A stretch of 64,000 nt of DNA from Sphingomonas sp. GTDB taxonomy: Bacteria; Pseudomonadota; Alphaproteobacteria; Sphingomonadales; Sphingomonadaceae. Positions 1 through 64,000 of the stretch are shown here, one piece after another (within the stretch, counting starts at the first letter, position 1; each line of letters begins with the position of its first letter). The position numbers and the translations under genes were made by a program. The DNA lies in contig JACDEB010000002.1 of the NCBI GenBank assembly GCA_013816595.1, positions 1 to 64,000 of the forward strand, given 5' to 3'. Under the pieces are notes generated by a model. It was not told the origin of the DNA, made no database searches, and worked only from the letters and a program-made list of their open reading frames with translations.

Positions 1-8
1 GGCGAGGA

Positions 9-84
9 TGGTGGGCGCTGACGGGCTCGAACCGCCGACCCTCTCGGTGTAAACGAGATGCTCTACCAACTGAGCTAAGCGCCC
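9..84 (-). tRNA. tRNA-Val (anticodon UAC)
   Basis: Read on the minus strand this folds as a complete cloverleaf. The acceptor stem GGGCGCT pairs with AGCGCCC, the D-arm contains AGCTCAGTTGGTAGAGC, and the T-loop contains GGTTCGAGCCC. The anticodon stem TCTCG/CGAGA encloses the loop TTTACAC, giving anticodon TAC (valine). The 3' CCA is encoded in the genome at 9-11. Confidence 0.95.
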
Positions 85-186
85 CCGGGAGCCGCAGCGC
101 CCTGAGCCAAAATCACTTGTCGGGCGCACTGCCATGCTTCACCTTGTGCCGCAAGAAGGTGCACAGGGGCGGGGGCCAAAGCGGGC

Positions 187-1221
187 ATGGAACTGGCAAG
201 CAGGTGCAGTCTTTTCTTGGCGATCCTTGGTCTGGCCTGTGTATCGATACACGGCCCCGCCGCCGCCAGATCGCCGCGCGCCAGGCCGATCATCGACATT
301 CACGTTCATGCCTCCTCGCGCGACCGCGACCGCCCGGTTGCGGTGTGTCCGGGCGACCAGGAGATCACGTTCAACGCCGTCGATCCGCGCGACGCTTATT
401 ATCCTGCCAAGGCCAGTTCCTGCGCCAATCCGATCTATTCGCCGCTGACGAGCGATGAGCTGCGCCGGGGAACGATCGCCGCGCTCCTCCGCAACAATGC
501 TCGCCATGCGGTTCTGACCGGAAGGCCAGAGGTCGTCGCGCTTTGGCGCAAGGGCTATGAAGCGCTGTTCATTCCCGCTGGCGATCCTGGCAGCTCGACT
601 CCGGCGCAGCTCGACCGGTTGCGCTCGCTGATCGCTTCCCGGGCGGTGGACGTCATTTTCGAGGTCGGCTTTCAATATCAGGGTAAGCGCGCCGACAATC
701 CGGCGCTCGAACCGTTCTGGGCCCTGGCCGAACAGCGCGACATTCCGGTTGGAATCCACCTTGGCGAAAGCGTCCCGGGCGGCGCCCGCGAACCCGGGCC
801 GAACGCATTTCGCCCGAGTTTGACGACTCCGTTCCAGCTCGAGGACGTTCTCCGTAAACATCCGCGCCTGCGCGTCTATGTCTGCCATTATGGTTCACCG
901 CTGGTCGATGAAATGATCGCGATGCTCTATTTCTACCCCAACCTTTATGTCGATATTTCGGCCAATGACTGGAATTCGCCGCGGGCGCAGTTCTACGATC
1001 ATCTGAAACGCATGGTCGACGCCGGTTTCTCGAAGCGGATCCTGTTCGGATCGGACCAAACGGCATTTCCGCAGGGCATCGACCTAGCAGTGCCTTCGGT
1101 GGCGGCGGCGCCATTCCTGAACGCCGCGCAAAAGCGGGACATTTCTTACAATAATGCAGCGCGTTTCCTGCGTCTGAGCCCGGCGCAAATTGCCGCCGAT
1201 CACCGGCCCTTGCGACCCTAG
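187..1221 (+). CDS. secreted amidohydrolase family protein (metal-dependent TIM-barrel hydrolase)
   Basis: This 344-residue protein begins with a hydrophobic signal segment (about residues 8-27, ending AAA) and is probably exported. The mature part opens with IIDIHVHA, the HxH metal-binding strand of the amidohydrolase-2 family. Later family landmarks are GIHLGES (about 195), VCHYGSP (about 236), the NLYVDIS strand and RILFGSDQ (about 287), where the Asp is the usual catalytic/metal residue. The length is typical. The substrate cannot be read from the sequence; relatives include decarboxylases and lactonases. It is a single gene that converges on the XRE gene, their stop codons overlapping at 1218-1221. 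The ATG at 187 is chosen because it gives a complete signal peptide. Confidence 0.8.
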   Translation: MELASRCSLFLAILGLACVSIHGPAAARSPRARPIIDIHVHASSRDRDRPVAVCPGDQEITFNAVDPRDAYYPAKASSCANPIYSPLTSDELRRGTIAALLRNNARHAVLTGRPEVVALWRKGYEALFIPAGDPGSSTPAQLDRLRSLIASRAVDVIFEVGFQYQGKRADNPALEPFWALAEQRDIPVGIHLGESVPGGAREPGPNAFRPSLTTPFQLEDVLRKHPRLRVYVCHYGSPLVDEMIAMLYFYPNLYVDISANDWNSPRAQFYDHLKRMVDAGFSKRILFGSDQTAFPQGIDLAVPSVAAAPFLNAAQKRDISYNNAARFLRLSPAQIAADHRPLRP

Positions 1222-1784
1222 AGCGAGCGCACCAGCCTGGTCGCCATTGCGATCCACGGCGGGTTGGCGACGATCTGCTGGCGCGCGCCGCTGCCCAAAG
1301 GGAGCAATTGCAGGCGTTTGGGATCGCGATCGATTAGGCGCCCGAACAGGAAGCGCCCGGTGGGCCGGGGGACAAGCACGTCGCGGTTGAGCGCCCGGCC
1401 GAAATCGCCGGGGCCCAGACGTTCGCACCAGATTTCGTCGCCGGCGCGATAATCGCCGATGCCGCCGCTGACGAGCAAGGCGAGCTGATCGGCGCCAGCC
1501 TTTGGCGGGACGACGATGCGCGCGGTTCGCGGCGCGGTTGCGCCATTGGCGCCGATCACTGCGGCGACGCTGAGTTCGGCCTGCTCGTCCTTGCCGCCGA
1601 CCAGATCCGAAGCATCGACTCCAAGCGCGTCGGCGATCCGGTTGAGCCAGGCGATCGACACCGTCCTGGTGCCCGTTTCGAGCCGGCCGACGGTCTGCGG
1701 AGTGGTCGGCGGGCGGCACGCGCGAGCGACATCGTCAAGAGTCATGGAGCGCGCCCGGCGAACGTCGCGAATGCGGGTGAACAT
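1218..1784 (-). CDS. XRE-family transcriptional regulator
   Basis: This 188-residue protein has an N-terminal helix-turn-helix of the Cro/C1 type (about residues 5-62: IRDVRRARSMTLDDVA, then TVGRLETGTRTVS, then LNRIADALGV). About 120 further residues, rich in beta-type sequence, may form a ligand or oligomerisation domain (DIWCERLGPGDFGRAL region). A strong GGAGGT sits 7 bases before the ATG at 1784. A perfect inverted repeat, ATAACC-N5-GGTTAT, lies 20 bases upstream and is a likely autoregulatory operator. The target genes are unknown. The only divergent neighbour is the DUF6456 gene, so that gene is a candidate target. Confidence 0.85.
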   Translation of the reverse strand: MFTRIRDVRRARSMTLDDVARACRPPTTPQTVGRLETGTRTVSIAWLNRIADALGVDASDLVGGKDEQAELSVAAVIGANGATAPRTARIVVPPKAGADQLALLVSGGIGDYRAGDEIWCERLGPGDFGRALNRDVLVPRPTGRFLFGRLIDRDPKRLQLLPLGSGARQQIVANPPWIAMATRLVRSL

Positions 1785-1803
1785 GCCAGGACCTCCCCAA
1801 TAT

Positions 1804-1820
1804 ATAACCTAATCGGTTAT
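1804..1820. promoter_or_regulatory. candidate operator palindrome upstream of the XRE gene
   Basis: The arms ATAACC and GGTTAT are perfect inverted repeats separated by 5 bases. They sit between the XRE start codon and its likely promoter, overlapping a TTATAT -10-like hexamer on the minus strand. Dyads placed like this are typical of XRE autoregulation. No binding data are available here. Confidence 0.4.
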
Positions 1821-1860
1821 TCGCTTTCCTACAGTTTTGCCATTGTGGCAAGTGGTGGGC

Positions 1861-1911
1861 GCCGGATCATGACGAAGGCCGGATCATGACGAAGGCCGGA
1901 TCACGATGAAG
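1861..1911. repeat. three tandem 17-bp repeats
   Basis: Two identical copies of GCCGGATCATGACGAAG are followed by a third with three substitutions (GCCGGATCACGATGAAG). A shorter stutter, ATGAAGGGATG, follows at 1906-1930 and supplies the ribosome-binding and start region of the next gene. The array lies in the leader of the DUF6456 gene. Confidence 0.85.
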
Positions 1912-1919
1912 GGATGTGT

Positions 1920-2417
1920 ATGAAGGGATGCAAAGGCGGACGCCTGCTGGTCGAGCGGGCGATTGGGGAGGAACCCGCTGACGAGGTTCGGGGGCCAAGC
2001 CGGCCGGCGCGATCGGTCACCGTCAATCTGGCCGAATCGCCGCTCGGCTGGCTGTTCTCGCGCGGGCTCGTCAGCAATCGCCAATTCGATGCCGGGGAAC
2101 GGCTCCGGGCCGATTGGGAGCGGGCCCGACTGGCGCCGCGCGTTACCATGACATGGGATTGCGCGCCGATCGCCCGGGGCCGCGGCGGCGCGGCTTCAAG
2201 TCCTGACCCAAGCAGCGCGCAAATCGATTCCAAACGACGGTTCGAGGCAGCGATCGCCTTTGCCGGTGCGGGCCTGGCCGACATCTTGTGGCGCGTGGTC
2301 TGCGCCGGGGAGGGCATGCGCATCGCCGAGACCGCACTCGGCTGGCCGGTGCGGTCGGGCAACCTGGTGCTGACCATCGCGCTCGACCGGATCGCCGAAT
2401 ATTATCGCATTCGCTAG
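1920..2417 (+). CDS. DUF6456 domain-containing protein
   Basis: This protein of about 165 residues matches the DUF6456 pattern: SPLGWLFSRG, then FDAGERLRADWERARLAPRVTMTWD at about residues 40-75, then a C-terminal helical half (FEAAIAFAGAGLADILWRVVCAGEG, then LGWPVRSGNLVLTIALDRIAEYY). That C-terminal half resembles a DNA-binding helical bundle. The family is widespread in sphingomonads and has no established function. ATG 1920 is preferred over ATG 1914 because it lies 6 bases after AGGG. The leader contains tandem repeats that have duplicated the start region. Confidence 0.7.
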   Translation: MKGCKGGRLLVERAIGEEPADEVRGPSRPARSVTVNLAESPLGWLFSRGLVSNRQFDAGERLRADWERARLAPRVTMTWDCAPIARGRGGAASSPDPSSAQIDSKRRFEAAIAFAGAGLADILWRVVCAGEGMRIAETALGWPVRSGNLVLTIALDRIAEYYRIR

Positions 2418-2466
2418 GAAGCGGGGACCGGCATTGCTATCGACCGGTCATCCCGCGGAGGCACAT

Positions 2467-3114
2467 ATGATCATTTACGGTTCGACCTTGTCGCCATTCG
2501 TCCGCAAGGTTGTCGCGATCTGCGTAGAAAAGGAACTGCCGTTCAACCTCGAATTCGGCGCGTTGGGAAATCACAGCCCGGGTTTCATCGCGGCCAGTCC
2601 GCTGAAGAAGATGCCGGCCATCGATGACAATGGCTTCATGCTCGCCGATTCCAGTGCGATCGCCCATTATCTCGACGCTCAATATCCCGTGCCGCAACTG
2701 ATCCCGAGCGATCCGCAGCTGCGCGGCAAGACTATCTGGTTCGATGAATTCGCAGATACCGTGCTGATGGTCTGCGGCGGCAAGATGTTCTTCAACCGGA
2801 TCGTCGCGCCGCGGTTCATGGGCCGCGAGGGCGATGAAGCGGCGGCGGATGCGGCGGAGTGCGAGGAGCTTCCGCCGTTGCTGACGTATCTGGAGGGGCT
2901 GGTCCCCGGTCCCGGCGGCTATCTGGTCGGAAAGTCACTGACGCTGGCCGATATTTCGGTCGCCAGCGTGTTCGTCAATTTCCGCCACGCGGCGCGCTCG
3001 ACCGACGAAAGCCGCCATCCGCGGACCTTCGCTTATATCGATTCTATCCTAGAGCGCCCAAGCTTCGCCGAATCGGTCAGGCGCGAGCAGGCGATGCTGG
3101 CCCCGGCGGAATGA
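2467..3114 (+). CDS. glutathione S-transferase family protein
   Basis: This 215-residue protein starts with the GST thioredoxin-like fold: MIIYGSTLSPFVRKV, whose SPFVRKV helix carries the catalytic Ser region. The cis-Pro follows in KKMPAIDDNG, and the glutathione-binding motif in LADSSAIAHYLD (about residues 59-70). The C-terminal all-helical domain contains the N-capping box LTLADISVAS (about residue 160). GGAGG lies 5 bases before ATG 2467; an earlier in-frame start at 2434 has no ribosome-binding site. It is probably a soluble detoxification or lyase-type GST of unknown substrate. It ends in a strong convergent terminator. Confidence 0.88.
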   Translation: MIIYGSTLSPFVRKVVAICVEKELPFNLEFGALGNHSPGFIAASPLKKMPAIDDNGFMLADSSAIAHYLDAQYPVPQLIPSDPQLRGKTIWFDEFADTVLMVCGGKMFFNRIVAPRFMGREGDEAAADAAECEELPPLLTYLEGLVPGPGGYLVGKSLTLADISVASVFVNFRHAARSTDESRHPRTFAYIDSILERPSFAESVRREQAMLAPAE

Positions 3115-3151
3115 AACAGGCCGCGCCCCCGGCTGGGGACGCGGCCGTTTC
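3114..3151. terminator. bidirectional terminator hairpin
   Basis: GGCCGCG and CGCGGCC flank a C/G-rich apex. The stem is extended by GAAAC on the left and GTTTC on the right, so it can end transcription of the GST gene (+) and the convergent hydrophilic-protein gene (-). Confidence 0.65.
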
Positions 3152-3166
3152 ATCATTTGGACCGGC

Positions 3167-3553
3167 TTATTGCCCGTCGAGCTGGGACTTGTCGGAAGTG
3201 CCTTCGATATCGCTATCGGACTGGCCTTTTTCCTGCAGATAATCGCTGTCGTCCTTGCTTTCCGAGCCGAGAAAGCCGCCGGTCGGCTGGCTGCTTTCCT
3301 CGCCAGTCGTCTTGGCGCTGTCGGCGTCGCCGGTCGTTGACGATTGTTCGGTAATCGTCTCGCTGTCCTGGCCCTGGCCAGTCGCGGCCTGGCCACCCGA
3401 TTCAGAATCGCTCGCCGTCGGCTGCGAATCGGAATGCGGCTGCTCCGACTGGTTGTGGCCGGTCGGCTGTTGCGACTGCTGGCCAGTCGGCTGCTGGCCC
3501 TGGCTGGCGGTTTCGGTCGGGTTTGGCTGGTTGTCGTCGCGTTCAGTGGTCAT
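3167..3553 (-). CDS. hydrophilic low-complexity protein of unknown function
   Basis: This 128-residue protein is almost free of hydrophobic residues and very rich in Gln, Ser, Thr, Gly, Asp and Glu. Runs such as QQPTGQQSQQPTG look repetitive. The C-terminus ends with an acidic stretch containing GGFLGSESKDDSDYLQEKG. The start at 3553 is supported by AAGGAG 5 bases upstream; a longer 164-residue frame is unlikely. No known domain is recognised and the chain should be disordered. Composition of this kind is seen in hydrophilins and stress-associated proteins, but that is only an analogy. Confidence 0.65.
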   Translation of the reverse strand: MTTERDDNQPNPTETASQGQQPTGQQSQQPTGHNQSEQPHSDSQPTASDSESGGQAATGQGQDSETITEQSSTTGDADSAKTTGEESSQPTGGFLGSESKDDSDYLQEKGQSDSDIEGTSDKSQLDGQ

Positions 3554-3663
3554 TGGGTACTCCTTGGTCACAACGCCCCCGCGTGCTCCAATCCGTAAAC
3601 CGTCTTCCATGCCAGTGCGTTCCGGCGCCGCCGGACAAATTCGACGAACGGCTCGTCGCACAG

Positions 3664-3696
3664 AAAAAGGGCCGCCGGTCCGAAAACCGACAGCCC
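3664..3696 (-). terminator. Rho-independent terminator of the rpsF-rpsR-rplI operon
   Basis: On the minus strand GGGC...CGGT and ACCG...GCCC form a stem around TTTTCGG, directly followed by TTTTT. It lies 31 bases after the rplI stop codon. Confidence 0.75.
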
Positions 3697-3727
3697 ATTT
3701 CTAGAACGCATCAAGGAGGACTCGGGC

Positions 3728-4435
3728 CTACTCGCTTTTGCCCTTGTCGGCTGCTGCGTCGCCGGCGGGTTCAGCCGCAGGTTCAGCCGCGAGTTCAGCA
3801 TCTGCTGCCGGCGTTTCGGCTTCGGCTTCTGCCGTTGGGGCGGATGCTTCGTCAGCCGTGTCGGACTTGAGCGGTTTGTCATCCTCATTCGCTGCCGAAC
3901 CCGGAACCACATCCTCGGTGAAGGTCGCGGTGTCGCGTTCGAACATCTGAGCCATGACGTCGATACCCTGGGCCTGGAGATCGGCTTCCTCGGGCGAACG
4001 GGCGACGTTGACCTTGATCATCGCGATCACTTCGGGGTGAAGGACGACCTTCACGTCGTGCATACCGATGGCCTTGATCGGGCGGTCGAGGACGATCTGG
4101 CTCTTGACCAGCTTGACCCCGTCGAGGTCGAGCGCCTCGATCATGTCGCGCGCCGAAACCGAACCGTAGAGCTGGCCGGTGTTGGATGCCTGCCGGATCA
4201 GCTTGACGGTCTTGCCGTCGATGTCCTTGGCCGCTTTTTCGGCGTCGCCACGCTTGCTTTCGTTGTCGGCGACGATCTTCGTGCGGTTGCTTTCGAACAG
4301 CTTGCGATTGGCCTCGTTGGCGCGCAGCGCCTTTTTATTGGGGAGGAGGAAGTTGCGGGCAAAGCCGTCCTTCACCGTCACCACATCGCCGATGGCGCCG
4401 AGCTTTTCGACGCGCTCAAGCAGAATGATTTCCAT
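3728..4435 (-). CDS. rplI: 50S ribosomal protein L9
   Basis: The N-terminus MEIILLERVEKLGAIGDVV, followed by VKDGFARNFLLPNKKA, is the L9 signature. It is followed by the long central helix (about residues 45-80) and the C-terminal rRNA-binding domain (to about 150). At 235 residues it is much longer than the usual 150. The excess is an acidic Ala/Glu/Pro-rich tail after about residue 150 (AEAETPAADAEL and similar), as is common in sphingomonads. It is the last gene of an S6-S18-L9 operon, 12 bases after rpsR, and is followed by a terminator. The product is a structural component of the large subunit near the base of the L1 stalk. Confidence 0.97.
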   Translation of the reverse strand: MEIILLERVEKLGAIGDVVTVKDGFARNFLLPNKKALRANEANRKLFESNRTKIVADNESKRGDAEKAAKDIDGKTVKLIRQASNTGQLYGSVSARDMIEALDLDGVKLVKSQIVLDRPIKAIGMHDVKVVLHPEVIAMIKVNVARSPEEADLQAQGIDVMAQMFERDTATFTEDVVPGSAANEDDKPLKSDTADEASAPTAEAEAETPAADAELAAEPAAEPAGDAAADKGKSE

Positions 4436-4447
4436 GTCGAGCGTTCC

Positions 4448-4672
4448 TTATTTCACGACGTAGGGAAGCAGGCCGATGTGGCGGGCGCGCTTGATCGCTT
4501 TCGCCAGCTCGCGCTGCTTCTTGGTGCTGACCGCAGTGATGCGGCTGGGGACGATCTTGCCCCGCTCCGAGACGAAGCCCTGGAGCAAGCGGATGTCCTT
4601 ATAATCGATCGTCGGTGCGTCCTTGCCCGAAAACGGGCACGACTTGCGGCGGCGGAAGAATGCGCGGGCCAT
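4448..4672 (-). CDS. rpsR: 30S ribosomal protein S18
   Basis: This 74-residue protein has the classic S18 core: [28 protein letters not shown], then [19 protein letters not shown]. The N-terminus [15 protein letters not shown] carries the basic RNA-binding patch. It binds the S6 partner on the platform of the small subunit. Its ATG overlaps the rpsF stop codon by one base (TAATG), so translation is probably coupled. Confidence 0.97.
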
Positions 4673-5133
4673 TATCCGACCTCCTCTTCACGGTCTTCGC
4701 GGGGGCGAAATTCGCTGCGCTCGCCACGGTCACCACGGTCACCGCGGTCACCACGGTCCCCGCGGTCACCACGGTCGCCGGGACCGCGCGAGCGATCCTT
4801 GTCGCCGCGATCGCTCCGCCGCATCATCGCCGAGGGACCGGTTTCATGGGCGTCGACGCGGATGGTGAGGAAACGGATGATATCCTCGTTGATGTTCGAC
4901 TGGCGCTCGAGCTCAGCGATCGCGGCCGGCGGGGCATCGACGTCGAGCATGACGTAATGCGCTTTGCGGTTCTTGGCGATGCGGTAAGCGAGGCTCTTGA
5001 GGCCCCAGGTCTCGGTCTTGGCGACCTTGCCCTTATTGTCGGTGATGATCTTGGTGGCGTTTTCCGCGAGCGCATCGACCTGGGCCTGGGCAAGGTCCTG
5101 TCGAGCGAGGAAAACATGCTCGTAAAGCGGCAT
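4672..5133 (-). CDS. rpsF: 30S ribosomal protein S6 with an arginine-glycine-aspartate repeat tail
   Basis: The start [20 protein letters not shown] is the normal S6 N-terminus, and the ferredoxin-like fold runs to about residue 105 ([10 protein letters not shown], then [10 protein letters not shown], then [11 protein letters not shown], then [11 protein letters not shown]-type). The protein is 153 residues, against about 95-135 usually. The extra tail contains five consecutive GDR triplets plus GER, encoded by a 9-bp tandem repeat, and ends in acidic residues. A start at 5133 is used; a longer frame reaching 5250 lacks homology. It is the first gene of the operon and pairs with S18. Confidence 0.96.
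4722..4775 (-). repeat. six 9-bp tandem repeats inside rpsF
   Basis: The unit CACCACGGT (plus strand) with small variants is repeated six times in register with codons, giving Gly-Asp-Arg (last unit Gly-Glu-Arg) on the minus strand. Slippage here would change the tail length by whole triplets without breaking the frame. Confidence 0.9.
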
Positions 5134-5285
5134 GCGTAAACTTCCATATTGGCCGATCGCTGACGCCGCACCGTGCGAGCGCCCCTCCGGCTGTCGTCTC
5201 AAGTAAAACCGGCGCCAGGGACAAGCCCAAAGCGCCAGCGAGCCGCCCATTGCCGCAATTCGCTCGAAATGGCAAGTATGGCGGC

Positions 5286-6458
5286 ATGGCGACCAAGCTT
5301 CATTCGGTGCCGCCCGCGCCTGACCCGCTCGACGACATGAGCCTGCCCGGCTGGCTGTACCACGACGCGGAGTTTTTCGCGGCGGAGGAGCGGGCGTTCC
5401 TCCGCGCGAGCCCGCAAATCGTCTGCCACGAAAGCGAGATCGCGCTGGCGGGCGAGTGGCGCAGCATCGATTTCCTCGGCGAAAGCGTCATCGTCATGCG
5501 CGGCGACGACGGCGCGGTGCGTGCTTTTCACAATGTCTGCCGCCACCGCGGTTCGCGACTGGTCGATGGCGAGGCCGGCTGCGCCAAGGTGCTGACCTGC
5601 CCCTATCACGCGTGGAGCTATGACCGGCGCGGGGCGCTGGTCGGGGTGCCGCAGCGCCATGAATATCCCGGGCTCGATACCGCCAGCCACGGGCTCAAGC
5701 CGGTCGCGATCGAGCAATGGCGCGGGTTCCTGTTCGTGCGGCTTGAGGGGGGCTTGCCGAGCGTCGCCGAAATGATGGCGCCTTACGACGCCGAGGTTGC
5801 GCCGTATCGCTTCGAGGATTTGCGGGCGATCGGCCGGGTGACCCTGCGCCCGCGCGACCTCAACTGGAAGACCATCGCCGACAATTACAGCGACCACCTC
5901 CACATCCCCATCGGCCATCCCGGGCTCACCCGATTGTTCGGCAAGAGTTACCAGATCGAAGCCGCCGAGTGGATCGACCGGATGGAGGGCGAGCTGCGCG
6001 ACGATCTGTCGGCTAATGTGTCCGAACGCGCTTACCAAACGCTGTTACCGCCGGTTGAGCATCTGCCAGCCAGCCACCAGCGCAAGTGGCTCTATTACAA
6101 GCTGTTCCCGTGCGTCGCCTTCGACATCTATCCCGACCAGGTCGATTTCATGCAGTGGCTGCCGGTCAGCGCGACCAAGAGCGTGATCCGCGAAATCAGC
6201 TATGCGCTGCCCGATGCCCGCCGCGAGATGACGGCGGCGCGGGCGCTCAACTGGCGCATCAACCGGCGCGTCAATCACGAGGACACAGTGCTGATCAGCC
6301 GGGTCCAGCGCGGCATGGAAAGCGCCGCCTACCAGGCCGGACCGTTGGGTAAGAGCGAAGTCTGCCTGCGCAGCTTCGCGCGGCGGCTGCGGAACCTTAT
6401 TCCGGAGGCGCGGCTGGAGCGTTCGCCACCGCCGGGGTGGCTCCAACCGACGAATTGA
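5286..6458 (+). CDS. Rieske aromatic ring-hydroxylating oxygenase, alpha subunit type
   Basis: This 390-residue protein has an N-terminal Rieske [2Fe-2S] domain with CRHRG and CPYHAW (about residues 83-108, C-x-H...C-x2-H). Its C-terminal mononuclear-iron domain has [12 protein letters not shown] (about residues 199-210), giving the two His ligands. These are the features of terminal oxygenase alpha subunits acting on aromatic or quaternary-amine substrates. No beta subunit, ferredoxin or reductase is adjacent, so electrons must come from elsewhere. Start 5286 (MATKLHS) is chosen over 5250. The 3' end overlaps the convergent permease gene by 62 bases. The substrate is not predictable here. 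Confidence 0.87.
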
Positions 6459-7722
6459 TGCGCTGCATCACGGCCCTGACGACGAGGCCGGCGGCGAGCA
6501 GCATCAAGCACCACAGGTTTGCTTCGAGCCCGATCCCGTAAACCGCAAAGGCAATGAACAGCACCGCAAGCGCGAGCACGGCCCGTGAGGCCGGCGCCGG
6601 GCTGCACTTCCATGCGGCGAGGGCGGCGGTCAGATAGACGACGATCACCGCCGCGGTCGACAGCAGGATAATGAAGGTGAACAGGCTGGCGGTGGCGCGG
6701 CTGCTGTTGGCGAGCAGAAGGACGATGCTCAACGCCATGCCGACGATTTGCGACACGACGGGCGTGTTGACCCCGCGGGTCTTCGCCATGAACGCCGGCA
6801 AATCGCCGCGAAGCGCCATCGCATAACCAAGTTCGCCAGTGCCCAGGATCAGCCCGTTGAGACATCCAATCGCGGCCACCGCGATGGTCAAGGCGGCGAA
6901 GGTTGCGGCTCCGCGCCCCCAGTGGGACACCAGAGCGTCAGCGAACGGGGCCGCGGAATTCGCCACGACGCCCGCGGGCAGAAGCATCTGGATCGCGGTT
7001 CCGGCGACCAAATAAAGCGCAACGACGAACGCCGTCCCGCCGATCAGCGCGCGGGGAATGGTTCGGGACGGATCGCGCACTTTGCCGACCGGAGTCGTCG
7101 CGCTTTCAAAGCCGGTGAAGGCGAAGAAGGTGAGGGCGGACGCGGTCGCGATATTGGCGAAACTGACCGGCATCTGGGCCAACGGCTCGAACGTTCCACC
7201 GCTCGCGCCGCGCTCGATGAACAGCCAAATCACTGCGAGCAAGGGCAGGAGCTTGATGGCCACGGTAACGAGCGAAAATCCGCCGACCGCGCGCACTCCG
7301 ATCGCGTTGACCGCGGTCAATATGACGAGCCAGCCAATGGCGACCAGCAGAACCCCGGCTGGCCCGCCGAAATCGACCCCGGCGAACGCCAGTGCAGAGG
7401 CGGCGCCAATGGCGACCGAGGCCTGCGCGACCCAATTGGAAACCCAGAAGCTCCAGGCGACTAGGAACGCCACGGTCGAGCCATATTCGCGCTCGACATT
7501 GGCCTGGATTCCTTCGCCGCCAAGCCGCGACAGACGCGCCATGCCATAAGCGATGCACAGCACTCCAATTCCGCTGACAACCCAGCCGATGAGCGCGTTG
7601 CGGCCGAGCGGCGCGAGGCTGACCGGGAGCATGAAAATGCCCGACCCGATGATCGTTCCGACAACCAGCGCGCTCGTCATCCACACTCCGATCATCGCTG
7701 ATTGATCGCTTCGGTCGGCCAT
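6397..7722 (-). CDS. APC-superfamily amino acid permease (AdiC/YjeH-like)
   Basis: This 441-residue, strongly hydrophobic protein has about 12 membrane helices. The first helix carries the APC unwound motif GTIIGSGIFMLP (about residues 22-33), and the family pattern FAFTGFESATTP occurs at about residues 199-210. It is an inner-membrane amino acid or polyamine transporter; the substrate is unknown. It is transcribed divergently from fabD with an 81-base gap and converges on the Rieske gene with an overlap of 62 bases. Confidence 0.88.
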   Translation of the reverse strand: MADRSDQSAMIGVWMTSALVVGTIIGSGIFMLPVSLAPLGRNALIGWVVSGIGVLCIAYGMARLSRLGGEGIQANVEREYGSTVAFLVAWSFWVSNWVAQASVAIGAASALAFAGVDFGGPAGVLLVAIGWLVILTAVNAIGVRAVGGFSLVTVAIKLLPLLAVIWLFIERGASGGTFEPLAQMPVSFANIATASALTFFAFTGFESATTPVGKVRDPSRTIPRALIGGTAFVVALYLVAGTAIQMLLPAGVVANSAAPFADALVSHWGRGAATFAALTIAVAAIGCLNGLILGTGELGYAMALRGDLPAFMAKTRGVNTPVVSQIVGMALSIVLLLANSSRATASLFTFIILLSTAAVIVVYLTAALAAWKCSPAPASRAVLALAVLFIAFAVYGIGLEANLWCLMLLAAGLVVRAVMQRINSSVGATPAVANAPAAPPE

Positions 7723-7803
7723 GATGTGTTCCCCCGGACTTGGCTTTGCCGTGATGGCGGCTTAGTCCGCCGACCAACAAAGCACAGTCGGACAGGAATT
7801 TCG

Positions 7804-8742
7804 ATGCGCGCATTCATTTTTCCGGGGCAGGGCAGCCAGTCGGTGGGCATGGGGTCGGCCTTGGCGGAGGCCTGCAGGACCGCGCGCGACACCTTCGCCG
7901 AGGTCGACGAGGCGCTTGGCCAGAATTTGTTCAAGCTGATGCGCGACGGGCCGGACGAGGAGCTTCGGCTGACCGAAAATGCACAGCCGGGGATCATGGC
8001 CCATTCGCTGGCGGTGTTCCGCGCCTTGACCCGCGACGGCGGGGTCGAACTCAAGAAAGCCGCCAATTTCGTCGCCGGGCACAGCCTTGGCGAATATTCG
8101 GCGTTGTGCGCGGCGGGAACGTTCGATCTTTCGACCACGGCCAAGCTGCTGAAACTGCGCGGGCAGGCGATGCAGGCCGCGGTGCCGGTCGGCAAGGGCG
8201 CGATGGCCGCGCTGCTCGGCGCCGATATCGAGCTTGCGACGCGCATCGCCAACGCCGCTGCGGAAGGCGAAATCTGCACCGTCGCCAATGACAATGACCC
8301 CAGCCAGGTTGTGATTTCGGGCGATAAAGGCGCGATCGACCGGGCGGTTGAAATCGCCAAGGACATAGGGGCCAAGCGAGCGGTGCTGCTTCCGGTCAGC
8401 GCGCCGTTCCACTGTTCGCTGATGCAGCCGGCCGCAGAGGCGATGCAGGATGCGCTGAGCTATGTCGTTCTTGAACCGCCGGTTGTGCCATTGTTCGCCA
8501 ATGTCACCGCGGAGCCAACGACCGATCCCGATACGATCCGCAACCAGCTGGTCGAACAGGTCACCGCCATGGTCCGCTGGCGCGAAAGCGTCGCCAACAT
8601 GGCCGCCGCCGGGGTCGGGCAGTTCATTGAAGTGGGCGGCAAGGTGCTCGGTCCGATGGTCAAAAGGATCGCGCCCGACGCCGAGGTTTCAAGCTTGATT
8701 TCCATCGACGATATCGAGGCCATGGCGAAGGAGCTGCACTGA
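7804..8742 (+). CDS. fabD: malonyl-CoA:ACP transacylase
   Basis: This 312-residue protein has FPGQGSQSVGMG at the N-terminus (oxyanion motif), the nucleophile elbow GHSLGEYSA (Ser near residue 92), and the catalytic His in SAPFHCSLM (about residue 203). It loads malonyl groups onto acyl carrier protein at the start of type II fatty acid synthesis. The start at 7804 fits the homologous N-terminus; the upstream in-frame extension to 7702 does not. The stop TGA overlaps the fabG ATG (TGATG), so the two are coupled. Confidence 0.95.
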   Translation: MRAFIFPGQGSQSVGMGSALAEACRTARDTFAEVDEALGQNLFKLMRDGPDEELRLTENAQPGIMAHSLAVFRALTRDGGVELKKAANFVAGHSLGEYSALCAAGTFDLSTTAKLLKLRGQAMQAAVPVGKGAMAALLGADIELATRIANAAAEGEICTVANDNDPSQVVISGDKGAIDRAVEIAKDIGAKRAVLLPVSAPFHCSLMQPAAEAMQDALSYVVLEPPVVPLFANVTAEPTTDPDTIRNQLVEQVTAMVRWRESVANMAAAGVGQFIEVGGKVLGPMVKRIAPDAEVSSLISIDDIEAMAKELH

Positions 8743-9482
8743 TGTTCGATCTAACGGGAATGACGGCATTGGTGACCGGCGCCAGCGGCGGGCTTGGAAG
8801 CGCCATCGCCGCCGCGCTTGCCGAGCAGGGCGCTCGGCTGGCGGTGTCGGGCAGCAATGCCGACAAGCTCGAGGCGTTTCGCGGCGGGCTTGGCGCCGGC
8901 CATGTGGCGCTGCCGTGCAACCTGTCTGACGGTGCCGCGGTCGATCAACTGGTGCCGCAAGCGGTCGAGGCTTTGGGCGGCAAGCTCGATATCCTCATCA
9001 ACAACGCCGGGGTCACGCGCGACAATTTGCTGATGCGGATGAAGGACGAGGAATTCGCGGACGTCATCCGGATCAATCTCGAAGCCGCGTTCCGGCTGAT
9101 GCGGGCAGTGGCGAAACCGATGATGAAAGCGCGCTTCGGTCGGATCATTTCGGTAACCTCGGTCGTCGGCGTCACCGGCAATCCCGGCCAGGCCAATTAT
9201 GTCGCCTCCAAAGCGGGCCTGATGGGGATGACCAAATCGGTGGCGCAGGAGCTGGCGAGCCGCGGGATCACTGCCAATGCGGTCGCTCCGGGGTTCATGA
9301 ACTCGGCCATGACCGCCGCGCTCAACGACCACCAGCGCGCCGCGATCCTTGCGAAAATTCCGCTCGGCACGATGGGCGAAGGCGCGGATATCGGCGCGGC
9401 TTGCGTCTATCTGGCATCGAAGGAAGCCGGCTACGTCACCGGCCAGACTCTTCACGTCAATGGCGGAATGGCGATGCTGTAG
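8742..9482 (+). CDS. fabG: 3-oxoacyl-ACP reductase
   Basis: This 246-residue SDR enzyme has [12 protein letters not shown] (NADPH-binding glycine motif), NNAGVTRDN, and the catalytic tetrad around SVTSVVG and YVASKAG (Ser about 137, Tyr about 151, Lys about 155). It ends in [13 protein letters not shown], the typical FabG C-terminus. It performs the first reduction of the fatty acid elongation cycle. It is co-transcribed with fabD. The usual following acpP gene is not here; dnaK follows instead. Confidence 0.94.
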
Positions 9483-9517
9483 AGCGAAAAAACGCCAATT
9501 CAATTGCCTTTCGCGTC

Positions 9518-9545
9518 CTTGTAGTGGCTCCAACGCCCCCTATAT
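9518..9545 (+). promoter_or_regulatory. RpoH (sigma-32) type promoter of dnaK
   Basis: CTTG at 9518-9521 is followed by exactly 18 bases and then CTATAT at 9540-9545. This fits the alphaproteobacterial heat-shock consensus CTTG-N17/18-CYTATNT. It lies 71 bases before the dnaK start codon, in the fabG-dnaK gap. Confidence 0.7.
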
Positions 9546-9615
9546 CGCCTCCGAAATCAACACATTCCGACGGCTTTGCAAGCAGTTGGAACGGGGCATT
9601 AGAGAGGACGAATTT

Positions 9616-11562
<1,947 letters not shown>

Positions 11563-11571
11563 GACATGGCT

Positions 11572-11601
11572 GGCGCCGCTATCTCAGCAGGTAGCGGCGC
11601 C
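11572..11601 (+). other. perfect hairpin in the dnaK-dnaJ gap
   Basis: GGCGCCGCTA and TAGCGGCGCC form a perfect 10-bp stem around a 10-base loop. There is no U-tract, so it is not a classical terminator. It probably acts as an mRNA stabiliser or attenuator that lowers dnaJ relative to dnaK. Confidence 0.65.
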
Positions 11602-11631
11602 TTCCAGGTAAAGGCGTAACCGGGTCGAACC

Positions 11632-12759
11632 ATGGTCGAGCAGGACTTTTACGAACTGCTGGGGATTCAGCGCGGCGCCGATGACGCCGCGATCAAGGCA
11701 GCATATCGGACGATGGCCAAGGAATGCCATCCCGACCGCCATGGCGGCTGCGCCGACCAGGAAGCGCGGTTCAAAGCCATCAGCCACGCCTATGAGGTAC
11801 TCAAGGATTCGCAAAAGCGTGCCGCCTACGACCGCTTCGGCCCTGCCGCCTTTCAGAATGGCGGCGGCGGCGGCGCGGATCCCTTTGGCGGAGGGCAGGG
11901 CTTCGAAGGCTTTTCGGATATTTTCTCGTCGATTTTCGGCGAATTCATGGATCCGCGCGGACAGCGGCAGAACGCCGCGCGCGGGGCCGATTTGCGCTAC
12001 GATATCGAACTTAGCCTGGAAGACGCGTTCACCGGCATCGAAAAGACCGTGACCCTGGACGCGCTCGGCACTTGCACCGCATGCAAGGGCCGGGGCTGTG
12101 CCATAGCCGATCATTGCGCCGAAACCTGCGGCACCTGCGGCGGGGCCGGCAAGGTTCGCGCCCAGCAGGGCTTCTTCGTGGTCGAGCGCGGCTGCCCGAC
12201 CTGTCGCGGCAGCGGCCAGGTGATTTCCGACCCGTGCGCCAATTGCGGCGGCGAAGGCCGCGCCCTCAACCAGCGAAAATTGTCGGTCAACATCCCCGCC
12301 GGAGTCGACGAAGGCACCCGCATCCGCGTTGCCGGCGAAGGCGAAGCGGGGATTCGCGGGGCATCAAGCGGCGACCTTTATCTGTTCGTCCACATGAAGC
12401 GGCACATTATTTACGAGCGCGAGGGCACCAGCCTCATCGCTGAATGCCCGATCAGTTTCACGACTGCAGCGTTGGGCGGGTCGATCGAGCTTCCCGGGAT
12501 CGACGGTAAATCGGTCGAAATCAAGATTCCCGCCGGGCTTCAATCGGGCGAGCAATTGCGCCATCGCGGTTCGGGCATGAGCGTGCTCAACGGTCGTGGC
12601 CGTGGCGATTTGGTCGCCCGGATGCTGGTCGAAACGCCGACGAAACTGTCGAAGGAGCAAAAGGGAATTCTCGAGCAGTTTCGCGCTGTCGAAACGGGCG
12701 ACGAATGCCCGGCGAGCAAGGGCTTCTTCAGCCGCATCCGCGACATATTAGGCGCCTGA
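11632..12759 (+). CDS. dnaJ: molecular chaperone DnaJ (Hsp40)
   Basis: This 375-residue protein has the J-domain [14 protein letters not shown]...CHPDRH (HPD at about residues 34-36), a Gly/Phe-rich linker (about 76-90), and the cysteine-rich zinc domain with four CxxCxGxG repeats: [24 protein letters not shown] and CANCGGEG (about 145-215). The C-terminal substrate-binding domains follow. It stimulates the ATPase of DnaK and delivers clients. It follows dnaK by 69 bases with a hairpin between. The family often has EHGG-type variation after HPDRH; here it is HGGCADQEA. Confidence 0.97.
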
Positions 12760-13587
12760 ACGCCCCACGCGCAGTTCGACGACAATGATTTGGAGCGCGA
12801 GGATGCGGGCGAACAGGCGGGCAATGCTTCGCCGTTCCACGCTGACGTGGCGCGGGGAATGATGGAGGCAGCAGACTGCCCCCCAGGACTCTGCTCCGTT
12901 GGCGAGCGGGAGGATCATGGCCGCTTTGGCGCCGCTTTCCGCGAGCCATATGCGTTCTTCGGTCGCGGGCTCGCGCAGGACTGATCGTGGCGTGTTGATC
13001 TGGTGGTCGAGGTCGAATTGAAGGGCAACCGCGGCTGAATTCAGGTCGACCACCATGAAATCATCGAAACCCGGTGCCAAGGCCGGCGGGCTCAGCGCCG
13101 TTCGGGCGGAAAATGCCTTCAATCCCGTCCTGGTCCAGATCGACACTTGATCGAACCCGGTCAGCGCCCGGGTCTGCCGCGCTGCCTGCTCGTTTAACCG
13201 GGTGACATCATCGCCATCGTCGATCCGCGCCAGCATTCCTTCGATGACCCCGACCGAATCGCCGAATCCGTGCCTGCCGGAGCGTTCGGCGTCGATCCCG
13301 AAACCATCATCATTCCGCCGGATCGACAAGTCGAAGGGCGTGCCGCCATCGACCAGGGCGATCTGGAAAAGATGCTCGGTCGTGCCGGCGCCCGGAAGCA
13401 GCGTCATGCGGTTGCGGATGTCGTGGATCGCAGTTTCCGAAAACAGGTCCGTGACGGGGCGCCCGAGGATCGAGTTCGCGGACGCCGGGAGGAAGTCGCC
13501 GACATTGGCGGAGACCGCGCTCACTCGCCAATCGCTCGACAGGCCGAGATGGAATCCAATCGGCTGAATCGTCGGCGCTTCGGCCAT
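12748..13587 (-). CDS. short bacteriophytochrome-like PAS-GAF protein
   Basis: This 279-residue protein resembles the N-terminal half of bacteriophytochromes. A PAS-2-like domain begins at APTIQPIGFHLGL and includes ILGRPVTDLFSE (about residues 40-52). A GAF domain follows from about residue 136 (RALTGFDQVSIW) and ends with SWGAVCCLHHSPRHVSVERR (about 240-259), matching the phytochrome WGLIACHHxSPRxV block. The usual N-terminal biliverdin-attaching Cys, the PASDIP segment of the GAF domain, the PHY domain and the kinase are all missing. It starts 6 bases after the purB stop codon and is likely co-transcribed. A signalling or heme/bilin-independent role is possible; chromophore binding is doubtful. 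Confidence 0.65.
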   Translation of the reverse strand: MAEAPTIQPIGFHLGLSSDWRVSAVSANVGDFLPASANSILGRPVTDLFSETAIHDIRNRMTLLPGAGTTEHLFQIALVDGGTPFDLSIRRNDDGFGIDAERSGRHGFGDSVGVIEGMLARIDDGDDVTRLNEQAARQTRALTGFDQVSIWTRTGLKAFSARTALSPPALAPGFDDFMVVDLNSAAVALQFDLDHQINTPRSVLREPATEERIWLAESGAKAAMILPLANGAESWGAVCCLHHSPRHVSVERRSIARLFARILALQIIVVELRVGRSGA

Positions 13588-13593
13588 GACCTG

Positions 13594-14919
13594 TTATTCT
13601 TCCTGGCCGAACACGCGCCCAAAAATCGTGTCGACATGTTTGAAATGATAATCGAGATCGAACAGCCCATCGAGCTCGGCCGCGGGCAATTTCGCGGTCA
13701 CTTCGGGGTCGGCCTTGAGCAGATCGAGCAGCGACAACTGCCCGTCGCTTTCCCACACCTTCATCGCATTGCGCTGGACAAGGGCGTAGCTGTCTTCGCG
13801 GTTCATTCCGGCCTGGGTCAGCGCCAGAAGCACGCGCTGCGAATGGATCAGCCCGCCCATTCGATCGAGGTTCTTTTGCATCCGTTCGGGGTAGACGAGC
13901 AATTTGTCGATGACATTGGTCAGCCGGGCGAGCGCGAAATCGAGCGTGATCGTGGCGTCCGGCCCGATGAACCGCTCGACCGAGGAATGCGAGATGTCGC
14001 GCTCGTGCCACAAGGCGACATTCTCCAGCGCCGGAAGCGCTGCCGAACGGACGACCCGGGCTAGGCCGGTAAGGTTTTCGGTCAGCACCGGATTGCGCTT
14101 GTGCGGCATCGCCGAACTGCCCTTCTGCCCGGGCGCGAAATATTCCTCGGCCTCAAGCACCTCGGTGCGCTGGAGATGGCGGATTTCGACCGCCAGCCGC
14201 TCGATCGAACTGGCAATGACGCCGAGCGTCGCGAAGAACATCGCGTGGCGGTCGCGCGGGATGATCTGGGTCGAGACCGGCTCGGCGGACAGACCGAGTT
14301 CCTTGGCGATATGCGCTTCGACCGACGGCGGGACATTGGCGAAGGTCCCGATCGCACCCGAAATCGCGCAGGTGGCGATGTCGTCGCGCGCTGCCACCAG
14401 CCGGGCGCGATTGCGGGCGAATTCGGCATAAGCCTGGGCCAGTTTCAGACCGAAGGTGGTCGGCTCCGCGTGAATGCCGTGGCTTCGGCCCATGGTCGGG
14501 GTCAGTTTATGCTCGATCGCCCGCCGCTTGAGCACAACGAGCAAAGCGTCGAGATCGTCGGTCAGAAGTTCCGCGGACTGCTTCAACTGCACCGCCAGCG
14601 CCGTGTCGAGCACGTCGGAACTGGTCATGCCCTGGTGGAGCCAGCGCCGCTCGGGGCCCAATTTCTCCCCGGCCCAGGTGAGGAAGGCGATCACGTCATG
14701 CTTGGTCACCGCCTCGATGGCGTCGATCGCGGGGACGTCGATGTCGCCCAGCGCATTGGCGTCATAGGCCTTGCGGATGGTCGCTGCGTCGGCCGCGGGG
14801 ATCATCCCGATCGCGCCCATCGCTTCAGCCGCGAAGACTTCGATCTGCCACCAGATGCGGTAACGGTTTTCGGCCGACCAGATCGTCGTCATTTCCGGGC
14901 GGGAATAGCGGGGGACCAT
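13594..14919 (-). CDS. purB: adenylosuccinate lyase
   Basis: This 441-residue protein begins MVPRYSRPEMTTIWS and carries the superfamily signature GSSAMPHKRNP (about residues 268-278). It also has the active-site regions TSSDVLDTALAVQL and GRSHGIHAEPTTFG (with the catalytic His). It catalyses two steps of purine synthesis, releasing fumarate from SAICAR and from adenylosuccinate. Start 14919 matches the family; the in-frame extension to 14994 does not. No clear Shine-Dalgarno is visible. A phytochrome-like gene follows directly. Confidence 0.96.
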   Translation of the reverse strand: MVPRYSRPEMTTIWSAENRYRIWWQIEVFAAEAMGAIGMIPAADAATIRKAYDANALGDIDVPAIDAIEAVTKHDVIAFLTWAGEKLGPERRWLHQGMTSSDVLDTALAVQLKQSAELLTDDLDALLVVLKRRAIEHKLTPTMGRSHGIHAEPTTFGLKLAQAYAEFARNRARLVAARDDIATCAISGAIGTFANVPPSVEAHIAKELGLSAEPVSTQIIPRDRHAMFFATLGVIASSIERLAVEIRHLQRTEVLEAEEYFAPGQKGSSAMPHKRNPVLTENLTGLARVVRSAALPALENVALWHERDISHSSVERFIGPDATITLDFALARLTNVIDKLLVYPERMQKNLDRMGGLIHSQRVLLALTQAGMNREDSYALVQRNAMKVWESDGQLSLLDLLKADPEVTAKLPAAELDGLFDLDYHFKHVDTIFGRVFGQEE

Positions 14920-15116
14920 GGGGAGGGCGGCTAGCAGGGGCTGCTCGAGGGTGCAAATCCGCCCATCGCAATTTGTCCTAGTCGACAAAGGCACCTTGTG
15001 CGTACGCTCGGACCAGGTCGAATAAGATTAGAAAATGGTTTGTCGAAAGTGAATTTCTGCTATTAACCGACTCGCCGAATCGATCGAACGAATGTTCGAA
15101 GCGAAAAGGCATCCCC

Positions 15117-15353
15117 ATGAAAGACGTGGCCAACAAGGGTATTTCATTCGAGCTTGACGAACGTCAGGTCGAGGCGCTCAGGACAATCGCGGGTGGGCGA
15201 GCCGTGCGTTTAAGCGGAAAGCTCCGCGGTTCACGCCTCAATATCGAATTTATTGCCTGCAATTCGCCCTTTTCATCCTGTAATTCGGCTTTTTCTTCGT
15301 GCAATTCCGCGTTCTCATCCTGTAATTCGACATTCGCGTCGAAAGCGGAATAG
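15117..15353 (+). CDS. small protein with C-terminal cysteine heptad repeats (unknown function)
   Basis: This 78-residue protein has a leader-like N-terminal part (FELDERQVEALRTIAGGRAVRLSGK, then NIEFIA), then four consecutive heptads of the form C-N-S-x-F-[SA]-S and a short tail SKAE. The heptads are encoded by four 21-bp DNA repeats, and the Cys codons alternate TGC/TGT. AAAAGG lies 8 bases before the ATG. The layout (leader plus repeated core) resembles a ribosomally made precursor peptide or a metal-binding repeat, but no known family is recognised. The next gene downstream is a broken ferritin-like enzyme. The reverse strand of the repeat would encode a coiled coil, which I consider the less likely reading. 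Confidence 0.55.
   Translation: MKDVANKGISFELDERQVEALRTIAGGRAVRLSGKLRGSRLNIEFIACNSPFSSCNSAFSSCNSAFSSCNSTFASKAE
15258..15341 (+). repeat. four 21-bp tandem repeats encoding CNSxFxS heptads
   Basis: The units start at 15258, 15279, 15300 and 15321, and each begins TGCAATTC or TGTAATTC. Units 1 and 3 resemble each other more than 2 and 4, which hints at an earlier duplication of a 42-bp pair. Confidence 0.85.
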
Positions 15354-15437
15354 CTCACCCTAAACCCATCATCCTCGCCATTGCGCTTCGGCGCTAGGTG
15401 TGGGGTGACTTGACTCGATAGGGAAGGCAAAAGGGCC

Positions 15438-16181
15438 ATGAACGCAGTGATGGAGGTCGTTCGCGATCGATTGCCGAGTCTTGAAACTGAATGCCCCATG
15501 TATTGGTCCGCATTCGGACAGGCGTGGCTTGCTCATCCGCCTCCCTACGGGGAGGCTTGGTATGGCGACCTTTTCCGCGAAAAGGCGATTGATTTAGAAT
15601 GGCTGGCCGGGATCATAGCACTTAATTCGCGAAAAGAAGCGGACGGTGCCCGCCAGCTATGGGCTTTTGCCTGACGAATAAGCGATGACGTTATTCGACC
15701 CCAGGTTCGGCAGCATGCCATCGACGAGGCGCGTCACGCCGCTTTTTACATAGCAATGCTGGAACTAATGTTTCCGGGCGCATTTGCGGCGCAGGATTTG
15801 GCTCGTCTGCGATCAAATGTCCCGCGATTCGATCGCGAAAACGACAGTTTGGACGCAGATCGTCTGGCTTCAACCGATGCAATCATCGACGAAACCGTTC
15901 AAATGAACATTGGAGAGGTGCGAACCCTCATCAACCAGGTGCTAATGCGACCGTTTGTCGCCTACCTGACGCCCGACGAAAACCGGCAACGCGCATTGAA
16001 ATTGATCGATGGACTTGGCGATGATGAGGCGGTGCATATTGAATATACAGCCCGTCTGATCGAAGGGTTCGGTAATCGCGACAGGGTAGCTCATTTTGCC
16101 GCGCTTCGCCTCGAAGAATTCAATGGGATTACCCGGAGAGAAGTGGGATCGGCCGAAGGAGTTCGCGAAGTTTTCGCGTAG
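15438..16181 (+). pseudogene. ferritin-like diiron protein interrupted by an in-frame TGA
   Basis: A single reading frame runs from ATG 15438 to TAG 16181 and would encode about 247 residues, but a TGA at 15672-15674 splits it. The upstream part ends ADGARQLWAFA; the frame then continues RISDDVIRPQVRQHAIDEARH without a shift. Two ExxH motifs (EARH just after the stop, EAVH in GDDEAVHIEYT at about residue 197) and flanking Glu-bearing helices (DLEWLAG, IDETVQM) fit a four-helix ferritin-like diiron oxidase, loosely of the AurF type. The substrate is unknown. Its position behind the cysteine-repeat gene suggests a functional link. Nonsense mutation is the simplest reading; recoding or sequence error are alternatives. 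Confidence 0.6.
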
Positions 16182-16192
16182 TGCGATGCGGA

Positions 16193-16675
16193 ATGGAAAT
16201 TTATGAGCTGCTCGCACGATACAATCGCGCGTTCAACGCCCGCCTTCGCGACATATTCGATTCCCACCCCCGCGCGGCCTCAGACGTCATCTTGATCCAG
16301 CTCAATCATGTGGCGGTGATGGACATTGTCTGGATCGCTCGTCTGAGTGGATCGCCCGATGCGCGTTCCGAAAGCTCTATGGAAGCGATCTTGTTTGAGT
16401 GAGCGGAAACATGGTGGGTCGCCCGCGATGACCTCGATTGCCGCATTGATACCATAGTAAGCGACGCTTCGAGCAACCCTTGCGAGGCGGAGCGCGCGAT
16501 CGAATTCGTGAGCAAGGCCGACGGCGTCAAAGTGACGTGCCGGTGGGACCATGCGCTCGTCCATCTGTTCAATCATCAATCACTGCATCGAGGCGAAATC
16601 CTGCGATTGCTGAGCGATCAGGTCATTGCATTTGGTAATTCCGACCTGCTCCCGTTCATTGTGCGTGCGGCCTGA
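16193..16675 (+). pseudogene. DinB-family (YfiT-like) protein interrupted by an in-frame TGA
   Basis: The frame starts MEIYELLARYNRAFNARL and shows DinB features: QLNHVAVMDIVWIARLSG, then, after a TGA at 16400-16402, VHLFNHQSLHRGEILRLL, which is the family's metal-binding HxxxH...H block. The frame is the same on both sides of the TGA, and the complete product would be about 160 residues, the normal length. DinB-like proteins are metal-dependent transferases, often thiol-linked. It begins 11 bases after the ferritin-like frame, so the two were probably one operon. Only a nonsense change separates it from an intact gene. Confidence 0.65.
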
Positions 16676-16685
16676 TCTTTCAGTC

Positions 16686-17383
16686 TTAAATCAACCCGCT
16701 CGCTTTCATGCTCGTCCGCCCGCTCGCGCCGACGATCACATGGTCGTGAACCGCGATCTTCATATGCCGGCCCGCATCGACCAGGTCGCGGTCAGGCGGA
16801 TGTCCTGGCTCGACGGGCTGGGATCGCCGCTGGGGTGGTTGTGGACGATGATCAGCGCGGTCGCTCCGAGCACGATGGCGCGGGCGATGACTTCGCGGAC
16901 GTGGACCGAGGCTTCGTCGACGCTGCCCTGCCACAGGGCTTCGTTGGCGATCAGCATGTTCTTGGCGTTGAGGAACAGGATCCGCACTTCCTCGACCCGC
17001 GCATGGGCCATTGCGGCGTGGAGATAATCGCCAAGTGCATCCCAGCTGGCGAGGATCGGTCGCTGTTCGATGCGCGTTTCGAGCAGTCGCAGCGCGGTTG
17101 CCTGGGCGATCTTAAGCGCCGCCACTGTCGCTTCGCTAAGGCCGTCGCGGGCAAGGGTCTGCGGGCTCGCCGACAATAAGGGACCGATGCCGCCGAAATC
17201 GTGGAGCAGACGCTTGGCCAAAGGTTTGGTGTCGACCCGCGGGATGGTCAGCGCGAGCAGATATTCGAGCAGCTCATAATCGTGAAAGCCTTCGGGGCCG
17301 CCCTCGAGCAGGCGCTGGCGAAGTCGCGCGCGATGACCGCCCGATCCGATTGCTTCAGTTTTGTTCGGAGCATGCCCGTGCAC
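16686..17383 (-). pseudogene. radC: RadC/JAB-domain DNA repair family gene with a frameshift
   Basis: The protein starts VHGHAPNKTEAIG after AAAGGGG (GTG 17383; an ATG at 17419 is possible). It has the helix-hairpin-helix region (RARLRQRLLEGG...GIGPLLSASPQTL) and the JAB metal motif HNHPSGDPSPS. The frame then runs into a TGA at 16760 after LTATWSMRAGI. Reading one base over gives DRDLVDAGRHMKIAVHDHVIVGASG and ends KASGLI, exactly the normal RadC C-terminus. The change lies near 16795 and equals loss of one base in DIRLTRDLVDAG. About 219 residues remain intact, so partial activity cannot be excluded. An assembly indel is also possible. Confidence 0.75.
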
Positions 17384-17498
17384 GCCGCCCCTTTCGCGAC
17401 ATTTCCGAGCGCTGAGCACTAGACCATATTAGCTTTGTCATGTGAAGGGTCGTGGCGTTGCTGGAACGGTGGCGCGTGGCGAGGGTTTGAAGACTTCG

Positions 17499-20400
17499 AT
17501 GGTTGCACGGCGAAGCGAAACTGAGCGCAGCACGTCGGCTGGGGCCGGCGACAGCATGGTCGTGAGCCGCTGGTCGTGGGGCCGGCTGGCGAGCGTGATC
17601 GCGATCGGCGTCCTCATTGCCTTGCTGGCGATCATCGCGACGGTGTGGATCGAACGGCGGCCCCTGGCTACGCGCTTCCTCCAGAACGAGCTTGACCGGC
17701 GCGGGGTCGAGGCACGCTACACGCTCGACCGAGTCGGATTCCGCTCGCAGCAGGTCAGCAATCTTGTCATCGGCGACCCCACGCACCCCGATCTCACTGC
17801 CCGCCATGCCGAAATCCAGACTCGTCTGACGTGGACCGGAAGCTTCGAGGTCTATCGCATTGTCGCGCGCGGGGTGCGTCTTCGCGGCCAGCTTGTCGGC
17901 GGCAAGGTTCACTGGGGCCAGATCGACAAATTGCTTCCGCCGCCAAGCGACAAGCCGTTCACTCTGCCCAATTTCGCGCTCGACATCGCCGATTCGACGA
18001 TTGCTCTGAAAACGCCGTTCGGGCCAGTGGGGATCGCGCTCGCCGGTTCGGGCCAGCTGAGCGGCGGGTTCAAGGGCCGCGCGGCAGTGGTCAGTCGACG
18101 GCTCGCGCCCGGCCGCTGTGTCGCCGATCAGTTGCGCGCCAATCTCGCGGTCGCGGTCGAGGCCCGGCGCCCGAACGTCGATGGCCCGGTCACCCTCGCC
18201 AGTTTCCGCTGCCCCTCGAGCCACTTGGCGATCAACCAGCCGCGGTTCGATGCCAAGGCCAGCTTCAACGAAAGTTTCACCAGCGTCGATGGATCGGGGC
18301 GAATGGCGATGGCGACCTTTGTCGCTGGCGCCAACGGGCTCGCCTCGGCGGTCGGCGACCTCACCTACAAGGGGCCGCTAAGCGACGTCCGCGGTCATGT
18401 GAAGCTCGCCGCACAGCGCTCGCGGCTGGCGACCATCACTGCCGATCGCACCCGGCTCGACGCGCGCTATGGCCTCGGCATCGCCAACGGCAAGCTGTCG
18501 CTGGTCGGCCAATTCAGCGCCGACAGTGCCAAGCTCGACGACAGGATGCTGGCAAGTGTGTCGGGGCCGCTGGCCGCCGCCGCCAAGACACCGATCGGAC
18601 CGGTCGCAACCGCGATCGGCAATGCGATCAAGCGGACGTCCGACAATTTCCACATCGCCGGGGGCATTCGGCTGGTCAATTTCCCCGGCGGTGGCGGGGC
18701 CCGGATCAATGACGCGACGATCATCGGCCCGAACGGCGCGCGGGCGCATATTTCCGGCGGTACCGGGGTGACCTATTACTGGCCCGAAGCGCGCCTGAGG
18801 ATCGACGGAACGATCGCCACGGGCGGCGGCGGACTGCCGCAAGGCCAGGTTGTTCTGTCGCAGCCAAGGCCGGGCGCACCGATGAGCGGGCTCGCCACCT
18901 TTGCGCCGTACACGGTCAACGGATCGCGGCTGACGTTGACGCCGATACGCTTCGCCGGGTCTGCCGATGGTTCGACCCGGGTCAGCACCGTGGCGCAACT
19001 CGACGGGCCCTTTCCCCAAGGCCAAGTGACAGCGCTTCGGCTGCCGATCGAGGGCCGGATCGGGCGCGGCGGGTCGTTCGCATTTGGATCGTCCTGCGCC
19101 GTGGTCAGCTTCGATTATGCCCGGTTCGGAGCGCTCGCGCTTGAGCGGACCCGGCTTCCGGTCTGTCCGCTGGGCCGCTCGATCATCGCCAAGAATGGCA
19201 GCGGGCCGGTGATGACCAGCGCCCGCATCGGCGCGACCACGCTCAACGGCCGGCTGGGCAAAGCACCGTTCCAGCTCAACACATCCGCCGGGCGCTTCAT
19301 GGGCCAGCGTTTCACCCTCGACAGCATCAGGGCGCGGCTCGGCAAGAGCGAGGCTCCGATCCGCTTCGACGCCACCCGGCTCGATGGCAATTTCGCGGGC
19401 AGCGGGATTTCGGGCACGTTCGACGGCGGCAATGCGGTCATCGGCAATGTGCCGCTTTTGCTGAGCAAGGCGGCGGGCAAGTGGCGGCTCTATCACGGCG
19501 ACCTCGCGGTCGACGCCCGGACGACCATTTCCGACCGGCTCGACAATCCGCGCTTCTATCCGTTGGCCAGCGACGATCTTCACTTGACCATCGCCGGTGA
19601 CGTGGTGCGCGCCACCGGATCGATCCGCCAGCCTGGGTCGGGCGTAAAGGTAGCGAACGTCAATCTCGAACATTTGCTGGCCAGCGGCCTGGGCCACGCC
19701 AACCTCGATGTTCCGGGATTGACCTTCGGCTCTGGCTTGCAGCCGGACGATCTCACGCGGCTGACCCAGGGCGTGATCGCGCTCGTCAACGGCACGATCA
19801 GCGGTTCGGGACGGATCGACTGGAACAAGCAGGGCAAGGTGACGTCCAGCGGCGACTTTTCGACCTCAAGCCTCGACCTCGCGGCGCCGTTCGGACCGGT
19901 CGGCGGAATCAGCGGGACAATCCACTTCAACGATCTGCTCGGCCTGACCACCGCGCCGGGGCAAGTGTTGACCACACAGTCGATCAACCCCGGTATCCTG
20001 GTCGAAAACGGAGCGATCCATTACCAATTGCTGCCGCACCAGCTGGTCAAGATCGAACGCGGCGAATGGCCGTTCATGGGCGGCACTTTGGTGCTCCACG
20101 AAACCGTGATCAACTTTGCCCGCCCGACCGACAAACGGCTGACGTTCGAAGTCATCGGTCTCGACGCCAATGTCTTCGTCAGCAGCCTGGGCTTCAAGGA
20201 GATAAAGGCGAGCGGGCGCTTCGACGGATTCCTGCCGATGATCTTCGATGAAAACGGCGGCCGGATCGTCGGCGGTCGGCTCGACGCGCGGCCCGAAGGC
20301 GGTACCCTGTCCTATGTCGGGGCGATCAACCGCGCCAATCTCGGTTTCGCCGCCAAGGCGGCCTTCGATGCGCTTAAGGACCTGCGCTACAAAGCCATGG

Positions 20401-20744
20401 TCGTCCGTCTCGACGGCGACTTGTCGGGCGAATTCGCGACCAAGATCACGATCGACCAATTGGGGCTGAGCGGCTCGTCGGGCGGCGCCAAGCTGCTTCG
20501 AGGCGCCTTCGCCAAGGTCCCGTTCCGGTTCAATATCAATATTCGCGGCCCATTCCGGTCGCTGATCCAGACCGCCAAATATTATCGCGATCCGCGCCCG
20601 CAGGTCGACCAGGTCCTCACGCGCCCGCTCGATTCGATCCCCGGGATTGCCACCGAAGTGCGGCGCAACGAGGAAAATCAGACTCAGACCCAAACTCCGC
20701 CCGCAGCGCCGGAGATTACCACCACCACGACCCCGCCCCAATGA
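17499..20744 (+). CDS. ydbH: YdbH family intermembrane (AsmA-like) protein
   Basis: This protein of about 1080 residues has one N-terminal membrane helix (LASVIAIGVLIALLAIIATVW) and a long periplasmic part rich in short beta strands, as in AsmA/TamB-type bridge proteins. The C-terminal 300 residues match the YdbH domain, including GRFDGFLPMIFDENGGRIVGG and EGGTLSYVGAIN, and end in a low-complexity Gln/Thr/Pro tail. In E. coli, YdbH and the lipoprotein YnbE form a bridge for lipid movement between membranes. The ynbE and ydbL homologues follow directly. The start is uncertain: GTG 17442, ATG 17499 and ATG 17556 are all in frame, without a strong Shine-Dalgarno. Confidence 0.82.
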   Translation: MVARRSETERSTSAGAGDSMVVSRWSWGRLASVIAIGVLIALLAIIATVWIERRPLATRFLQNELDRRGVEARYTLDRVGFRSQQVSNLVIGDPTHPDLTARHAEIQTRLTWTGSFEVYRIVARGVRLRGQLVGGKVHWGQIDKLLPPPSDKPFTLPNFALDIADSTIALKTPFGPVGIALAGSGQLSGGFKGRAAVVSRRLAPGRCVADQLRANLAVAVEARRPNVDGPVTLASFRCPSSHLAINQPRFDAKASFNESFTSVDGSGRMAMATFVAGANGLASAVGDLTYKGPLSDVRGHVKLAAQRSRLATITADRTRLDARYGLGIANGKLSLVGQFSADSAKLDDRMLASVSGPLAAAAKTPIGPVATAIGNAIKRTSDNFHIAGGIRLVNFPGGGGARINDATIIGPNGARAHISGGTGVTYYWPEARLRIDGTIATGGGGLPQGQVVLSQPRPGAPMSGLATFAPYTVNGSRLTLTPIRFAGSADGSTRVSTVAQLDGPFPQGQVTALRLPIEGRIGRGGSFAFGSSCAVVSFDYARFGALALERTRLPVCPLGRSIIAKNGSGPVMTSARIGATTLNGRLGKAPFQLNTSAGRFMGQRFTLDSIRARLGKSEAPIRFDATRLDGNFAGSGISGTFDGGNAVIGNVPLLLSKAAGKWRLYHGDLAVDARTTISDRLDNPRFYPLASDDLHLTIAGDVVRATGSIRQPGSGVKVANVNLEHLLASGLGHANLDVPGLTFGSGLQPDDLTRLTQGVIALVNGTISGSGRIDWNKQGKVTSSGDFSTSSLDLAAPFGPVGGISGTIHFNDLLGLTTAPGQVLTTQSINPGILVENGAIHYQLLPHQLVKIERGEWPFMGGTLVLHETVINFARPTDKRLTFEVIGLDANVFVSSLGFKEIKASGRFDGFLPMIFDENGGRIVGGRLDARPEGGTLSYVGAINRANLGFAAKAAFDALKDLRYKAMVVRLDGDLSGEFATKITIDQLGLSGSSGGAKLLRGAFAKVPFRFNINIRGPFRSLIQTAKYYRDPRPQVDQVLTRPLDSIPGIATEVRRNEENQTQTQTPPAAPEITTTTTPPQ

Positions 20745-20755
20745 AGGACCGATCA

Positions 20756-20968
20756 ATGACACCAAGCAAACACGGGACCGGCCTGATCGCGCTGGCGGCG
20801 CTCAGCGCACCGCTCGGCGGCTGCATTTCGGTCAAAACGCCGGACAAGCCGATCGAGATCAACCTCAATGTCACGATCCGCCAGGAGGTCGTCGTTCGCC
20901 TCCAGAAGGATGTCGAGCAATTGATCAACCAGAACCCCGAAGCCTTCCCTCAGCAGCCCAAGCAATGA
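20756..20968 (+). CDS. ynbE: YnbE family lipoprotein
   Basis: This 70-residue protein has a short signal peptide and the lipobox LGGC (Cys about residue 23), then PIEINLNVTIRQEVVVRLQKDVEQLI, the YnbE signature. It is a small outer-membrane lipoprotein that stacks onto the C-terminus of YdbH. GAAGGA lies 7 bases before ATG 20756. An ATG at 20741 overlapping the ydbH stop codon (ATGA) is also possible and would add five residues. It is part of ydbH-ynbE-ydbL. Confidence 0.88.
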   Translation: MTPSKHGTGLIALAALSAPLGGCISVKTPDKPIEINLNVTIRQEVVVRLQKDVEQLINQNPEAFPQQPKQ

Positions 20969-21333
20969 GCTTTCGATCACTCCTCATCGCGTTGCTTCTG
21001 ACCACCGGCGCGAGCGCCGCATCGGCCCAAACGCCGGCGGTCAATCAAGCCCGCGCAAATGGCGTGGTGGGTGAACGGTTCGACGGATTTCTGGGCGTTG
21101 CCGCGACCGCCAGCGGAGCGGTCCGAAGCCAGGTTTCGACCATCAACATCCGCCGCCGGGCGCTCTATTCGCGGCTCGCGGCGAGCAAGGGCGCATCCGC
21201 CCAGGACGTCGGGATCACGGCTGGCTGCCAGCTGCTCGACCGGCTCGTAATTGGCCAGGCCTATATGCTCGCTGACGGCGTGTGGCGGCGGCGCGCCGCC
21301 GGACGCTCTCCAGTCCCCGATTATTGCCGCTAA
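20965..21333 (+). CDS. ydbL: YdbL family protein (DUF1318)
   Basis: This 122-residue protein has an N-terminal signal peptide (SLLIALLLTTGASAASAQ). Its core, ARANGVVGERFDGFLGVAA, then VSTINIRRRALYSRLAASKG, is typical of the YdbL/DUF1318 family. YdbL is a periplasmic helper that prevents YnbE from multimerising. The ATG overlaps the ynbE stop codon (ATGA), confirming operon structure. The C-terminus has a Cys pair (CQLLD and YCR) that could form a disulfide in the periplasm. Confidence 0.88.
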   Translation: MSFRSLLIALLLTTGASAASAQTPAVNQARANGVVGERFDGFLGVAATASGAVRSQVSTINIRRRALYSRLAASKGASAQDVGITAGCQLLDRLVIGQAYMLADGVWRRRAAGRSPVPDYCR

Positions 21334-22084
21334 CGCTCGGCCGGCGCGAAGCTGGCCCGAAATTGCGGCTTGAGCGCCGCTACCAGCGCTGAAGTCACCG
21401 GCAGGCTGATGTCATAATCGCCCTCGACATAAGGTCCCGCGACATATGGGTCGGCGTGGATCGTCATCGTTGCGAACGGACGACCCGCCTTTCCCTCCGG
21501 AATGATCGCCAGTTGGGCAAATTTCGGACATTGGTAGAACGGATCCCCGGCGAAGTCGCCGGCTGCCGCATCCTCGGGGCCGCGGCGCTCAAGCCGTTCC
21601 TTGTCGAGCGCTGCACAATAGCTTTTGCGCAATGCCGCCGCGCTGCCCGCCGCGCCGCTGGTGAATAGGCCATCGAACGCCATTCTACGATTGAGCGTGC
21701 GGTCCCACAGCATCGCCGAGGTGCCGTGATTGGGATGAGCGCCGCCAGTAAATTCGTACCATTCCCTGGTCAGGCTGAGCAGACGCGCGGTCTGGCCGAC
21801 GCTCGCCACCTCGACCGAACTCTCGTAGGCGTTGAAGGGTAGTCCCGCTTGCCGCGCTCGGCCTTGTCGGTCGCCGCTGCAGCCAGCAGCTGGCGCCGGT
21901 TCTTGATCGCGGCCGAGCGGATGATCGCAAGCAACGGCGGGATTGCGCTGACTTCGGCGGGCCAGGCGAGGTGCCGCTCAAGCAGGCTGGTCTTGAAAAT
22001 GAGCTCGCCAGCCGTAGCCGCGGGCCGGCCAATCGCGCTTGCCGCGGCGACCAGCATGACGGTTGCGAAAACGGGCTTGCGCAT
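21330..22084 (-). pseudogene. secreted DUF4163/DUF3298-like protein with a frameshift
   Basis: The N-terminal part starts MRKPVFATVMLVAAASAIG (signal peptide) and reads to about 21840 (DKAERGKRDY). The rest, from FNAYESSVEVASVGQTARLLSL on, is in another frame and ends in FAPAER at 21330. The second part has EWYEFTGGAHPNHGTSAMLWD, then YVEGDYDISLPVTSALVAAL, the pattern of DUF4163/DUF3298 (RsiV/PdaC-like) proteins. One missing base at the CTACCCTT region near 21840 would restore a single product of about 250 residues. It may be a recently inactivated cell-envelope protein or a sequencing indel. The 3' end abuts ydbL with overlapping stop codons. Confidence 0.65.
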
Positions 22085-22246
22085 GGCTCGGATATGACAG
22101 CGATCCATGGTCCGCGAAAGGTGCCGCGGTTGACTATCGCCGGTGCGGTTCATAAAGGGTCGGCGCCTTGGCGGAATCATTTTCGCCATGCTCCTCGCCT
22201 TTGCCTGCCCCACTCACTGGCCGGGGCGACGCACAAGGGAAGACGC

Positions 22247-22582
22247 ATGGTCGAAGACGAATCCGGGCAAAGTTCAAGGCTTTCACCTGATGAACGGCTC
22301 GAATCGCTCGATCGGCGGCTCGGCAAGGCTCAGCAGGAAGAAGCCAGGAAGGCGGCCAAGGTGCAGGGCGACCCCAATATGCGGGCCGGCCAGCAGGTGC
22401 TCAGTCACCTCGTCGGAGCGCCGCTTGGCGGCGGCTTGCTCGGCTGGGTCCTGGACCGCTGGCTACATACCGCGCCGTGGCTTTTGCTGGTGCTGATGTT
22501 TGGCGGGTTCGCCGTCGGCATCATGAACGTACTCAGGATTTCAAAAACGCCCGGCGGCCGCGGCCCTGGCGAAGGACGGTAA
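22247..22582 (+). CDS. atpI: AtpI-like F0 ATP synthase assembly protein
   Basis: This 111-residue protein has a charged N-terminus (DERLESLDRRLGKAQQEEARKAAK), then two membrane helices (VLSHLVGAPLGGGLLGWVLDRWL and PWLLLVLMFGGFAVGIMNVLR), as in alphaproteobacterial AtpI/AtpZ proteins. AGGGA lies upstream of ATG 22247. It is the first gene of the F0 operon, 7 bases before atpB. The family is thought to help c-ring assembly or Mg transport. Confidence 0.85.
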   Translation: MVEDESGQSSRLSPDERLESLDRRLGKAQQEEARKAAKVQGDPNMRAGQQVLSHLVGAPLGGGLLGWVLDRWLHTAPWLLLVLMFGGFAVGIMNVLRISKTPGGRGPGEGR

Positions 22583-22589
22583 CAAGAAT

Positions 22590-23363
22590 ATGGCTTCCGC
22601 CAAGATCGACCCGATGCATCAGTTCGTGATTCAGCCGATCGCTCCGCTGAACGTCGGTGGCTATGACGTCAGCTTCACCAACAGCGCGCTGTGGATGCTT
22701 CTGGCACTGGTCGTGATCTTCAGCTTCATGTCGCTAGGAATGAAGCGTCAGCTGGTTCCCGGCCGGTGGCAAATGGCGGTCGAGGAAGTGACCGGCTTCA
22801 TCAACAGCATGGCTGGAGCGACGATCGGGCCGGAAGGCAAGAAGTTCGTCCCGTTGCTGTTTTCGCTGTTCACCTTCATCCTCGTCGCGAATTTCCTTGG
22901 ATTGCTGCCGCTGGCGCTCATTCCCGGCGTTCACCCGTTCACCAGTACGAGCCATTTCAGCGTCACCGGCATACTTGCGATCATCAGCTTTTCGATCGTC
23001 CTGATCGTCGGTTTCTGGCGCCATGGACTGCATTTCTTCAGCCTGTTCATTCCCTCGGGCGTGCCGTGGTACATGGCCGCGTTCCTGTTCCCGATCGAAC
23101 TTATCAGCTTCTTGGTGCGGCCGTTTAGCCTCGGCCTGCGTCTGTTCGTCGCGATGTTCGCCGGTCACATTCTGATGGAGGTGTTCGGAAGCTTCATCGT
23201 CACCGGGTTCAATGGCGGCGCGGTTGGCTGGGGCGTCGGCATCCTTAGTATGGTGTTCATCATCTTCGTCAGCGCGCTCGAAATCCTGGTTTGCCTGATC
23301 CAGGCCTATGTCTTCACTTTGCTCACTGCGGTCTATCTCAACGATGCCGTCAATCTTCACTAA
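22590..23363 (+). CDS. atpB: F0F1 ATP synthase subunit a
   Basis: This 257-residue membrane protein begins MHQFVIQPI after a short leader and has the essential helix RPFSLGLRLFVAMFAGHILME. Its Arg, in SLGLRLF (about residue 180), faces the c-ring carboxylates. It provides the proton half-channels of the F0 motor. The gene sits between atpI and atpE in a standard alphaproteobacterial F0 operon; the F1 operon is elsewhere, as usual in this class. Confidence 0.97.
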   Translation: MASAKIDPMHQFVIQPIAPLNVGGYDVSFTNSALWMLLALVVIFSFMSLGMKRQLVPGRWQMAVEEVTGFINSMAGATIGPEGKKFVPLLFSLFTFILVANFLGLLPLALIPGVHPFTSTSHFSVTGILAIISFSIVLIVGFWRHGLHFFSLFIPSGVPWYMAAFLFPIELISFLVRPFSLGLRLFVAMFAGHILMEVFGSFIVTGFNGGAVGWGVGILSMVFIIFVSALEILVCLIQAYVFTLLTAVYLNDAVNLH

Positions 23364-23387
23364 GTCGTTCATTCAAGGAGTTTAAAA

Positions 23388-23615
23388 ATGGATCTCGCTT
23401 CTGCTCAAGTTATCGGTGCCGGTCTTGCGGCAATCGGCGTTGGCGCTGCTGCAATCGGCGTCGGCAATGTCTTCGGTTCGTTCCTCGAAAGCGCAGTGCG
23501 CAATCCGGCGGCTTCGGACGGTCAGTTCACGCGCGTGCTGATCGGCTTCGCCGCGGCCGAACTTCTCGGCCTCATCGCCTTCGCCGTCGCGATGATCATT
23601 CTCTACGCTCGTTAA
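23388..23615 (+). CDS. atpE: F0F1 ATP synthase subunit c
   Basis: This 75-residue hairpin has two membrane helices. The Gly/Ala-rich first helix (GAGLAAIGVGAAAIGVGNVFG), the polar loop RNPAA (about residues 38-42) and the second helix FAAAELLGLIAFAVAM are present. The Glu near residue 58 is the proton-carrying carboxylate. AAGGAG lies upstream (23374-23379). It forms the rotating c-ring. Confidence 0.97.
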   Translation: MDLASAQVIGAGLAAIGVGAAAIGVGNVFGSFLESAVRNPAASDGQFTRVLIGFAAAELLGLIAFAVAMIILYAR

Positions 23616-23649
23616 GTTTTCGACGACGAACGTCTAGCTCGAGGACCTT

Positions 23650-24141
23650 ATGCCTCAGATCGAACAACTTCCGGTCATTTTCTTCTCGCAGCTGTTTTGG
23701 CTGCTGCTGGTGTTTGGAATCATCTTCTTCGGCATCGGCCGGGGGATGCTGCCCAAGATCCAGTCGACGGTCGATGCCCGCGAAGCAAAGATCGCGGCCG
23801 ACCTGGCGGCTGCCGAGAAGGCCCGCGAAACTGCCGATGCGACCGAGCAGGCGTGGCGCGACAAGGTCGATTCGGCCCGTGCCGAAGCTTCAAAGGTCGC
23901 GATCGAGGCGAAGGACCTGAGCGCTCGGGAAACCGAAGTCAGGGTGCGCAAATCAGCCGAGAAGATTGCGAAGAAGGCCGAGGCAGCCGAAACTCGCATC
24001 CGCGACGCAGCCAGCGCTGCCCGAGCGGAGATCGAGGCCGTCGCGACCGAGGCTGCGCAGGATATGGTCGGTCGGCTGACCGGCCTCGCGATCGACAAAA
24101 AAGACGCCGCTGCGGCGGTGAAGGCGGAATTACATGGTTGA
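23650..24141 (+). CDS. F0F1 ATP synthase subunit b' (second b subunit)
   Basis: This 163-residue protein has one N-terminal membrane helix (FFSQLFWLLLVFGIIFFGIGRGMLP) and a long Ala/Glu/Lys/Arg-rich coiled coil up to the C-terminus. It forms the peripheral stalk heterodimer with the following b subunit. The two-gene b/b' arrangement is typical of alphaproteobacteria. Its 3' end overlaps the next gene by 8 bases. Confidence 0.92.
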   Translation: MPQIEQLPVIFFSQLFWLLLVFGIIFFGIGRGMLPKIQSTVDAREAKIAADLAAAEKARETADATEQAWRDKVDSARAEASKVAIEAKDLSARETEVRVRKSAEKIAKKAEAAETRIRDAASAARAEIEAVATEAAQDMVGRLTGLAIDKKDAAAAVKAELHG

Positions 24142-24679
24142 GGCCGTGACCCAGTCAGTGGTCGAACATCCTTTGGGCGAAGGCTATGAGGAAGCATCGG
24201 CATTCGGGCTCGAAGCGCCGGCGTTCATTGCGCTGGCGATGCTGGTCGTGATTGTCTTTATGCTGTGGAAAAAGGTGCCGAGCGCGATCGGCAAGGCGCT
24301 TGATGAGAAGATCGCGACGATCCGCGATCAGCTCGCCGAAGCCGAGGGCCTGCGCAAGGACGCCGAGGCGTTGAAGGCCGAATATGAAGCCAAGGCGAAA
24401 TCGGTCGACAAGGAGCGCAAGACAATGCTCGAGCGCGCCAGGAAGGAGGCTGACGAAATCGTCGCCAAGGCCGCGGTCGATGCCGAAGCACTGATCGAAC
24501 GCCGCGGCCGCATGGCCGAGGACAAGATCGCCGCCAAAGAAAGGTCGGCGATCAACCAGCTGCGCAATGCCGCGGCCAATGCAGCCACCAATGCAGCGGC
24601 GAAGCTGATCGCCGAGCGCAACGATCCAGCGATCGATGCCAGGCTGATCGATCAGGCGATCGGCGACATCGGCCGCTAG
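24134..24679 (+). CDS. atpF: F0F1 ATP synthase subunit b
   Basis: This 181-residue protein has a membrane helix at about residues 33-52 (PAFIALAMLVVIVFMLWKKVP) and a long helical stalk (AEAEGLRKDAEALKAEYEAKAK onwards) that reaches F1. It carries a longer N-terminal leader than b'. It overlaps the b' gene, ends the F0 operon, and is followed by a hairpin terminator. Confidence 0.93.
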   Translation: MVEAVTQSVVEHPLGEGYEEASAFGLEAPAFIALAMLVVIVFMLWKKVPSAIGKALDEKIATIRDQLAEAEGLRKDAEALKAEYEAKAKSVDKERKTMLERARKEADEIVAKAAVDAEALIERRGRMAEDKIAAKERSAINQLRNAAANAATNAAAKLIAERNDPAIDARLIDQAIGDIGR

Positions 24680-24684
24680 CGCAC

Positions 24685-24712
24685 TTTCCTCTCCCCGCAG
24701 GGGGGAAGAGGC
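24685..24712. terminator. hairpin terminator between atpF and the CBS gene
   Basis: CCTCTCCCC and GGGG-GA-AGAGG flank a short GCA loop; there is only a modest T-rich stretch (GTTGTTT) a few bases later. It sits between convergent genes and could serve both. Confidence 0.5.
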
Positions 24713-24718
24713 CGTTGT

Positions 24719-25147
24719 TTATTGCTGATGAGCGCCGCCCTTCTGGCTGACTCCGGACAGCACTTCGGTGGCGGCACCGCTTTGGGCCTCACGGCTGAGG
24801 TCGCCAAGACTGACGATCCCGCACAATTTCGCATCGCTGTCGATGACCGGCATGCGGCGCACCTGCGCCTCGCTCATTTTGGCGGCGACAGCGGCGACAT
24901 CGTCGGTCTCTCGGACGGCGATGATATCGCCGGTCATCAGATCGCGGACCAGCGTTTCCGGGCCGTAGCCCTTGGCGATCCCGCGTACCGCGATATCGCG
25001 GTCGGTGATCATGCCCACCAGCTTGTCGCCGTCGGTGACGGGGATCGATCCGGTATCGGCCGACAGCATGAAGCCGGCGGCTTCCTGGACGGTCTGGTCG
25101 GGGGTCACGGTTTCAACATTTCTGGTCATCACGTCGCAGATTTTCAC
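24719..25147 (-). CDS. two-CBS-domain protein
   Basis: This 142-residue protein consists of two CBS motifs. The first is VMTRNVETVTPDQTVQEAAGFML...GSIPVTDGDKLVGMITDRDIA; the second is LMTGDIIAVRETDDVAAVAAKM...RRMPVIDSDAKLCGIVSLGDL. Such stand-alone pairs bind adenine nucleotides and act as regulatory modules, often stress-induced. Downstream of paaZ on the same strand with a gap of 58 bases, it could be co-transcribed, but no functional link is evident. Confidence 0.9.
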   Translation of the reverse strand: MKICDVMTRNVETVTPDQTVQEAAGFMLSADTGSIPVTDGDKLVGMITDRDIAVRGIAKGYGPETLVRDLMTGDIIAVRETDDVAAVAAKMSEAQVRRMPVIDSDAKLCGIVSLGDLSREAQSGAATEVLSGVSQKGGAHQQ

Positions 25148-25205
25148 ATCCCGTCTCCTTCAGGTTCGGGGCGTCAACGAACGTCTCGGGCCAGCGTTGC
25201 CTTCC

Positions 25206-27230
25206 TTATGGAAGGTTCTCTGTCAGGAGGTCGTAGGTGGCGACCAGCTCGTCCTTCTGGTTGAAGATTTCGACCGCCCAGCGGACTACGCCAGTGTCTT
25301 CGCTCTTGAGGCTTTTTGAGCGCACGGTGAGCTCGACCCGCATCGCATCGCCCGGATAGAGCGGGGTCAGGAAGCGCAGATCTTCGAGGCCCGTATTGGC
25401 CAGGACCGGGCCCGGATCGGGGTCGACGAACAGGCCCGCGGCGAAGCTCAAAATCAGATAGCCATGGGCGACCCGGCCGTCGAAGATCGGCGACGCCTTG
25501 GCCGCCTCCTCGTCCATGTGGGCATAGAAATTATCGCCGGTGAACTCGGCGAAATGCTCGATGTCGGCGACGGTCACGATGCGGCTTGCGGTCTTGAGCG
25601 TGTCGCCGATGGCAAGCTCGCTCATGCGTTTGCGGAACGGGTGGGCGTCGGTGATGAAATTTTTGGGCCCGCCGGGAATATATTGTTCGCTGATGGCGGC
25701 TATCATCGCCGGGGTCGATTGGATCGCGGTCCGCTGCATGTAATGTTTAACGCCGCGAATGCCGCCCATTTCCTCGCTTCCGCCGGCCCGGCCCGGCCCG
25801 CCATGGACTAGCACCGGCAGCGGCGAGCCATGACCGGTCGATTCCTTGAAATTGTCGCGGTTGATGACCAGCATCCGCCCGTGGAATGCGGCCGCGCCCT
25901 GAATGAAGTCGCGCGCCGCGTCGGCCGAAAAGCTGAATAGCGAGAGGACCAGGCTGCCCATGCCGCGATTGGCCAGCGCCACCGCATCGGCCAGGTCGCG
26001 GTAGGGCATGATCGTGCTGACCGGTCCAAATGCCTCGACGTCGTGGACTGCGCTGCTGTGCCACGGATCGTCGGCGCGGAGCAGGATCGGCTGCATGAAC
26101 GCGCCTCCATCGGGGCCAGCTGAGGCGTCGGGATCGCCGGCAACGATCCGCGCGCCCGAAGCGACCAGTTTCTTGACCTGAGCGCGGACGTCGTCGCGCT
26201 GGGCACAGCTGACTAGCGCCCCCATCCGGCTCGCCTCCTCGCGCGGGTCGCCGACGGTAGTTTTCGCCAGCCTGTCGCGGATCGCCCCCTCGAGCGCGTC
26301 GAGAAACTCGGCCGGGGCCATGGCGCGGCGGATGGCGGTGCATTTCTGCCCCGCCTTGACCGTCATTTCATTGACCACTTCCTTGACGAACAGGTCGAAC
26401 TCGGGCGTGTCCGGACCCGCATCGGGACCAAGCACCGAGGCGTTGAGGCTGTCCTGCTCGGCGACGAACTTGACCGATTCGCGCTGGACTACCGGGTGAC
26501 TCTTGAGCTTGAGCGCGGTGGATGCCGAACCGGTGAAGCTGACCACGTCTTGCCCGCCGAGATGGTCGAACAAATCGCCGACCCCGCCGACGATTAGCTG
26601 GATCGCGCCCGGCGGCAGCAGGCCGGTCTCGACCATCACCCGGAACGCAGCCTCGCACAGATAAGCGGTCGAGCTCGCCGGTTTGACGATCGCCGGCATC
26701 CCCGCGAGCAGCGTCGGGGCGAGTTTCTCGAGCATTCCCCAGACGGGGAAGTTGAAGGCGTTGATGTGGACCGCGGCGCCGTGTAGCGGGGTGTAGATAT
26801 GCTGGCCGATGAAGCTTCCGGTCTTGCTCAACTGCTCGACATCGCCATCGAGCAAGACGTGCGCGTCGGGCAGTTCGCGGCGGCCCTTGGACGAAAAGGA
26901 GAGGAGGGTCATCGCCCCGCCCTCGATGTCGATCCAGCCGTCCTTGCGGGTCGCGCCGGTCAGCGGGTTGAGCGCGTACAGCTCCGCCTTGCGCTCCATG
27001 ATGGCGAGGCCAAGGCCTTTGATCATCCGCGCCCGCTGATGAAAGGTCATCGCCCGCAACGCCGGACCGCCGACGTCGCGGGCGTGGCTCAGCATGGCGC
27101 CGAAATCGAGTCCGGAGGAGCCGGTGCGGGCAATTACGCTGCCGTCGATCGCGCTCGCGATATCGGCGAAATTGCCGTCGCCAGCGATCCAGCGGTCGCG
27201 CTCGTAATTGAGGAGCTGAATGGTTTTCAT
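25206..27230 (-). CDS. paaZ: bifunctional PaaZ: oxepin-CoA hydrolase / semialdehyde dehydrogenase
   Basis: This 674-residue protein starts MKTIQLLNYERDRWIAGDGN, with AAGG before ATG 27230. The N-terminal 520 residues are an aldehyde dehydrogenase with FVAEQDSLN (catalytic Glu) and KAGQKCTAIRRAM (nucleophile Cys). The C-terminal 150 residues are a MaoC-type hydratase with FTGDNFYAHMDEEAA and HGYLILSFAAGLF. PaaZ opens oxepin-CoA and oxidises the resulting aldehyde to 3-oxo-5,6-dehydrosuberyl-CoA in the phenylacetyl-CoA pathway. It is separated from paaG and paaABCE by about 8 kb of accessory metabolism. Confidence 0.93.
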   Translation of the reverse strand: MKTIQLLNYERDRWIAGDGNFADIASAIDGSVIARTGSSGLDFGAMLSHARDVGGPALRAMTFHQRARMIKGLGLAIMERKAELYALNPLTGATRKDGWIDIEGGAMTLLSFSSKGRRELPDAHVLLDGDVEQLSKTGSFIGQHIYTPLHGAAVHINAFNFPVWGMLEKLAPTLLAGMPAIVKPASSTAYLCEAAFRVMVETGLLPPGAIQLIVGGVGDLFDHLGGQDVVSFTGSASTALKLKSHPVVQRESVKFVAEQDSLNASVLGPDAGPDTPEFDLFVKEVVNEMTVKAGQKCTAIRRAMAPAEFLDALEGAIRDRLAKTTVGDPREEASRMGALVSCAQRDDVRAQVKKLVASGARIVAGDPDASAGPDGGAFMQPILLRADDPWHSSAVHDVEAFGPVSTIMPYRDLADAVALANRGMGSLVLSLFSFSADAARDFIQGAAAFHGRMLVINRDNFKESTGHGSPLPVLVHGGPGRAGGSEEMGGIRGVKHYMQRTAIQSTPAMIAAISEQYIPGGPKNFITDAHPFRKRMSELAIGDTLKTASRIVTVADIEHFAEFTGDNFYAHMDEEAAKASPIFDGRVAHGYLILSFAAGLFVDPDPGPVLANTGLEDLRFLTPLYPGDAMRVELTVRSKSLKSEDTGVVRWAVEIFNQKDELVATYDLLTENLP

Positions 27231-27240
27231 CGGGTGGCCT

Positions 27241-28008
27241 TCACCGTCTGGGCTCAAGCATCTTGAAGTCGAAGGCGCGGGCGACCGGATGGCTGGTCGA
27301 CAATCCGCCATCGACGACCAGCGCCTGGCCGTTGACGTAAGATGAATCGTCCGACGCCAGAAACAGCGCGGCCTGTGCGATTTCGATTGGCTCGCCGCCG
27401 CGGCGCAGCGGGTTGAGCTCGCCGATCCGGCTGCCGTGGCCGCGATCGCGAGCGCCCTGGTACATCGGCTTGGTCATGCCCGTCTCGATCAGTCCGGGGC
27501 AGATGGCATTGACCCTGATGCCGCTGCCGCCGAGCTGCTGCGACGCGTTCTGGACGAGGTTGATGACCCCCGCTTTCGACGCCGAATAGGCTGCTCCGCC
27601 GGCACCCGAGCGAAGCCCGGCGACGCTTGCGGTGCAGATGATCGATCCGCCGCCGCGCGCATTCATCGCCGGGGCGGCATATTTGATCGCCAGGAACGGG
27701 CCGATCAGATTGACGCGGAGAATTTCCGCCCAATCGTCTTCAGTCTGCTCGGTGATATTGGCCATTCCGCCGGACACGCCGGCATTGGCGAAAAAGATGT
27801 CGAGGCCTCCGTGATCGGCGACAGTCTGCTCGACCACCGCCTTGACTGCGGCTTCGTTGCCGGCGTCCATCTGCACCTCGGCGCCAGCCCCGATATCGGA
27901 ACCGACGACCGTCGCGCCCTCGCTTCGAAAGAGGTCGGCGGTGGCTTTGCCGATGCCCGACGCGGCCCCGGTGACGATCGCGATCTTGCCCTGGAGACGT
28001 GTTCCCAT
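27241..28008 (-). CDS. short-chain dehydrogenase/reductase
   Basis: This 255-residue SDR has the glycine motif [11 protein letters not shown] in FFANAGVSG, the catalytic Tyr-x3-Lys in YSASKAG (about residues 148-154), and the late motif [15 protein letters not shown]. Start 28008 is preferred because AGGGG lies 5 bases before it; MRGAMGT and 28068 are in-frame alternatives. It is upstream of paaZ on the same strand, with 10 bases between, so it is likely in the same transcript. It is divergent from the acyl-CoA dehydrogenase. It probably oxidises a hydroxyacyl or alcohol intermediate; the substrate is unknown. Confidence 0.88.
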
Positions 28009-28066
28009 GGCGCCCCTCATAGCCACGGGGCTGTAACTGGCAAAGTCGGCTGTTATAGCCGCGGCC

Positions 28067-29302
28067 ATGGATTTCAGCGCTCAGCCCCAGGAAACCGAAT
28101 GGCGCGACCGCGTCCGTGCCTTCATGGAGGCCCACGTCCGGCCGGCGGCGCCAATTTATGACCAGCAGCAACGCGAAGGCGAGCGCTGGAAGGTGCTTCC
28201 GATCATCGAAGAACTGAAGGCCAAGGCGCGGGCCCAAGGGCTATGGAATCTGTTCATGCCGCCAGCCCCTGCCGCTGCCCATGTCGACGACAGTTTCGAC
28301 TTCGAAGGCCCCGGCCTGAGCAACCTTCAATATGCCTTTTGCGCCGAGGAAATGGGACGCTTCCTGTGGGCTTCGGAGGCGTTCAACTGCTCGGCGCCCG
28401 ACACCGGTAATATGGAAGTCCTCCACCGCTACGGGACTCGCGAACAAAAGGAGCAGTGGCTGAGGCCGCTGATGAACGGCGAGATTCGCTCGGCCTTCCT
28501 GATGACCGAGCCCGACGTCGCTTCGTCGGATGCGACCAACATCCAGTGCGGCATCGCGGCCAAGGGCAATGGCTATGTCATCAACGGCCGCAAATGGTGG
28601 TCGAGCGGAGCCGGTGATCCGCGCTGCAAGATCGCGATCGTCATGGGCAAGACCGATCCCGCCGCCGAGAAACACAAGCAGCAGTCGATGATCCTGATGC
28701 CGCTCAATGCCGACGGGGTGGACGTCGTTCGCCACTTGCCGGTGTTCGGTTATGACGATGCGCCGCACGGCCATATGGAAATCGCGCTCGACGAGGTCGC
28801 GGTGCCGCATTCGAACATGCTGCTCGGCGAAGGCCGCGGGTTCGAAATCGCTCAGGGACGGCTTGGGCCGGGGCGGATCCACCATTGCATGCGGATCATC
28901 GGCGCTGCGGAAGAAGCAATTGAGCTGATGGTCAAAAGGCTGCAGTCGCGGGTCGCGTTCGGCAAGACCCTGGCCGAGCAGTCGGTGTGGGAGGAACGGG
29001 TCGCCGACGCTCGGATCAATATCGAAGTGACCCGACTGTTGTGCCTCAAGGCGGCGGACATGATGGATCGGTCGGGCAACAAGGCGGCGCAGCGGGAAAT
29101 CGCGATGATCAAGGTGGCGGCGCCGCTGATGGCGCTGAAGGTCATCGACGATGCCATCCAGGCCTTTGGCGGGGCCGGGGTGTCGGAGGATACGGGCTTG
29201 GCGCGGGCCTATGCGTCGATCCGGACCTTGCGGCTGGCCGACGGCCCCGATGAGGTCCACCGCCGCGCCATCGCCCGCCTGGAATATAAGAAGCACCAGT
29301 GA
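28067..29302 (+). CDS. acyl-CoA dehydrogenase
   Basis: This 411-residue flavoprotein has [15 protein letters not shown] (FAD-binding and substrate region) and WWSSGAGDP. Its C-terminal helical domain, [34 protein letters not shown], contains the FAD signature. The GTG start of the next gene overlaps its stop codon. It pairs with the adjacent APH-type kinase; together they resemble the LvaC/LvaA or ACAD10/11-type modules, where a 4-hydroxyacyl-CoA is phosphorylated and then dephosphorylated and desaturated. Confidence 0.92.
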
Positions 29303-30339
29303 GCGAAGCGGCGATCGATAGTCCGGCGCTCGGCGCCTGGCTCGAAGCGAATGTGGCGGGCTTCACACCGCCGTTCAACCTGACCAAATTCGATTTCGGC
29401 CAGTCCAACCCGACCTATCGCGTCCGAGCGGCGTCGGGCGATTATGTGCTTCGCCGAAAACCGTCGGGATCATTGCTCCCCTCCGCCCACGCCGTCGACC
29501 GCGAATATCGCCTTCTCGGCGGACTTTTCCCGCTCGGTTTTCCGGTGCCAAGACCGTTTGCCTTGTGCGAGGACGCGGGCGTCATCGGCTCCATTTTCTA
29601 CATCATGGAACTGGCCCGCGGGCAGTCCTACGCCAATGGCGCCTTGCCCCAGTTCGATCCCGCGACGCGCGGGCGCATCTACGGGCAATTGGTCGACACA
29701 TTGGCCGATCTCCACACCATCGACCCAGCCGCTGCGGGCCTCGGGGATTTCGGCAAGCCGGGCAATTATTTCGAACGGCAGGTCGCGCGCTGGACCCGCC
29801 AATATCGCGATTCAGAAACCGATTATCTCCCCGAAATGGAACGGCTGATCGCCTTCCTCCCCGAAAGCCTGCCCGAGCAGGCGCGGGTGGCGATCGTCCA
29901 CGGCGATTATCGCATCGACAATGTCCTGTTCGACGGCGACGGGACCTTGGCCGCGGTGCTCGATTGGGAATTGGCGACGCTCGGCGATCCGCTCGCCGAT
30001 TTCTCCTATCTCGCGATGCAATGGGTGATGCCCGCGGACGGTGCGTCGGGCCTTAGCGGACTCGACCTTGAGGCACTTGGAATTCCGACCCTGGAGGAGA
30101 TCGCCGGGCGCTATTCGGCGCGCTCCGGAGTGGATGTCGCGGCCCATCTCGACTGGTATTTCGCCTATAATCTGTTCCGCCTCGCGGCGATCGTCCAGGG
30201 CATCAAGAAGCGCGTTATCGATGGCACCGCATCGAGCACCAAGGCGGCCGAAATGGCCAAGCGCGTGCCGGAATTGTCGGCCGCCGCATGGCGCTGTGCG
30301 CAGGCGGCCGGCGTGATGATGAAATTTGTGGAGGAATGA
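29299..30339 (+). CDS. APH-type phosphotransferase, ACAD10/LvaA-like
   Basis: This 346-residue protein has the phosphotransferase core. [12 protein letters not shown] (catalytic Asp, about residue 203) and [19 protein letters not shown] (Mg-binding Asp) fit the APH family, and the N-terminal [22 protein letters not shown] provides the ATP-binding Lys region. This acyl-CoA kinase subfamily usually sits beside an acyl-CoA dehydrogenase, as here. The GTG at 29299 overlaps the upstream stop codon. The proposed role, phosphorylating 4-hydroxyacyl-CoA, is from neighbours and family. Confidence 0.85.
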
Positions 30340-30341
30340 TC

Positions 30342-31298
30342 ATGGATCCCGTTCGGCCGATCGCACTTGGCGATATCGAGCAAGCCCGCGAGCGCATCGC
30401 CGGGACGGTCATCAGGACCCCGCTGGTCAAGCTCGACGCCGGCCGGGGCAGCGCCGAAATCTATCTCAAGCTCGAAAATCTCCAGCCGACCAATGCGTAC
30501 AAGATCCGCGGCGCGGCCAATGCCGTCGCCCGATTGTCCGAGGAGGAGCGTTCACGCGGAGTGTGGACGATCAGCGCCGGCAATGCCGGGCAGGGCGTTG
30601 CTTATGCCGCGCGTGCTTTGGGCGTGCCCTGTTCGGTGGTCGCCATCGAAACCGCGCCGCAAACCAAGCTCGACCGGATGCGCGCTTTGGGAGCGACGAT
30701 CGTGCCCGTGTCCTACGAGGAGGCGTGGCGCGCCGCCGAGGCGCATGCCTTCGCAGGCATGGACGGCACCTTCATCCATCCGTTCGACAATCACGATTTC
30801 ATTGCCGGCCATGGCACCATGGGCCTTGAGATCATGGAGGATTTGCCTGCGGTCCGAACAGTGATCGCGGCGATTGGCGGCGGTGGGCTGATCACCGGCC
30901 TCGGAAGCGCGGTCAAGGCGATCGATCCGACGGTGGAGGTGATCGGTGCCGAACCCGAAACCGCGGCGCCTTACGCGCTGTCGTTGGAGCAGGGCGGCCC
31001 GCGCCGCTTCACCGACTGGACGCCGTCGTTCGTCGATGGCGCCGGCGGGCAGAGTGTGACCCAGCGCATGTGGGAGCGGATGCAGCCGGTCGTCGACCGC
31101 ACGATCATCGTCTCGCTCGAGGAGACACGTCAGGCGATGCGCCTGATGGCGGACAAGGCGCGGGCAATTTCCGAAGGAGCGGGCGCCTTGTCGGTTGCCG
31201 CGGCGCTCGGTGGGAAAGCCGGCGACGGCCCGATCGTGTGCGTCGTTTCCGGCGGCAACATTGATCTCGCCAAGTTCAGCGAGCTGATCTCCATTTAA
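30342..31298 (+). CDS. PLP-dependent threonine/serine dehydratase-like enzyme
   Basis: This 318-residue fold-type II PLP enzyme has the Schiff-base Lys in NAYKIRGAANA (about residue 52), the phosphate-binding loop GGGGLITGLGSAVK (about residues 183-196), and VVSGGNIDLAKF at the C-terminus. There is no ACT or regulatory domain, so it corresponds to catabolic threonine dehydratase or serine/threonine racemase types. GGAGG lies 7 bases before ATG 30342; an ATG at 30336 overlapping the upstream stop codon is an alternative. It lies in the same operon as the kinase. Confidence 0.85.
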   Translation: MDPVRPIALGDIEQARERIAGTVIRTPLVKLDAGRGSAEIYLKLENLQPTNAYKIRGAANAVARLSEEERSRGVWTISAGNAGQGVAYAARALGVPCSVVAIETAPQTKLDRMRALGATIVPVSYEEAWRAAEAHAFAGMDGTFIHPFDNHDFIAGHGTMGLEIMEDLPAVRTVIAAIGGGGLITGLGSAVKAIDPTVEVIGAEPETAAPYALSLEQGGPRRFTDWTPSFVDGAGGQSVTQRMWERMQPVVDRTIIVSLEETRQAMRLMADKARAISEGAGALSVAAALGGKAGDGPIVCVVSGGNIDLAKFSELISI

Positions 31299-31304
31299 GC
31301 CCGC

Positions 31305-33029
31305 TCACGTACCGACTGTGTGGTGCCCGCGAAACATCCCGGTCGGATCGTATGTGCGTTTAGCGCGCAGCAATCGCGGATAATTGCCGCCCCAATAGGC
31401 CTCTCGCCAGTCGCGCCCGAAATAATCGGCTTCGGACAGGTAGCAGCCGCCATCGGGCACCAGCTTCACGAATGGCGCGAACGCGCGGGCCACTCCCGCC
31501 GCTTCTTTCCGGCCAAGCGCATTGTCGGGAATGTGGCCGGGGATCCCGGGCCATGCCGGTGGTCCTTCGGCGGCGACGATCAACAGCCCGAACGCATCTA
31601 CCATTTGCGGATTGGTCGCGGTTTCCAGCGAGCGCTTCACCGCCGCCGGATCGCCCCCAGCAAGCCCTTTGTTCATGTGCAGCGCGATAGTCCATTCGCT
31701 CGCGCCCGCAATAATTGCGTCGACCAGCCGGTTACGGCCCTCGCCCTTGAGCAGGCCCTGCGGCAGCCAGCGCGATTTGTAGGCGTGGAGGACCTGGCCC
31801 GCTTCACTGAGGTTGCCGGCCCAGAAGACATTGTCCGGGCTTGCCCGCGGACGATCGTCAGACAATATGATACCCGGCATCTGCTTGAGAATTTCGGGAT
31901 TCCAGAAATCGCGGGCGGGCAGCGTGACGATCATCGGCTCGCCGCCCATCGAATAGGTATCCTTGTGCGCCCTCAGCCAGCCGAAGAACGGCTTCCACGC
32001 GGCCTCGATCTGCGTCTTGTCGAGCCCGTAGGCGGTCAGCGCAACGGACATTTTTCGTCCGGAACCGAACCGTATCTGCTCACCCCAATGCGGATTGAAC
32101 AGGCTGTCCGCGTAAAACGTCATGACCTTCTCGACCAGCGTCCGCCACGCCTGATCGTCGCTCGCGGTGACGTCGAACAACACCGCACCGATGGTCGCGG
32201 GCAAATCGAAGGTGCGCAAGGTCAGCCGGGTGACGATCCCGAACGTTCCGCCGCCACCACCGCGAAACGCGAAGAACAATTCCGGGTCCTGCCACATATT
32301 GGCGATCCGAATTTTGCCGTCGGCGGTGACGATTTCGGCCTCGAGCAAATTGGCGGCGCCGGTCCCGAAGCCCTTGGAGAAACTGCCGAACCCGCCGCCA
32401 AGCACGAAGCCGCCCACCCCAACGGTCAGGCAGCCGCCGCCCTGGACATAGCGGCCATGCTTGACCGCGGTTTCGCGATAAATGCGGCCCCACAGGCAGC
32501 CTGCGCCGATCGACACTGCCTTGTGCGCCTCGCTACCCGCTGGAGCGCCAGCCGGGACGAACGCATCATGCTGCTCGATGCGGTCGATTTTCTTGGTCCA
32601 CAGAAGCAGCGAATTGGCGGCATTGCTGTTGCCGAAATAGCTGTGGCCACCACCCTTGGTGACAAGGCGGACATTGTGGCGGCGGGCAAAGTCGACGGCC
32701 GCGGCGACATCCGTCGCGCTTTCCGCGGCGACGACGTAGCGGCTTGGCGCGCTGGTCCAGCCGTCGGTCCAGCCGAGCGTCTGAGTGAGCGCCGGGTCGT
32801 CGCTGATCCGATAGGGGTTCTTGAGGCTGGCGAAGAGCGCGTCGGCGCCCTTGCCACCCGAATCGCGGCACGCGACGAGCGGCGAGCGCACCGGCTGGAA
32901 CCGCGCGCCGAGTCGCCGTGCAAGCTCGCCCCACGGCGCGCGTCCGGATTTTGCCAGTACCGGACCCGCCAGCGGAGCAGCGCAACTCGCGCCGGCAAGA
33001 AGCATGAATTTGCGGCGGTCGATGCTCAT
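31305..33029 (-). CDS. Tat-exported FAD-dependent oxidase (BBE-like)
   Basis: This 574-residue protein starts MSIDRRKFMLLAGASCAAPLAGPVLAKS. The RRKF motif and following hydrophobic stretch are a Tat signal. The FAD_binding_4 domain shows TKGGGHSYFGN (about residue 124, histidine attachment site candidate) and VGGFVLGGGFGSFSKGFG. The C-terminus ANYPRLLRAKRTYDPTGMF is the berberine-bridge motif. Such enzymes are secreted oxidases of sugars, alkaloids or lignans. It converges on the dehydratase gene and has no obvious tie to phenylacetate. Confidence 0.87.
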   Translation of the reverse strand: MSIDRRKFMLLAGASCAAPLAGPVLAKSGRAPWGELARRLGARFQPVRSPLVACRDSGGKGADALFASLKNPYRISDDPALTQTLGWTDGWTSAPSRYVVAAESATDVAAAVDFARRHNVRLVTKGGGHSYFGNSNAANSLLLWTKKIDRIEQHDAFVPAGAPAGSEAHKAVSIGAGCLWGRIYRETAVKHGRYVQGGGCLTVGVGGFVLGGGFGSFSKGFGTGAANLLEAEIVTADGKIRIANMWQDPELFFAFRGGGGGTFGIVTRLTLRTFDLPATIGAVLFDVTASDDQAWRTLVEKVMTFYADSLFNPHWGEQIRFGSGRKMSVALTAYGLDKTQIEAAWKPFFGWLRAHKDTYSMGGEPMIVTLPARDFWNPEILKQMPGIILSDDRPRASPDNVFWAGNLSEAGQVLHAYKSRWLPQGLLKGEGRNRLVDAIIAGASEWTIALHMNKGLAGGDPAAVKRSLETATNPQMVDAFGLLIVAAEGPPAWPGIPGHIPDNALGRKEAAGVARAFAPFVKLVPDGGCYLSEADYFGRDWREAYWGGNYPRLLRAKRTYDPTGMFRGHHTVGT

Positions 33030-33184
33030 GTTGGCCCTCCGTGCAGCGAATGCGACTGCCTCGACGATCTTGATCGCCGCGTAAAGACACCTCGGCGGGC
33101 TCGCACGGCCGGATTGTCTATTTTCATCGTGGGTTCAGGCGATTGGTCGCTTGGCCCATCCGGCAGGGGAACAAGGAGTCATCC

Positions 33185-33475
33185 ATGAACCAGTCGACTA
33201 AAATCCTCGCAGCATTCGGTGTCGCAGCTCTTGCTGTCGCGGCGCCGGTTTCGGCTCACACGCCGAAGGCCAAACTGACCATGACGCAGGCGCGCGCAAT
33301 CGCGCTCAAGGCTGCTCCGGGCAAGATCCAGGACGCGGAATATGAAAAAGAAGGCGGCGCCTGGCGCTATTCGTTCGACATTCGCCAGGGGAATAAAATC
33401 CACGAAATCGGCGTCAACGCCAACACCGGCAAGATTGTCGAAAACAAATTCGAAGGATTGAAGGACAAGGACTGA
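33185..33475 (+). CDS. secreted PepSY domain protein
   Basis: This 96-residue protein has a signal peptide (KILAAFGVAALAVAAPVSAH), followed by one PepSY domain: LTMTQARAIALKAAPGKIQDAEYEKEGGAWRYSFDIRQGNKIHEIGVNANTGKIVE. It is a periplasmic protein, probably inhibitory or stress-related like other PepSY proteins. AAGGAG is 6 bases before ATG 33185. A strong Rho-independent terminator follows. Confidence 0.87.
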   Translation: MNQSTKILAAFGVAALAVAAPVSAHTPKAKLTMTQARAIALKAAPGKIQDAEYEKEGGAWRYSFDIRQGNKIHEIGVNANTGKIVENKFEGLKDKD

Positions 33476-33484
33476 TCGTCCCAC

Positions 33485-33517
33485 CGCCGCGCCTCGTCAC
33501 CGGGGCGCGGCGTTTTT
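33485..33517 (+). terminator. Rho-independent terminator after the PepSY gene
   Basis: CGCCGCGCC and GGCGCGGCG form a 9-bp stem, immediately followed by five T residues. Confidence 0.85.
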
Positions 33518-34273
33518 CTCGACCGCATCGACTTTGCTGATGGTGAGGTAGGCGACCAGCGCGATGATGATGACGAGGAACACCGCGCTAACCGACATCG
33601 TCGACAGACCAAGTCCGCCGTCCTGTGGCGACTGGGTTAGAAAATCACCGGCCGACGCCCCGAGGGGGCGGGTCAGGACATACGCGCTCCAGAACGCCAG
33701 CACCGAGCCGATTGCTCTGGCATAATAGCCGATCGTGATGAGCAGGATCAGGCCGCCGAAAATGGCCCCAGCAAGGATATAGCCGAGCCCAAGCTGCTCG
33801 CTGACAAGATCGCCAGCGGCCGTACCCAGGGCGAACGTGAACAGGATCGCCAGCCAGTAATAACGCTCCCGGGGGGGTGTGGTAATGTCGTGAATCGACA
33901 AGGTGCGCTCGGCGCGGTGCCAGACGAAGAACGTCGCAGCCAGCGCGATCGCGAACGCGGCCGTCGTGACATACAAGCTGACTCCAAAATTATCGCTGAG
34001 ATTGTCTGTGACGAGTGTTCCGACGATGCTCAGAAAGACGACGCAGATCCAATAAATCCAAGGCACGTACCGATCCTGGCGAAGCTGGAGCGACAGGAAC
34101 CCCGCAAGTACCAGCCCCGCGAGCAGCGAGGTCTTCGTCAATCCAAACCCCAAATTGAAATTGAGGAAGTCGGCCCCTGTTTCGCCCACCGTAGTGGCGA
34201 GAATCTTTATGACCCAGAAGGCCAGGGTGACGATCGGCACCTTGTTGAGCATCTGGTGGCTGGCGTCGGTCAT
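33497..34273 (-). CDS. multi-pass membrane protein, COG4705-like
   Basis: This 258-residue protein has about seven membrane helices and starts MTDASHQMLNKVPIVTLAFW after AAGGA. The repeated motif TVGETGADFLN and TLGTAAGDLVSEQLG-type segments, with acidic residues inside helices, are characteristic of the COG4705 family, which has an internal duplication. The function is unknown; metal transport has been suggested for relatives. Its 3' end overlaps the terminator of the PepSY gene. Confidence 0.72.
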   Translation of the reverse strand: MTDASHQMLNKVPIVTLAFWVIKILATTVGETGADFLNFNLGFGLTKTSLLAGLVLAGFLSLQLRQDRYVPWIYWICVVFLSIVGTLVTDNLSDNFGVSLYVTTAAFAIALAATFFVWHRAERTLSIHDITTPPRERYYWLAILFTFALGTAAGDLVSEQLGLGYILAGAIFGGLILLITIGYYARAIGSVLAFWSAYVLTRPLGASAGDFLTQSPQDGGLGLSTMSVSAVFLVIIIALVAYLTISKVDAVEKNAAPR

Positions 34274-34338
34274 TGCGGTTCCTTCCACATGGAGCGGACC
34301 AAACTCCAACCTTGGCGCCTAGCGTTCGTTCCGCGGTT

Positions 34339-35118
34339 CTAACGGCCTTCGAACTTCGCTGCTCGTTTTTCGAGAAACGCTGCGACGCCCTCGCGATAAT
34401 CGTCGGTAAAGCCCAACCGGCGCATCGCGCCCGCCTGAAGGTCGAGTTCTTCGTCGAGACTGTGCAGCCACGAGGCGCGGATCATCTGTTTGATCGCGGC
34501 CAGGCCGAGCGGCGGCAGGCCCGCCAATTTATTCGCGAGCACATCAACCTCTTCGTCGAGAGCTTCGTCCTCGACGCATTTCCAGATCAGCCCCCAGTCG
34601 GCGGCCTGTTGCGCGCTCAGCGGCTCGCCGGTCAGCGCCAGGCCGAGCGCGCGGGCTTGGCCAACCAGGCGCGGCAGGATCCACGTCCCGCCGCTGTCGG
34701 GGATCAGTCCGAGCGCGGAAAAGCTCTGGATGAATTTCGCGGATTGCGCGGCGACGACGATGTCGCAGGCCAAGGCAATATTGGCGCCAGCGCCGGCCGC
34801 TACCCCATTGACCTTGGCGATCACCGGCTGCGGGATCGAGGTCAATGTTCGAATGAGCGGGTTCCAGCTGTCTTCTACCGTTTCGCCAAGGTCGACCATT
34901 TGGCCTGGAGCGGCGGCGCGGTCGTTGAGGTCCTGGCCGGCGCAGAAGCCGCGCCCGGCGCCGGTCACCACCACCACCCGCGCCTCACCAAGGTTGGCAA
35001 GAGCATCGCGCAACTCGCCGTGCATCGCCTTGGTGAAAGCGTTGAGCCGATCGGGCCGGTTGAGCGTGATCCGCGCAATCGCGCCGTCGCGCTTGAAGTC
35101 GATTGTCTCGTAAGCCAT
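34339..35118 (-). CDS. paaG: 2-(1,2-epoxyphenylacetyl)-CoA isomerase, enoyl-CoA hydratase family
   Basis: This protein of about 259 residues has the crotonase oxyanion regions LNRPDRLNAFTKAMHGELRDAL and GAGRGFCAGQDLNDR (about residues 53-67). KVNGVAAGAGANIALACD and SALGLIPDSGGTWILPRLVG follow, matching PaaG. PaaG converts the ring epoxide to oxepin-CoA. It is divergent from paaI with a 26-base gap, which probably shares a promoter. There is no obvious Shine-Dalgarno before ATG 35118. Confidence 0.9.
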   Translation of the reverse strand: MAYETIDFKRDGAIARITLNRPDRLNAFTKAMHGELRDALANLGEARVVVVTGAGRGFCAGQDLNDRAAAPGQMVDLGETVEDSWNPLIRTLTSIPQPVIAKVNGVAAGAGANIALACDIVVAAQSAKFIQSFSALGLIPDSGGTWILPRLVGQARALGLALTGEPLSAQQAADWGLIWKCVEDEALDEEVDVLANKLAGLPPLGLAAIKQMIRASWLHSLDEELDLQAGAMRRLGFTDDYREGVAAFLEKRAAKFEGR

Positions 35119-35144
35119 TGCGGCGGCGTAGCGAAGGAACCGGT

Positions 35145-35570
35145 GTGGACGCAAACGAACTCGCAGCGGACGTCGCCAGCGCGATGCTCGACGCCGAAGG
35201 AACCGGCCCCGCGTGGGGCATCGTCATCGAGGAAGTGCGCGCTGGCTATGCGCGGGTGTCGATGCTGGTCCGGCCCGACATGCTCAACGGCCACGGAATC
35301 GCTCACGGCGGGATGATCTTCGCGCTTGCCGATAGCGCCTTCGCTTATGTCTGCAACGGTGCCAATCACGCCAGCGTCGCCGCCCAGGCCGGGATCGTCT
35401 TTCTCGGTCAGGCCAGGCACGGCGAAATTCTGGTCGCCGAAGCTCAGGAGGTTGCGCGGGAGGGCAGGGCGGGCGTGACCCGGGTAGCGGTCCGAACGTC
35501 CGACGGCCGGACAATCGCCGAATTCACCGGCTATTCGCGAACCCTGGGCGGTACCGTCATCGACATTTGA
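35145..35570 (+). CDS. paaI: hydroxyphenylacetyl-CoA thioesterase PaaI
   Basis: This 141-residue hotdog-fold protein has [29 protein letters not shown] (about residues 46-75), containing the HGGxxFxLAD motif of PaaI. It hydrolyses CoA esters that stall in the pathway. AAGGA lies 6 bases before GTG 35145. It is the first gene of paaI-A-B-C-E. Confidence 0.92.
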
Positions 35571-35602
35571 ACGTTGGGCATTCAGCGACTAGATCGGACA
35601 AT

Positions 35603-36595
35603 ATGTACACCACCGAACTGACCAAGACCGCGAAGATCGAGAATCTCGAAGACCCCGAACTGCTCGAGGCATTCGAGGCGCGGGTCGCGGCCGATGAGTT
35701 CATCGAGCCCAACGACTGGATGCCCGAAGCCTATCGGCGGACCCTGACTCGGCAGATCAGCCAGCACGCGCATAGCGAAATCGTCGGCATGCTGCCCGAG
35801 GGAAACTGGATCAGCCGCGCGCCGTCACTCCGGCGCAAAGCGATTTTGCTCGCCAAGGTTCAGGACGAGGCCGGCCACGGGCTCTACCTCTATTGCGCGG
35901 CCGAGACGCTCGGCACCAGCCGGGAGGAGATGATCCTCGCGCTCCACAGCGGAAAGGCCAAATATAGTACGATCTTCAATTATCCGACGCTGACCTGGGC
36001 CGACATCGGTGCCATCGGCTGGCTCGTCGATGGCGCTGCGATCATGAACCAGGTGCCGCTTCAGCGGACCAGCTACGGGCCTTACGCCCGCGCCATGGTC
36101 CGCATCTGCAAGGAAGAAAGCTTTCATCAGCGCCAGGGCTATGAAATCATGATCGCGCTGGCCAATGGCACGGCGCAGCAAAAGCGAATGGCGCAGGACG
36201 CCTTGAATCGCTGGTGGTGGCCAAGCTTGATGATGTTCGGTCCGCCGGACGACAATTCACCCAACACCGCGCAATCGATGCGCTGGCGGATCAAGCGCGA
36301 AACCAATGACGAACTACGCCAGAAATTCGTCGATATTTCGGTGCCGCAGGCGGAATTTCTGGGGCTGACGGTCCCCGATCCCGATTTGAAGTGGAACGAG
36401 GCCAAGGACGAGGGTCGCGGCGGCTATGATTTCGGAGCGGTCGACTGGGAAGAATTTTACGCGGTGGTCCGCGGCGAAGGCCCGGTCGCCAAGGAGCGGA
36501 TGAAGGCGCGGCGGGATGCCTGGGACGACGGCGCCTGGGTCCGCGACGCTGCTGCTGCCTATGAGGCAAAGCGGCAGCAACGGCTCGCTGCTTGA
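35603..36595 (+). CDS. paaA: 1,2-phenylacetyl-CoA epoxidase subunit A (catalytic)
   Basis: This 330-residue ferritin-like diiron protein has ExxH motifs in [12 protein letters not shown] (about residue 82) and [12 protein letters not shown] (about residue 171), the metal ligands of Paa[20 protein letters not shown] and [16 protein letters not shown] are typical PaaA blocks. It epoxidises the aromatic ring of phenylacetyl-CoA. Start 35603 (MYTTELTK) matches the family. A palindromic repeat separates it from paaB. Confidence 0.96.
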
Positions 36596-36600
36596 ACCCC

Positions 36601-36673
36601 GCGCTCACCCTGAGCTTGTCGAAGGGTTTTCTCCAGCGTAGCGCTCGCGTTTCGACAAGCTCAACGTGAGCGC
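36601..36673. repeat. palindromic (REP-like) element between paaA and paaB
   Basis: The 23-base arms 36601-36623 and 36651-36673 are inverted repeats with two mismatches around a 27-base loop. The core TGAGCTTGTCGAA is common in sphingomonad intergenic repeats. It lies after the paaA stop codon and just before the paaB Shine-Dalgarno. Confidence 0.8.
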
Positions 36674-36686
36674 TTTGGAGATGGAG

Positions 36687-36974
36687 ATGAAAGGTCACGA
36701 CTGGCCGCTGTGGGAAGTGTTTGTTCGCGCCAAGGGCGGTCTTTCGCACCGCCACGTCGGCAGCGTTCATGCGCCCGACCCGAAGCTCGCGCTCGCCCAT
36801 GCCCGCGACACCTATACGCGGCGCCAGGAAGGGGTCTCGCTGTGGGTCGTGAAATCGACCGACATCATTGCCTCCGACCCGGCGGAGGCCGGCGAATTGT
36901 TCGAACCCGCGGCGGACAAGGTCTATCGCCATCCGACATTCTACGACATCCCCGACGCAGTGAAGCACATCTAG
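36687..36974 (+). CDS. paaB: 1,2-phenylacetyl-CoA epoxidase subunit B
   Basis: This 95-residue protein has WPLWEVFVRAKGGLSHRHVGSVHAPD, then SLWVVKSTDIIASD, typical of PaaB. GGAG lies 6 bases before ATG 36687. PaaB bridges the PaaA-PaaC heterodimers in the epoxidase. Its stop codon directly precedes the paaC ATG. Confidence 0.94.
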   Translation: MKGHDWPLWEVFVRAKGGLSHRHVGSVHAPDPKLALAHARDTYTRRQEGVSLWVVKSTDIIASDPAEAGELFEPAADKVYRHPTFYDIPDAVKHI

Positions 36975-37817
36975 ATGCCGTCGCTGCCCGCATTTGAAAA
37001 AGACGTCGAGGAAAAGGCCAAAAGCGCCCCCGACACCGGCGCGTTCGACGAGCAGACTCCCGAAGCCGGTTCCGACCCGCTCGAGGACGCTTATTACGAT
37101 TATCTGTGCCGCCTTGGCGACGATGCGCTGATCCTTGGTCAGCGGCTCGGCGAATGGTGCGGTTATGCGCCGGTTCTGGAAGTCGATCTCAGTCTCGCCA
37201 ATCTCGCGCTTGACCTCATCGGTCAGGCGACGATGGCGCTGGGCCACGCCAATAATGGCGACGGCGACGAGCTCGCCTTTCATCGCGACGTGCTCGATTT
37301 TCGCAATTGCCTGTTGGTCGAGCAGCCCAATGGCGATTTCGCCCGGACCATCGCCCGCCAGCTGTTGTTTTCGACCTGGCAGTACATTCTCTATCGCGAA
37401 CTGACCGAGAGCCCCGACAAGTTCCTGCGTGAATTCGCGGCCAAGGCGGTCAAGGAAGTCGCTTATCACCGCGAGCTGGCCAGCGAATGGACCATCCGGC
37501 TTGGCGACGGGACCGAGGACAGCGCCCGGCGCATGGCCGAGGGGCTCGACTGGTGCTGGCGCTTCATTCCGGAATTGTTCGAAGTCGACGAAGAGCTCGA
37601 AGAAATGATCGCTCGCCAGACGGTGCCCGATCCGCGCGGGTTCGAGGCCGAATATTATGCAGCGATCGAAGGCGTGCTGGGCCAAGCGGCGCTTGCAATT
37701 CCACCCGACCAGCGGCCAATTCTCGGTGGCCGCCGAGGGCACCATAGCGAGCACCTCGGCCATCTGCTCGCGGCGATGCAATATCTGCCCAGGACCTATC
37801 CGGACGCCGCCTGGTAA
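36975..37817 (+). CDS. paaC: 1,2-phenylacetyl-CoA epoxidase subunit C (structural)
   Basis: This 280-residue ferritin-like protein has LGDDALILGQRLGEWCGYAPVLE, ANLALDLIGQA, EVAYHRELASEWTIRLGDGTEDS and HSEHLGHLLAAMQYL. An acidic extension of about 35 residues precedes the conserved part. It is the non-catalytic partner of PaaA. Its stop codon overlaps the paaE start; the usual paaD gene is not between them. Confidence 0.94.
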   Translation: MPSLPAFEKDVEEKAKSAPDTGAFDEQTPEAGSDPLEDAYYDYLCRLGDDALILGQRLGEWCGYAPVLEVDLSLANLALDLIGQATMALGHANNGDGDELAFHRDVLDFRNCLLVEQPNGDFARTIARQLLFSTWQYILYRELTESPDKFLREFAAKAVKEVAYHRELASEWTIRLGDGTEDSARRMAEGLDWCWRFIPELFEVDEELEEMIARQTVPDPRGFEAEYYAAIEGVLGQAALAIPPDQRPILGGRRGHHSEHLGHLLAAMQYLPRTYPDAAW

Positions 37818-38890
37818 TGGCCGAGCATTTTCATGCGCTCGAAATTGCCGAAATCGTGCCCGAGACCGACGAAGCGGTATCGATCCGCTTTCATATTCCG
37901 CCCGCGCTTGAGGACGCGTTCAGCTTCAAGGCGGGCCAGCATCTGACCTTGAAAGCCGACATCGAAGGCGCGGAAGTACGGCGCAATTATTCGCTCTGCA
38001 CCGCGCCCGGCGACAAGGATGTGATGGTCACGGTCAAGCGCATCGCCGGTGGCCTTTTCTCCAACTGGGCGGGGGACAATTTGAAGGCCGGGGACACACT
38101 CGATGTCATGGCCCCGCACGGCAGCTTTACCGTGCCCTTCGCGCAAGGCTCGGCGAAACGCTATGTCGGCTTTGCCGGCGGGTCGGGAATTACGCCGATC
38201 ATCTCCCTGATCCGGACCGCCTTGAGCGCAGAGACCGGCAGCCGCTTCACCCTTTTCTACGGCAATCGCGACAGCGTTTCGGTAATCTTTCTCGACGCTT
38301 TGGCCGATCTCAAGGACCGCTTCATGAGCCGGTTCGAACTCTATCATTTCCTCGCCGAGGAGGAGCAGGATATCGAGCTGTTCAACGGCATGCTCGACCA
38401 GGCCACCTGCGCCGCGGCGATCGATCAGCTGGTCGATGACCCGGTTAGCGTCGACGAATGGTTCATTTGCGGGCCCGGCCCGATGATGGACTCAGCCGAA
38501 GCCGCGATCCTCGAGCGCAAGGTCGACAAGGCCCGGGTCCATATCGAGCGCTTCACCGTCGGCCGGCCGTCCGCAGCGGTCGCTGCGGCGTTGCAACAGG
38601 CGCAGGCCGAGGCAGCGGGGCTGAGCGTCTCGGTGACTCTCGACGGGCGCACCCGAAAAGTCGAATTCAACGGCGAGAACATCCTCGACAGCGCACTCGA
38701 AGCCGGGCTGTCCGCGCCCTTCGCGTGCAAGGCCGGGGTGTGCGCGACCTGCCGCGCCAAGGTCATCCGGGGCAAAGTCGAAATGGCGGTCCATTACGGG
38801 CTCAGCGATGAAGAGGTTGCGGCGGCTTACGTGCTCACCTGCCAGTCGGTGCCGGTAGGGGACGGGGTGGCGGTGGATTATGACTCGTGA
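37817..38890 (+). CDS. paaE: 1,2-phenylacetyl-CoA epoxidase subunit E (reductase)
   Basis: This 357-residue protein has an FNR-type FAD/NAD module (RNYSLCT, then GGSGITPIISLIRT, then CGPGPMMDSAE) and a C-terminal plant-type [2Fe-2S] ferredoxin domain. The latter has CKAGVCATC and LTCQ (four Cys). It passes electrons from NADPH to PaaA. The start overlaps the paaC stop codon. Confidence 0.96.
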   Translation: MAEHFHALEIAEIVPETDEAVSIRFHIPPALEDAFSFKAGQHLTLKADIEGAEVRRNYSLCTAPGDKDVMVTVKRIAGGLFSNWAGDNLKAGDTLDVMAPHGSFTVPFAQGSAKRYVGFAGGSGITPIISLIRTALSAETGSRFTLFYGNRDSVSVIFLDALADLKDRFMSRFELYHFLAEEEQDIELFNGMLDQATCAAAIDQLVDDPVSVDEWFICGPGPMMDSAEAAILERKVDKARVHIERFTVGRPSAAVAAALQQAQAEAAGLSVSVTLDGRTRKVEFNGENILDSALEAGLSAPFACKAGVCATCRAKVIRGKVEMAVHYGLSDEEVAAAYVLTCQSVPVGDGVAVDYDS

Positions 38891-40103
38891 AGCGGCTAAT
38901 CGCCCGGTCATGCTGACCGACACCAAAGCGCGGGGACTCGCCGATCTTCCGCCCGTTCAAAGCGACTCGCTGCTGGCGCTGATCGCGCTTGCCGCCGCCG
39001 ACCCGCGCGCCGACAAGATCGATGTCGGGGTCGGCGTGTTCCGCGATGGCGCCGGCAACACCCCGATCCTCAAGGTGATGAAGCAAGCCGAGCAGCGCCT
39101 GCTCGATACCCAGGTCACCAAGGCCTATCTTGGCGGTGCCGGCGACAAAAAATATGCCGAGCTGCTCCGCCCGACCGTGCTCGGCGAACATGCCGCGGAT
39201 GCGCGCATCGCCGGGGTCCAGACGCCGGGCGGCTGCGGTGCGCTTCGGCTCGGGTTCCAGCTCATCGCTCGGGCCAATCCCAAGGCCCGCGTGCTTCTCG
39301 GCACCCCGACCTGGCCCAATCACGCGCCGATCATCGACGGTGTCGCTCTCGAAATCGTCGAATATCCTTATTACGACCGTTCCAGCGGCGCGATCAGCTT
39401 TGCGAAAATGCTCGAAGCGCTCGAGGCCGCGGCCCCGGGCGACGTCGTCTTGCTTCACGGTTGTTGCCACAATCCGACCGGCGCCGACCTCAGCGACGAC
39501 CAGTGGGAGCAGATGACTCAGGTCGTCGCCCGGCGCGGGCTGCTGCCGTTCGTGGATATCGCCTACCAGGGTTTCGGACGCGGGCTTGATGAGGATGGGC
39601 GCGGGTTGCGCGGCCTGCTCACGGCGTGCGACGAGGTCATTGCGGCGCACAGCTGCGACAAGAATTTCAGCGTCTACCGCGACCGCGTCGGGTCGCTGTG
39701 GCTCAAGACCGCAAGCGAGGAATCGACCCGGACGGCGATGGCCCACGTCCTCCAGGATGCGCGCGAGATGTGGTCGATGCCGCCCGATCACGGCGCTGCG
39801 TGCATCCATATCATCCTCGACGACAGCGAACTCCGCGCCCGCTGGCTGGTCGAACTCGCAGCGATGCGCGAGCGCATCAACGCGGTGCGCCGGCGGATCG
39901 CTTCGTTCGACCCGCGCCTCGACTATATCGGTCGCCAGTTCGGCATGTTCTCGCTGCTTCCATTGAGCAGGGATCAGGTGCTCAAGCTGCGCGAGGATCA
40001 TTCGATCTACATGGCCGATAGCGGGCGCTTCAACGTCGTCGGCATGGCCGATGGCGACATCGATCGATTTACCGCGGCGGTCGTGGACGCCATGGATGGC
40101 TGA
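38880..40103 (+). CDS. aromatic amino acid aminotransferase (TyrB/AspC type)
   Basis: This 407-residue fold-type I PLP enzyme has DKIDVGVGVFRDGAGNTPIL, YLGGAGDKKY, and HGCCHNPTGADLSD. It also has SCDKNFSVYRDRVG (PLP Lys about residue 259) and an Arg-bearing C-terminus FSLLPLSRDQVLKLR. The family converts phenylalanine or tyrosine to the 2-oxoacid. It is coupled to paaE (10-base overlap) and to the downstream E1 gene, so it is likely dedicated to phenylalanine/phenylpyruvate. Start 38910 (MLTDTKARG) is also possible. Confidence 0.88.
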   Translation: MTREAANRPVMLTDTKARGLADLPPVQSDSLLALIALAAADPRADKIDVGVGVFRDGAGNTPILKVMKQAEQRLLDTQVTKAYLGGAGDKKYAELLRPTVLGEHAADARIAGVQTPGGCGALRLGFQLIARANPKARVLLGTPTWPNHAPIIDGVALEIVEYPYYDRSSGAISFAKMLEALEAAAPGDVVLLHGCCHNPTGADLSDDQWEQMTQVVARRGLLPFVDIAYQGFGRGLDEDGRGLRGLLTACDEVIAAHSCDKNFSVYRDRVGSLWLKTASEESTRTAMAHVLQDAREMWSMPPDHGAACIHIILDDSELRARWLVELAAMRERINAVRRRIASFDPRLDYIGRQFGMFSLLPLSRDQVLKLREDHSIYMADSGRFNVVGMADGDIDRFTAAVVDAMDG

Positions 40104-42147
40104 GAAGGACCCTGGCCGGGTGTCCGCCAAGGTCGACTGGCGCGAGGTCGCTCGGGTCGTTCTCACCAGCCGCGAGATGGACCGGATCGAGGAGGAAGAA
40201 CTCGTTCCGGCCAAGAAGGTGCTCTACCAATTTTCGGCCCGCGGCCACGATCTGGCGCAGGTCCTGCTCGGACTGCAGCTCAAGGACGGCGATGCCGCCT
40301 GCGGCTATTATCGCTCGCGGCCTTTGCTACTCGCGCTCGGTGTCTCGCTCGCCGATGCGCTCGGCAGCGGGATGGGCTTGGCCGGCGGCTATTCCGACGG
40401 GCGCGACATCGGCGTGGTGTTCAATTACCCGAACCCCGGCGGGGCTCACGCGCTTCCGATGTGCGGCGGGGTCGGCGCTCAATATACGCCGGCGGCGGGT
40501 TGGGCGCAGGCGATCGATTACAAGACCAAAGTGTTGGGCGAGGGTCCCGATGATGCCATCGCGCTGGTCCTTGGGGGCGATGCGAGCTGCGCTACCGGTG
40601 GATTTTGGTCCGCGCTAACAATTGCAACGACGCAACAATTGCCGCTGCTCATTTACGTCGAGGATAATGGCTACGGCATTTCGGTGACGTCGGATTATCA
40701 GACTCCTGGCCGCGACATCGCCGCCAATCTCGCCAGCTTCAGCGGTCTGAAAATCCTCAACGGCGACGGCACCGATCCGCACGAAGCCGCCCGGCTGGTC
40801 GCCGAAGCCGTGACCTATGTCCGGACCCAGCGCGCGCCGCTGCTGCTGCGCGTAACCGTGCCGCGGCTTGAAGGTCACAGCTTCCAGGATACGCAGACCT
40901 ACAAGTCCGAAGCCGAGATTGCGGCGGAATGGGCGCGCGATCCTTTGCCCAAACTCAAGACGTTTTGCGCCGGCCTCCAGCTCGGCGAGGAGCAATGGGG
41001 CGAGATCGAGCGCCGTGTCGAATGGGAAGTCGACGCCGCCCGGGCAGAAGCCGAAGGGCGGGGAATCGCCGACCCCGAGCAGGTCGAGCGCCACGTCTTC
41101 TTCGATGGCCAAATGAGCCAGATCGGCGGCAATGCCGGCCTCTCGCTCGACGGCACCAGCAGCGATCCCGCGCCCGACGGTCAGCGCATCAACATGGTCA
41201 CCGCGATCCGCCGGGTGATCGAGCAAGAGCTTCAGGCCAATCCCAAAATGCTCGTGTTCGGCGAGGATGTCGGACCCAAGGGCGGAGTCCATGCGGTGAC
41301 GCTTGGCCTTCAGGACAAGTTCGGAGTCGAACGCGTGTTCGACACCTCGCTCAATGAGGAAGGCATTGTCGGCCGGGCGGTCGGAATGGCGCTCGCCGGT
41401 TTGTTGCCCGTCCCCGAAATCCAGTTCCGCAAATATGCCGAGCCGGCGACCGAACAGATCCACGATTGCGGGACGATGCGCTGGCGCACCGCCAACCGCT
41501 TCGCGGCGCCGATGGTGCTGCGCGTGCCGGGTGGCTTCTTCAAATGCGGCGACCCGTGGCATTCGATGACCAATGAGGTCGAATTCGTCCACAATCCGGG
41601 GTGGAAAGTGGCGGTTCCGAGCAATGCCGAGGACGCGGTCGGACTGCTCCGGATGAGCCTTCGCGGCCACGACCCGGTGATCTTTTTCGAACATCGCGCA
41701 ATGCTCGACGACATCTGGGCGCGGCGGCCGTGGCCGGGCAACCATTTCGTGCTCGAATTCGGGCGGGCGAACAAGACCCGCGAGGGCAATCAAATCACCA
41801 TCGTCACCTGGGGCGCGATGGTCCCGCGCTGCGAGGCCGCTGCGGACGGGATCAGCGCCGATGTCATCGACCTGCGCAGCCTCAATCCGTGGGACCGCGA
41901 CATGGTCCTCGACAGCGTCCGCCGGACCCGTCGCTGCCTGATCGTGCACGAGGATTTGCGCACCGGAGGCTTTGGTGCGGAGATCGCCGCGGTCGTCGCC
42001 GACGAGGCCTTCCTCGATCTCGACGCACCGGTCGCCCGCGTGACCATGCCCGATATCCCCAGCCCGCATCATCCCAAATTGATGGAATGGACGGTGCCCT
42101 CAGTCGCCCGAATCCGCGCCGAAATCGACCGGCTGGTGGGGTTTTGA
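40096..42147 (+). CDS. fused 2-oxoacid dehydrogenase E1 (alpha plus beta)
   Basis: This 683-residue protein is a fusion of both E1 halves. The alpha part (to about residue 340) carries the ThDP motif GDASCATGGFWSALTIATTQQLPLLIYVEDNGYGIS. The beta part starts at MVTAIRRVIEQELQANPKMLVFGEDVGPKGG and ends with the transketolase C-terminal domain (DLRSLNPWDRDMVLDSV). Its order matches branched-chain or aromatic 2-oxoacid dehydrogenases. It starts 8 bases inside the aminotransferase end and lies 4 bases before E2. In this setting phenylpyruvate is the probable substrate. Confidence 0.9.
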   Translation: MAEKDPGRVSAKVDWREVARVVLTSREMDRIEEEELVPAKKVLYQFSARGHDLAQVLLGLQLKDGDAACGYYRSRPLLLALGVSLADALGSGMGLAGGYSDGRDIGVVFNYPNPGGAHALPMCGGVGAQYTPAAGWAQAIDYKTKVLGEGPDDAIALVLGGDASCATGGFWSALTIATTQQLPLLIYVEDNGYGISVTSDYQTPGRDIAANLASFSGLKILNGDGTDPHEAARLVAEAVTYVRTQRAPLLLRVTVPRLEGHSFQDTQTYKSEAEIAAEWARDPLPKLKTFCAGLQLGEEQWGEIERRVEWEVDAARAEAEGRGIADPEQVERHVFFDGQMSQIGGNAGLSLDGTSSDPAPDGQRINMVTAIRRVIEQELQANPKMLVFGEDVGPKGGVHAVTLGLQDKFGVERVFDTSLNEEGIVGRAVGMALAGLLPVPEIQFRKYAEPATEQIHDCGTMRWRTANRFAAPMVLRVPGGFFKCGDPWHSMTNEVEFVHNPGWKVAVPSNAEDAVGLLRMSLRGHDPVIFFEHRAMLDDIWARRPWPGNHFVLEFGRANKTREGNQITIVTWGAMVPRCEAAADGISADVIDLRSLNPWDRDMVLDSVRRTRRCLIVHEDLRTGGFGAEIAAVVADEAFLDLDAPVARVTMPDIPSPHHPKLMEWTVPSVARIRAEIDRLVGF

Positions 42148-42151
42148 CTCC

Positions 42152-43315
42152 ATGATCGAAGTCCGCGTCCCGGATGAACAGGAAGGCACCAAAGCGGTCG
42201 TCCGTGCCTGGCTCAAGCAGATTGGCGACACCGTCGCGATCAATGACCCGTTGGTTGAGCTCGAAACCGACAAGGTCACCCAGGAGGTTCCGGCACCGGC
42301 GGCGGGGGTGCTGTGCGAGATATTGCTCGACACCGACGCCGAGGCGGTCCCCGGCGCGCTGCTCGGGCGGATTGATGCTGGCCGTTCCCCAGCAAAGGCC
42401 GGGGTCCAGGAGGCGAAGCCTTCCACTGCGATACGTGAAGCGCCCGCTGGCGCTCCTGAACTCCGGCCTTCGCTGGGGAACGAGACCCGCCTCTCTCCCT
42501 CGGTCAAACGCGCGCTTCAGCAGCATGGTATCGACCCCGCGCGGCTGACCGGCACCGGCCGCTCAGGGCGGATCACGCGCGAAGATGTCGACCGCGCGCT
42601 GGCTGGCGGGGCGATACCCGCGACGGCTTCGCCCGGCGACATCCCGCACGATCGGATGCGACTCAAGATCGCCGAAAATATGGTCCGCGCGATGACCGAC
42701 GCGCCGCATGTCACGGCGCTGTTCGAAGCCGATTTCTCAGCCATCGCTGCGCATAAAGCGGCGCTCGCGGCCGCGGGCAACAGGCTCAGCTACACCGCAT
42801 TCATCGTCAAAGCCGCCGCCGAAGCCATGGCCGCCGCTCCGGCGATCAACGGTCGGTGGGAGGAAGACCGAATCGCGGTCTCGCCGACCATCGACATCGG
42901 GGTCGGCACCGCGCTTGGCGACAAGGGACTGGTTGTCCCGGTGGTCAAGGACGCGGGCGGGCTCAGCCTCGCTCAGATCGGCACCCGGCTCGACGACCTC
43001 ACGACCCGCGCCCGCGACGGCAAACTGACCGGCGCCGATGTGTCGGGCGGAAGCTTCACCATTTCCAACCACGGCGTGTCGGGCAGCCTGCTCGCGGCGC
43101 CGATCATCATCCATCAGGGCCAGGCCGCGATCCTCGGAATCGGCAAGCTCCAAAAGCGCGCCGTGGTGCGCTCGGTCGACGGCGCCGACGCCATCGTCAT
43201 CCGGCCGATGGCCTATGTCACCCTGACCATCGACCACCGCGTCGTCGATGGCCACCAGACCAACGCCTGGCTGACCCGCTTCGTCGAAATCCTGGAGACC
43301 TGGCCAGCGGCCTGA
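42152..43315 (+). CDS. 2-oxoacid dehydrogenase E2 (dihydrolipoyl acyltransferase)
   Basis: This 387-residue protein has one lipoyl domain ([21 protein letters not shown], lipoyl-Lys near residue 44), a peripheral subunit-binding domain ([33 protein letters not shown]) and the acyltransferase core ending in [15 protein letters not shown] (catalytic His and Asp). The linker after the lipoyl domain holds a 98-bp palindromic repeat translated in frame (42384-42481). It works with the E1 directly upstream. An E3 (dihydrolipoamide dehydrogenase) gene is not in the window. Confidence 0.92.
42384..42481 (+). repeat. palindromic repeat translated inside the E2 linker
   Basis: The 29-base arms 42384-42412 and 42453-42481 are inverted repeats with only three mismatches (GTTCCCCAGC, then GGCCGG). 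A small inner hairpin (AGCGCCCGCTGGCGCT) lies in the loop. It resembles mobile intergenic palindromes of sphingomonads but is in a coding region. Confidence 0.8.
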
Positions 43316-43335
43316 ACCTTCGCCGCAGCGGCTAA

Positions 43336-43412
<77 letters not shown>

Positions 43413-43438
43413 GCGATGAGCGCGCGGCTTAGCCGTGA

Positions 43439-44530
43439 CTAGCCGGAGCGGCAAGACGGGTCGAGAAAGCTGGCCAGCGCCCGGTGGAGTTGGAGCCGCT
43501 TCGATCCGACCAGCATTCCGACATGCCCCGACGCAATCGACTCGGTTGGACCCTTTGGCGCGGTCGCCGCGGGGGCGATGCGATCGCTGCCGGCGGTGAG
43601 GTTGAGCAGCGGCACCTCCAGCCGCTCGCTCACCAACGTGCCGCCGACGCGCCATTGGCCCTGGCCCGGCAGATCGGCGCCGAACATGCGCTCGATCAAC
43701 TCCTCGGCAGCGGGGAGGGGCAGCGCCTCGCCCTCATTCGCCCAATCTTCCAGCGCGACGAAGCGCCGGGCCTGGGCGCTTGCGGGATCGAGAGTGTCGA
43801 AATCGGCGAATTTGGCGACGGTGCGCAACGGGTCGAGCGACCAGAAGGCCGCTTGCAGCAATTCCATCGGCAAGGCGCCGAGCGCTTCGGCGCTGGCCCG
43901 GCTGTGCGCCCACAGATTTTCCAGCCCGATGCGCGAATCCTTGGGATAAGCGCCGAAATGCCACGGCCCGGCGAGGTTCGCGACGCGCTCGGCTGGAACC
44001 AGATTGGCGGCGGCAATCGCCATCGTCCCGCCAAGACAATAGCCGATCAGCGCCGGGCACTCGCCGATCGCGCGGATCAACGGCACCAATATCTGCTCGA
44101 CATGGCCCGAAACGCTGAGATCGCGGCGTTCATCGGCCGCGCCCCAATCCAGCAGCAGCACGCGCCGCCCCATTCCGATGACAGCTCCGGCAAGCGAGGT
44201 TTCATCGTCGAGGTCGAGGATCCGCGGCGGATTGATCAGCGACGGCACGAGCACCGCAACAGGCCCGCTGCCGCCGTGATCGCGCAGGCACGCACCGCCG
44301 ATTCGCGCCGCTTCGGGCAGCGTCGGCCGGGCCGGGCCGCGTTCGGCCTGTTCGTAAGCGCGCAAGCCGGCCAGCGCTTTGCGCGCGAGTTGCGGGTCAT
44401 CTTCGCCGGCCTTTCGGACAAGCTCAAGGAACAGCGGCAACGGGCGCGGCGCGCGCTCGCTGTGCGGTTCATGTTGCAGCGCACACTTGTCTGCTATTAG
44501 ATCGCCTTTCGTATTGCTGGAGCTTTTCAT
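43439..44530 (-). CDS. PHA synthase-like alpha/beta hydrolase
   Basis: This protein of about 363 residues has a lipase-box variant [16 protein letters not shown] with Cys as nucleophile, as in PHA synthases. [17 protein letters not shown]-like text ([15 protein letters not shown]), then LLLDWGAAD, resembles class I/III PhaC. The C-terminus has the SDRIAP Asp and GHVGMLVG His regions. It is shorter than class I PhaC (about 590) and lacks most of its N-terminal domain, so polymerase activity is uncertain. ATG 44530 overlaps the divergent phaR start; the true start may be further downstream. Confidence 0.75.
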
Positions 44531-45068
44531 GGCCAAATCATCGGACAAGGTGACAATCAAGAAATACGCCAACCGGCGGCTTTATGACACGGAAAGTTCG
44601 GCATACATCACGCTCGACCGATTGGCGCAAATGGTCCGCGACGGGCGCGAGTTCGAGGTGGTCGACGCCAAGAGCGGCGATGACATCACCCGTCACGTGC
44701 TGACGCAGATCATCGTCGATGAGGAAGCGCGCGGCTCGACCATGCTGCCGCTCAATTTCCTCAAACAGATCATCGGTCTCTACGGCAATTCGATGCAGAA
44801 CTTCGTGCCTCAATATCTCGAGGCTGCAATGGATGCGTTGAAGCGCAACCAAAGCGCCGCGCGCGATGCCTTTGGCGCCAATATGTTCGCCGAAATCGCC
44901 AAGAAGAATATGACGATGTTCGAGGAAGCGGCGCAGGCACTACGCGGCAAGCCGATGGGCAATGCCGATCCCAAATCCGAACCCGCGGCCGCGCCCAAAG
45001 ACGACATGGGCGCGCTTCGTGCGGAACTTGCCGCGCTTCAGGCCAAAGTCGACAAGCTGGGCCGTTGA
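44529..45068 (+). CDS. phaR: polyhydroxyalkanoate synthesis repressor PhaR
   Basis: This 179-residue protein has the PHB_acc_N DNA-binding domain (VTIKKYANRRLYDTESSAYITLDRLAQMVRDGREFEVVDAKSGDDITR) and a PHB-binding region (IIVDEEARGSTMLPLNFLKQIIGLYG). Its C-terminus is charged with a short coiled coil. PhaR binds nascent PHA granules and represses phasin genes. GGAG lies 6 bases before ATG 44529. It is divergent from a PhaC-like gene and close to phaZ. Confidence 0.93.
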   Translation: MAKSSDKVTIKKYANRRLYDTESSAYITLDRLAQMVRDGREFEVVDAKSGDDITRHVLTQIIVDEEARGSTMLPLNFLKQIIGLYGNSMQNFVPQYLEAAMDALKRNQSAARDAFGANMFAEIAKKNMTMFEEAAQALRGKPMGNADPKSEPAAAPKDDMGALRAELAALQAKVDKLGR

Positions 45069-45070
45069 TC

Positions 45071-45550
45071 ATGCGTTTATGGTGTGCGTCGACTGCGGCT
45101 CTGGTTCTTCCCTGCTCGGCATTTGCGCAGTCGCCCGCGCCGACCACCGTCCAGCCCGCTTATGATTACAGCATCGCCAATCCGGTTGCCGGACGCTGGC
45201 ATTATGCCCCGACCACCACCGGCAGCGCGGCCAGCTTTGGCGATGGCGCGGCGCGCCCGCTGCTGACCCTGACGTGCGTCCGGTCGATCCGGCGCATCAG
45301 CATTGCTCGCCCGGCGCTTGGTGCGGCGCCATATTTGATGGTGTGGACCAGCGCCGAACGTCGCAACGTGCCGGCCAGTTTCAATCCCGCGACCGGCCTC
45401 ATCAGCGCTGATCTTGGCGCCTACGACCGATTGTTCGATTCGCTCGCCTTCAGCCGCGGCCGATTAGCGATCGGGCCAAGCAACGCCGGCGCATTGGTGG
45501 CGCCGGTGTGGCCCGACATCATCCGAGTTATTGAGGATTGCCGCAGCTGA
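45071..45550 (+). CDS. hypothetical secreted protein
   Basis: This 159-residue protein starts MRLWCASTAALVLPCSAFAQS, a clear signal peptide with a cut after FAQ. The mature part has an even mix of small residues and beta-prone stretches (GRWHYAPTTTGSAASFGDG, then LTLTCVRSIRRISIARP), plus a Cys near 90 and another close to the end (EDCRS) that may pair. No known domain was recognised. ATG 45071 lies 2 bases after the phaR stop codon (45066-45068), so they are probably co-transcribed. Confidence 0.65.
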   Translation: MRLWCASTAALVLPCSAFAQSPAPTTVQPAYDYSIANPVAGRWHYAPTTTGSAASFGDGAARPLLTLTCVRSIRRISIARPALGAAPYLMVWTSAERRNVPASFNPATGLISADLGAYDRLFDSLAFSRGRLAIGPSNAGALVAPVWPDIIRVIEDCRS

Positions 45551-45660
45551 ACCAGGGCCTGGTTCGGGCAAGCGCAAGAGAATTGCCGATTATTCACCTC
45601 ATTTCAAGTCTTGAAAGTGCGGCCAATCCGACTCATCATGGTATTCGCAATCACGCAGCG

Positions 45661-45674
45661 AAAGGAGGTGATCC
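45661..45674 (+). promoter_or_regulatory. extended Shine-Dalgarno complementary to the 16S rRNA tail
   Basis: AAAGGAGGTGATCC is complementary over 14 bases to the usual 3' end of 16S rRNA (GGATCACCTCCTTT). It is far longer than the ordinary 5-7 base SD and sits 7 bases (from AGGAGG) before ATG 45676. Its first part (45662-45670) is also exactly complementary to 45745-45753. Confidence 0.75.
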
Positions 45675-45675
45675 G

Positions 45676-45726
45676 ATGTCTCATGGTTCAGCAGAGAGGT
45701 CGGAGGAGGTCGTTCGTAGGCGCTAG
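45676..45726 (+). CDS. 16-residue small ORF with a very strong ribosome-binding site
   Basis: The peptide is MSHGSAERSEEVVRRR, followed by TAG. It is too short for homology claims, but the perfect SD and normal spacing suggest it is translated or acts as a ribosome-loading leader. It lies in a 340-base gap between a secreted protein and the histone-like gene, just before an anti-SD sequence and a terminator-like hairpin. Confidence 0.45.
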   Translation: MSHGSAERSEEVVRRR

Positions 45727-45744
45727 GCGCTGGCGAATGGTTGG

Positions 45745-45753
45745 CACCTCCTT
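45745..45753 (+). promoter_or_regulatory. anti-Shine-Dalgarno element CACCTCCTT
   Basis: CACCTCCTT matches the reverse complement of 45662-45670 over 9 bases, and its ACCTCC core can also pair with GGAGGT at 45705-45710. The two pairings exclude each other, which would allow switching of the upstream ribosome-binding site. Confidence 0.45.
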
Positions 45754-45768
45754 CCGCTGACCATGTCG

Positions 45769-45800
45769 AAGGGCATCGCTGCTGAGCAGCGGTGCCCTTT
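45769..45800 (+). terminator. terminator-like hairpin of the small-ORF locus
   Basis: AAGGGCATCGCTG and CAGCGGTGCCCTT form a 13-bp stem with one G-U pair and an 7-base loop (CTGAG region), followed by T and AAC. It separates the small ORF from the histone-like gene. The U-tract is short. Confidence 0.65.
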
Positions 45801-45890
45801 AACATGTCTGGTTTTTGCGCGCCGCAACGGGCATTAGGGATCTTGTTACGGTTTTGAAGTGTTCTTTCTTGCGCAACAGGGAGCGAATTC

Positions 45891-46457
45891 ATGGCGAAAA
45901 CCACGACTAAACGGACCATTAGGACGGCCACCAAAAAATCGCCGTCGAAAGCCAAGCCGAAAACCCGCAGCCCGGCGAAGTCGAAAAAGAGCAGCACCGT
46001 CGACAAGATCGCCAAGGCGGCGATGAGCAAGGAAATGCTCGCCGCCGGACTCACCGCGGCGGCAGCGGCGATTGCCGCAAGCCCCAAGGCCCGCAAAGCC
46101 ATTCGCGACGCCGGCATGGATGCCGCTGATACTGCTTCCAGTGCTGCATCGAGCATGATGTCGAGCGCCACCAAATTGGGTGCGCTGATCGCCGAAGCGG
46201 TGGCCGATGCCGCACAGCGCGTGATGTCGGGCAAATGGGCCGAGGATCTGCCCGGAATGCCGCAACGTGGGACAAGCCGCAGCGCAGCGAAGAAGCCCGC
46301 CGCGCGCAAGAAAACGGCGACTCGCAAAAAACCCGCTGCTCGCAAAAAGACGGCGGCGAAAATCGGGGCCGCGTCGACTGCCAGAAAATCGCCGGCGAAA
46401 AAGCGCTCGACCGCGCGCAAGCCGGCGGCGCGCAAAGCGGCACCCAAGACGCCGTAA
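45891..46457 (+). CDS. Lys/Ala-rich protein with a histone H1-like tail (possible PhaF-type phasin)
   Basis: This 188-residue basic protein has a Lys-rich N-terminus. A central Ala-rich helical segment (about 38-110: IAKAAMSKEMLAAGLTAAAAAIAASP, then ADTASSAASSMMSSATKLGALIAEAVADAAQRV) is followed by a C-terminal tail of KKPAARKK-type repeats. AlgP/H1-like proteins bind DNA through such tails. The order helix-plus-tail also recalls PhaF phasins, and the surrounding phaR, phaC-like and phaZ genes support that, but no phasin motif is certain. Confidence 0.7.
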   Translation: MAKTTTKRTIRTATKKSPSKAKPKTRSPAKSKKSSTVDKIAKAAMSKEMLAAGLTAAAAAIAASPKARKAIRDAGMDAADTASSAASSMMSSATKLGALIAEAVADAAQRVMSGKWAEDLPGMPQRGTSRSAAKKPAARKKTATRKKPAARKKTAAKIGAASTARKSPAKKRSTARKPAARKAAPKTP

Positions 46458-46468
46458 CGTTAACGTTT

Positions 46469-48250
46469 CTACGCGGCGCGATGCTCGAACTGGAGTCGGG
46501 CGAGCCGCGCGTAGAGCCCGCCTTCGGCGCTGAGGCTGGAATGTGTTCCTTCCTCGACGATCTTGCCGTGGTCCATGACCACGATCCGGTCGGCGGCGCG
46601 GACCGTCGCTAGGCGGTGGGCGATGACGATGGTGGTGCGGTCGGCCATCAACCGGTCGAGCGCGTCCTGGACCAGGCGCTCGCTTTCGGCGTCGAGCGCC
46701 GAGGTCGCTTCGTCGAGCAACAGCAAGGGTGCATCGCGGAGCAGCGCCCGGGCGATCGCGATGCGCTGGCGCTGTCCGCCCGACAGGCGCGCGCCCCCTT
46801 CGCCCATGATGGTGTCGAGTCCGTCGGGCAGCTTGCGCAGGAATTCTTCGGCATGGGCGTCGCTCGACGCCTTCCACAATTGTTCGTCGCTGGCGTCCCA
46901 ATTGCCATAGCGCAGATTGTCGCGAGCAGTCCCGGCGAACAAGGATGTGTCCTGCGGGACCATTGCGATGCGCTGGCGGATGTCGGCCGGGTCGGCGTCT
47001 TTCAAATCGACTCCGTCCATCAGCACCCGGCCGTTCTGCGGGTCGTAAAAGCGCTCGGCGAGCTGGAACAAGGTGGTCTTTCCGGCGCCCGACGGACCGA
47101 CCAGTGCGAGCCGTTCGCGGGGTCGTACCGAAAGGCTGAAATCGTCCAGCGCCGAAGTTTCCTTGCGCGTCGGATAATGGAAGGTGACATGGTCGAACGA
47201 CAGTTCGCCGCGTGGCGGGTCGGGTAGCGCGGCGGGATTGGCGGGGGCCTCGATGTCGGGCTTTGCGTCGAGCAATTCGCCGAGCCGTTCCGACGCCCCC
47301 GATGCGCGCAGAAGGTCGCCATAGACTTCGGATAAGGCCCCGAACGCACCGGCGAGCAGTCCGCCGTAGAGCACGAACGCGGCGATCGTCCCGCCGCTCA
47401 TCCGCCCGGCGGAAACGTCGATCGCGCCCTGCCAGATGATCATGATGATCGCTCCGAACAGCAGGAAAATGACGATCGCGGTCATGATCGCTCGAAGGAA
47501 CATGCGTTTCTTGGCGGTCGAGAAGACGCGTTCGACCGAGTCGGTGAAGCGAAGTGTCTCGCGGCCCTGCTGGTTGAACGCCTGGACGATCTTCATCGCT
47601 CCGAGCACTTCGCTGGTGACTGCTCCGACATCGGCGATCCGGTCCTGGCTCTGGATCGAGATGGCACGGACCTTGCGCCCGACGATGGTGATCGGGATCA
47701 CGACCAGCGGAACGCCGAGCAGGAGCATCGCGGCGAGCTTGGGCGAAAGCGCGAACAGGATGATGATGCACGCCGTGCCCATGACCAGGTTGCGCAGAGC
47801 GACCGACAAGGTGGTGCCGACGACCTGTTCGATGATCGTCGTATCGACCGTGATCCGGCTGGTGATTTCCGCCGGGCGGTTTTCTTCGAAGAAACCGGGC
47901 GAGAGGCGCAGCAGGTTGCGATGCACTGCGAGCCTGATGTCGGCGACGGTGCGCTCACCAAGCCAGGAGACGAAATAGAATCGGGTTGCGGTGGCGATCG
48001 CCATCACCCCGACCAGAAGGAGCAGATATTCGAACCAGCGGGCGATGCTGGGGCCGCTCCCGCCGCCGTTGCCGAAGCCCTTGTCGATGATCAGCTTGAA
48101 CGCATAAGGAACGCCCGAGGTCGCTCCCGCGGCGACTGCCAGCGCCAGTCCGGCAATCGCGATCCGGCCCGGATAGGCCAGTGCGAACGACCACACCATG
48201 CGCAGGTTCTTGAGCGACTTGCCCTTGGGGCGGTTGGGGACGTTGGACAT
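46469..48250 (-). CDS. ABC exporter, MsbA/LmrA-like (fused TMD-NBD)
   Basis: This 593-residue protein has six membrane helices (about residues 25-320) and a C-terminal ATPase. The ATPase shows Walker A GPSGAGKTTLF, the Q-loop, signature LSGGQRQRIAIARAL, Walker B LLLLDEATSALD and the switch His in VIAHRLAT. It works as a homodimeric exporter of lipids, drugs or peptides. It is divergent from phaZ and convergent with the histone-like gene, 11 bases apart. The substrate is unknown. Confidence 0.92.
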   Translation of the reverse strand: MSNVPNRPKGKSLKNLRMVWSFALAYPGRIAIAGLALAVAAGATSGVPYAFKLIIDKGFGNGGGSGPSIARWFEYLLLLVGVMAIATATRFYFVSWLGERTVADIRLAVHRNLLRLSPGFFEENRPAEITSRITVDTTIIEQVVGTTLSVALRNLVMGTACIIILFALSPKLAAMLLLGVPLVVIPITIVGRKVRAISIQSQDRIADVGAVTSEVLGAMKIVQAFNQQGRETLRFTDSVERVFSTAKKRMFLRAIMTAIVIFLLFGAIIMIIWQGAIDVSAGRMSGGTIAAFVLYGGLLAGAFGALSEVYGDLLRASGASERLGELLDAKPDIEAPANPAALPDPPRGELSFDHVTFHYPTRKETSALDDFSLSVRPRERLALVGPSGAGKTTLFQLAERFYDPQNGRVLMDGVDLKDADPADIRQRIAMVPQDTSLFAGTARDNLRYGNWDASDEQLWKASSDAHAEEFLRKLPDGLDTIMGEGGARLSGGQRQRIAIARALLRDAPLLLLDEATSALDAESERLVQDALDRLMADRTTIVIAHRLATVRAADRIVVMDHGKIVEEGTHSSLSAEGGLYARLARLQFEHRAA

Positions 48251-48382
48251 GGTTCACGCGCCTAGCAGTGTGGCTCGCGCGTCTCAATTGCCGCAATGCG
48301 GCTTTTGCACTGCAACATCTGCTTGTCATCGGCCCGAACCACCGCCACATTGGTTTCTTCCCGAAACTGGTGGTGGATGTGG

Positions 48383-49612
48383 ATGCTCTACGACGCATAT
48401 GAAGTTCAGCGCTCACTCCTGACCGGGGCGAGCAGGCTCGCCGGACTCGGGGCTGGCTGGCTCAGCAATCCCGCTAATCCGTTCGCTTATTCCTCCGCCG
48501 GGCCGCTGGTTTCGGCCAGCCTCGAAGTCTTCGCCCATGCCGCCGCGCCGCGCGGCAAGCCCAAATTCGGTATCGACAGCGTGAAAATCGGCCGCAAATC
48601 GGTCGCCGTCCGCGAGCAAACCGCCGTCGCCAAGCCGTTTGGCAACCTCAAGCATTTCGTCAAATCCGGGGTCGCTGCCGGACCGCCGCTGGTCATCGTT
48701 GCGCCGATGAGCGGCCATTATGCGACCTTGTTGCGCGGGACCGTCGAGCGGCTGCTGCCGAAGCAGGACGTCTACATTACAGACTGGGCCGACGCCAAGC
48801 TGGTGCCATCGTCCAAGGGCCGCTTCGATCTCGACGATTATATCGATTATGTGATCGAATTTCTCGATCATGTCGGTCAGACGACCGGCCAGCGCCCGCA
48901 TCTGCTCGCGGTGTGCCAGCCGTCGGTTCCGGCCTTCGCTGCAACCGCGATCATGGCGGCGAACAAGGACCAGTGGCGCCCGGCGACCCTGACCATGATG
49001 GGCGGGCCGATCGACACGCGCGAGGCACCGACCGCGGTCAACACTCTTGCCACCCAGCGGCCGCACAGCTGGTTCCAGCAAAATGTCATCGCCACCGTGC
49101 CGATGATCTACGCCGGTGCCGGACGGAAGGTCTATCCCGGCTTCCTCCAGCTCGCCGGCTTCATGACCATGAACCTCGGGTCGCACCTCATCAGCCATTG
49201 GGAAATGTTCAAGCACCTCGTCGTCGGCGATGATGAAGGCGCCGACGCGACCCGCGACTTCTACGACGAATATCGGTCGGTCTGCGACATGACCGCCGAA
49301 TTCTATTTGCAGACGGTCGATGTAGTTTTTCAGCGCCACTTGCTGCCCAAGGGCAAGCTCAAGCACCGTGGCAAGCTGGTCGATCCAACCGCGATCCGCG
49401 ACACGGCGATCCTGGCCATCGAAGGCGAGCGCGACGATATTTCAGGGATTGGCCAGACCAAGGCCGGACTGACCTTGGCGACCAAGCTGGCGCCGGCCAA
49501 AAAGCAGTATCTGATGGCCAAGGACGTCGGCCATTACGGCATCTTCAACGGCCGCAAATGGCGCGAGATGATCGCCCCCGCGGTCGAGGCATTCATCGCG
49601 AAGAATGGCTAG
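48383..49612 (+). CDS. phaZ: intracellular polyhydroxyalkanoate depolymerase
   Basis: This 409-residue protein starts MLYDAYEVQRSLLTGASRLAGL and has PLVIVAPMSGHYATLLRGTVERLLP, ITDWADAKLVP, YVIEFLDHVGQTTGQRPHLLAVCQPSVPAF and DVGHYGIFNG near the end. The Cys in AVCQPS is the nucleophile of the intracellular PhaZ family, and the His is in GHYGIF. It mobilises stored PHA. In-frame ATG 48377 or further upstream are alternatives. It converges on the DUF4126 gene with a 4-base overlap. Confidence 0.93.
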   Translation: MLYDAYEVQRSLLTGASRLAGLGAGWLSNPANPFAYSSAGPLVSASLEVFAHAAAPRGKPKFGIDSVKIGRKSVAVREQTAVAKPFGNLKHFVKSGVAAGPPLVIVAPMSGHYATLLRGTVERLLPKQDVYITDWADAKLVPSSKGRFDLDDYIDYVIEFLDHVGQTTGQRPHLLAVCQPSVPAFAATAIMAANKDQWRPATLTMMGGPIDTREAPTAVNTLATQRPHSWFQQNVIATVPMIYAGAGRKVYPGFLQLAGFMTMNLGSHLISHWEMFKHLVVGDDEGADATRDFYDEYRSVCDMTAEFYLQTVDVVFQRHLLPKGKLKHRGKLVDPTAIRDTAILAIEGERDDISGIGQTKAGLTLATKLAPAKKQYLMAKDVGHYGIFNGRKWREMIAPAVEAFIAKNG

Positions 49613-50250
49613 TTCGGTGGAGTCGCCTCCTTCGTCGGGGTGACATTCGTCATCGGCTGCGGCGGGACGATCCGGTCCATCACCCGGCCGATGAAGCGTC
49701 GCGCTTTCCACACCAGCCATAGCGACAGCAGGACCAGGATCGCGGCGATCAGCGCGGCGGCGATGGGATTGGCGATGGCCAGCGCGAGAAGGCCGCCGGT
49801 CGTCACGTCCTCGACGGTCGAGACGACGACGTTGCTGAACGGTTCGGGGCTGGCATTGACCAGGGTCCGCGCGCCCGCCTTGCCGGCATGGGCGAGGAAC
49901 GCCGCGCCGCCGCCGAGCAGGAAGCTTGCGACCTGCCATCCGGTGTCGCCGCTGTCGACGATCGCAAGGCTGAGCAGCGCCCCGCCGAGCGGCCGGATGA
50001 CGCTGTGAACCGCGTCCCAGGCGCTATCGACCCAGGCGATCTTGTCGGCGAAGAATTCGGCCAAAGTGCCGACGCCCGCGGCGCCGATCACCCACCAGCT
50101 GCCGATCACGTCGAGCTGGTGCAAATGGCCGGGCAAGGCGATCCAGCCGAAGTGCATCGCCAGACCGGTGACGAGGGTCACCAGATACAGCCGCCACCCG
50201 GCGAGCAGGCTGGTCGATGCGGCCAGCGCGATGAGTTCTGTGGCGCCCAT
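49609..50250 (-). CDS. DUF4126 membrane protein
   Basis: This 213-residue protein has about five membrane helices and starts MGATELIALAASTSLLAGWRLYLVTLVTGLAM. DUF4126 blocks are GVGTLAEFFADKIAWVDSAWDAVHSVIRPLGGALLSLAI and LLGGGAAFLAHAGKAG. The function is unknown. The ATG overlaps the preceding SnoaL-like stop codon (TGATG), so it is coupled to that gene. Confidence 0.85.
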   Translation of the reverse strand: MGATELIALAASTSLLAGWRLYLVTLVTGLAMHFGWIALPGHLHQLDVIGSWWVIGAAGVGTLAEFFADKIAWVDSAWDAVHSVIRPLGGALLSLAIVDSGDTGWQVASFLLGGGAAFLAHAGKAGARTLVNASPEPFSNVVVSTVEDVTTGGLLALAIANPIAAALIAAILVLLSLWLVWKARRFIGRVMDRIVPPQPMTNVTPTKEATPPN

Positions 50251-50633
50251 CAGCCGCCGACCGCCTTTTGCCACTCATGGGTGTCGGTGAATTGCTCGAA
50301 ATGGGTGATCCGGTCGCCCTCAACGGTGGCGAGATGGGCGAAAGGGGTTTCCAGCGGGCCCGCGGCGGTCCGCCCGCGATAAAAGCCGAGTGCGATCGCG
50401 CGATTTTCGCCGACCGGGACGATCTCGTCCGGAACCGCGGTGAAATCCTGGACGTCGCGCCCGATTGGCCCGAAGACCTTTTCGGCGACTTCTCCAAGCC
50501 CGCGATAGGTGCCGCCGTAGGGACCGCCAGCCGCCTCGACCCAATGAGTATCGCCAATCAATCCGCCAAGCGCATCTCCGTCGCCAGCAGCGAAGGCGTC
50601 GTACAATTTCGAAAGTATCGCGCTTGCCGTCAT
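50250..50633 (-). CDS. SnoaL-like/NTF2-fold protein
   Basis: This 127-residue protein shows the NTF2-like pattern: ILSKLYDAFAAGDGDALGGLIGDTHWVEAAGG, then ETPFAHLATVEGDRITHFEQFTDTHEW. Such proteins are small isomerases or binding proteins. It sits between DUF4126 and the thiolase gene on the same strand. The catalytic role is not predictable. Confidence 0.85.
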   Translation of the reverse strand: MTASAILSKLYDAFAAGDGDALGGLIGDTHWVEAAGGPYGGTYRGLGEVAEKVFGPIGRDVQDFTAVPDEIVPVGENRAIALGFYRGRTAAGPLETPFAHLATVEGDRITHFEQFTDTHEWQKAVGG

Positions 50634-50648
50634 CGGACAACTCCCTTG

Positions 50649-51827
50649 TTACAAGACCTCGAACAGGCCCGCCGCGCCCATGCCGCCGCCGACGCACATG
50701 GTGACGACGACGTATTTGACGCCGCGGCGCTTGCCTTCGATCAGTGCGTGGCCGGTCATTCGCGCGCCACTCATGCCGTACGGATGGCCGATCGAAATCG
50801 AGCCGCCGTTGACGTTGAGGCGGTCGTCGGGAATGCCGAGCTGCTCGGCGCTGTAGATGACCTGGACCGCAAACGCCTCGTTTAATTCCCACAGTCCGAT
50901 GTCATTGGCCTTGAGGTCGAACCGATCGAGCAGCTTGGTCACTGCAGCGACCGGTCCGATGCCCATTTCGTCGGGCTCGGTCCCGGCCACAGCCATGCCG
51001 ACGTAGCGGCCCATTGGTGTTAGCCCGCGCTTCTCCGCCACTTTGGCTTCCATTAGGATCGAGGCCGAGCTTCCGTCCGACAACTGGCTGGCGTTGCCTG
51101 CGGTGATGGAAGTTTCGGGGCCGAGGACGGGGATGAGCGCCGACAGCCCCTCGAGGGTGGTATCGGCGCGATTGCCTTCATCCTTGCTCAGCGTGATCTC
51201 GCGCTGCGAGACGTTGCCGGTTTCCTTGTCCTTGATCATCATCGTGGTGGTGACCGGCACAATCTCGTCATCGAAACGGCCAGCGGCCTGCGCCGCTGCG
51301 GTGCGTTGCTGCGAGCGCAATGCATATTCGTCCTGGCGTTCGCGGCTGATGCCGTAGCGGCGGGTGACCGTCTCTGCTGTCTGAAGCATCGGCATATAGA
51401 CATGCTTGTGCTTCGCCTGGAGCGCCGGATCCATGGCGATGCGCATCTCCGGCGTCTGGACCATCGAGACCGAATCCTGTCCGCCCGCGGCGACGATGTC
51501 CATGCGGTCGGTAATGATCTGCTTGGCGGCGGTGGCGATGGCCATCAGCCCGGACGAGCATTGGCGATCGATCGTCATTCCCGAAACGGTGACCGGGCAG
51601 CCGGCGCGGAGTGCGACCAGTCGGCCGATATTGCCGAATTGCGTCCCCTGGGTCAGCACCGCGCCCCACACGACATCCTCAATCTCGCCGGCTTCGATCC
51701 CGGCGCGCTCGATCGCGGGGGTCAGCGAAAAGGCACCCAAAGTCGCGCCCGGCGTGGCGTTGAAGGCGCCTTTGTAGGCGCGGCCAATCGGGGTTCGGGC
51801 GGTGGAAACAATGACTGCGTCGCGCAT
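50649..51827 (-). CDS. acetyl-CoA C-acyltransferase (thiolase)
   Basis: This 392-residue protein has [12 protein letters not shown] (nucleophile Cys about residue 88), [25 protein letters not shown] (His about 348) and [18 protein letters not shown] (Cys about 379). These are the complete catalytic set. Tail [20 protein letters not shown] is typical. It probably serves beta-oxidation and may also complete phenylacetyl-CoA degradation. It lies between a SnoaL-like gene and a MaoC hydratase gene on the same strand. Confidence 0.93.
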
Positions 51828-51840
51828 TCGAAATACTCCC

Positions 51841-52296
51841 TCAAACGACCATCAGGCCAAGCCACAAAGCGGTCAAGGCGGGCTTGTCCTCGCCCTCGAT
51901 CTCAACCGTAACCCGGTGGCGCATCAAAACCCTTCCCGGCCCTTTCTCCGCGACCGAGTCAAGCGCGAAGCGCCCGCGGACCCGCTTTCCAGCACTCACC
52001 GGGGCGAGGAAGCGAACTTCCTCAAGCCCGTAGTTGATCGCCATCTTGAGGCTGTCGGGCAGCAGCATCGCCTCCGCCCCCATCCGCGACAGCAGCGACA
52101 GGGTCAGGAAACCGTGGGCGATGGTACCGCCAAATGGGGTCGCCGCAGCGGCAGCCGGATCGATGTGGATGAACTGGCGGTCTTCGGTCGCCTCGGCGAA
52201 AGCGTCGATCCGGTCCTGGCCGATTGCGATCCACGACGAAAAGCCAATTTCCTGACCGATCCGCGAGCGGATATCATCCAGTGTTGTAACCGGCAT
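51841..52296 (-). CDS. MaoC family dehydratase
   Basis: This 151-residue hotdog protein has the (R)-hydratase motif [40 protein letters not shown], with catalytic Asp and His in the D-x5-H pattern. It hydrates trans-enoyl-CoA to (R)-3-hydroxyacyl-CoA, which can feed PHA synthesis. Its ATG overlaps the upstream mscS stop codon (TGATG), and it precedes the thiolase by 13 bases. Confidence 0.9.
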
Positions 52297-53441
52297 CAGG
52301 CTTTGGTCTTGCGCTTTTTGACCGCTGCGGCCGTTGCGGCGGCGGGGGTGGCATAGGGCATGACCATGGTCCCGTCGGGGGCCGCGGTGAAGGTTGTCTG
52401 GGTCGGGTAGGCCAGATCGATGCCGTTCTTCGCGAACAAAGTCACAAGCCCGAGGCAGATGTCGGAGCGGTGCTTGGCGAGCGTGTCGAAATCGATCGAG
52501 CGATCATCATAGACCAGTTCATATTCGATCCCGCTCGCGCCGAGCGCCTTGATGCAGCAACGCACCATCCGGCAGCTGCTGACCGCTTTGACCGAATCCT
52601 CGGCGATGTTGGGCATCAGCGCGAGCTTTTCGGGTGGTGTGTGATGGACGATCGCGAACGTCAGCCAGGTCCGCCGGGCGCGAGCGCTGGCGAGATTGTG
52701 GATCTGAAGGTCGAGCAAATTCTTGTTCGACATGATCACCTGCTCGCCGCCCTGGGCGCGGACGCGCGTGGTCTTGAGGCCGATCTGCTCGACAGTTCCG
52801 GTGGTGTCGCCGAAGCGGATCGTGTCGCCACGCCGGAACGGCCGGTCGAAAACAATGCTCAGCGCCGCGAACAGGTCCGAAAAAATGCCCTGGGCGGCAA
52901 GACCGATGGCAATGCCGCCAATGCCCAGCCCCGCGACAAGGGTGGTGACGTTGACCCCGAGATTGTCGAGGATGAAGATGGCGGCAAGCGCGAATGCAGT
53001 GACGCTGACCAGGACCCGGACGATCGACATTGCATTGCCAAGCGTGGTCTCGCCGGGTTCGTCGCCGACCCGGTGGCGCAAGCTGCCCATCACCAGTTCG
53101 CGCACCCACACCGCCATCTGGATCGCGAAGGCGATGATGAAGATGATGTTGACCGCGCGGTCGATCTGGCTGGGAATTGCGGCGTAGCTGGCGACGATCT
53201 CGAGCGCGGCGGCGACCATGAAGATGATCCCGGTCTTGGCCAAAACCGCGCCGATAATGCCCTTCCAGTTGACGCAATTGGGATGCCGCTCGGCGATTTT
53301 CTCGCCGACCATGCGCAGGATCAGCATGAGCGCGACAATTGCCGCCGCGACCAGGCCGCCAAGGATCAGCGCGCCGCGATTGTCGGCCAGCCATTCGATC
53401 AGGCTGCGGGTGTTTTGGAGGGGGTCGATGCTGGCCTTCAC
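52296..53441 (-). CDS. mechanosensitive channel, MscS family
   Basis: This 381-residue protein has N-terminal membrane helices. The MscS pore helix and beta domain are in VTTLVAGLGIGGIAIGLAAQGIFSDLFAALSIVFDRPFRRGDTIRFGD and TGTVEQIGLKTTRVRAQGGEQVIMSNKNLL. It would release osmolytes under hypo-osmotic shock. It starts at GTG 53441 after AGGG. It is the first gene of the run MscS-MaoC-thiolase-SnoaL-DUF4126. Confidence 0.9.
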   Translation of the reverse strand: MKASIDPLQNTRSLIEWLADNRGALILGGLVAAAIVALMLILRMVGEKIAERHPNCVNWKGIIGAVLAKTGIIFMVAAALEIVASYAAIPSQIDRAVNIIFIIAFAIQMAVWVRELVMGSLRHRVGDEPGETTLGNAMSIVRVLVSVTAFALAAIFILDNLGVNVTTLVAGLGIGGIAIGLAAQGIFSDLFAALSIVFDRPFRRGDTIRFGDTTGTVEQIGLKTTRVRAQGGEQVIMSNKNLLDLQIHNLASARARRTWLTFAIVHHTPPEKLALMPNIAEDSVKAVSSCRMVRCCIKALGASGIEYELVYDDRSIDFDTLAKHRSDICLGLVTLFAKNGIDLAYPTQTTFTAAPDGTMVMPYATPAAATAAAVKKRKTKA

Positions 53442-53478
53442 TTCGCCCTAGTGGCGTTCGGCGGCGGCCGGATCAACC

Positions 53479-54486
53479 CTAAGCGGCGGCTTTCGAGCGC
53501 CGCTGGCGCGGCTTGGAGGATAGGAATTCAAGCAATGCGACCTCGCTCGACGATAGCCGCTTCCTGGCCCGCGGACGATCCATTCCGTCCAGCGGGTCGC
53601 GCGCGCTGGCAGCGATCGCCTCGACCAGACCGGGGTGGACATAGGCCTTGCGGCTGACGGCAACGGTATTGCCGAGCGCCTCTGCCACCGGTTCTATCAT
53701 TGTCTTGACCGTGATCCGGGCGTCATCTCTTTTCTTGAGCAATTCGTCGAGCGCGATGACGCTGGCGCCCCAGGTGCGGAAATGCTTGGCGGTGAAGTCG
53801 CCGCCGGTCTTTTCCTTGATGTAGGCATTGACGTCGCTCGAGGAGACCGGCCGCGGTTCTCCATCGCCGTCGATATATTGAAACAGCATCTGGCCCGGCA
53901 ATTCCTGGCAGCGACTGATGACCCGCTTCAAATGCCCGTCGGTCAGCGATAGTTCGTGGGTGACGCCGTGCTTGCCGGTGAAGCGCATCACCAGCTTGCT
54001 TCCCCGCCGCCGCAAGTGACGCGTTCGAAGCGTGGTCGCTCCGAAGCTTTTGTTCGACTGGGCATATTGCTCACTACCGACCCGGATATGCTCGGTGTCG
54101 AGCAAGCGGATGATTGCGGCGAGCACGGTATCGCGCTCGATCTTGCGCCGCTTGAGGTCCTGTTCGACGTGGCGGCGGAGCTTGGGCAGGACCTTGCCGA
54201 ATTCCTTGAGCCCGTCGAATTTGGAAGCGGACCTCTTGGCGGTGAAATCGGGGTGGTAGCGATATTGCTTACGCCCGCGAGCATCGATCCCGGTCGCCTG
54301 CATATGACCCTCGGGGCCGGTGCAGAACCAGGCGTCGGTGTATGCCGGGGGAAGGCCGATGGCATTGAGCCGGTCGATTTCGTCGCGGTCGGTGATCCGT
54401 TTGCCCGCGGGGTCGAAATAGGCCCAGGCCTTGCCCTTGCGCTCGCGGGTGATCCCCTGTTCGCTGTCACTGCTGTGTCGCATCAC
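53479..54486 (-). CDS. DNA topoisomerase IB
   Basis: This 335-residue protein has the eukaryote-like type IB topoisomerase catalytic set. ARGRKQYRYHPDF, then RHLRRRGSKLVMRFTGKHGV, KHFRTWGAS and SRKAYVHPGLVEAI (nucleophile Tyr about residue 288) are present. It is the short bacterial form found in many alphaproteobacteria. It relaxes supercoils without ATP. The ATG at 54483 is an alternative. It has no tie to neighbours. Confidence 0.92.
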   Translation of the reverse strand: MMRHSSDSEQGITRERKGKAWAYFDPAGKRITDRDEIDRLNAIGLPPAYTDAWFCTGPEGHMQATGIDARGRKQYRYHPDFTAKRSASKFDGLKEFGKVLPKLRRHVEQDLKRRKIERDTVLAAIIRLLDTEHIRVGSEQYAQSNKSFGATTLRTRHLRRRGSKLVMRFTGKHGVTHELSLTDGHLKRVISRCQELPGQMLFQYIDGDGEPRPVSSSDVNAYIKEKTGGDFTAKHFRTWGASVIALDELLKKRDDARITVKTMIEPVAEALGNTVAVSRKAYVHPGLVEAIAASARDPLDGMDRPRARKRLSSSEVALLEFLSSKPRQRRSKAAA

Positions 54487-54568
54487 AATCTCTTCGCTTT
54501 GGGAACCATCGGTCAGATAAGAGACTTTGGTCCCGCAAGTTCCCTAACCGAGACAAAGGACCGTATTC

Positions 54569-55111
54569 GTGCCGTCAATCCGCGATTCTAGAATCCTCAT
54601 CGTCGCCACCGACCGGTTCGAAGAATCGGAACTGTTCGGACCGCTGGAAATCCTCGCCGGCAAGGGCGCACAGGCCAAGCTCGCGTCGCTCTCGCTCAAT
54701 CCCATCCAGGCGACGGTGCACGACGATCCGGGCAAGGTGATCCGGCCCGATCTACTGATCGCCGATGCCAAAGTTGAGGATTTTGATGCGCTGATCTTGC
54801 CCGGCGGAGTCGGCAATCCCGACACATTGCGCACCGACAAAGCGACGATCGCACTGATCCGGGCGTTCGCCGAGGCAGGAAAGCCGATCGGTGCCATCTG
54901 TCACGGACCGTGGCTGCTGGTCGAAGCCGGCCTGCTGCGCGGTCAACGGGCGACTAGCTGGCCCTCGATCCACACCGACCTCAGAAACGCCGGAGCGGTG
55001 GTGGTCAATGAGGCGGCTGTGACCTCCGGAAATATCGTCACCAGCCGAAATCCCGACGACTTTCCCGCCTTCACCGAAGCGCTGATTAAATGCGTCGAAG
55101 CGCAGGCCTAA
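54569..55111 (+). CDS. DJ-1/PfpI family protein
   Basis: This 180-residue protein has the PfpI fold: ILIVATDRFEESELFGPLEIL, ALILPGGVGNPDTLR and AICHGPWLLVEAG (nucleophile Cys about residue 113, His next to it). It could be a protease, glyoxalase or chaperone of the PfpI/YhbO group. The start is GTG 54569. It is divergent from the topoisomerase gene. Confidence 0.9.
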   Translation: MPSIRDSRILIVATDRFEESELFGPLEILAGKGAQAKLASLSLNPIQATVHDDPGKVIRPDLLIADAKVEDFDALILPGGVGNPDTLRTDKATIALIRAFAEAGKPIGAICHGPWLLVEAGLLRGQRATSWPSIHTDLRNAGAVVVNEAAVTSGNIVTSRNPDDFPAFTEALIKCVEAQA

Positions 55112-55145
55112 CCTTCCGGCAAGGTTTTGCTGATAATCGGGAGGC

Positions 55146-55624
55146 ATGAGACAGAAGCGCAAAGCCCGGGCTGAAACCTTCATCGAGGCGGTCGCCGCCG
55201 CGGCCCTGGCTGCGGCACTCGGCTATTCGGTGACGTCGCTGATGGGCGGCATTTATTATTTGCCGCTGGTGCCGGGAATGGCGGTTGCTGCAATTGCGTT
55301 CACCGCAACTCGGACCGCGCTTGGAAAGATCGGTTCGATCGCGGCTCGCGCGAAGCGGCCGAGAAGGAGTTTCCGGCGCTGTCGTTCGCGGATTTTGCAG
55401 ATGTCGGAGATCCGGTCGGTTCGCTGCCGGTGTCCTGTTCGGCCGGGGATGAAGGACCGCCGCTGCTCGACGATGCGCTCGGCCTTCCAAGTTCCGATTC
55501 GCGGATCGTCCAGATGTTCGGCCCGCCGCGGCCCGGCGCTGGCGCGATCTTCGCAAGTGCCGAACACGACGATTCGGCGGCGATGTTCGAATCGCTCGAG
55601 GAGCTTCGCCGGAGCCTGCGCTGA
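55146..55624 (+). pseudogene. small membrane-anchored hypothetical protein with a frameshift
   Basis: The first frame gives MRQKRKARAETFIEAVAAAALAAALGYSV and a second hydrophobic stretch (GIYYLPLVPGMAVAAIAFTATRTAL) up to IGSIAARA. After the repeat CGCGCG at 55347-55352 a second frame continues EAAEKEFPALSFADFADVG and ends at TGA 55624 with ESLEELRRSLR. Two extra bases or one missing base would join them into a protein of about 158 residues with two membrane helices. A longer run in frame 1 to 55982 lacks plausible sequence and overlaps a better gene. The function is unknown. Confidence 0.5.
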
Positions 55625-55957
55625 TTACTCCTCAATGGTCAGCGCTTCGATCCTGACTTCGATCGCGCCGTCGGCCTCGGTAACCGGAGTACCGGCGATT
55701 TCGATGTCGGCGACGATTAAGCCCGGAATCGCGAATTCGGCATCGGCCAGGCCATCGCATAGCGACTGTGCGGCAAAAGCTGCATCGGGACCGGCAAGGC
55801 GAATTCCGATCTCGTGCCGTTCACCGCTCAGGGTTAGCGACTGCCAGTCGATCGACTGGATCGAGGTCAGCAATGCCTGGTCGCGCGGAACGTTCGATCT
55901 AACCACCAGCGCCCGATACAGCGCCGCCGCGGCTGGTGACATCGGAACCCGCATCAT
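55625..55957 (-). CDS. hypothetical protein
   Basis: This 110-residue protein has the sequence regions SPAAAALYRALVVRSNVPRDQALLTSIQSIDWQSLTLSGERHEIGIRLAGPDA and GLADAEFAIPGLIVADIEIAGTPV. It is without signal peptide or membrane helix. It overlaps the next gene upstream (55954-56172) by four bases (ATGA), which suggests a two-gene operon divergent from the S24 regulator gene. No function is known. Confidence 0.68.
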   Translation of the reverse strand: MMRVPMSPAAAALYRALVVRSNVPRDQALLTSIQSIDWQSLTLSGERHEIGIRLAGPDAAFAAQSLCDGLADAEFAIPGLIVADIEIAGTPVTEADGAIEVRIEALTIEE

Positions 55958-56172
55958 TGGGTCGATTCCAGATATGCGATGACCCGGGCGACTGTCACCG
56001 GACGGGGATCGCGGCCATTGCGCAGATCGAATACGAACCGCGGATCGCCGAGTGCGTCTCGTCCAAATCGGGTTGGTGCTACATCACTATGGCGCAGAAA
56101 TTTCTCGACCTCTCTCAACAGATACACATTAACTTCCTTGGTCTTGCGACTCGGCTGCCCATTTATTCCCAA
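55954..56172 (-). CDS. hypothetical protein next to the LexA-like regulator
   Basis: This 72-residue protein contains VYLLREVEKFLRHSDVAPTRFGRDALGDPRFVFDLRNGRDPRP, a pattern of a small DNA-associated helix protein; the block RFGRDALGDPRFVFDLRNGR looks like a conserved sphingomonad segment. It is divergent from the XRE/S24 gene with a gap of 47 bases and is probably controlled by that regulator. The start at 56172 lies after GGGA. Confidence 0.65.
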   Translation of the reverse strand: MGINGQPSRKTKEVNVYLLREVEKFLRHSDVAPTRFGRDALGDPRFVFDLRNGRDPRPVTVARVIAYLESTQ

Positions 56173-56189
56173 CGCAATTCCTACTTGTC

Positions 56190-56203
56190 TAGGCGTTTAC
56201 CTA
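56190..56203. promoter_or_regulatory. candidate operator between the divergent genes
   Basis: TAGG-N6-CCTA is a small inverted repeat in the 47-base gap between the hypothetical gene and the XRE/S24 gene. It is a plausible binding site for the S24-type repressor, but the arms are short. Confidence 0.3.
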
Positions 56204-56219
56204 TAACTATGACGAAACC

Positions 56220-56867
56220 ATGCTGAATAACCCTCAAAAACTGATCGAGCAGCTATGTCTTCAGCGGGGCGAGGATTTCGCTGGACTGTCGCGGATGCTC
56301 GGCCGCAATCCGGCCTATATCCAGCAGTTCGTCCGGCGCGGCGTTCCCCGACGTTTGAAGGAGGAGGAACGGCGCAAACTGGCGCGCTATTTCGGGATCT
56401 CCGAAGCGCTCCTCGGGGGACCGCCGGACGATGCCAAGAAGCTTGGCGGACTGCTCAGTGTGCACCGCCATCCGGTGCGTGTTTCGGCCGGTCCGGGGAC
56501 GGTCGTGTTTGAAGAACTTGGTAAACCCTATTTCGCGTTCGACGAGCGCTGGCTGAAGGCGCTGACCGCGACTCCGGCAACACAATTGTCGATTGTCCGG
56601 GTCGAAGGAGATTCGATGGCGCCGACGCTCAATGCCGGCGACGATATCCTGGTCGATCTGGGCGACTGCATGGAGCGTCTCCGCGACGGCATCTATGTAC
56701 TTCGGACCGACGATCGCGTGGTCGTCAAACGCCTCGCGCTCAACCCGATCGGCAAACGGCTGACCGTCCAATCCGACAATCCGGCTTATTCCGACTGGCC
56801 CGATTGCGGACTGGATGAAATAAACTGCATCGGTCGGGTGATCTGGTCGGGACGGCGTTTGGTCTAG
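56220..56867 (+). CDS. XRE-type regulator with an S24/LexA-like peptidase domain
   Basis: This 215-residue protein has a helix-turn-helix (residues 10-60, GLSRMLGRNPAYIQQFVRRGVPRRLKEEERRKLARYFG) and a C-terminal S24 domain with Ser in RVEGDSMAPTLNAGDD (about 128) and Lys in DDRVVVKRLALN. It therefore resembles phage CI/LexA repressors that cleave themselves. The target is probably the divergent two-gene operon. No phage genes are nearby. Confidence 0.9.
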   Translation: MLNNPQKLIEQLCLQRGEDFAGLSRMLGRNPAYIQQFVRRGVPRRLKEEERRKLARYFGISEALLGGPPDDAKKLGGLLSVHRHPVRVSAGPGTVVFEELGKPYFAFDERWLKALTATPATQLSIVRVEGDSMAPTLNAGDDILVDLGDCMERLRDGIYVLRTDDRVVVKRLALNPIGKRLTVQSDNPAYSDWPDCGLDEINCIGRVIWSGRRLV

Positions 56868-57037
56868 CTTCGGCGGCGGCGGTCAATCAGCCACAAGGCA
56901 GTCGCAAGGGCCGCGCCGAGCGCGGTTCCAACGGTCACTCCAAGCACCGGATTGCCAATTGCCAGTCCGATGATGAAGCCGACCAGGATGAACAGCGTAA
57001 GGAAGCAGCCGCCAGCAATTGGGTTGGGTTGGGTCAT
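56864..57037 (-). CDS. small membrane protein (57 residues)
   Basis: The 57-residue frame reads MTQPNPIAGGCFLTLFILVG, then FIIGLAIGNPVLGVTVGTALGAALATALWLIDRRRRS. It has two glycine-rich membrane helices joined by a GNP turn and a positively charged cytoplasmic end. Its TAG overlaps the XRE/S24 stop codon (56865-56867) by two bases. It has a good codon pattern. It is missed by length-limited gene finders. Confidence 0.6.
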   Translation of the reverse strand: MTQPNPIAGGCFLTLFILVGFIIGLAIGNPVLGVTVGTALGAALATALWLIDRRRRS

Positions 57038-57156
57038 GGCCGCCCACTGCCAGACGCGGCCGAACGAAGCCAGTGGGTTCGCAGCGACATGGTCAACAAG
57101 TCGTTGACCGGATTTGTCCGCAGTGTGGAAACGGGGCCGGGACTATAGGCCTGGCG

Positions 57157-57366
57157 ATGGAGACGCCGTTCATTCATGGCCGCTCGGCCCTGGCCGATGC
57201 CGCCGACCTGCTCGAGCGGTATGGCGACGATGCCGGGCTGGAAGCGGCGGTTCGCGCCGAGCAGAGCCGCGACGCCGGCAATGTCGTGCGCTTCTGCCAC
57301 TGGCGCCAGATCGAGCGCGTGGTCGCGACGCTCGGCTGCGACGAAGTGCTCGGTACGATCCACTAA
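57157..57366 (+). CDS. small conserved hypothetical protein
   Basis: This 69-residue protein starts METPFIHGRSALADAADLLERYGDDAGLEAAVRAEQSRDAGNVVRFCHWRQIERV. It looks helical and soluble. Similar short proteins occur in sphingomonads, where they are unannotated. The start at 57157 fits the compact N-terminus; the longer in-frame extension does not. The role is unknown. Confidence 0.6.
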   Translation: METPFIHGRSALADAADLLERYGDDAGLEAAVRAEQSRDAGNVVRFCHWRQIERVVATLGCDEVLGTIH

Positions 57367-57445
57367 TTCCTTGATTCCAAGGCATATCGGTCCAGCGGAC
57401 AGGATTGCCACCCCGGCTCATTGATACTGGCGCTGTTCAGGTGGC

Positions 57446-59476
57446 GTGGCTAGGCTGGGCGACGTGAACATTGGGCGGGGATTGAAGAGCAGGGCGGCGC
57501 GGCTGCTATGCGCGGCGGCGATTGGCTTGGCATGGGGATCCGCCAGCCTGGCTCAGCAGTCCGCGCCTTTGCCCGGCAACGATCCGATTGCCGATCCAGC
57601 CGAACTCGACCCGTCTGCACCACTCGACCCGCTACCCGATCTTGGCGTCGACTGGCCCGATGTCACTACGCCCGATCAGGGCGAAGCCGCGGCTCCAGTC
57701 GCTTCCAATGCGCAAACCAAGGTCGAGGATTCGATCGGCGAACGGCGCTACACCTTCACCGTCGAAGGCCTGGCCGGGATTGGCGACAGCGAGGAATTGC
57801 TGGCGTCTTTTCGCAAGCAGTCCGCGCTCGAGGCAGGACGCAAGAAACCCGGCAACGTCGCCCAGATCAGCCGCCGCTCGCAGGGCGATGCCGACCTCCT
57901 CGCTGAAATCCTCCGCAGCCAGGGCTATTATGATGCAATGGTCGATCCCCGGATCGAAGGCTCGGGTGACGCGCTCCGGGTGGTCCTGGCCGCGGAAGCC
58001 GGCGAGCAATATCATTTCACCTCGGTCGAGCTTCCCGGTCTCGACGCCGCAGGGCCGGAGGACGCGCCCAAATTGCGCGCGGCGTTCGCGATCAAGCCCG
58101 GCGACCCGGTCATCGCCCAAGAGGTCATTACCGGGGGCGCCGAGCTCAAGCGCAAGCTGGGCGAAGAAGGCTTCGCCGGGGCCATTATTGGCGATCAGGA
58201 CATCGTCATCAATCATCAGACCCGGCTCGCCACCCTGGTGCTGCCGGTCGATCCGGGTCCGGTCGCGCAGTTTGGCGCCATCACCGTCAGCGGAACGCCG
58301 CCGTTCAGCGCCCGCCATGTCGGTCTGATCGCTCGGTTCAAGGCCGGCGACCAATATCGCCGCTCGCGGATCGACGATTTGCGCCGGGCACTGATCGCAA
58401 CCGGGCTGGTGTCCAACGCCACCGTTTCGACCGTTCCCGTCGATGGCGGAAAGATAGTCGATGTTCTAGTCAAGCTGGAACCTGCGCCGTCGCACACCAT
58501 CGCTGGCGAATTGGGGTACGGCACTGGCCAGGGGGTCAGGGTCGAAGGCAGCTGGACCGACCGCAATTTCTTCAATCCGGAAGGGGCGCTGACCGTTCGC
58601 GGAGTGCTTGGGACCTCGGAGCAATTGGCCGCCGTTCAGCTTCGCCGGAGCAATTTTCTGCAGCGCGATCAGACCCTCAATCTCCAGCTCCTGGCGAGCC
58701 ATCAGAAATTCGATGCCTATGAGGCGAAAACTGCCAAGATCGGCGGCAATATCGAGCGCCAGAGCAATTTCATCTGGCACAAGAAATGGACCTGGAATGT
58801 CGGCGCCGAAGTGCTCGCGACCGACGAGCGCGGCGCCTTCAACACCTCGGGGATCAAGGACACACGAACCTTTCTGATCGCGGCGCTGCCCTCCGGCATC
58901 GGCTATGACGGCAGCGACAGCCTGCTCGATCCGACCCGCGGCTTTCGGCTCAGCGGCTGGCTCAGTCCGGAAATCTCGGCCCATGGCGCGCAATTCACTT
59001 ATGCCCGCGCCCAATTCGATACCAGCGCCTATCGCCCGGTGTCCGACCGGGTCGTGGTCGCCGGCCGGGTCCGGCTTGGCACGATCATCGGTGCCGGGGT
59101 TTACGACATCGCGCCGTCGCGCCGATTCTATTCCGGCGGCGGCGGGTCGGTGCGCGGCTATGGCTATCAGCGGCTTGGTCCAAAGGATGTCGATGGCGAT
59201 CCCACGGGCGGTCGCGGCCTCGCCGAATTCTCGCTCGAAGCCCGCATCCGCCTCCAACGCTTCGGCGGAAATTTCGGAATTGTGCCGTTCATCGACGCTG
59301 GATCGCTCAGCACCGCAACCCTGCCGCGGATCAAGGACCTGCGTTACGCCGTCGGCCTCGGCCTGCGCTATTATTCGAGCTTTGGGCCGATCCGCATCGA
59401 TGTCGGCGTCCCGCTCAACCGCGAAAAGGGCGACGGCCCGGTCGCGGTTTCGGTCTCGCTCGGCCAGGCGTTCTAG
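57446..59476 (+). CDS. tamA: outer-membrane translocation module TamA (BamA family)
   Basis: This 676-residue protein has a signal peptide (LLCAAAIGLAWGSASLAQ), POTRA-like domains (about residues 100-330, such as ILRSQGYYDAMVDPRIEG and PGPVAQFGAITVSGTPPF), and a C-terminal 16-strand barrel. The barrel has GGGGSVRGYGYQRLGPKD (the RGY motif) and ends in GQAF. It inserts autotransporters or lipids with TamB. The start is GTG 57446 (or GTG 57464). The TamB gene follows by 3 bases. Confidence 0.93.
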   Translation: MARLGDVNIGRGLKSRAARLLCAAAIGLAWGSASLAQQSAPLPGNDPIADPAELDPSAPLDPLPDLGVDWPDVTTPDQGEAAAPVASNAQTKVEDSIGERRYTFTVEGLAGIGDSEELLASFRKQSALEAGRKKPGNVAQISRRSQGDADLLAEILRSQGYYDAMVDPRIEGSGDALRVVLAAEAGEQYHFTSVELPGLDAAGPEDAPKLRAAFAIKPGDPVIAQEVITGGAELKRKLGEEGFAGAIIGDQDIVINHQTRLATLVLPVDPGPVAQFGAITVSGTPPFSARHVGLIARFKAGDQYRRSRIDDLRRALIATGLVSNATVSTVPVDGGKIVDVLVKLEPAPSHTIAGELGYGTGQGVRVEGSWTDRNFFNPEGALTVRGVLGTSEQLAAVQLRRSNFLQRDQTLNLQLLASHQKFDAYEAKTAKIGGNIERQSNFIWHKKWTWNVGAEVLATDERGAFNTSGIKDTRTFLIAALPSGIGYDGSDSLLDPTRGFRLSGWLSPEISAHGAQFTYARAQFDTSAYRPVSDRVVVAGRVRLGTIIGAGVYDIAPSRRFYSGGGGSVRGYGYQRLGPKDVDGDPTGGRGLAEFSLEARIRLQRFGGNFGIVPFIDAGSLSTATLPRIKDLRYAVGLGLRYYSSFGPIRIDVGVPLNREKGDGPVAVSVSLGQAF

Positions 59477-59479
59477 GCG

Positions 59480-62400
59480 ATGGCCGAAACCACCATCGTC
59501 GAGCCGCGCAGTCAGCCCCAGCGGATCGTGGTCAGGCGGGATTGGCCGCGGCGCCTGCTCAATGAACTGCTGGCATTGTTCATCGCCTTGCTCGTCATCC
59601 TCGCGGCAGCCCTGGTCCTGCTCGATACGGCTCCGGGCCATCGCTTCATCGTCGACCGGATCGCGGGAATCGAAACCAGGTCCGGCCTCAAAATCCGCAT
59701 CGGCCGGATCGACGGGTCGGTGTTCGGCAAGTCGGAACTTCGCAACGTCGCCATTTCCGATCAGCAAGGCGTGTTCCTGACCGCACCGAGCCTGGTCCTG
59801 GACTGGTCTCCGGCGGCGTGGCTGACCAACAGTTTGTCGATCGACAGCCTGACCGCTGCGCGGGTCACTCTGGTTCGTGCGCCGCACCTCAAACCGAGCA
59901 TCAAAAAGGGGCCGATCCTCCCCAATTTCGACATTCATATCGGAGAGCTCAGGATCGACCGGCTGGATATCGGCTCGGCGGTCGCTGGGATCGCGCGCAG
60001 CGGCCGGGTTCAAGGCAGCGCCGACATTCATTCGGGCCGGGCGCTGGTTGAACTCTATGCCTTCATTAACAATGGCGGCGACCGGGTTCACTTCAAACTC
60101 GACGCCGAGCCGGACCGCGACCGCTTCGACATCGATGCCCGGGTGCGGTCTCCGGGTGACGGAGTGCTGCCCGCGATCGTCGGCACCAAGCGCTCGATCG
60201 ACCTCGACATCTCCGGTGTCGGCAGTTGGAGCCGGTGGCGCGGGCGCGGCGCTCTTGATCTTGCCGGACGGCCGGCGGCGCGCCTGGCGCTGGGCGTGGA
60301 TGGCGGCCGCTACCGGCTCGCTGGCCAGTGGGCGCCGGCGCAATTCCTCAAAGGTCGCCTCCATCGGCTGACAACGCCGATCGTCACCATCCGCGGCGAT
60401 GCGACGCTGGTCGAGCGCGTGCTCGACGGCCAATTGTCCGCCGCGACCCCGGAGATCCGCGTCGTTACTCGCGGCGCGCTCGATCTCGGCGCCAACGAAT
60501 TTCGCAAGGTGCGCCTCGGCATCGACCTGCTCAAGCCCGGGGCACTGTTCACCAATATGAGCGGTCGGAACGTGCGCCTGGTGGCGACTTTGGACGGGGC
60601 GTTCGACAGCGCCGATTATTCATACCGGCTGACCTCTAGAGGCGTGAAGTTCGACAATAATGGGTTCGTCGATTTGCGCGCCGAAGGTCGGGGGCGGATG
60701 TCGCCGTGGCCGATGCGGGTTCCGATCCGGCTCAGCGCCAAGGCAATCACCGGCATCGGCGATGTCGCCGGATCGATCCTCGCCAACCCCAGGATCGAGG
60801 GCTGGCTCAACGTCACTCCCAAGCTTGTGCGGGGCGATAATCTCAAACTGACCAGCGCGCGCATCAACGGCAAGATTTCGCTGTTGATCGATCTCGTCAC
60901 CGGGCGCTTCGAAGTGACACTGTCGGGCGCGCTTAACCGCTATTTCATCCCCGGCCTGGGGATCGTCGATGTCATTACTGACCTCAAGGTCGTGCCCGGC
61001 CCCAATGGCAAGGGCAGCCATGTCGTTGGAACCGCCAAGGCCTGGGTCCGGCGGCTCGACAACAGCTTCTTCCGCGACCTCACCGGCGGCCCGCCCAGCC
61101 TGACGACCAACCTGGAGCGGGGCAATGATGGGATCGTGCATTTCACCAATTTGCAGATCTATTCGCCCAAGCTTCGTTTGTCGGGCTCCGGTCAGCGTTT
61201 CCGCGACGGCACCTTCCACATCGTAGCGAGTGGGCGGCAGTCGAAATATGGTCCGCTCAAGCTGGTTCTCGACGGGCATATCGAGCGTCCACGGATCGAT
61301 CTCCTGCTCGACCGGCCCAATGATTCTTTGGGTATACGTGCGATGCACTTGCTGCTCGTCCCCAATGCTTTTGGGTTTGATTATCGCGCCAGCGGCGGCT
61401 CCAAGCTTGGACCGTTCACCAGCAACGGCCAGATCCTTCTGCCGCACAACCAGCCGACGGTGATTGCGATTGCTGCGCTCGATGCTGGCGGTGCCCATGC
61501 CAGCGGCCGGCTGCGCTCCGATCCCGGTGGCTTTACCGGCCAGCTCAACCTTACCGGGAGCAGCCTTGCGGGCACGCTCGGCTTCGCGCCGGTCAATGGA
61601 GCGCAGCGGATCGACGCCCATCTCACCGCCAACGGCGCCAGCTTCCCCTTGTTCGCGGTGCGCAGCGGCCGGGTCGATGGATCGATCATCCTCGACGACA
61701 ATCACACCACGGTTGACGGAGTGGTCGACGCGCGCGGTGTGGAGATCAGCGGATTAAGCCTCGCCCGCCTCACCGCCAATGCCAAATTGGTCGATGGCTC
61801 GGGCCAGGTCCGTGCCGCCTTCGCCGGCCGCCGCGGCGCTGCTTTTTCGTTCACCACACTGGCCAATGTCACCCCGGATTCGGTGCGCCTGAGCGGCAGC
61901 GGCCGGATCGAGCGCACCCCATTGGTGCTCAAGCAGGTAGCCGTTCTGACGCGCTCGGGCGACGGCTGGGAACTGGCGCCGACCGCGCTGACCTTCGCCA
62001 GCGGCTCGGCCACCGTCTCGGGGCAAAGCGGATCGCATCCCGAAGTCCACGCCAATGTCGCTGCAATGCCGCTCGAGGTGCTCGACCTGTTCTGGCCCAA
62101 TCTCGACCTCAGCGGTTCCGCCACCGGACGGCTCGATTATGCGTGGAAGGGCAATCGCAACGGCAAGCTCGACCTCAAGGTGCGCGGTCTCAGCCGCTCG
62201 GGTCTGGTGCTTGCGTCAAAGCCGATCGATGTCGGCATCGCCGCGGTGGTCAGCGACAATGCTGCGGCGATGCGCGCGGTGGCTGCAAGCGACGGCAAGG
62301 TGGTCGGCCGGGCGCAAGCGCGCTTTTCGCCAATGACGGGCGGCCCGCTGGTGGCTGCTCTGATGAACGCGCCGATGTTCGCCCAGCTTCGCTATACCGG

Positions 62401-63649
62401 ACCGGCTGACACGCTGTGGCGCTTGTCCGGGACCGAGGTGTTCGATTTGTCGGGTCCGTTGGCGATCGGCGCCGATATCACCGGCCGTCTGTCCGATCCG
62501 CAATTGCGCGGCTCGCTCAAGACCCAGAATGCGCGGCTCGAAAGCGCGGTCACCGGAATGGTCATCGATGGCCTCGCGACCGAAGCGCGCTTTTCCGGTC
62601 CGCAGCTGATTTTCTCGAAGCTTGCTGGCAATACGTCGGGCGGCGGAACGATCAACGGCTCCGGATCGGTGACGTTCGCCAACGGGCGGACCGCGCTCAA
62701 TCTCAATTTCACCGCCGCCCAGGCATTGCTTCTCAACCGCGATGACATTGCTGCGCGCGTAACCGGTCCGCTGACCATTCGCTCGGACGGCAAGTCGGGC
62801 ACGATCGGCGGCAAGCTCCATCTCGACAAGGGCCAGTTCCGGCTTGGGCGAGCGAGCTCGGCGGCGTCGGTTCCGCAATTGCAGGTGCGCAATACCGGGC
62901 TCGATTCGGACGACGTCATCGATGTCAAACAGCTTCACCCATGGAATCTCGATATAGCGGTCAACGGCAATGACCTGCGAGTCACCGGGCTCGGCATTTC
63001 GAGCCAATGGCGGACCAGCCTGCAGATTGGCGGGCAGGCGGATTCGCCGCGGTTCACCGGCCGCGCCGATCTGGTCCGCGGCGACTATGATTTCGCCGGT
63101 CGCAACTTCAGGCTCGACCGCGGGACGATCCGCTTCGCCGGCGAAAGCCCGGTCAACCCGCAGCTCGATATCCGCGCCATCGCCCAAGTGCAGGGTCTCG
63201 ACGCAAGTGTCCTGGTGCAAGGTACCGGCCTTCGCCCCGAAATCACCTTCGCAAGCAATCCGGCACTGCCGCAGGACGAGCTCCTGTCGCGGATCCTGTT
63301 CGGCACCTCGATCACCAATTTGTCTGCGCCCGAAGCACTGCAGCTGGCGTCGGCGGTAGCCGCGCTCCAGTCGGGTTCTGGCAATCTCGATCCGATCAAC
63401 GCGCTGCGCAAGGCGATCGGGCTGGATCGGTTGAGGATCGTTCCGGCGGACATTGCTACCGGCCAGAAAACCGCGATCGCCGCGGGCAAATACATCACCC
63501 GCAAATTGTTCGTCGAGGTGGTGACCGACGGCCAGGGTTATTCCGCCACGCGTATCGAATATCAGATTACCCGCTGGCTCTCGTTGCTGTCGACGGTCTC
63601 GACGGTCGGCCGCTCGAGCGCTTCGGTCCGAGCCAGCAAGGATTATTAG
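59480..63649 (+). CDS. tamB: translocation and assembly module subunit TamB
   Basis: This 1389-residue protein has an N-terminal membrane helix (LLNELLALFIALLVILAAALVLLD), a long beta-taco periplasmic part and the DUF490 C-terminus with RLDRGTIRFAGESPVNPQLDIRAIAQVQGLDASVLVQGTGLRPEITFASNPALPQDELLSRILFG. It ends with EYQITRWLSLLSTVS. It works with TamA at the outer membrane and is also in the lipid-bridge (AsmA-like) superfamily. Its start overlaps closely with the tamA stop codon. Confidence 0.94.
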   Translation: MAETTIVEPRSQPQRIVVRRDWPRRLLNELLALFIALLVILAAALVLLDTAPGHRFIVDRIAGIETRSGLKIRIGRIDGSVFGKSELRNVAISDQQGVFLTAPSLVLDWSPAAWLTNSLSIDSLTAARVTLVRAPHLKPSIKKGPILPNFDIHIGELRIDRLDIGSAVAGIARSGRVQGSADIHSGRALVELYAFINNGGDRVHFKLDAEPDRDRFDIDARVRSPGDGVLPAIVGTKRSIDLDISGVGSWSRWRGRGALDLAGRPAARLALGVDGGRYRLAGQWAPAQFLKGRLHRLTTPIVTIRGDATLVERVLDGQLSAATPEIRVVTRGALDLGANEFRKVRLGIDLLKPGALFTNMSGRNVRLVATLDGAFDSADYSYRLTSRGVKFDNNGFVDLRAEGRGRMSPWPMRVPIRLSAKAITGIGDVAGSILANPRIEGWLNVTPKLVRGDNLKLTSARINGKISLLIDLVTGRFEVTLSGALNRYFIPGLGIVDVITDLKVVPGPNGKGSHVVGTAKAWVRRLDNSFFRDLTGGPPSLTTNLERGNDGIVHFTNLQIYSPKLRLSGSGQRFRDGTFHIVASGRQSKYGPLKLVLDGHIERPRIDLLLDRPNDSLGIRAMHLLLVPNAFGFDYRASGGSKLGPFTSNGQILLPHNQPTVIAIAALDAGGAHASGRLRSDPGGFTGQLNLTGSSLAGTLGFAPVNGAQRIDAHLTANGASFPLFAVRSGRVDGSIILDDNHTTVDGVVDARGVEISGLSLARLTANAKLVDGSGQVRAAFAGRRGAAFSFTTLANVTPDSVRLSGSGRIERTPLVLKQVAVLTRSGDGWELAPTALTFASGSATVSGQSGSHPEVHANVAAMPLEVLDLFWPNLDLSGSATGRLDYAWKGNRNGKLDLKVRGLSRSGLVLASKPIDVGIAAVVSDNAAAMRAVAASDGKVVGRAQARFSPMTGGPLVAALMNAPMFAQLRYTGPADTLWRLSGTEVFDLSGPLAIGADITGRLSDPQLRGSLKTQNARLESAVTGMVIDGLATEARFSGPQLIFSKLAGNTSGGGTINGSGSVTFANGRTALNLNFTAAQALLLNRDDIAARVTGPLTIRSDGKSGTIGGKLHLDKGQFRLGRASSAASVPQLQVRNTGLDSDDVIDVKQLHPWNLDIAVNGNDLRVTGLGISSQWRTSLQIGGQADSPRFTGRADLVRGDYDFAGRNFRLDRGTIRFAGESPVNPQLDIRAIAQVQGLDASVLVQGTGLRPEITFASNPALPQDELLSRILFGTSITNLSAPEALQLASAVAALQSGSGNLDPINALRKAIGLDRLRIVPADIATGQKTAIAAGKYITRKLFVEVVTDGQGYSATRIEYQITRWLSLLSTVSTVGRSSASVRASKDY

Positions 63650-63664
63650 CGTGGACTGCACGAC

Positions 63665-63752
63665 GTCGTCCCAGCCCCGAGCCGGGATCCGCCTTTCTTC
63701 TTGAATCCGTGACCATTGAAAGGCAGACCCCGGATCAAGTCCGGGGTGACGA
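63665..63752. repeat. palindromic repeat between tamB and the permease gene
   Basis: The left arm GTCGTCCCAGCCCCG...GGGATCCGCCTTTC and the right arm GAAAGGCAGACCCCGGATC...GGGGTGACGAT are imperfect inverted repeats. They resemble mobile REP-like sequences with CCCGGATCAAGTCCGGGG. Confidence 0.65.
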
Positions 63753-63773
63753 TTTGGGTTAGGGGTAACGACC

Positions 63774-64000
63774 ATGAGTTTCATGCATCGCAAGACGATC
63801 GTCGCGCACGATGACGTTCCCGAAGACCATCGGCTCAAGCGCACCCTGAGCTGGCCGCACCTCATTTTTCTCGGCGTCGGCGCGATCGTCGGCACCGGCA
63901 TCCTGGTTCTGATCGGCACCGCCGCGGGCAAGGCTGGCCCGGCGATGATGCTCAGCTTTGCCATTGCCGGAGTGATTTGCGCCGCGGCCGCGCTTGCTTA
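63774..64000 (+). CDS. amino acid permease (CAT/APC type), 3' end outside the window
   Basis: The 75 visible residues start MSFMHRKTIVAHDDVPEDHRLKRTLSWPHLIFLGVGAIVGTGILVLIGTAAG. They include the first APC membrane helix with the GAIVGTGI unwound motif. The short cytoplasmic N-terminus with LKRTLSW is typical of cationic amino acid transporters (YhdG-like). It is cut by the end of the window. The start could be ATG 63783. Confidence 0.8.
   Translation, partial: MSFMHRKTIVAHDDVPEDHRLKRTLSWPHLIFLGVGAIVGTGILVLIGTAAGKAGPAMMLSFAIAGVICAAAALA

Follow-up and report, generated by a model that had tools for sequence, protein, structure and literature searches.

A short PAS-GAF protein, very likely chromophore-free and phytochrome-derived, in the purB-dnaJ slot of Sphingomicrobium

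Introduction

A bacteriophytochrome of Rhodopseudomonas palustris that passed from light to redox sensing reportedly lost its chromophore and kept a function, and it is said to retain its PHY and kinase parts and not to have been reduced to PAS-GAF. This bacteriophytochrome turned redox sensor (Vuillet et al. 2007, cited in PMC6879726) is the nearest precedent for the protein that we describe here, of which, by comparison, only PAS-GAF is left. The same source presents R. palustris bacteriophytochromes as needed for a response in which light-quality sensing is dispensable (Fixen et al. 2014, cited in PMC6879726); these apo-bacteriophytochromes are full-length and bilin-capable, unlike our protein. 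Stand-alone PAS or GAF proteins resemble it in size and in having no output domain, but both of its domains are of phytochrome type and traceable to a known phytochrome locus. Our literature searches returned no description of stand-alone, bilin-free PAS-GAF derivatives of phytochromes, which is not proof of their absence, and no paper on Sphingomicrobium phytochromes.

The protein is encoded in a 64,000-nucleotide stretch of Sphingomonas sp. DNA (hereafter the window; contig JACDEB010000002.1, positions 1 to 64,000) from a sphingomonad assembly of 1.9 Mb that is 83% complete (GCA_013816595.1). A prediction made earlier from the DNA letters of the window had taken it for a miniature phytochrome-like protein without chromophore cysteine or output domain. 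We followed this up across 71 species genomes of its genus, probably Sphingomicrobium in the wide GTDB sense, the window species included.

Results

The gene encoding the short protein lies on the reverse strand at 12748-13587 and runs uninterrupted from ATG to TAA over 279 codons, the intact frame that had been predicted. Its link to purB also held up: the frame of purB (adenylosuccinate lyase; 13594-14994, reverse strand; Pfam Lyase_1/ADSL_C) ends with its stop at 13594, leaving a gap of 6 bp to the ATG at 13587, and the two genes point in the same direction. At the other end, the gene converges on dnaJ (11632-12759, forward strand; Pfam DnaJ), the two 3' ends overlapping by 12 bp; synteny supports the assignment of both neighbors, which flank this slot across the genus. 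Upstream of the ATG there are only two further in-frame codons before a stop, so a longer form that includes the bilin-binding cysteine is impossible. A sequencing frameshift in a full phytochrome is ruled out as well, as dnaJ starts at the place expected for PHY and most of the short relatives are close in length to the window protein (262-315 aa). Between purB and radC, the window also contains a small coiled-coil ORF of 111 aa (15164-15499, reverse strand), ENAELHEEKAELQDEKGELQ, with a weak, below-cut-off Pfam match to ZapB (E 1.8e-4).

Both domains of the short protein score above the Pfam cut-off: PAS_2 at residues 6-101 (13285-13572, reverse strand; E 2.6e-8) and GAF at residues 131-267 (12787-13197, reverse strand; E 2.5e-8). 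When the PDB was searched by sequence, the best 60 of 82 matches were bacteriophytochromes, cyanobacterial phytochromes, or fluorescent proteins engineered from them (best E 7.6e-14), confirming that the PAS_2 start and the GAF block had rightly been read as phytochrome marks. AlphaFold2 with 46 sequences gave a model with a mean pLDDT of 91, and the 50 best Foldseek matches to this model, at a TM of about 0.8, all came from phytochromes. Its structural relatives include Agrobacterium Agp2 and R. palustris BphP2/3. Modeling with five short sequences alone yielded the same secondary structure at a pLDDT of 71, so the model is not merely forced by full-length homologues. The phytochrome PAS-GAF fold, as predicted by these models, is retained in the short protein. 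Because the listed PDB matches are all phytochromes or their derivatives, the kinship is specifically with phytochromes; similarity only at the level of generic PAS/GAF domains, named at the outset as the outcome that would speak against a phytochrome origin, is ruled out by the PDB sequence matches and by Foldseek. The window protein shares its PAS_2-GAF fold with bacteriophytochromes of the HWE-kinase/receiver type, the IQPxG start and the IHxLRN and WG..C.H..PR motifs with bacteriophytochromes, and its genomic slot with the genus's own BphP. With PAS_2 followed by GAF, phytochrome relatives, and this common genomic position, it belongs by descent to the phytochrome superfamily.

Across the genus, the slot between purB and dnaJ is occupied in two ways, and this is the new observation: 20 of the 71 species have bphO and a full phytochrome of Pfam architecture PAS_2-GAF-PHY-HWE_HK-Response_reg there, whereas 29 of 71, the window species among them, have the short PAS-GAF gene and never bphO. 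Since the full operon and the short gene occupy one slot, the short gene was derived in place from a phytochrome. The purB link is thus kept in the relatives, in 29 short and 20 full forms; being inherited from the purB-bphO-bphP operon, it is on its own no hint of a role in purine metabolism. No PAS-GAF gene was found in the slot of the remaining 22 genomes (in several of them the stretch examined does not bridge purB and dnaJ), and the short gene is in this sense dispensable at the genus level. Where the stretch does bridge the two, the slot either contains no gene or is taken up by one of the metallo-beta-lactamase fold or of another kind, and no hidden, more diverged PAS-GAF gene was recognized in these 22 genomes. 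Many species without the short gene have a metallo-beta-lactamase-fold gene in or adjoining the slot (L282, L285, L287, L295, L297, L070, and L075), which suggests that it is a spot of frequent gene turnover.

Some loci have further peculiarities. In L125 (G066), a gene that reads as AhpD/carboxymuconolactone decarboxylase-like (5493-5991) separates purB from the short PAS-GAF gene and takes the position of bphO in other species; a bphO remnant was considered for this 500-bp gap and rejected on that reading. The phytochrome frame of L047 (S. daechungensis; 3986-6561) is broken inside PHY, and L062 (G020) has a small PAS-PHY fragment (5956-6284) beside a full copy.

Residue by residue, most of the bilin-binding apparatus is missing from the short protein. 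Full-length relatives begin VDLTNCDREPIH-LGAIQPIG and the window protein begins at ...TIQPIG, so the cysteine segment is missing; the biliverdin cysteine before PAS is present in 33/33 full forms and in 0/28 short forms. Within GAF, a stretch has shrunk by about 30 residues (residues ~150-182; 13042-13140, reverse strand), and the bilin-pocket segment with DIP is deleted at the site where relatives have RYPATDIP...LLRVITD. Comparison of the 28 short with the 33 full forms shows the DIP triad, the pocket Tyr, the His of PIHxEY, and the serines to be invariant or nearly so in full phytochromes and gone from all or most short forms, from which the pocket Arg has likewise been lost. The conserved C-terminal GAF helix, ERR..ARLFA, is retained; the protein ends after it, and the Pfam scan revealed no output domain. 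What had been noted as absent (bilin Cys, DIP segment, PHY, and kinase) is therefore absent by alignment, residue table, and Pfam, and structure prediction with alignment, the test proposed for this protein, led to phytochromes as the closest folds with the Cys and DIP segments gone. The features that make a bacteriophytochrome a photoreceptor, namely the bilin Cys, PASDIP and a pocket with His, Arg, Tyr, and Ser, a PHY domain, an output kinase with receiver or other effector, and a supply of biliverdin by BphO (no match in the 83% complete genome), are all lacking here.

Constraint differs in position between the two forms. The ratio of PAS to pocket dN/dS (95% intervals in parentheses) is 0.37 (0.18-0.76) in group A, to which the window protein belongs, 0.25 (0.15-0.41) and 0.47 (0.30-0.77) in two B groups, and 0.49 (0.25-0.89) in group C, vs. 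2.21 (1.32-3.82), 1.99 (1.17-3.21), and 1.98 (1.04-4.25) in three sets of full phytochromes, with no overlap between the intervals of the four short and the three full groups; the contrast is internal to the same genes and so less touched by dS saturation than absolute values are. Constraint has moved from the pocket, where it lies in bacteriophytochromes, to the C-terminal GAF helix and the PAS domain, the most constrained part of the short forms. This shift bears on the alternative that survives best, although we regard it as unlikely: a small-molecule or redox sensor that signals via a partner and uses either a new ligand in the emptied GAF or PAS cavity or a reactive Cys240. The redox-sensing bacteriophytochrome (Vuillet 2007, cited in PMC6879726) is a precedent for such a change, and 22/28 short forms have kept Cys240; against this, full phytochromes keep this residue equally well (30/33), so that it is inherited, constraint is lowest in the pocket, and the NKFDE motif of cyclic-nucleotide binding was sought and not found, which also tells against a cGMP-type GAF.

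Pairs of short forms more than 55% identical have dN/dS values of mostly 0.10-0.36 over a dS of ~0.8-3 (NG86; distances are approximate near dS 1, close to saturation), for example dN 0.34 and dS 1.01 for G000-G082. Purifying selection thus maintains the short gene product as a protein, and this makes it improbable that we are looking at a decaying phytochrome pseudogene whose PAS-GAF frame is open by chance. Such decay would fit a slot with the full form in only 20/71 species and no PAS-GAF gene found in 22, the faster evolution of short than of full forms, and the G085 form, which continues out of frame into the antisense strand of dnaJ. It does not fit the low dN/dS, the six PAS residues identical in 28/28 short forms (W20, S26, N28, H55, R58, and N59), or a PAS dN/dS of 0.08 in the B group of 10 species, below the 0.17-0.31 of full-length phytochromes; in simulations of neutral evolution, moreover, the frame stayed open in only ~0.4% of runs at one substitution per site. 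Neither a dN/dS near 1 nor broken frames, the marks of a pseudogene, were found, G085 being the one doubtful frame.

A PHY domain (PF00360) and BphO were not found in the window genome, where at 83% completeness such a gene could be missed, as it hardly could in 12 near-complete relatives. Genus-wide, a PHY protein occurs in 38/71 genomes and BphO, searched with its own profile, in 37/71, all of them among the PHY genomes; only G020 (L079) combines a full phytochrome with the lack of a BphO match. Neither PHY proteins nor BphO were detected anywhere in the genomes of the 23 species that have the short form only (23/23, 12 of them ≥95% complete), and biliverdin sensing is therefore very unlikely in these species. 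Six species (G004, G012, G022, G030, G062, and G066) have a full phytochrome at another locus in addition to the short gene in the slot, which, with the conserved C-terminal GAF helix, would be compatible with a short protein that dimerizes with this phytochrome and tunes it; we consider this very improbable, and the 23 species with no detectable PHY protein mean that it cannot be the general role. That the short protein is still a photoreceptor, with a bilin or other chromophore bound without the classical Cys, is scarcely credible despite its predicted phytochrome fold and the still phytochrome-like WGAVCCLHHSPR, given the undetected BphO, the Cys, DIP, and pocket Arg, His, Tyr, and Ser gone in all or most short forms, and a pocket under the least constraint. 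With no Cys, no pocket, and no BphO, we infer strongly that it is no ordinary biliverdin photoreceptor.

The short forms of G003 and G085 group with the full-length G088 in both the PAS-GAF tree and the flank tree and so were truncated separately from the others; on these phylogenies, truncation occurred independently at least two times in the genus. The PAS-GAF tree unites the other 27 short forms in one clade (99/97), whereas the flank genes reject such a clade and the dnaK+dnaJ+purB and rpoB trees require ~6-8 changes between short and full. Either there were more independent truncations, joined by long branches (long-branch attraction may explain the 27-member clade), or alleles moved by recombination in the conserved flanks. 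The window-type short forms (G000, G082, and G028) are 49-57% identical to the window protein, which clearly points to common descent after truncation; G000 and G082 as sisters are rejected by the flank genes (p 1e-20) and not by rpoB (p 0.30), and lateral spread of the window-type allele is a possibility. A separate truncation of a G025-like phytochrome to give the C-type is not rejected (p 0.16). No short form turned up outside the genus, either in ~115 genomes sampled from the order, whose listed matches all lie in frames of 750-1170 aa, or among the 80 best GTDB loci. The G085 form (L123; 5734-6522) is a young truncated phytochrome with PPGDIS in place of PASDIP; its 397-aa frame leaves GAF for antisense dnaJ, and it is possibly a decaying intermediate.

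Discussion

Our preferred reading, to which we give a probability of about 0.75, is that the short gene is the surviving PAS-GAF front end of the slot bacteriophytochrome, under selection and bilin-free, and that its product is likely a small dimeric protein-interaction module. We hold with considerably more confidence that the protein is chromophore-free, under selection, and phytochrome-derived: it has the same locus as the full operon, BphO is undetected in short-only species, and selection has shifted to PAS, all of which bears out the original prediction of a chromophore-free PAS-GAF protein derived from a phytochrome.

From an ancestral purB-bphO-bphP slot, comparison with relatives shows the loss of bphO and of some 20 initial codons, the biliverdin Cys among them, a shrinking of the GAF bilin pocket, and the loss of the PHY, HWE kinase, and receiver parts; some short alleles may have passed from one species to another when the purB-dnaJ interval was exchanged. 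The product would most likely be a small soluble dimer, held together by its GAF helices if it follows phytochromes in general, that binds a partner signaling protein via its PAS face and GAF helices and serves as a non-photosensory adaptor or modulator. It would have no photochemistry and has probably gained a light-independent job. As partner we tentatively favor an HWE/HisKA2 kinase that stands alone or the branch of the general stress response into which the parent phytochrome perhaps fed, although the chances of either are modest. The general stress response of Sphingomonas has been the subject of several papers (e.g., PMC6599016 and PMC5898713), and nothing in them is linked to the short gene.

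A broader proposition, which we put at somewhat under even odds, is that a new class of PAS-GAF signaling proteins, small and blind to light, has repeatedly been made from a phytochrome in this lineage, that short and full forms circulate as alternative alleles of one locus, and that PAS, usually viewed as a holder of bilin, has an older protein-binding function that outlives light sensing.

For annotation, the locus is a warning that PAS_2 and GAF matches may earn a protein the label "phytochrome-like" even where biliverdin light sensing is unlikely. For the biology of the family, it offers a natural experiment on what phytochromes do besides sensing light: the switch of constraint from the bilin pocket to PAS points to a light-independent function of PAS-GAF, which could be approached in cultivated species that have the short form only, such as the isolate Sphingomonas cremea G124.
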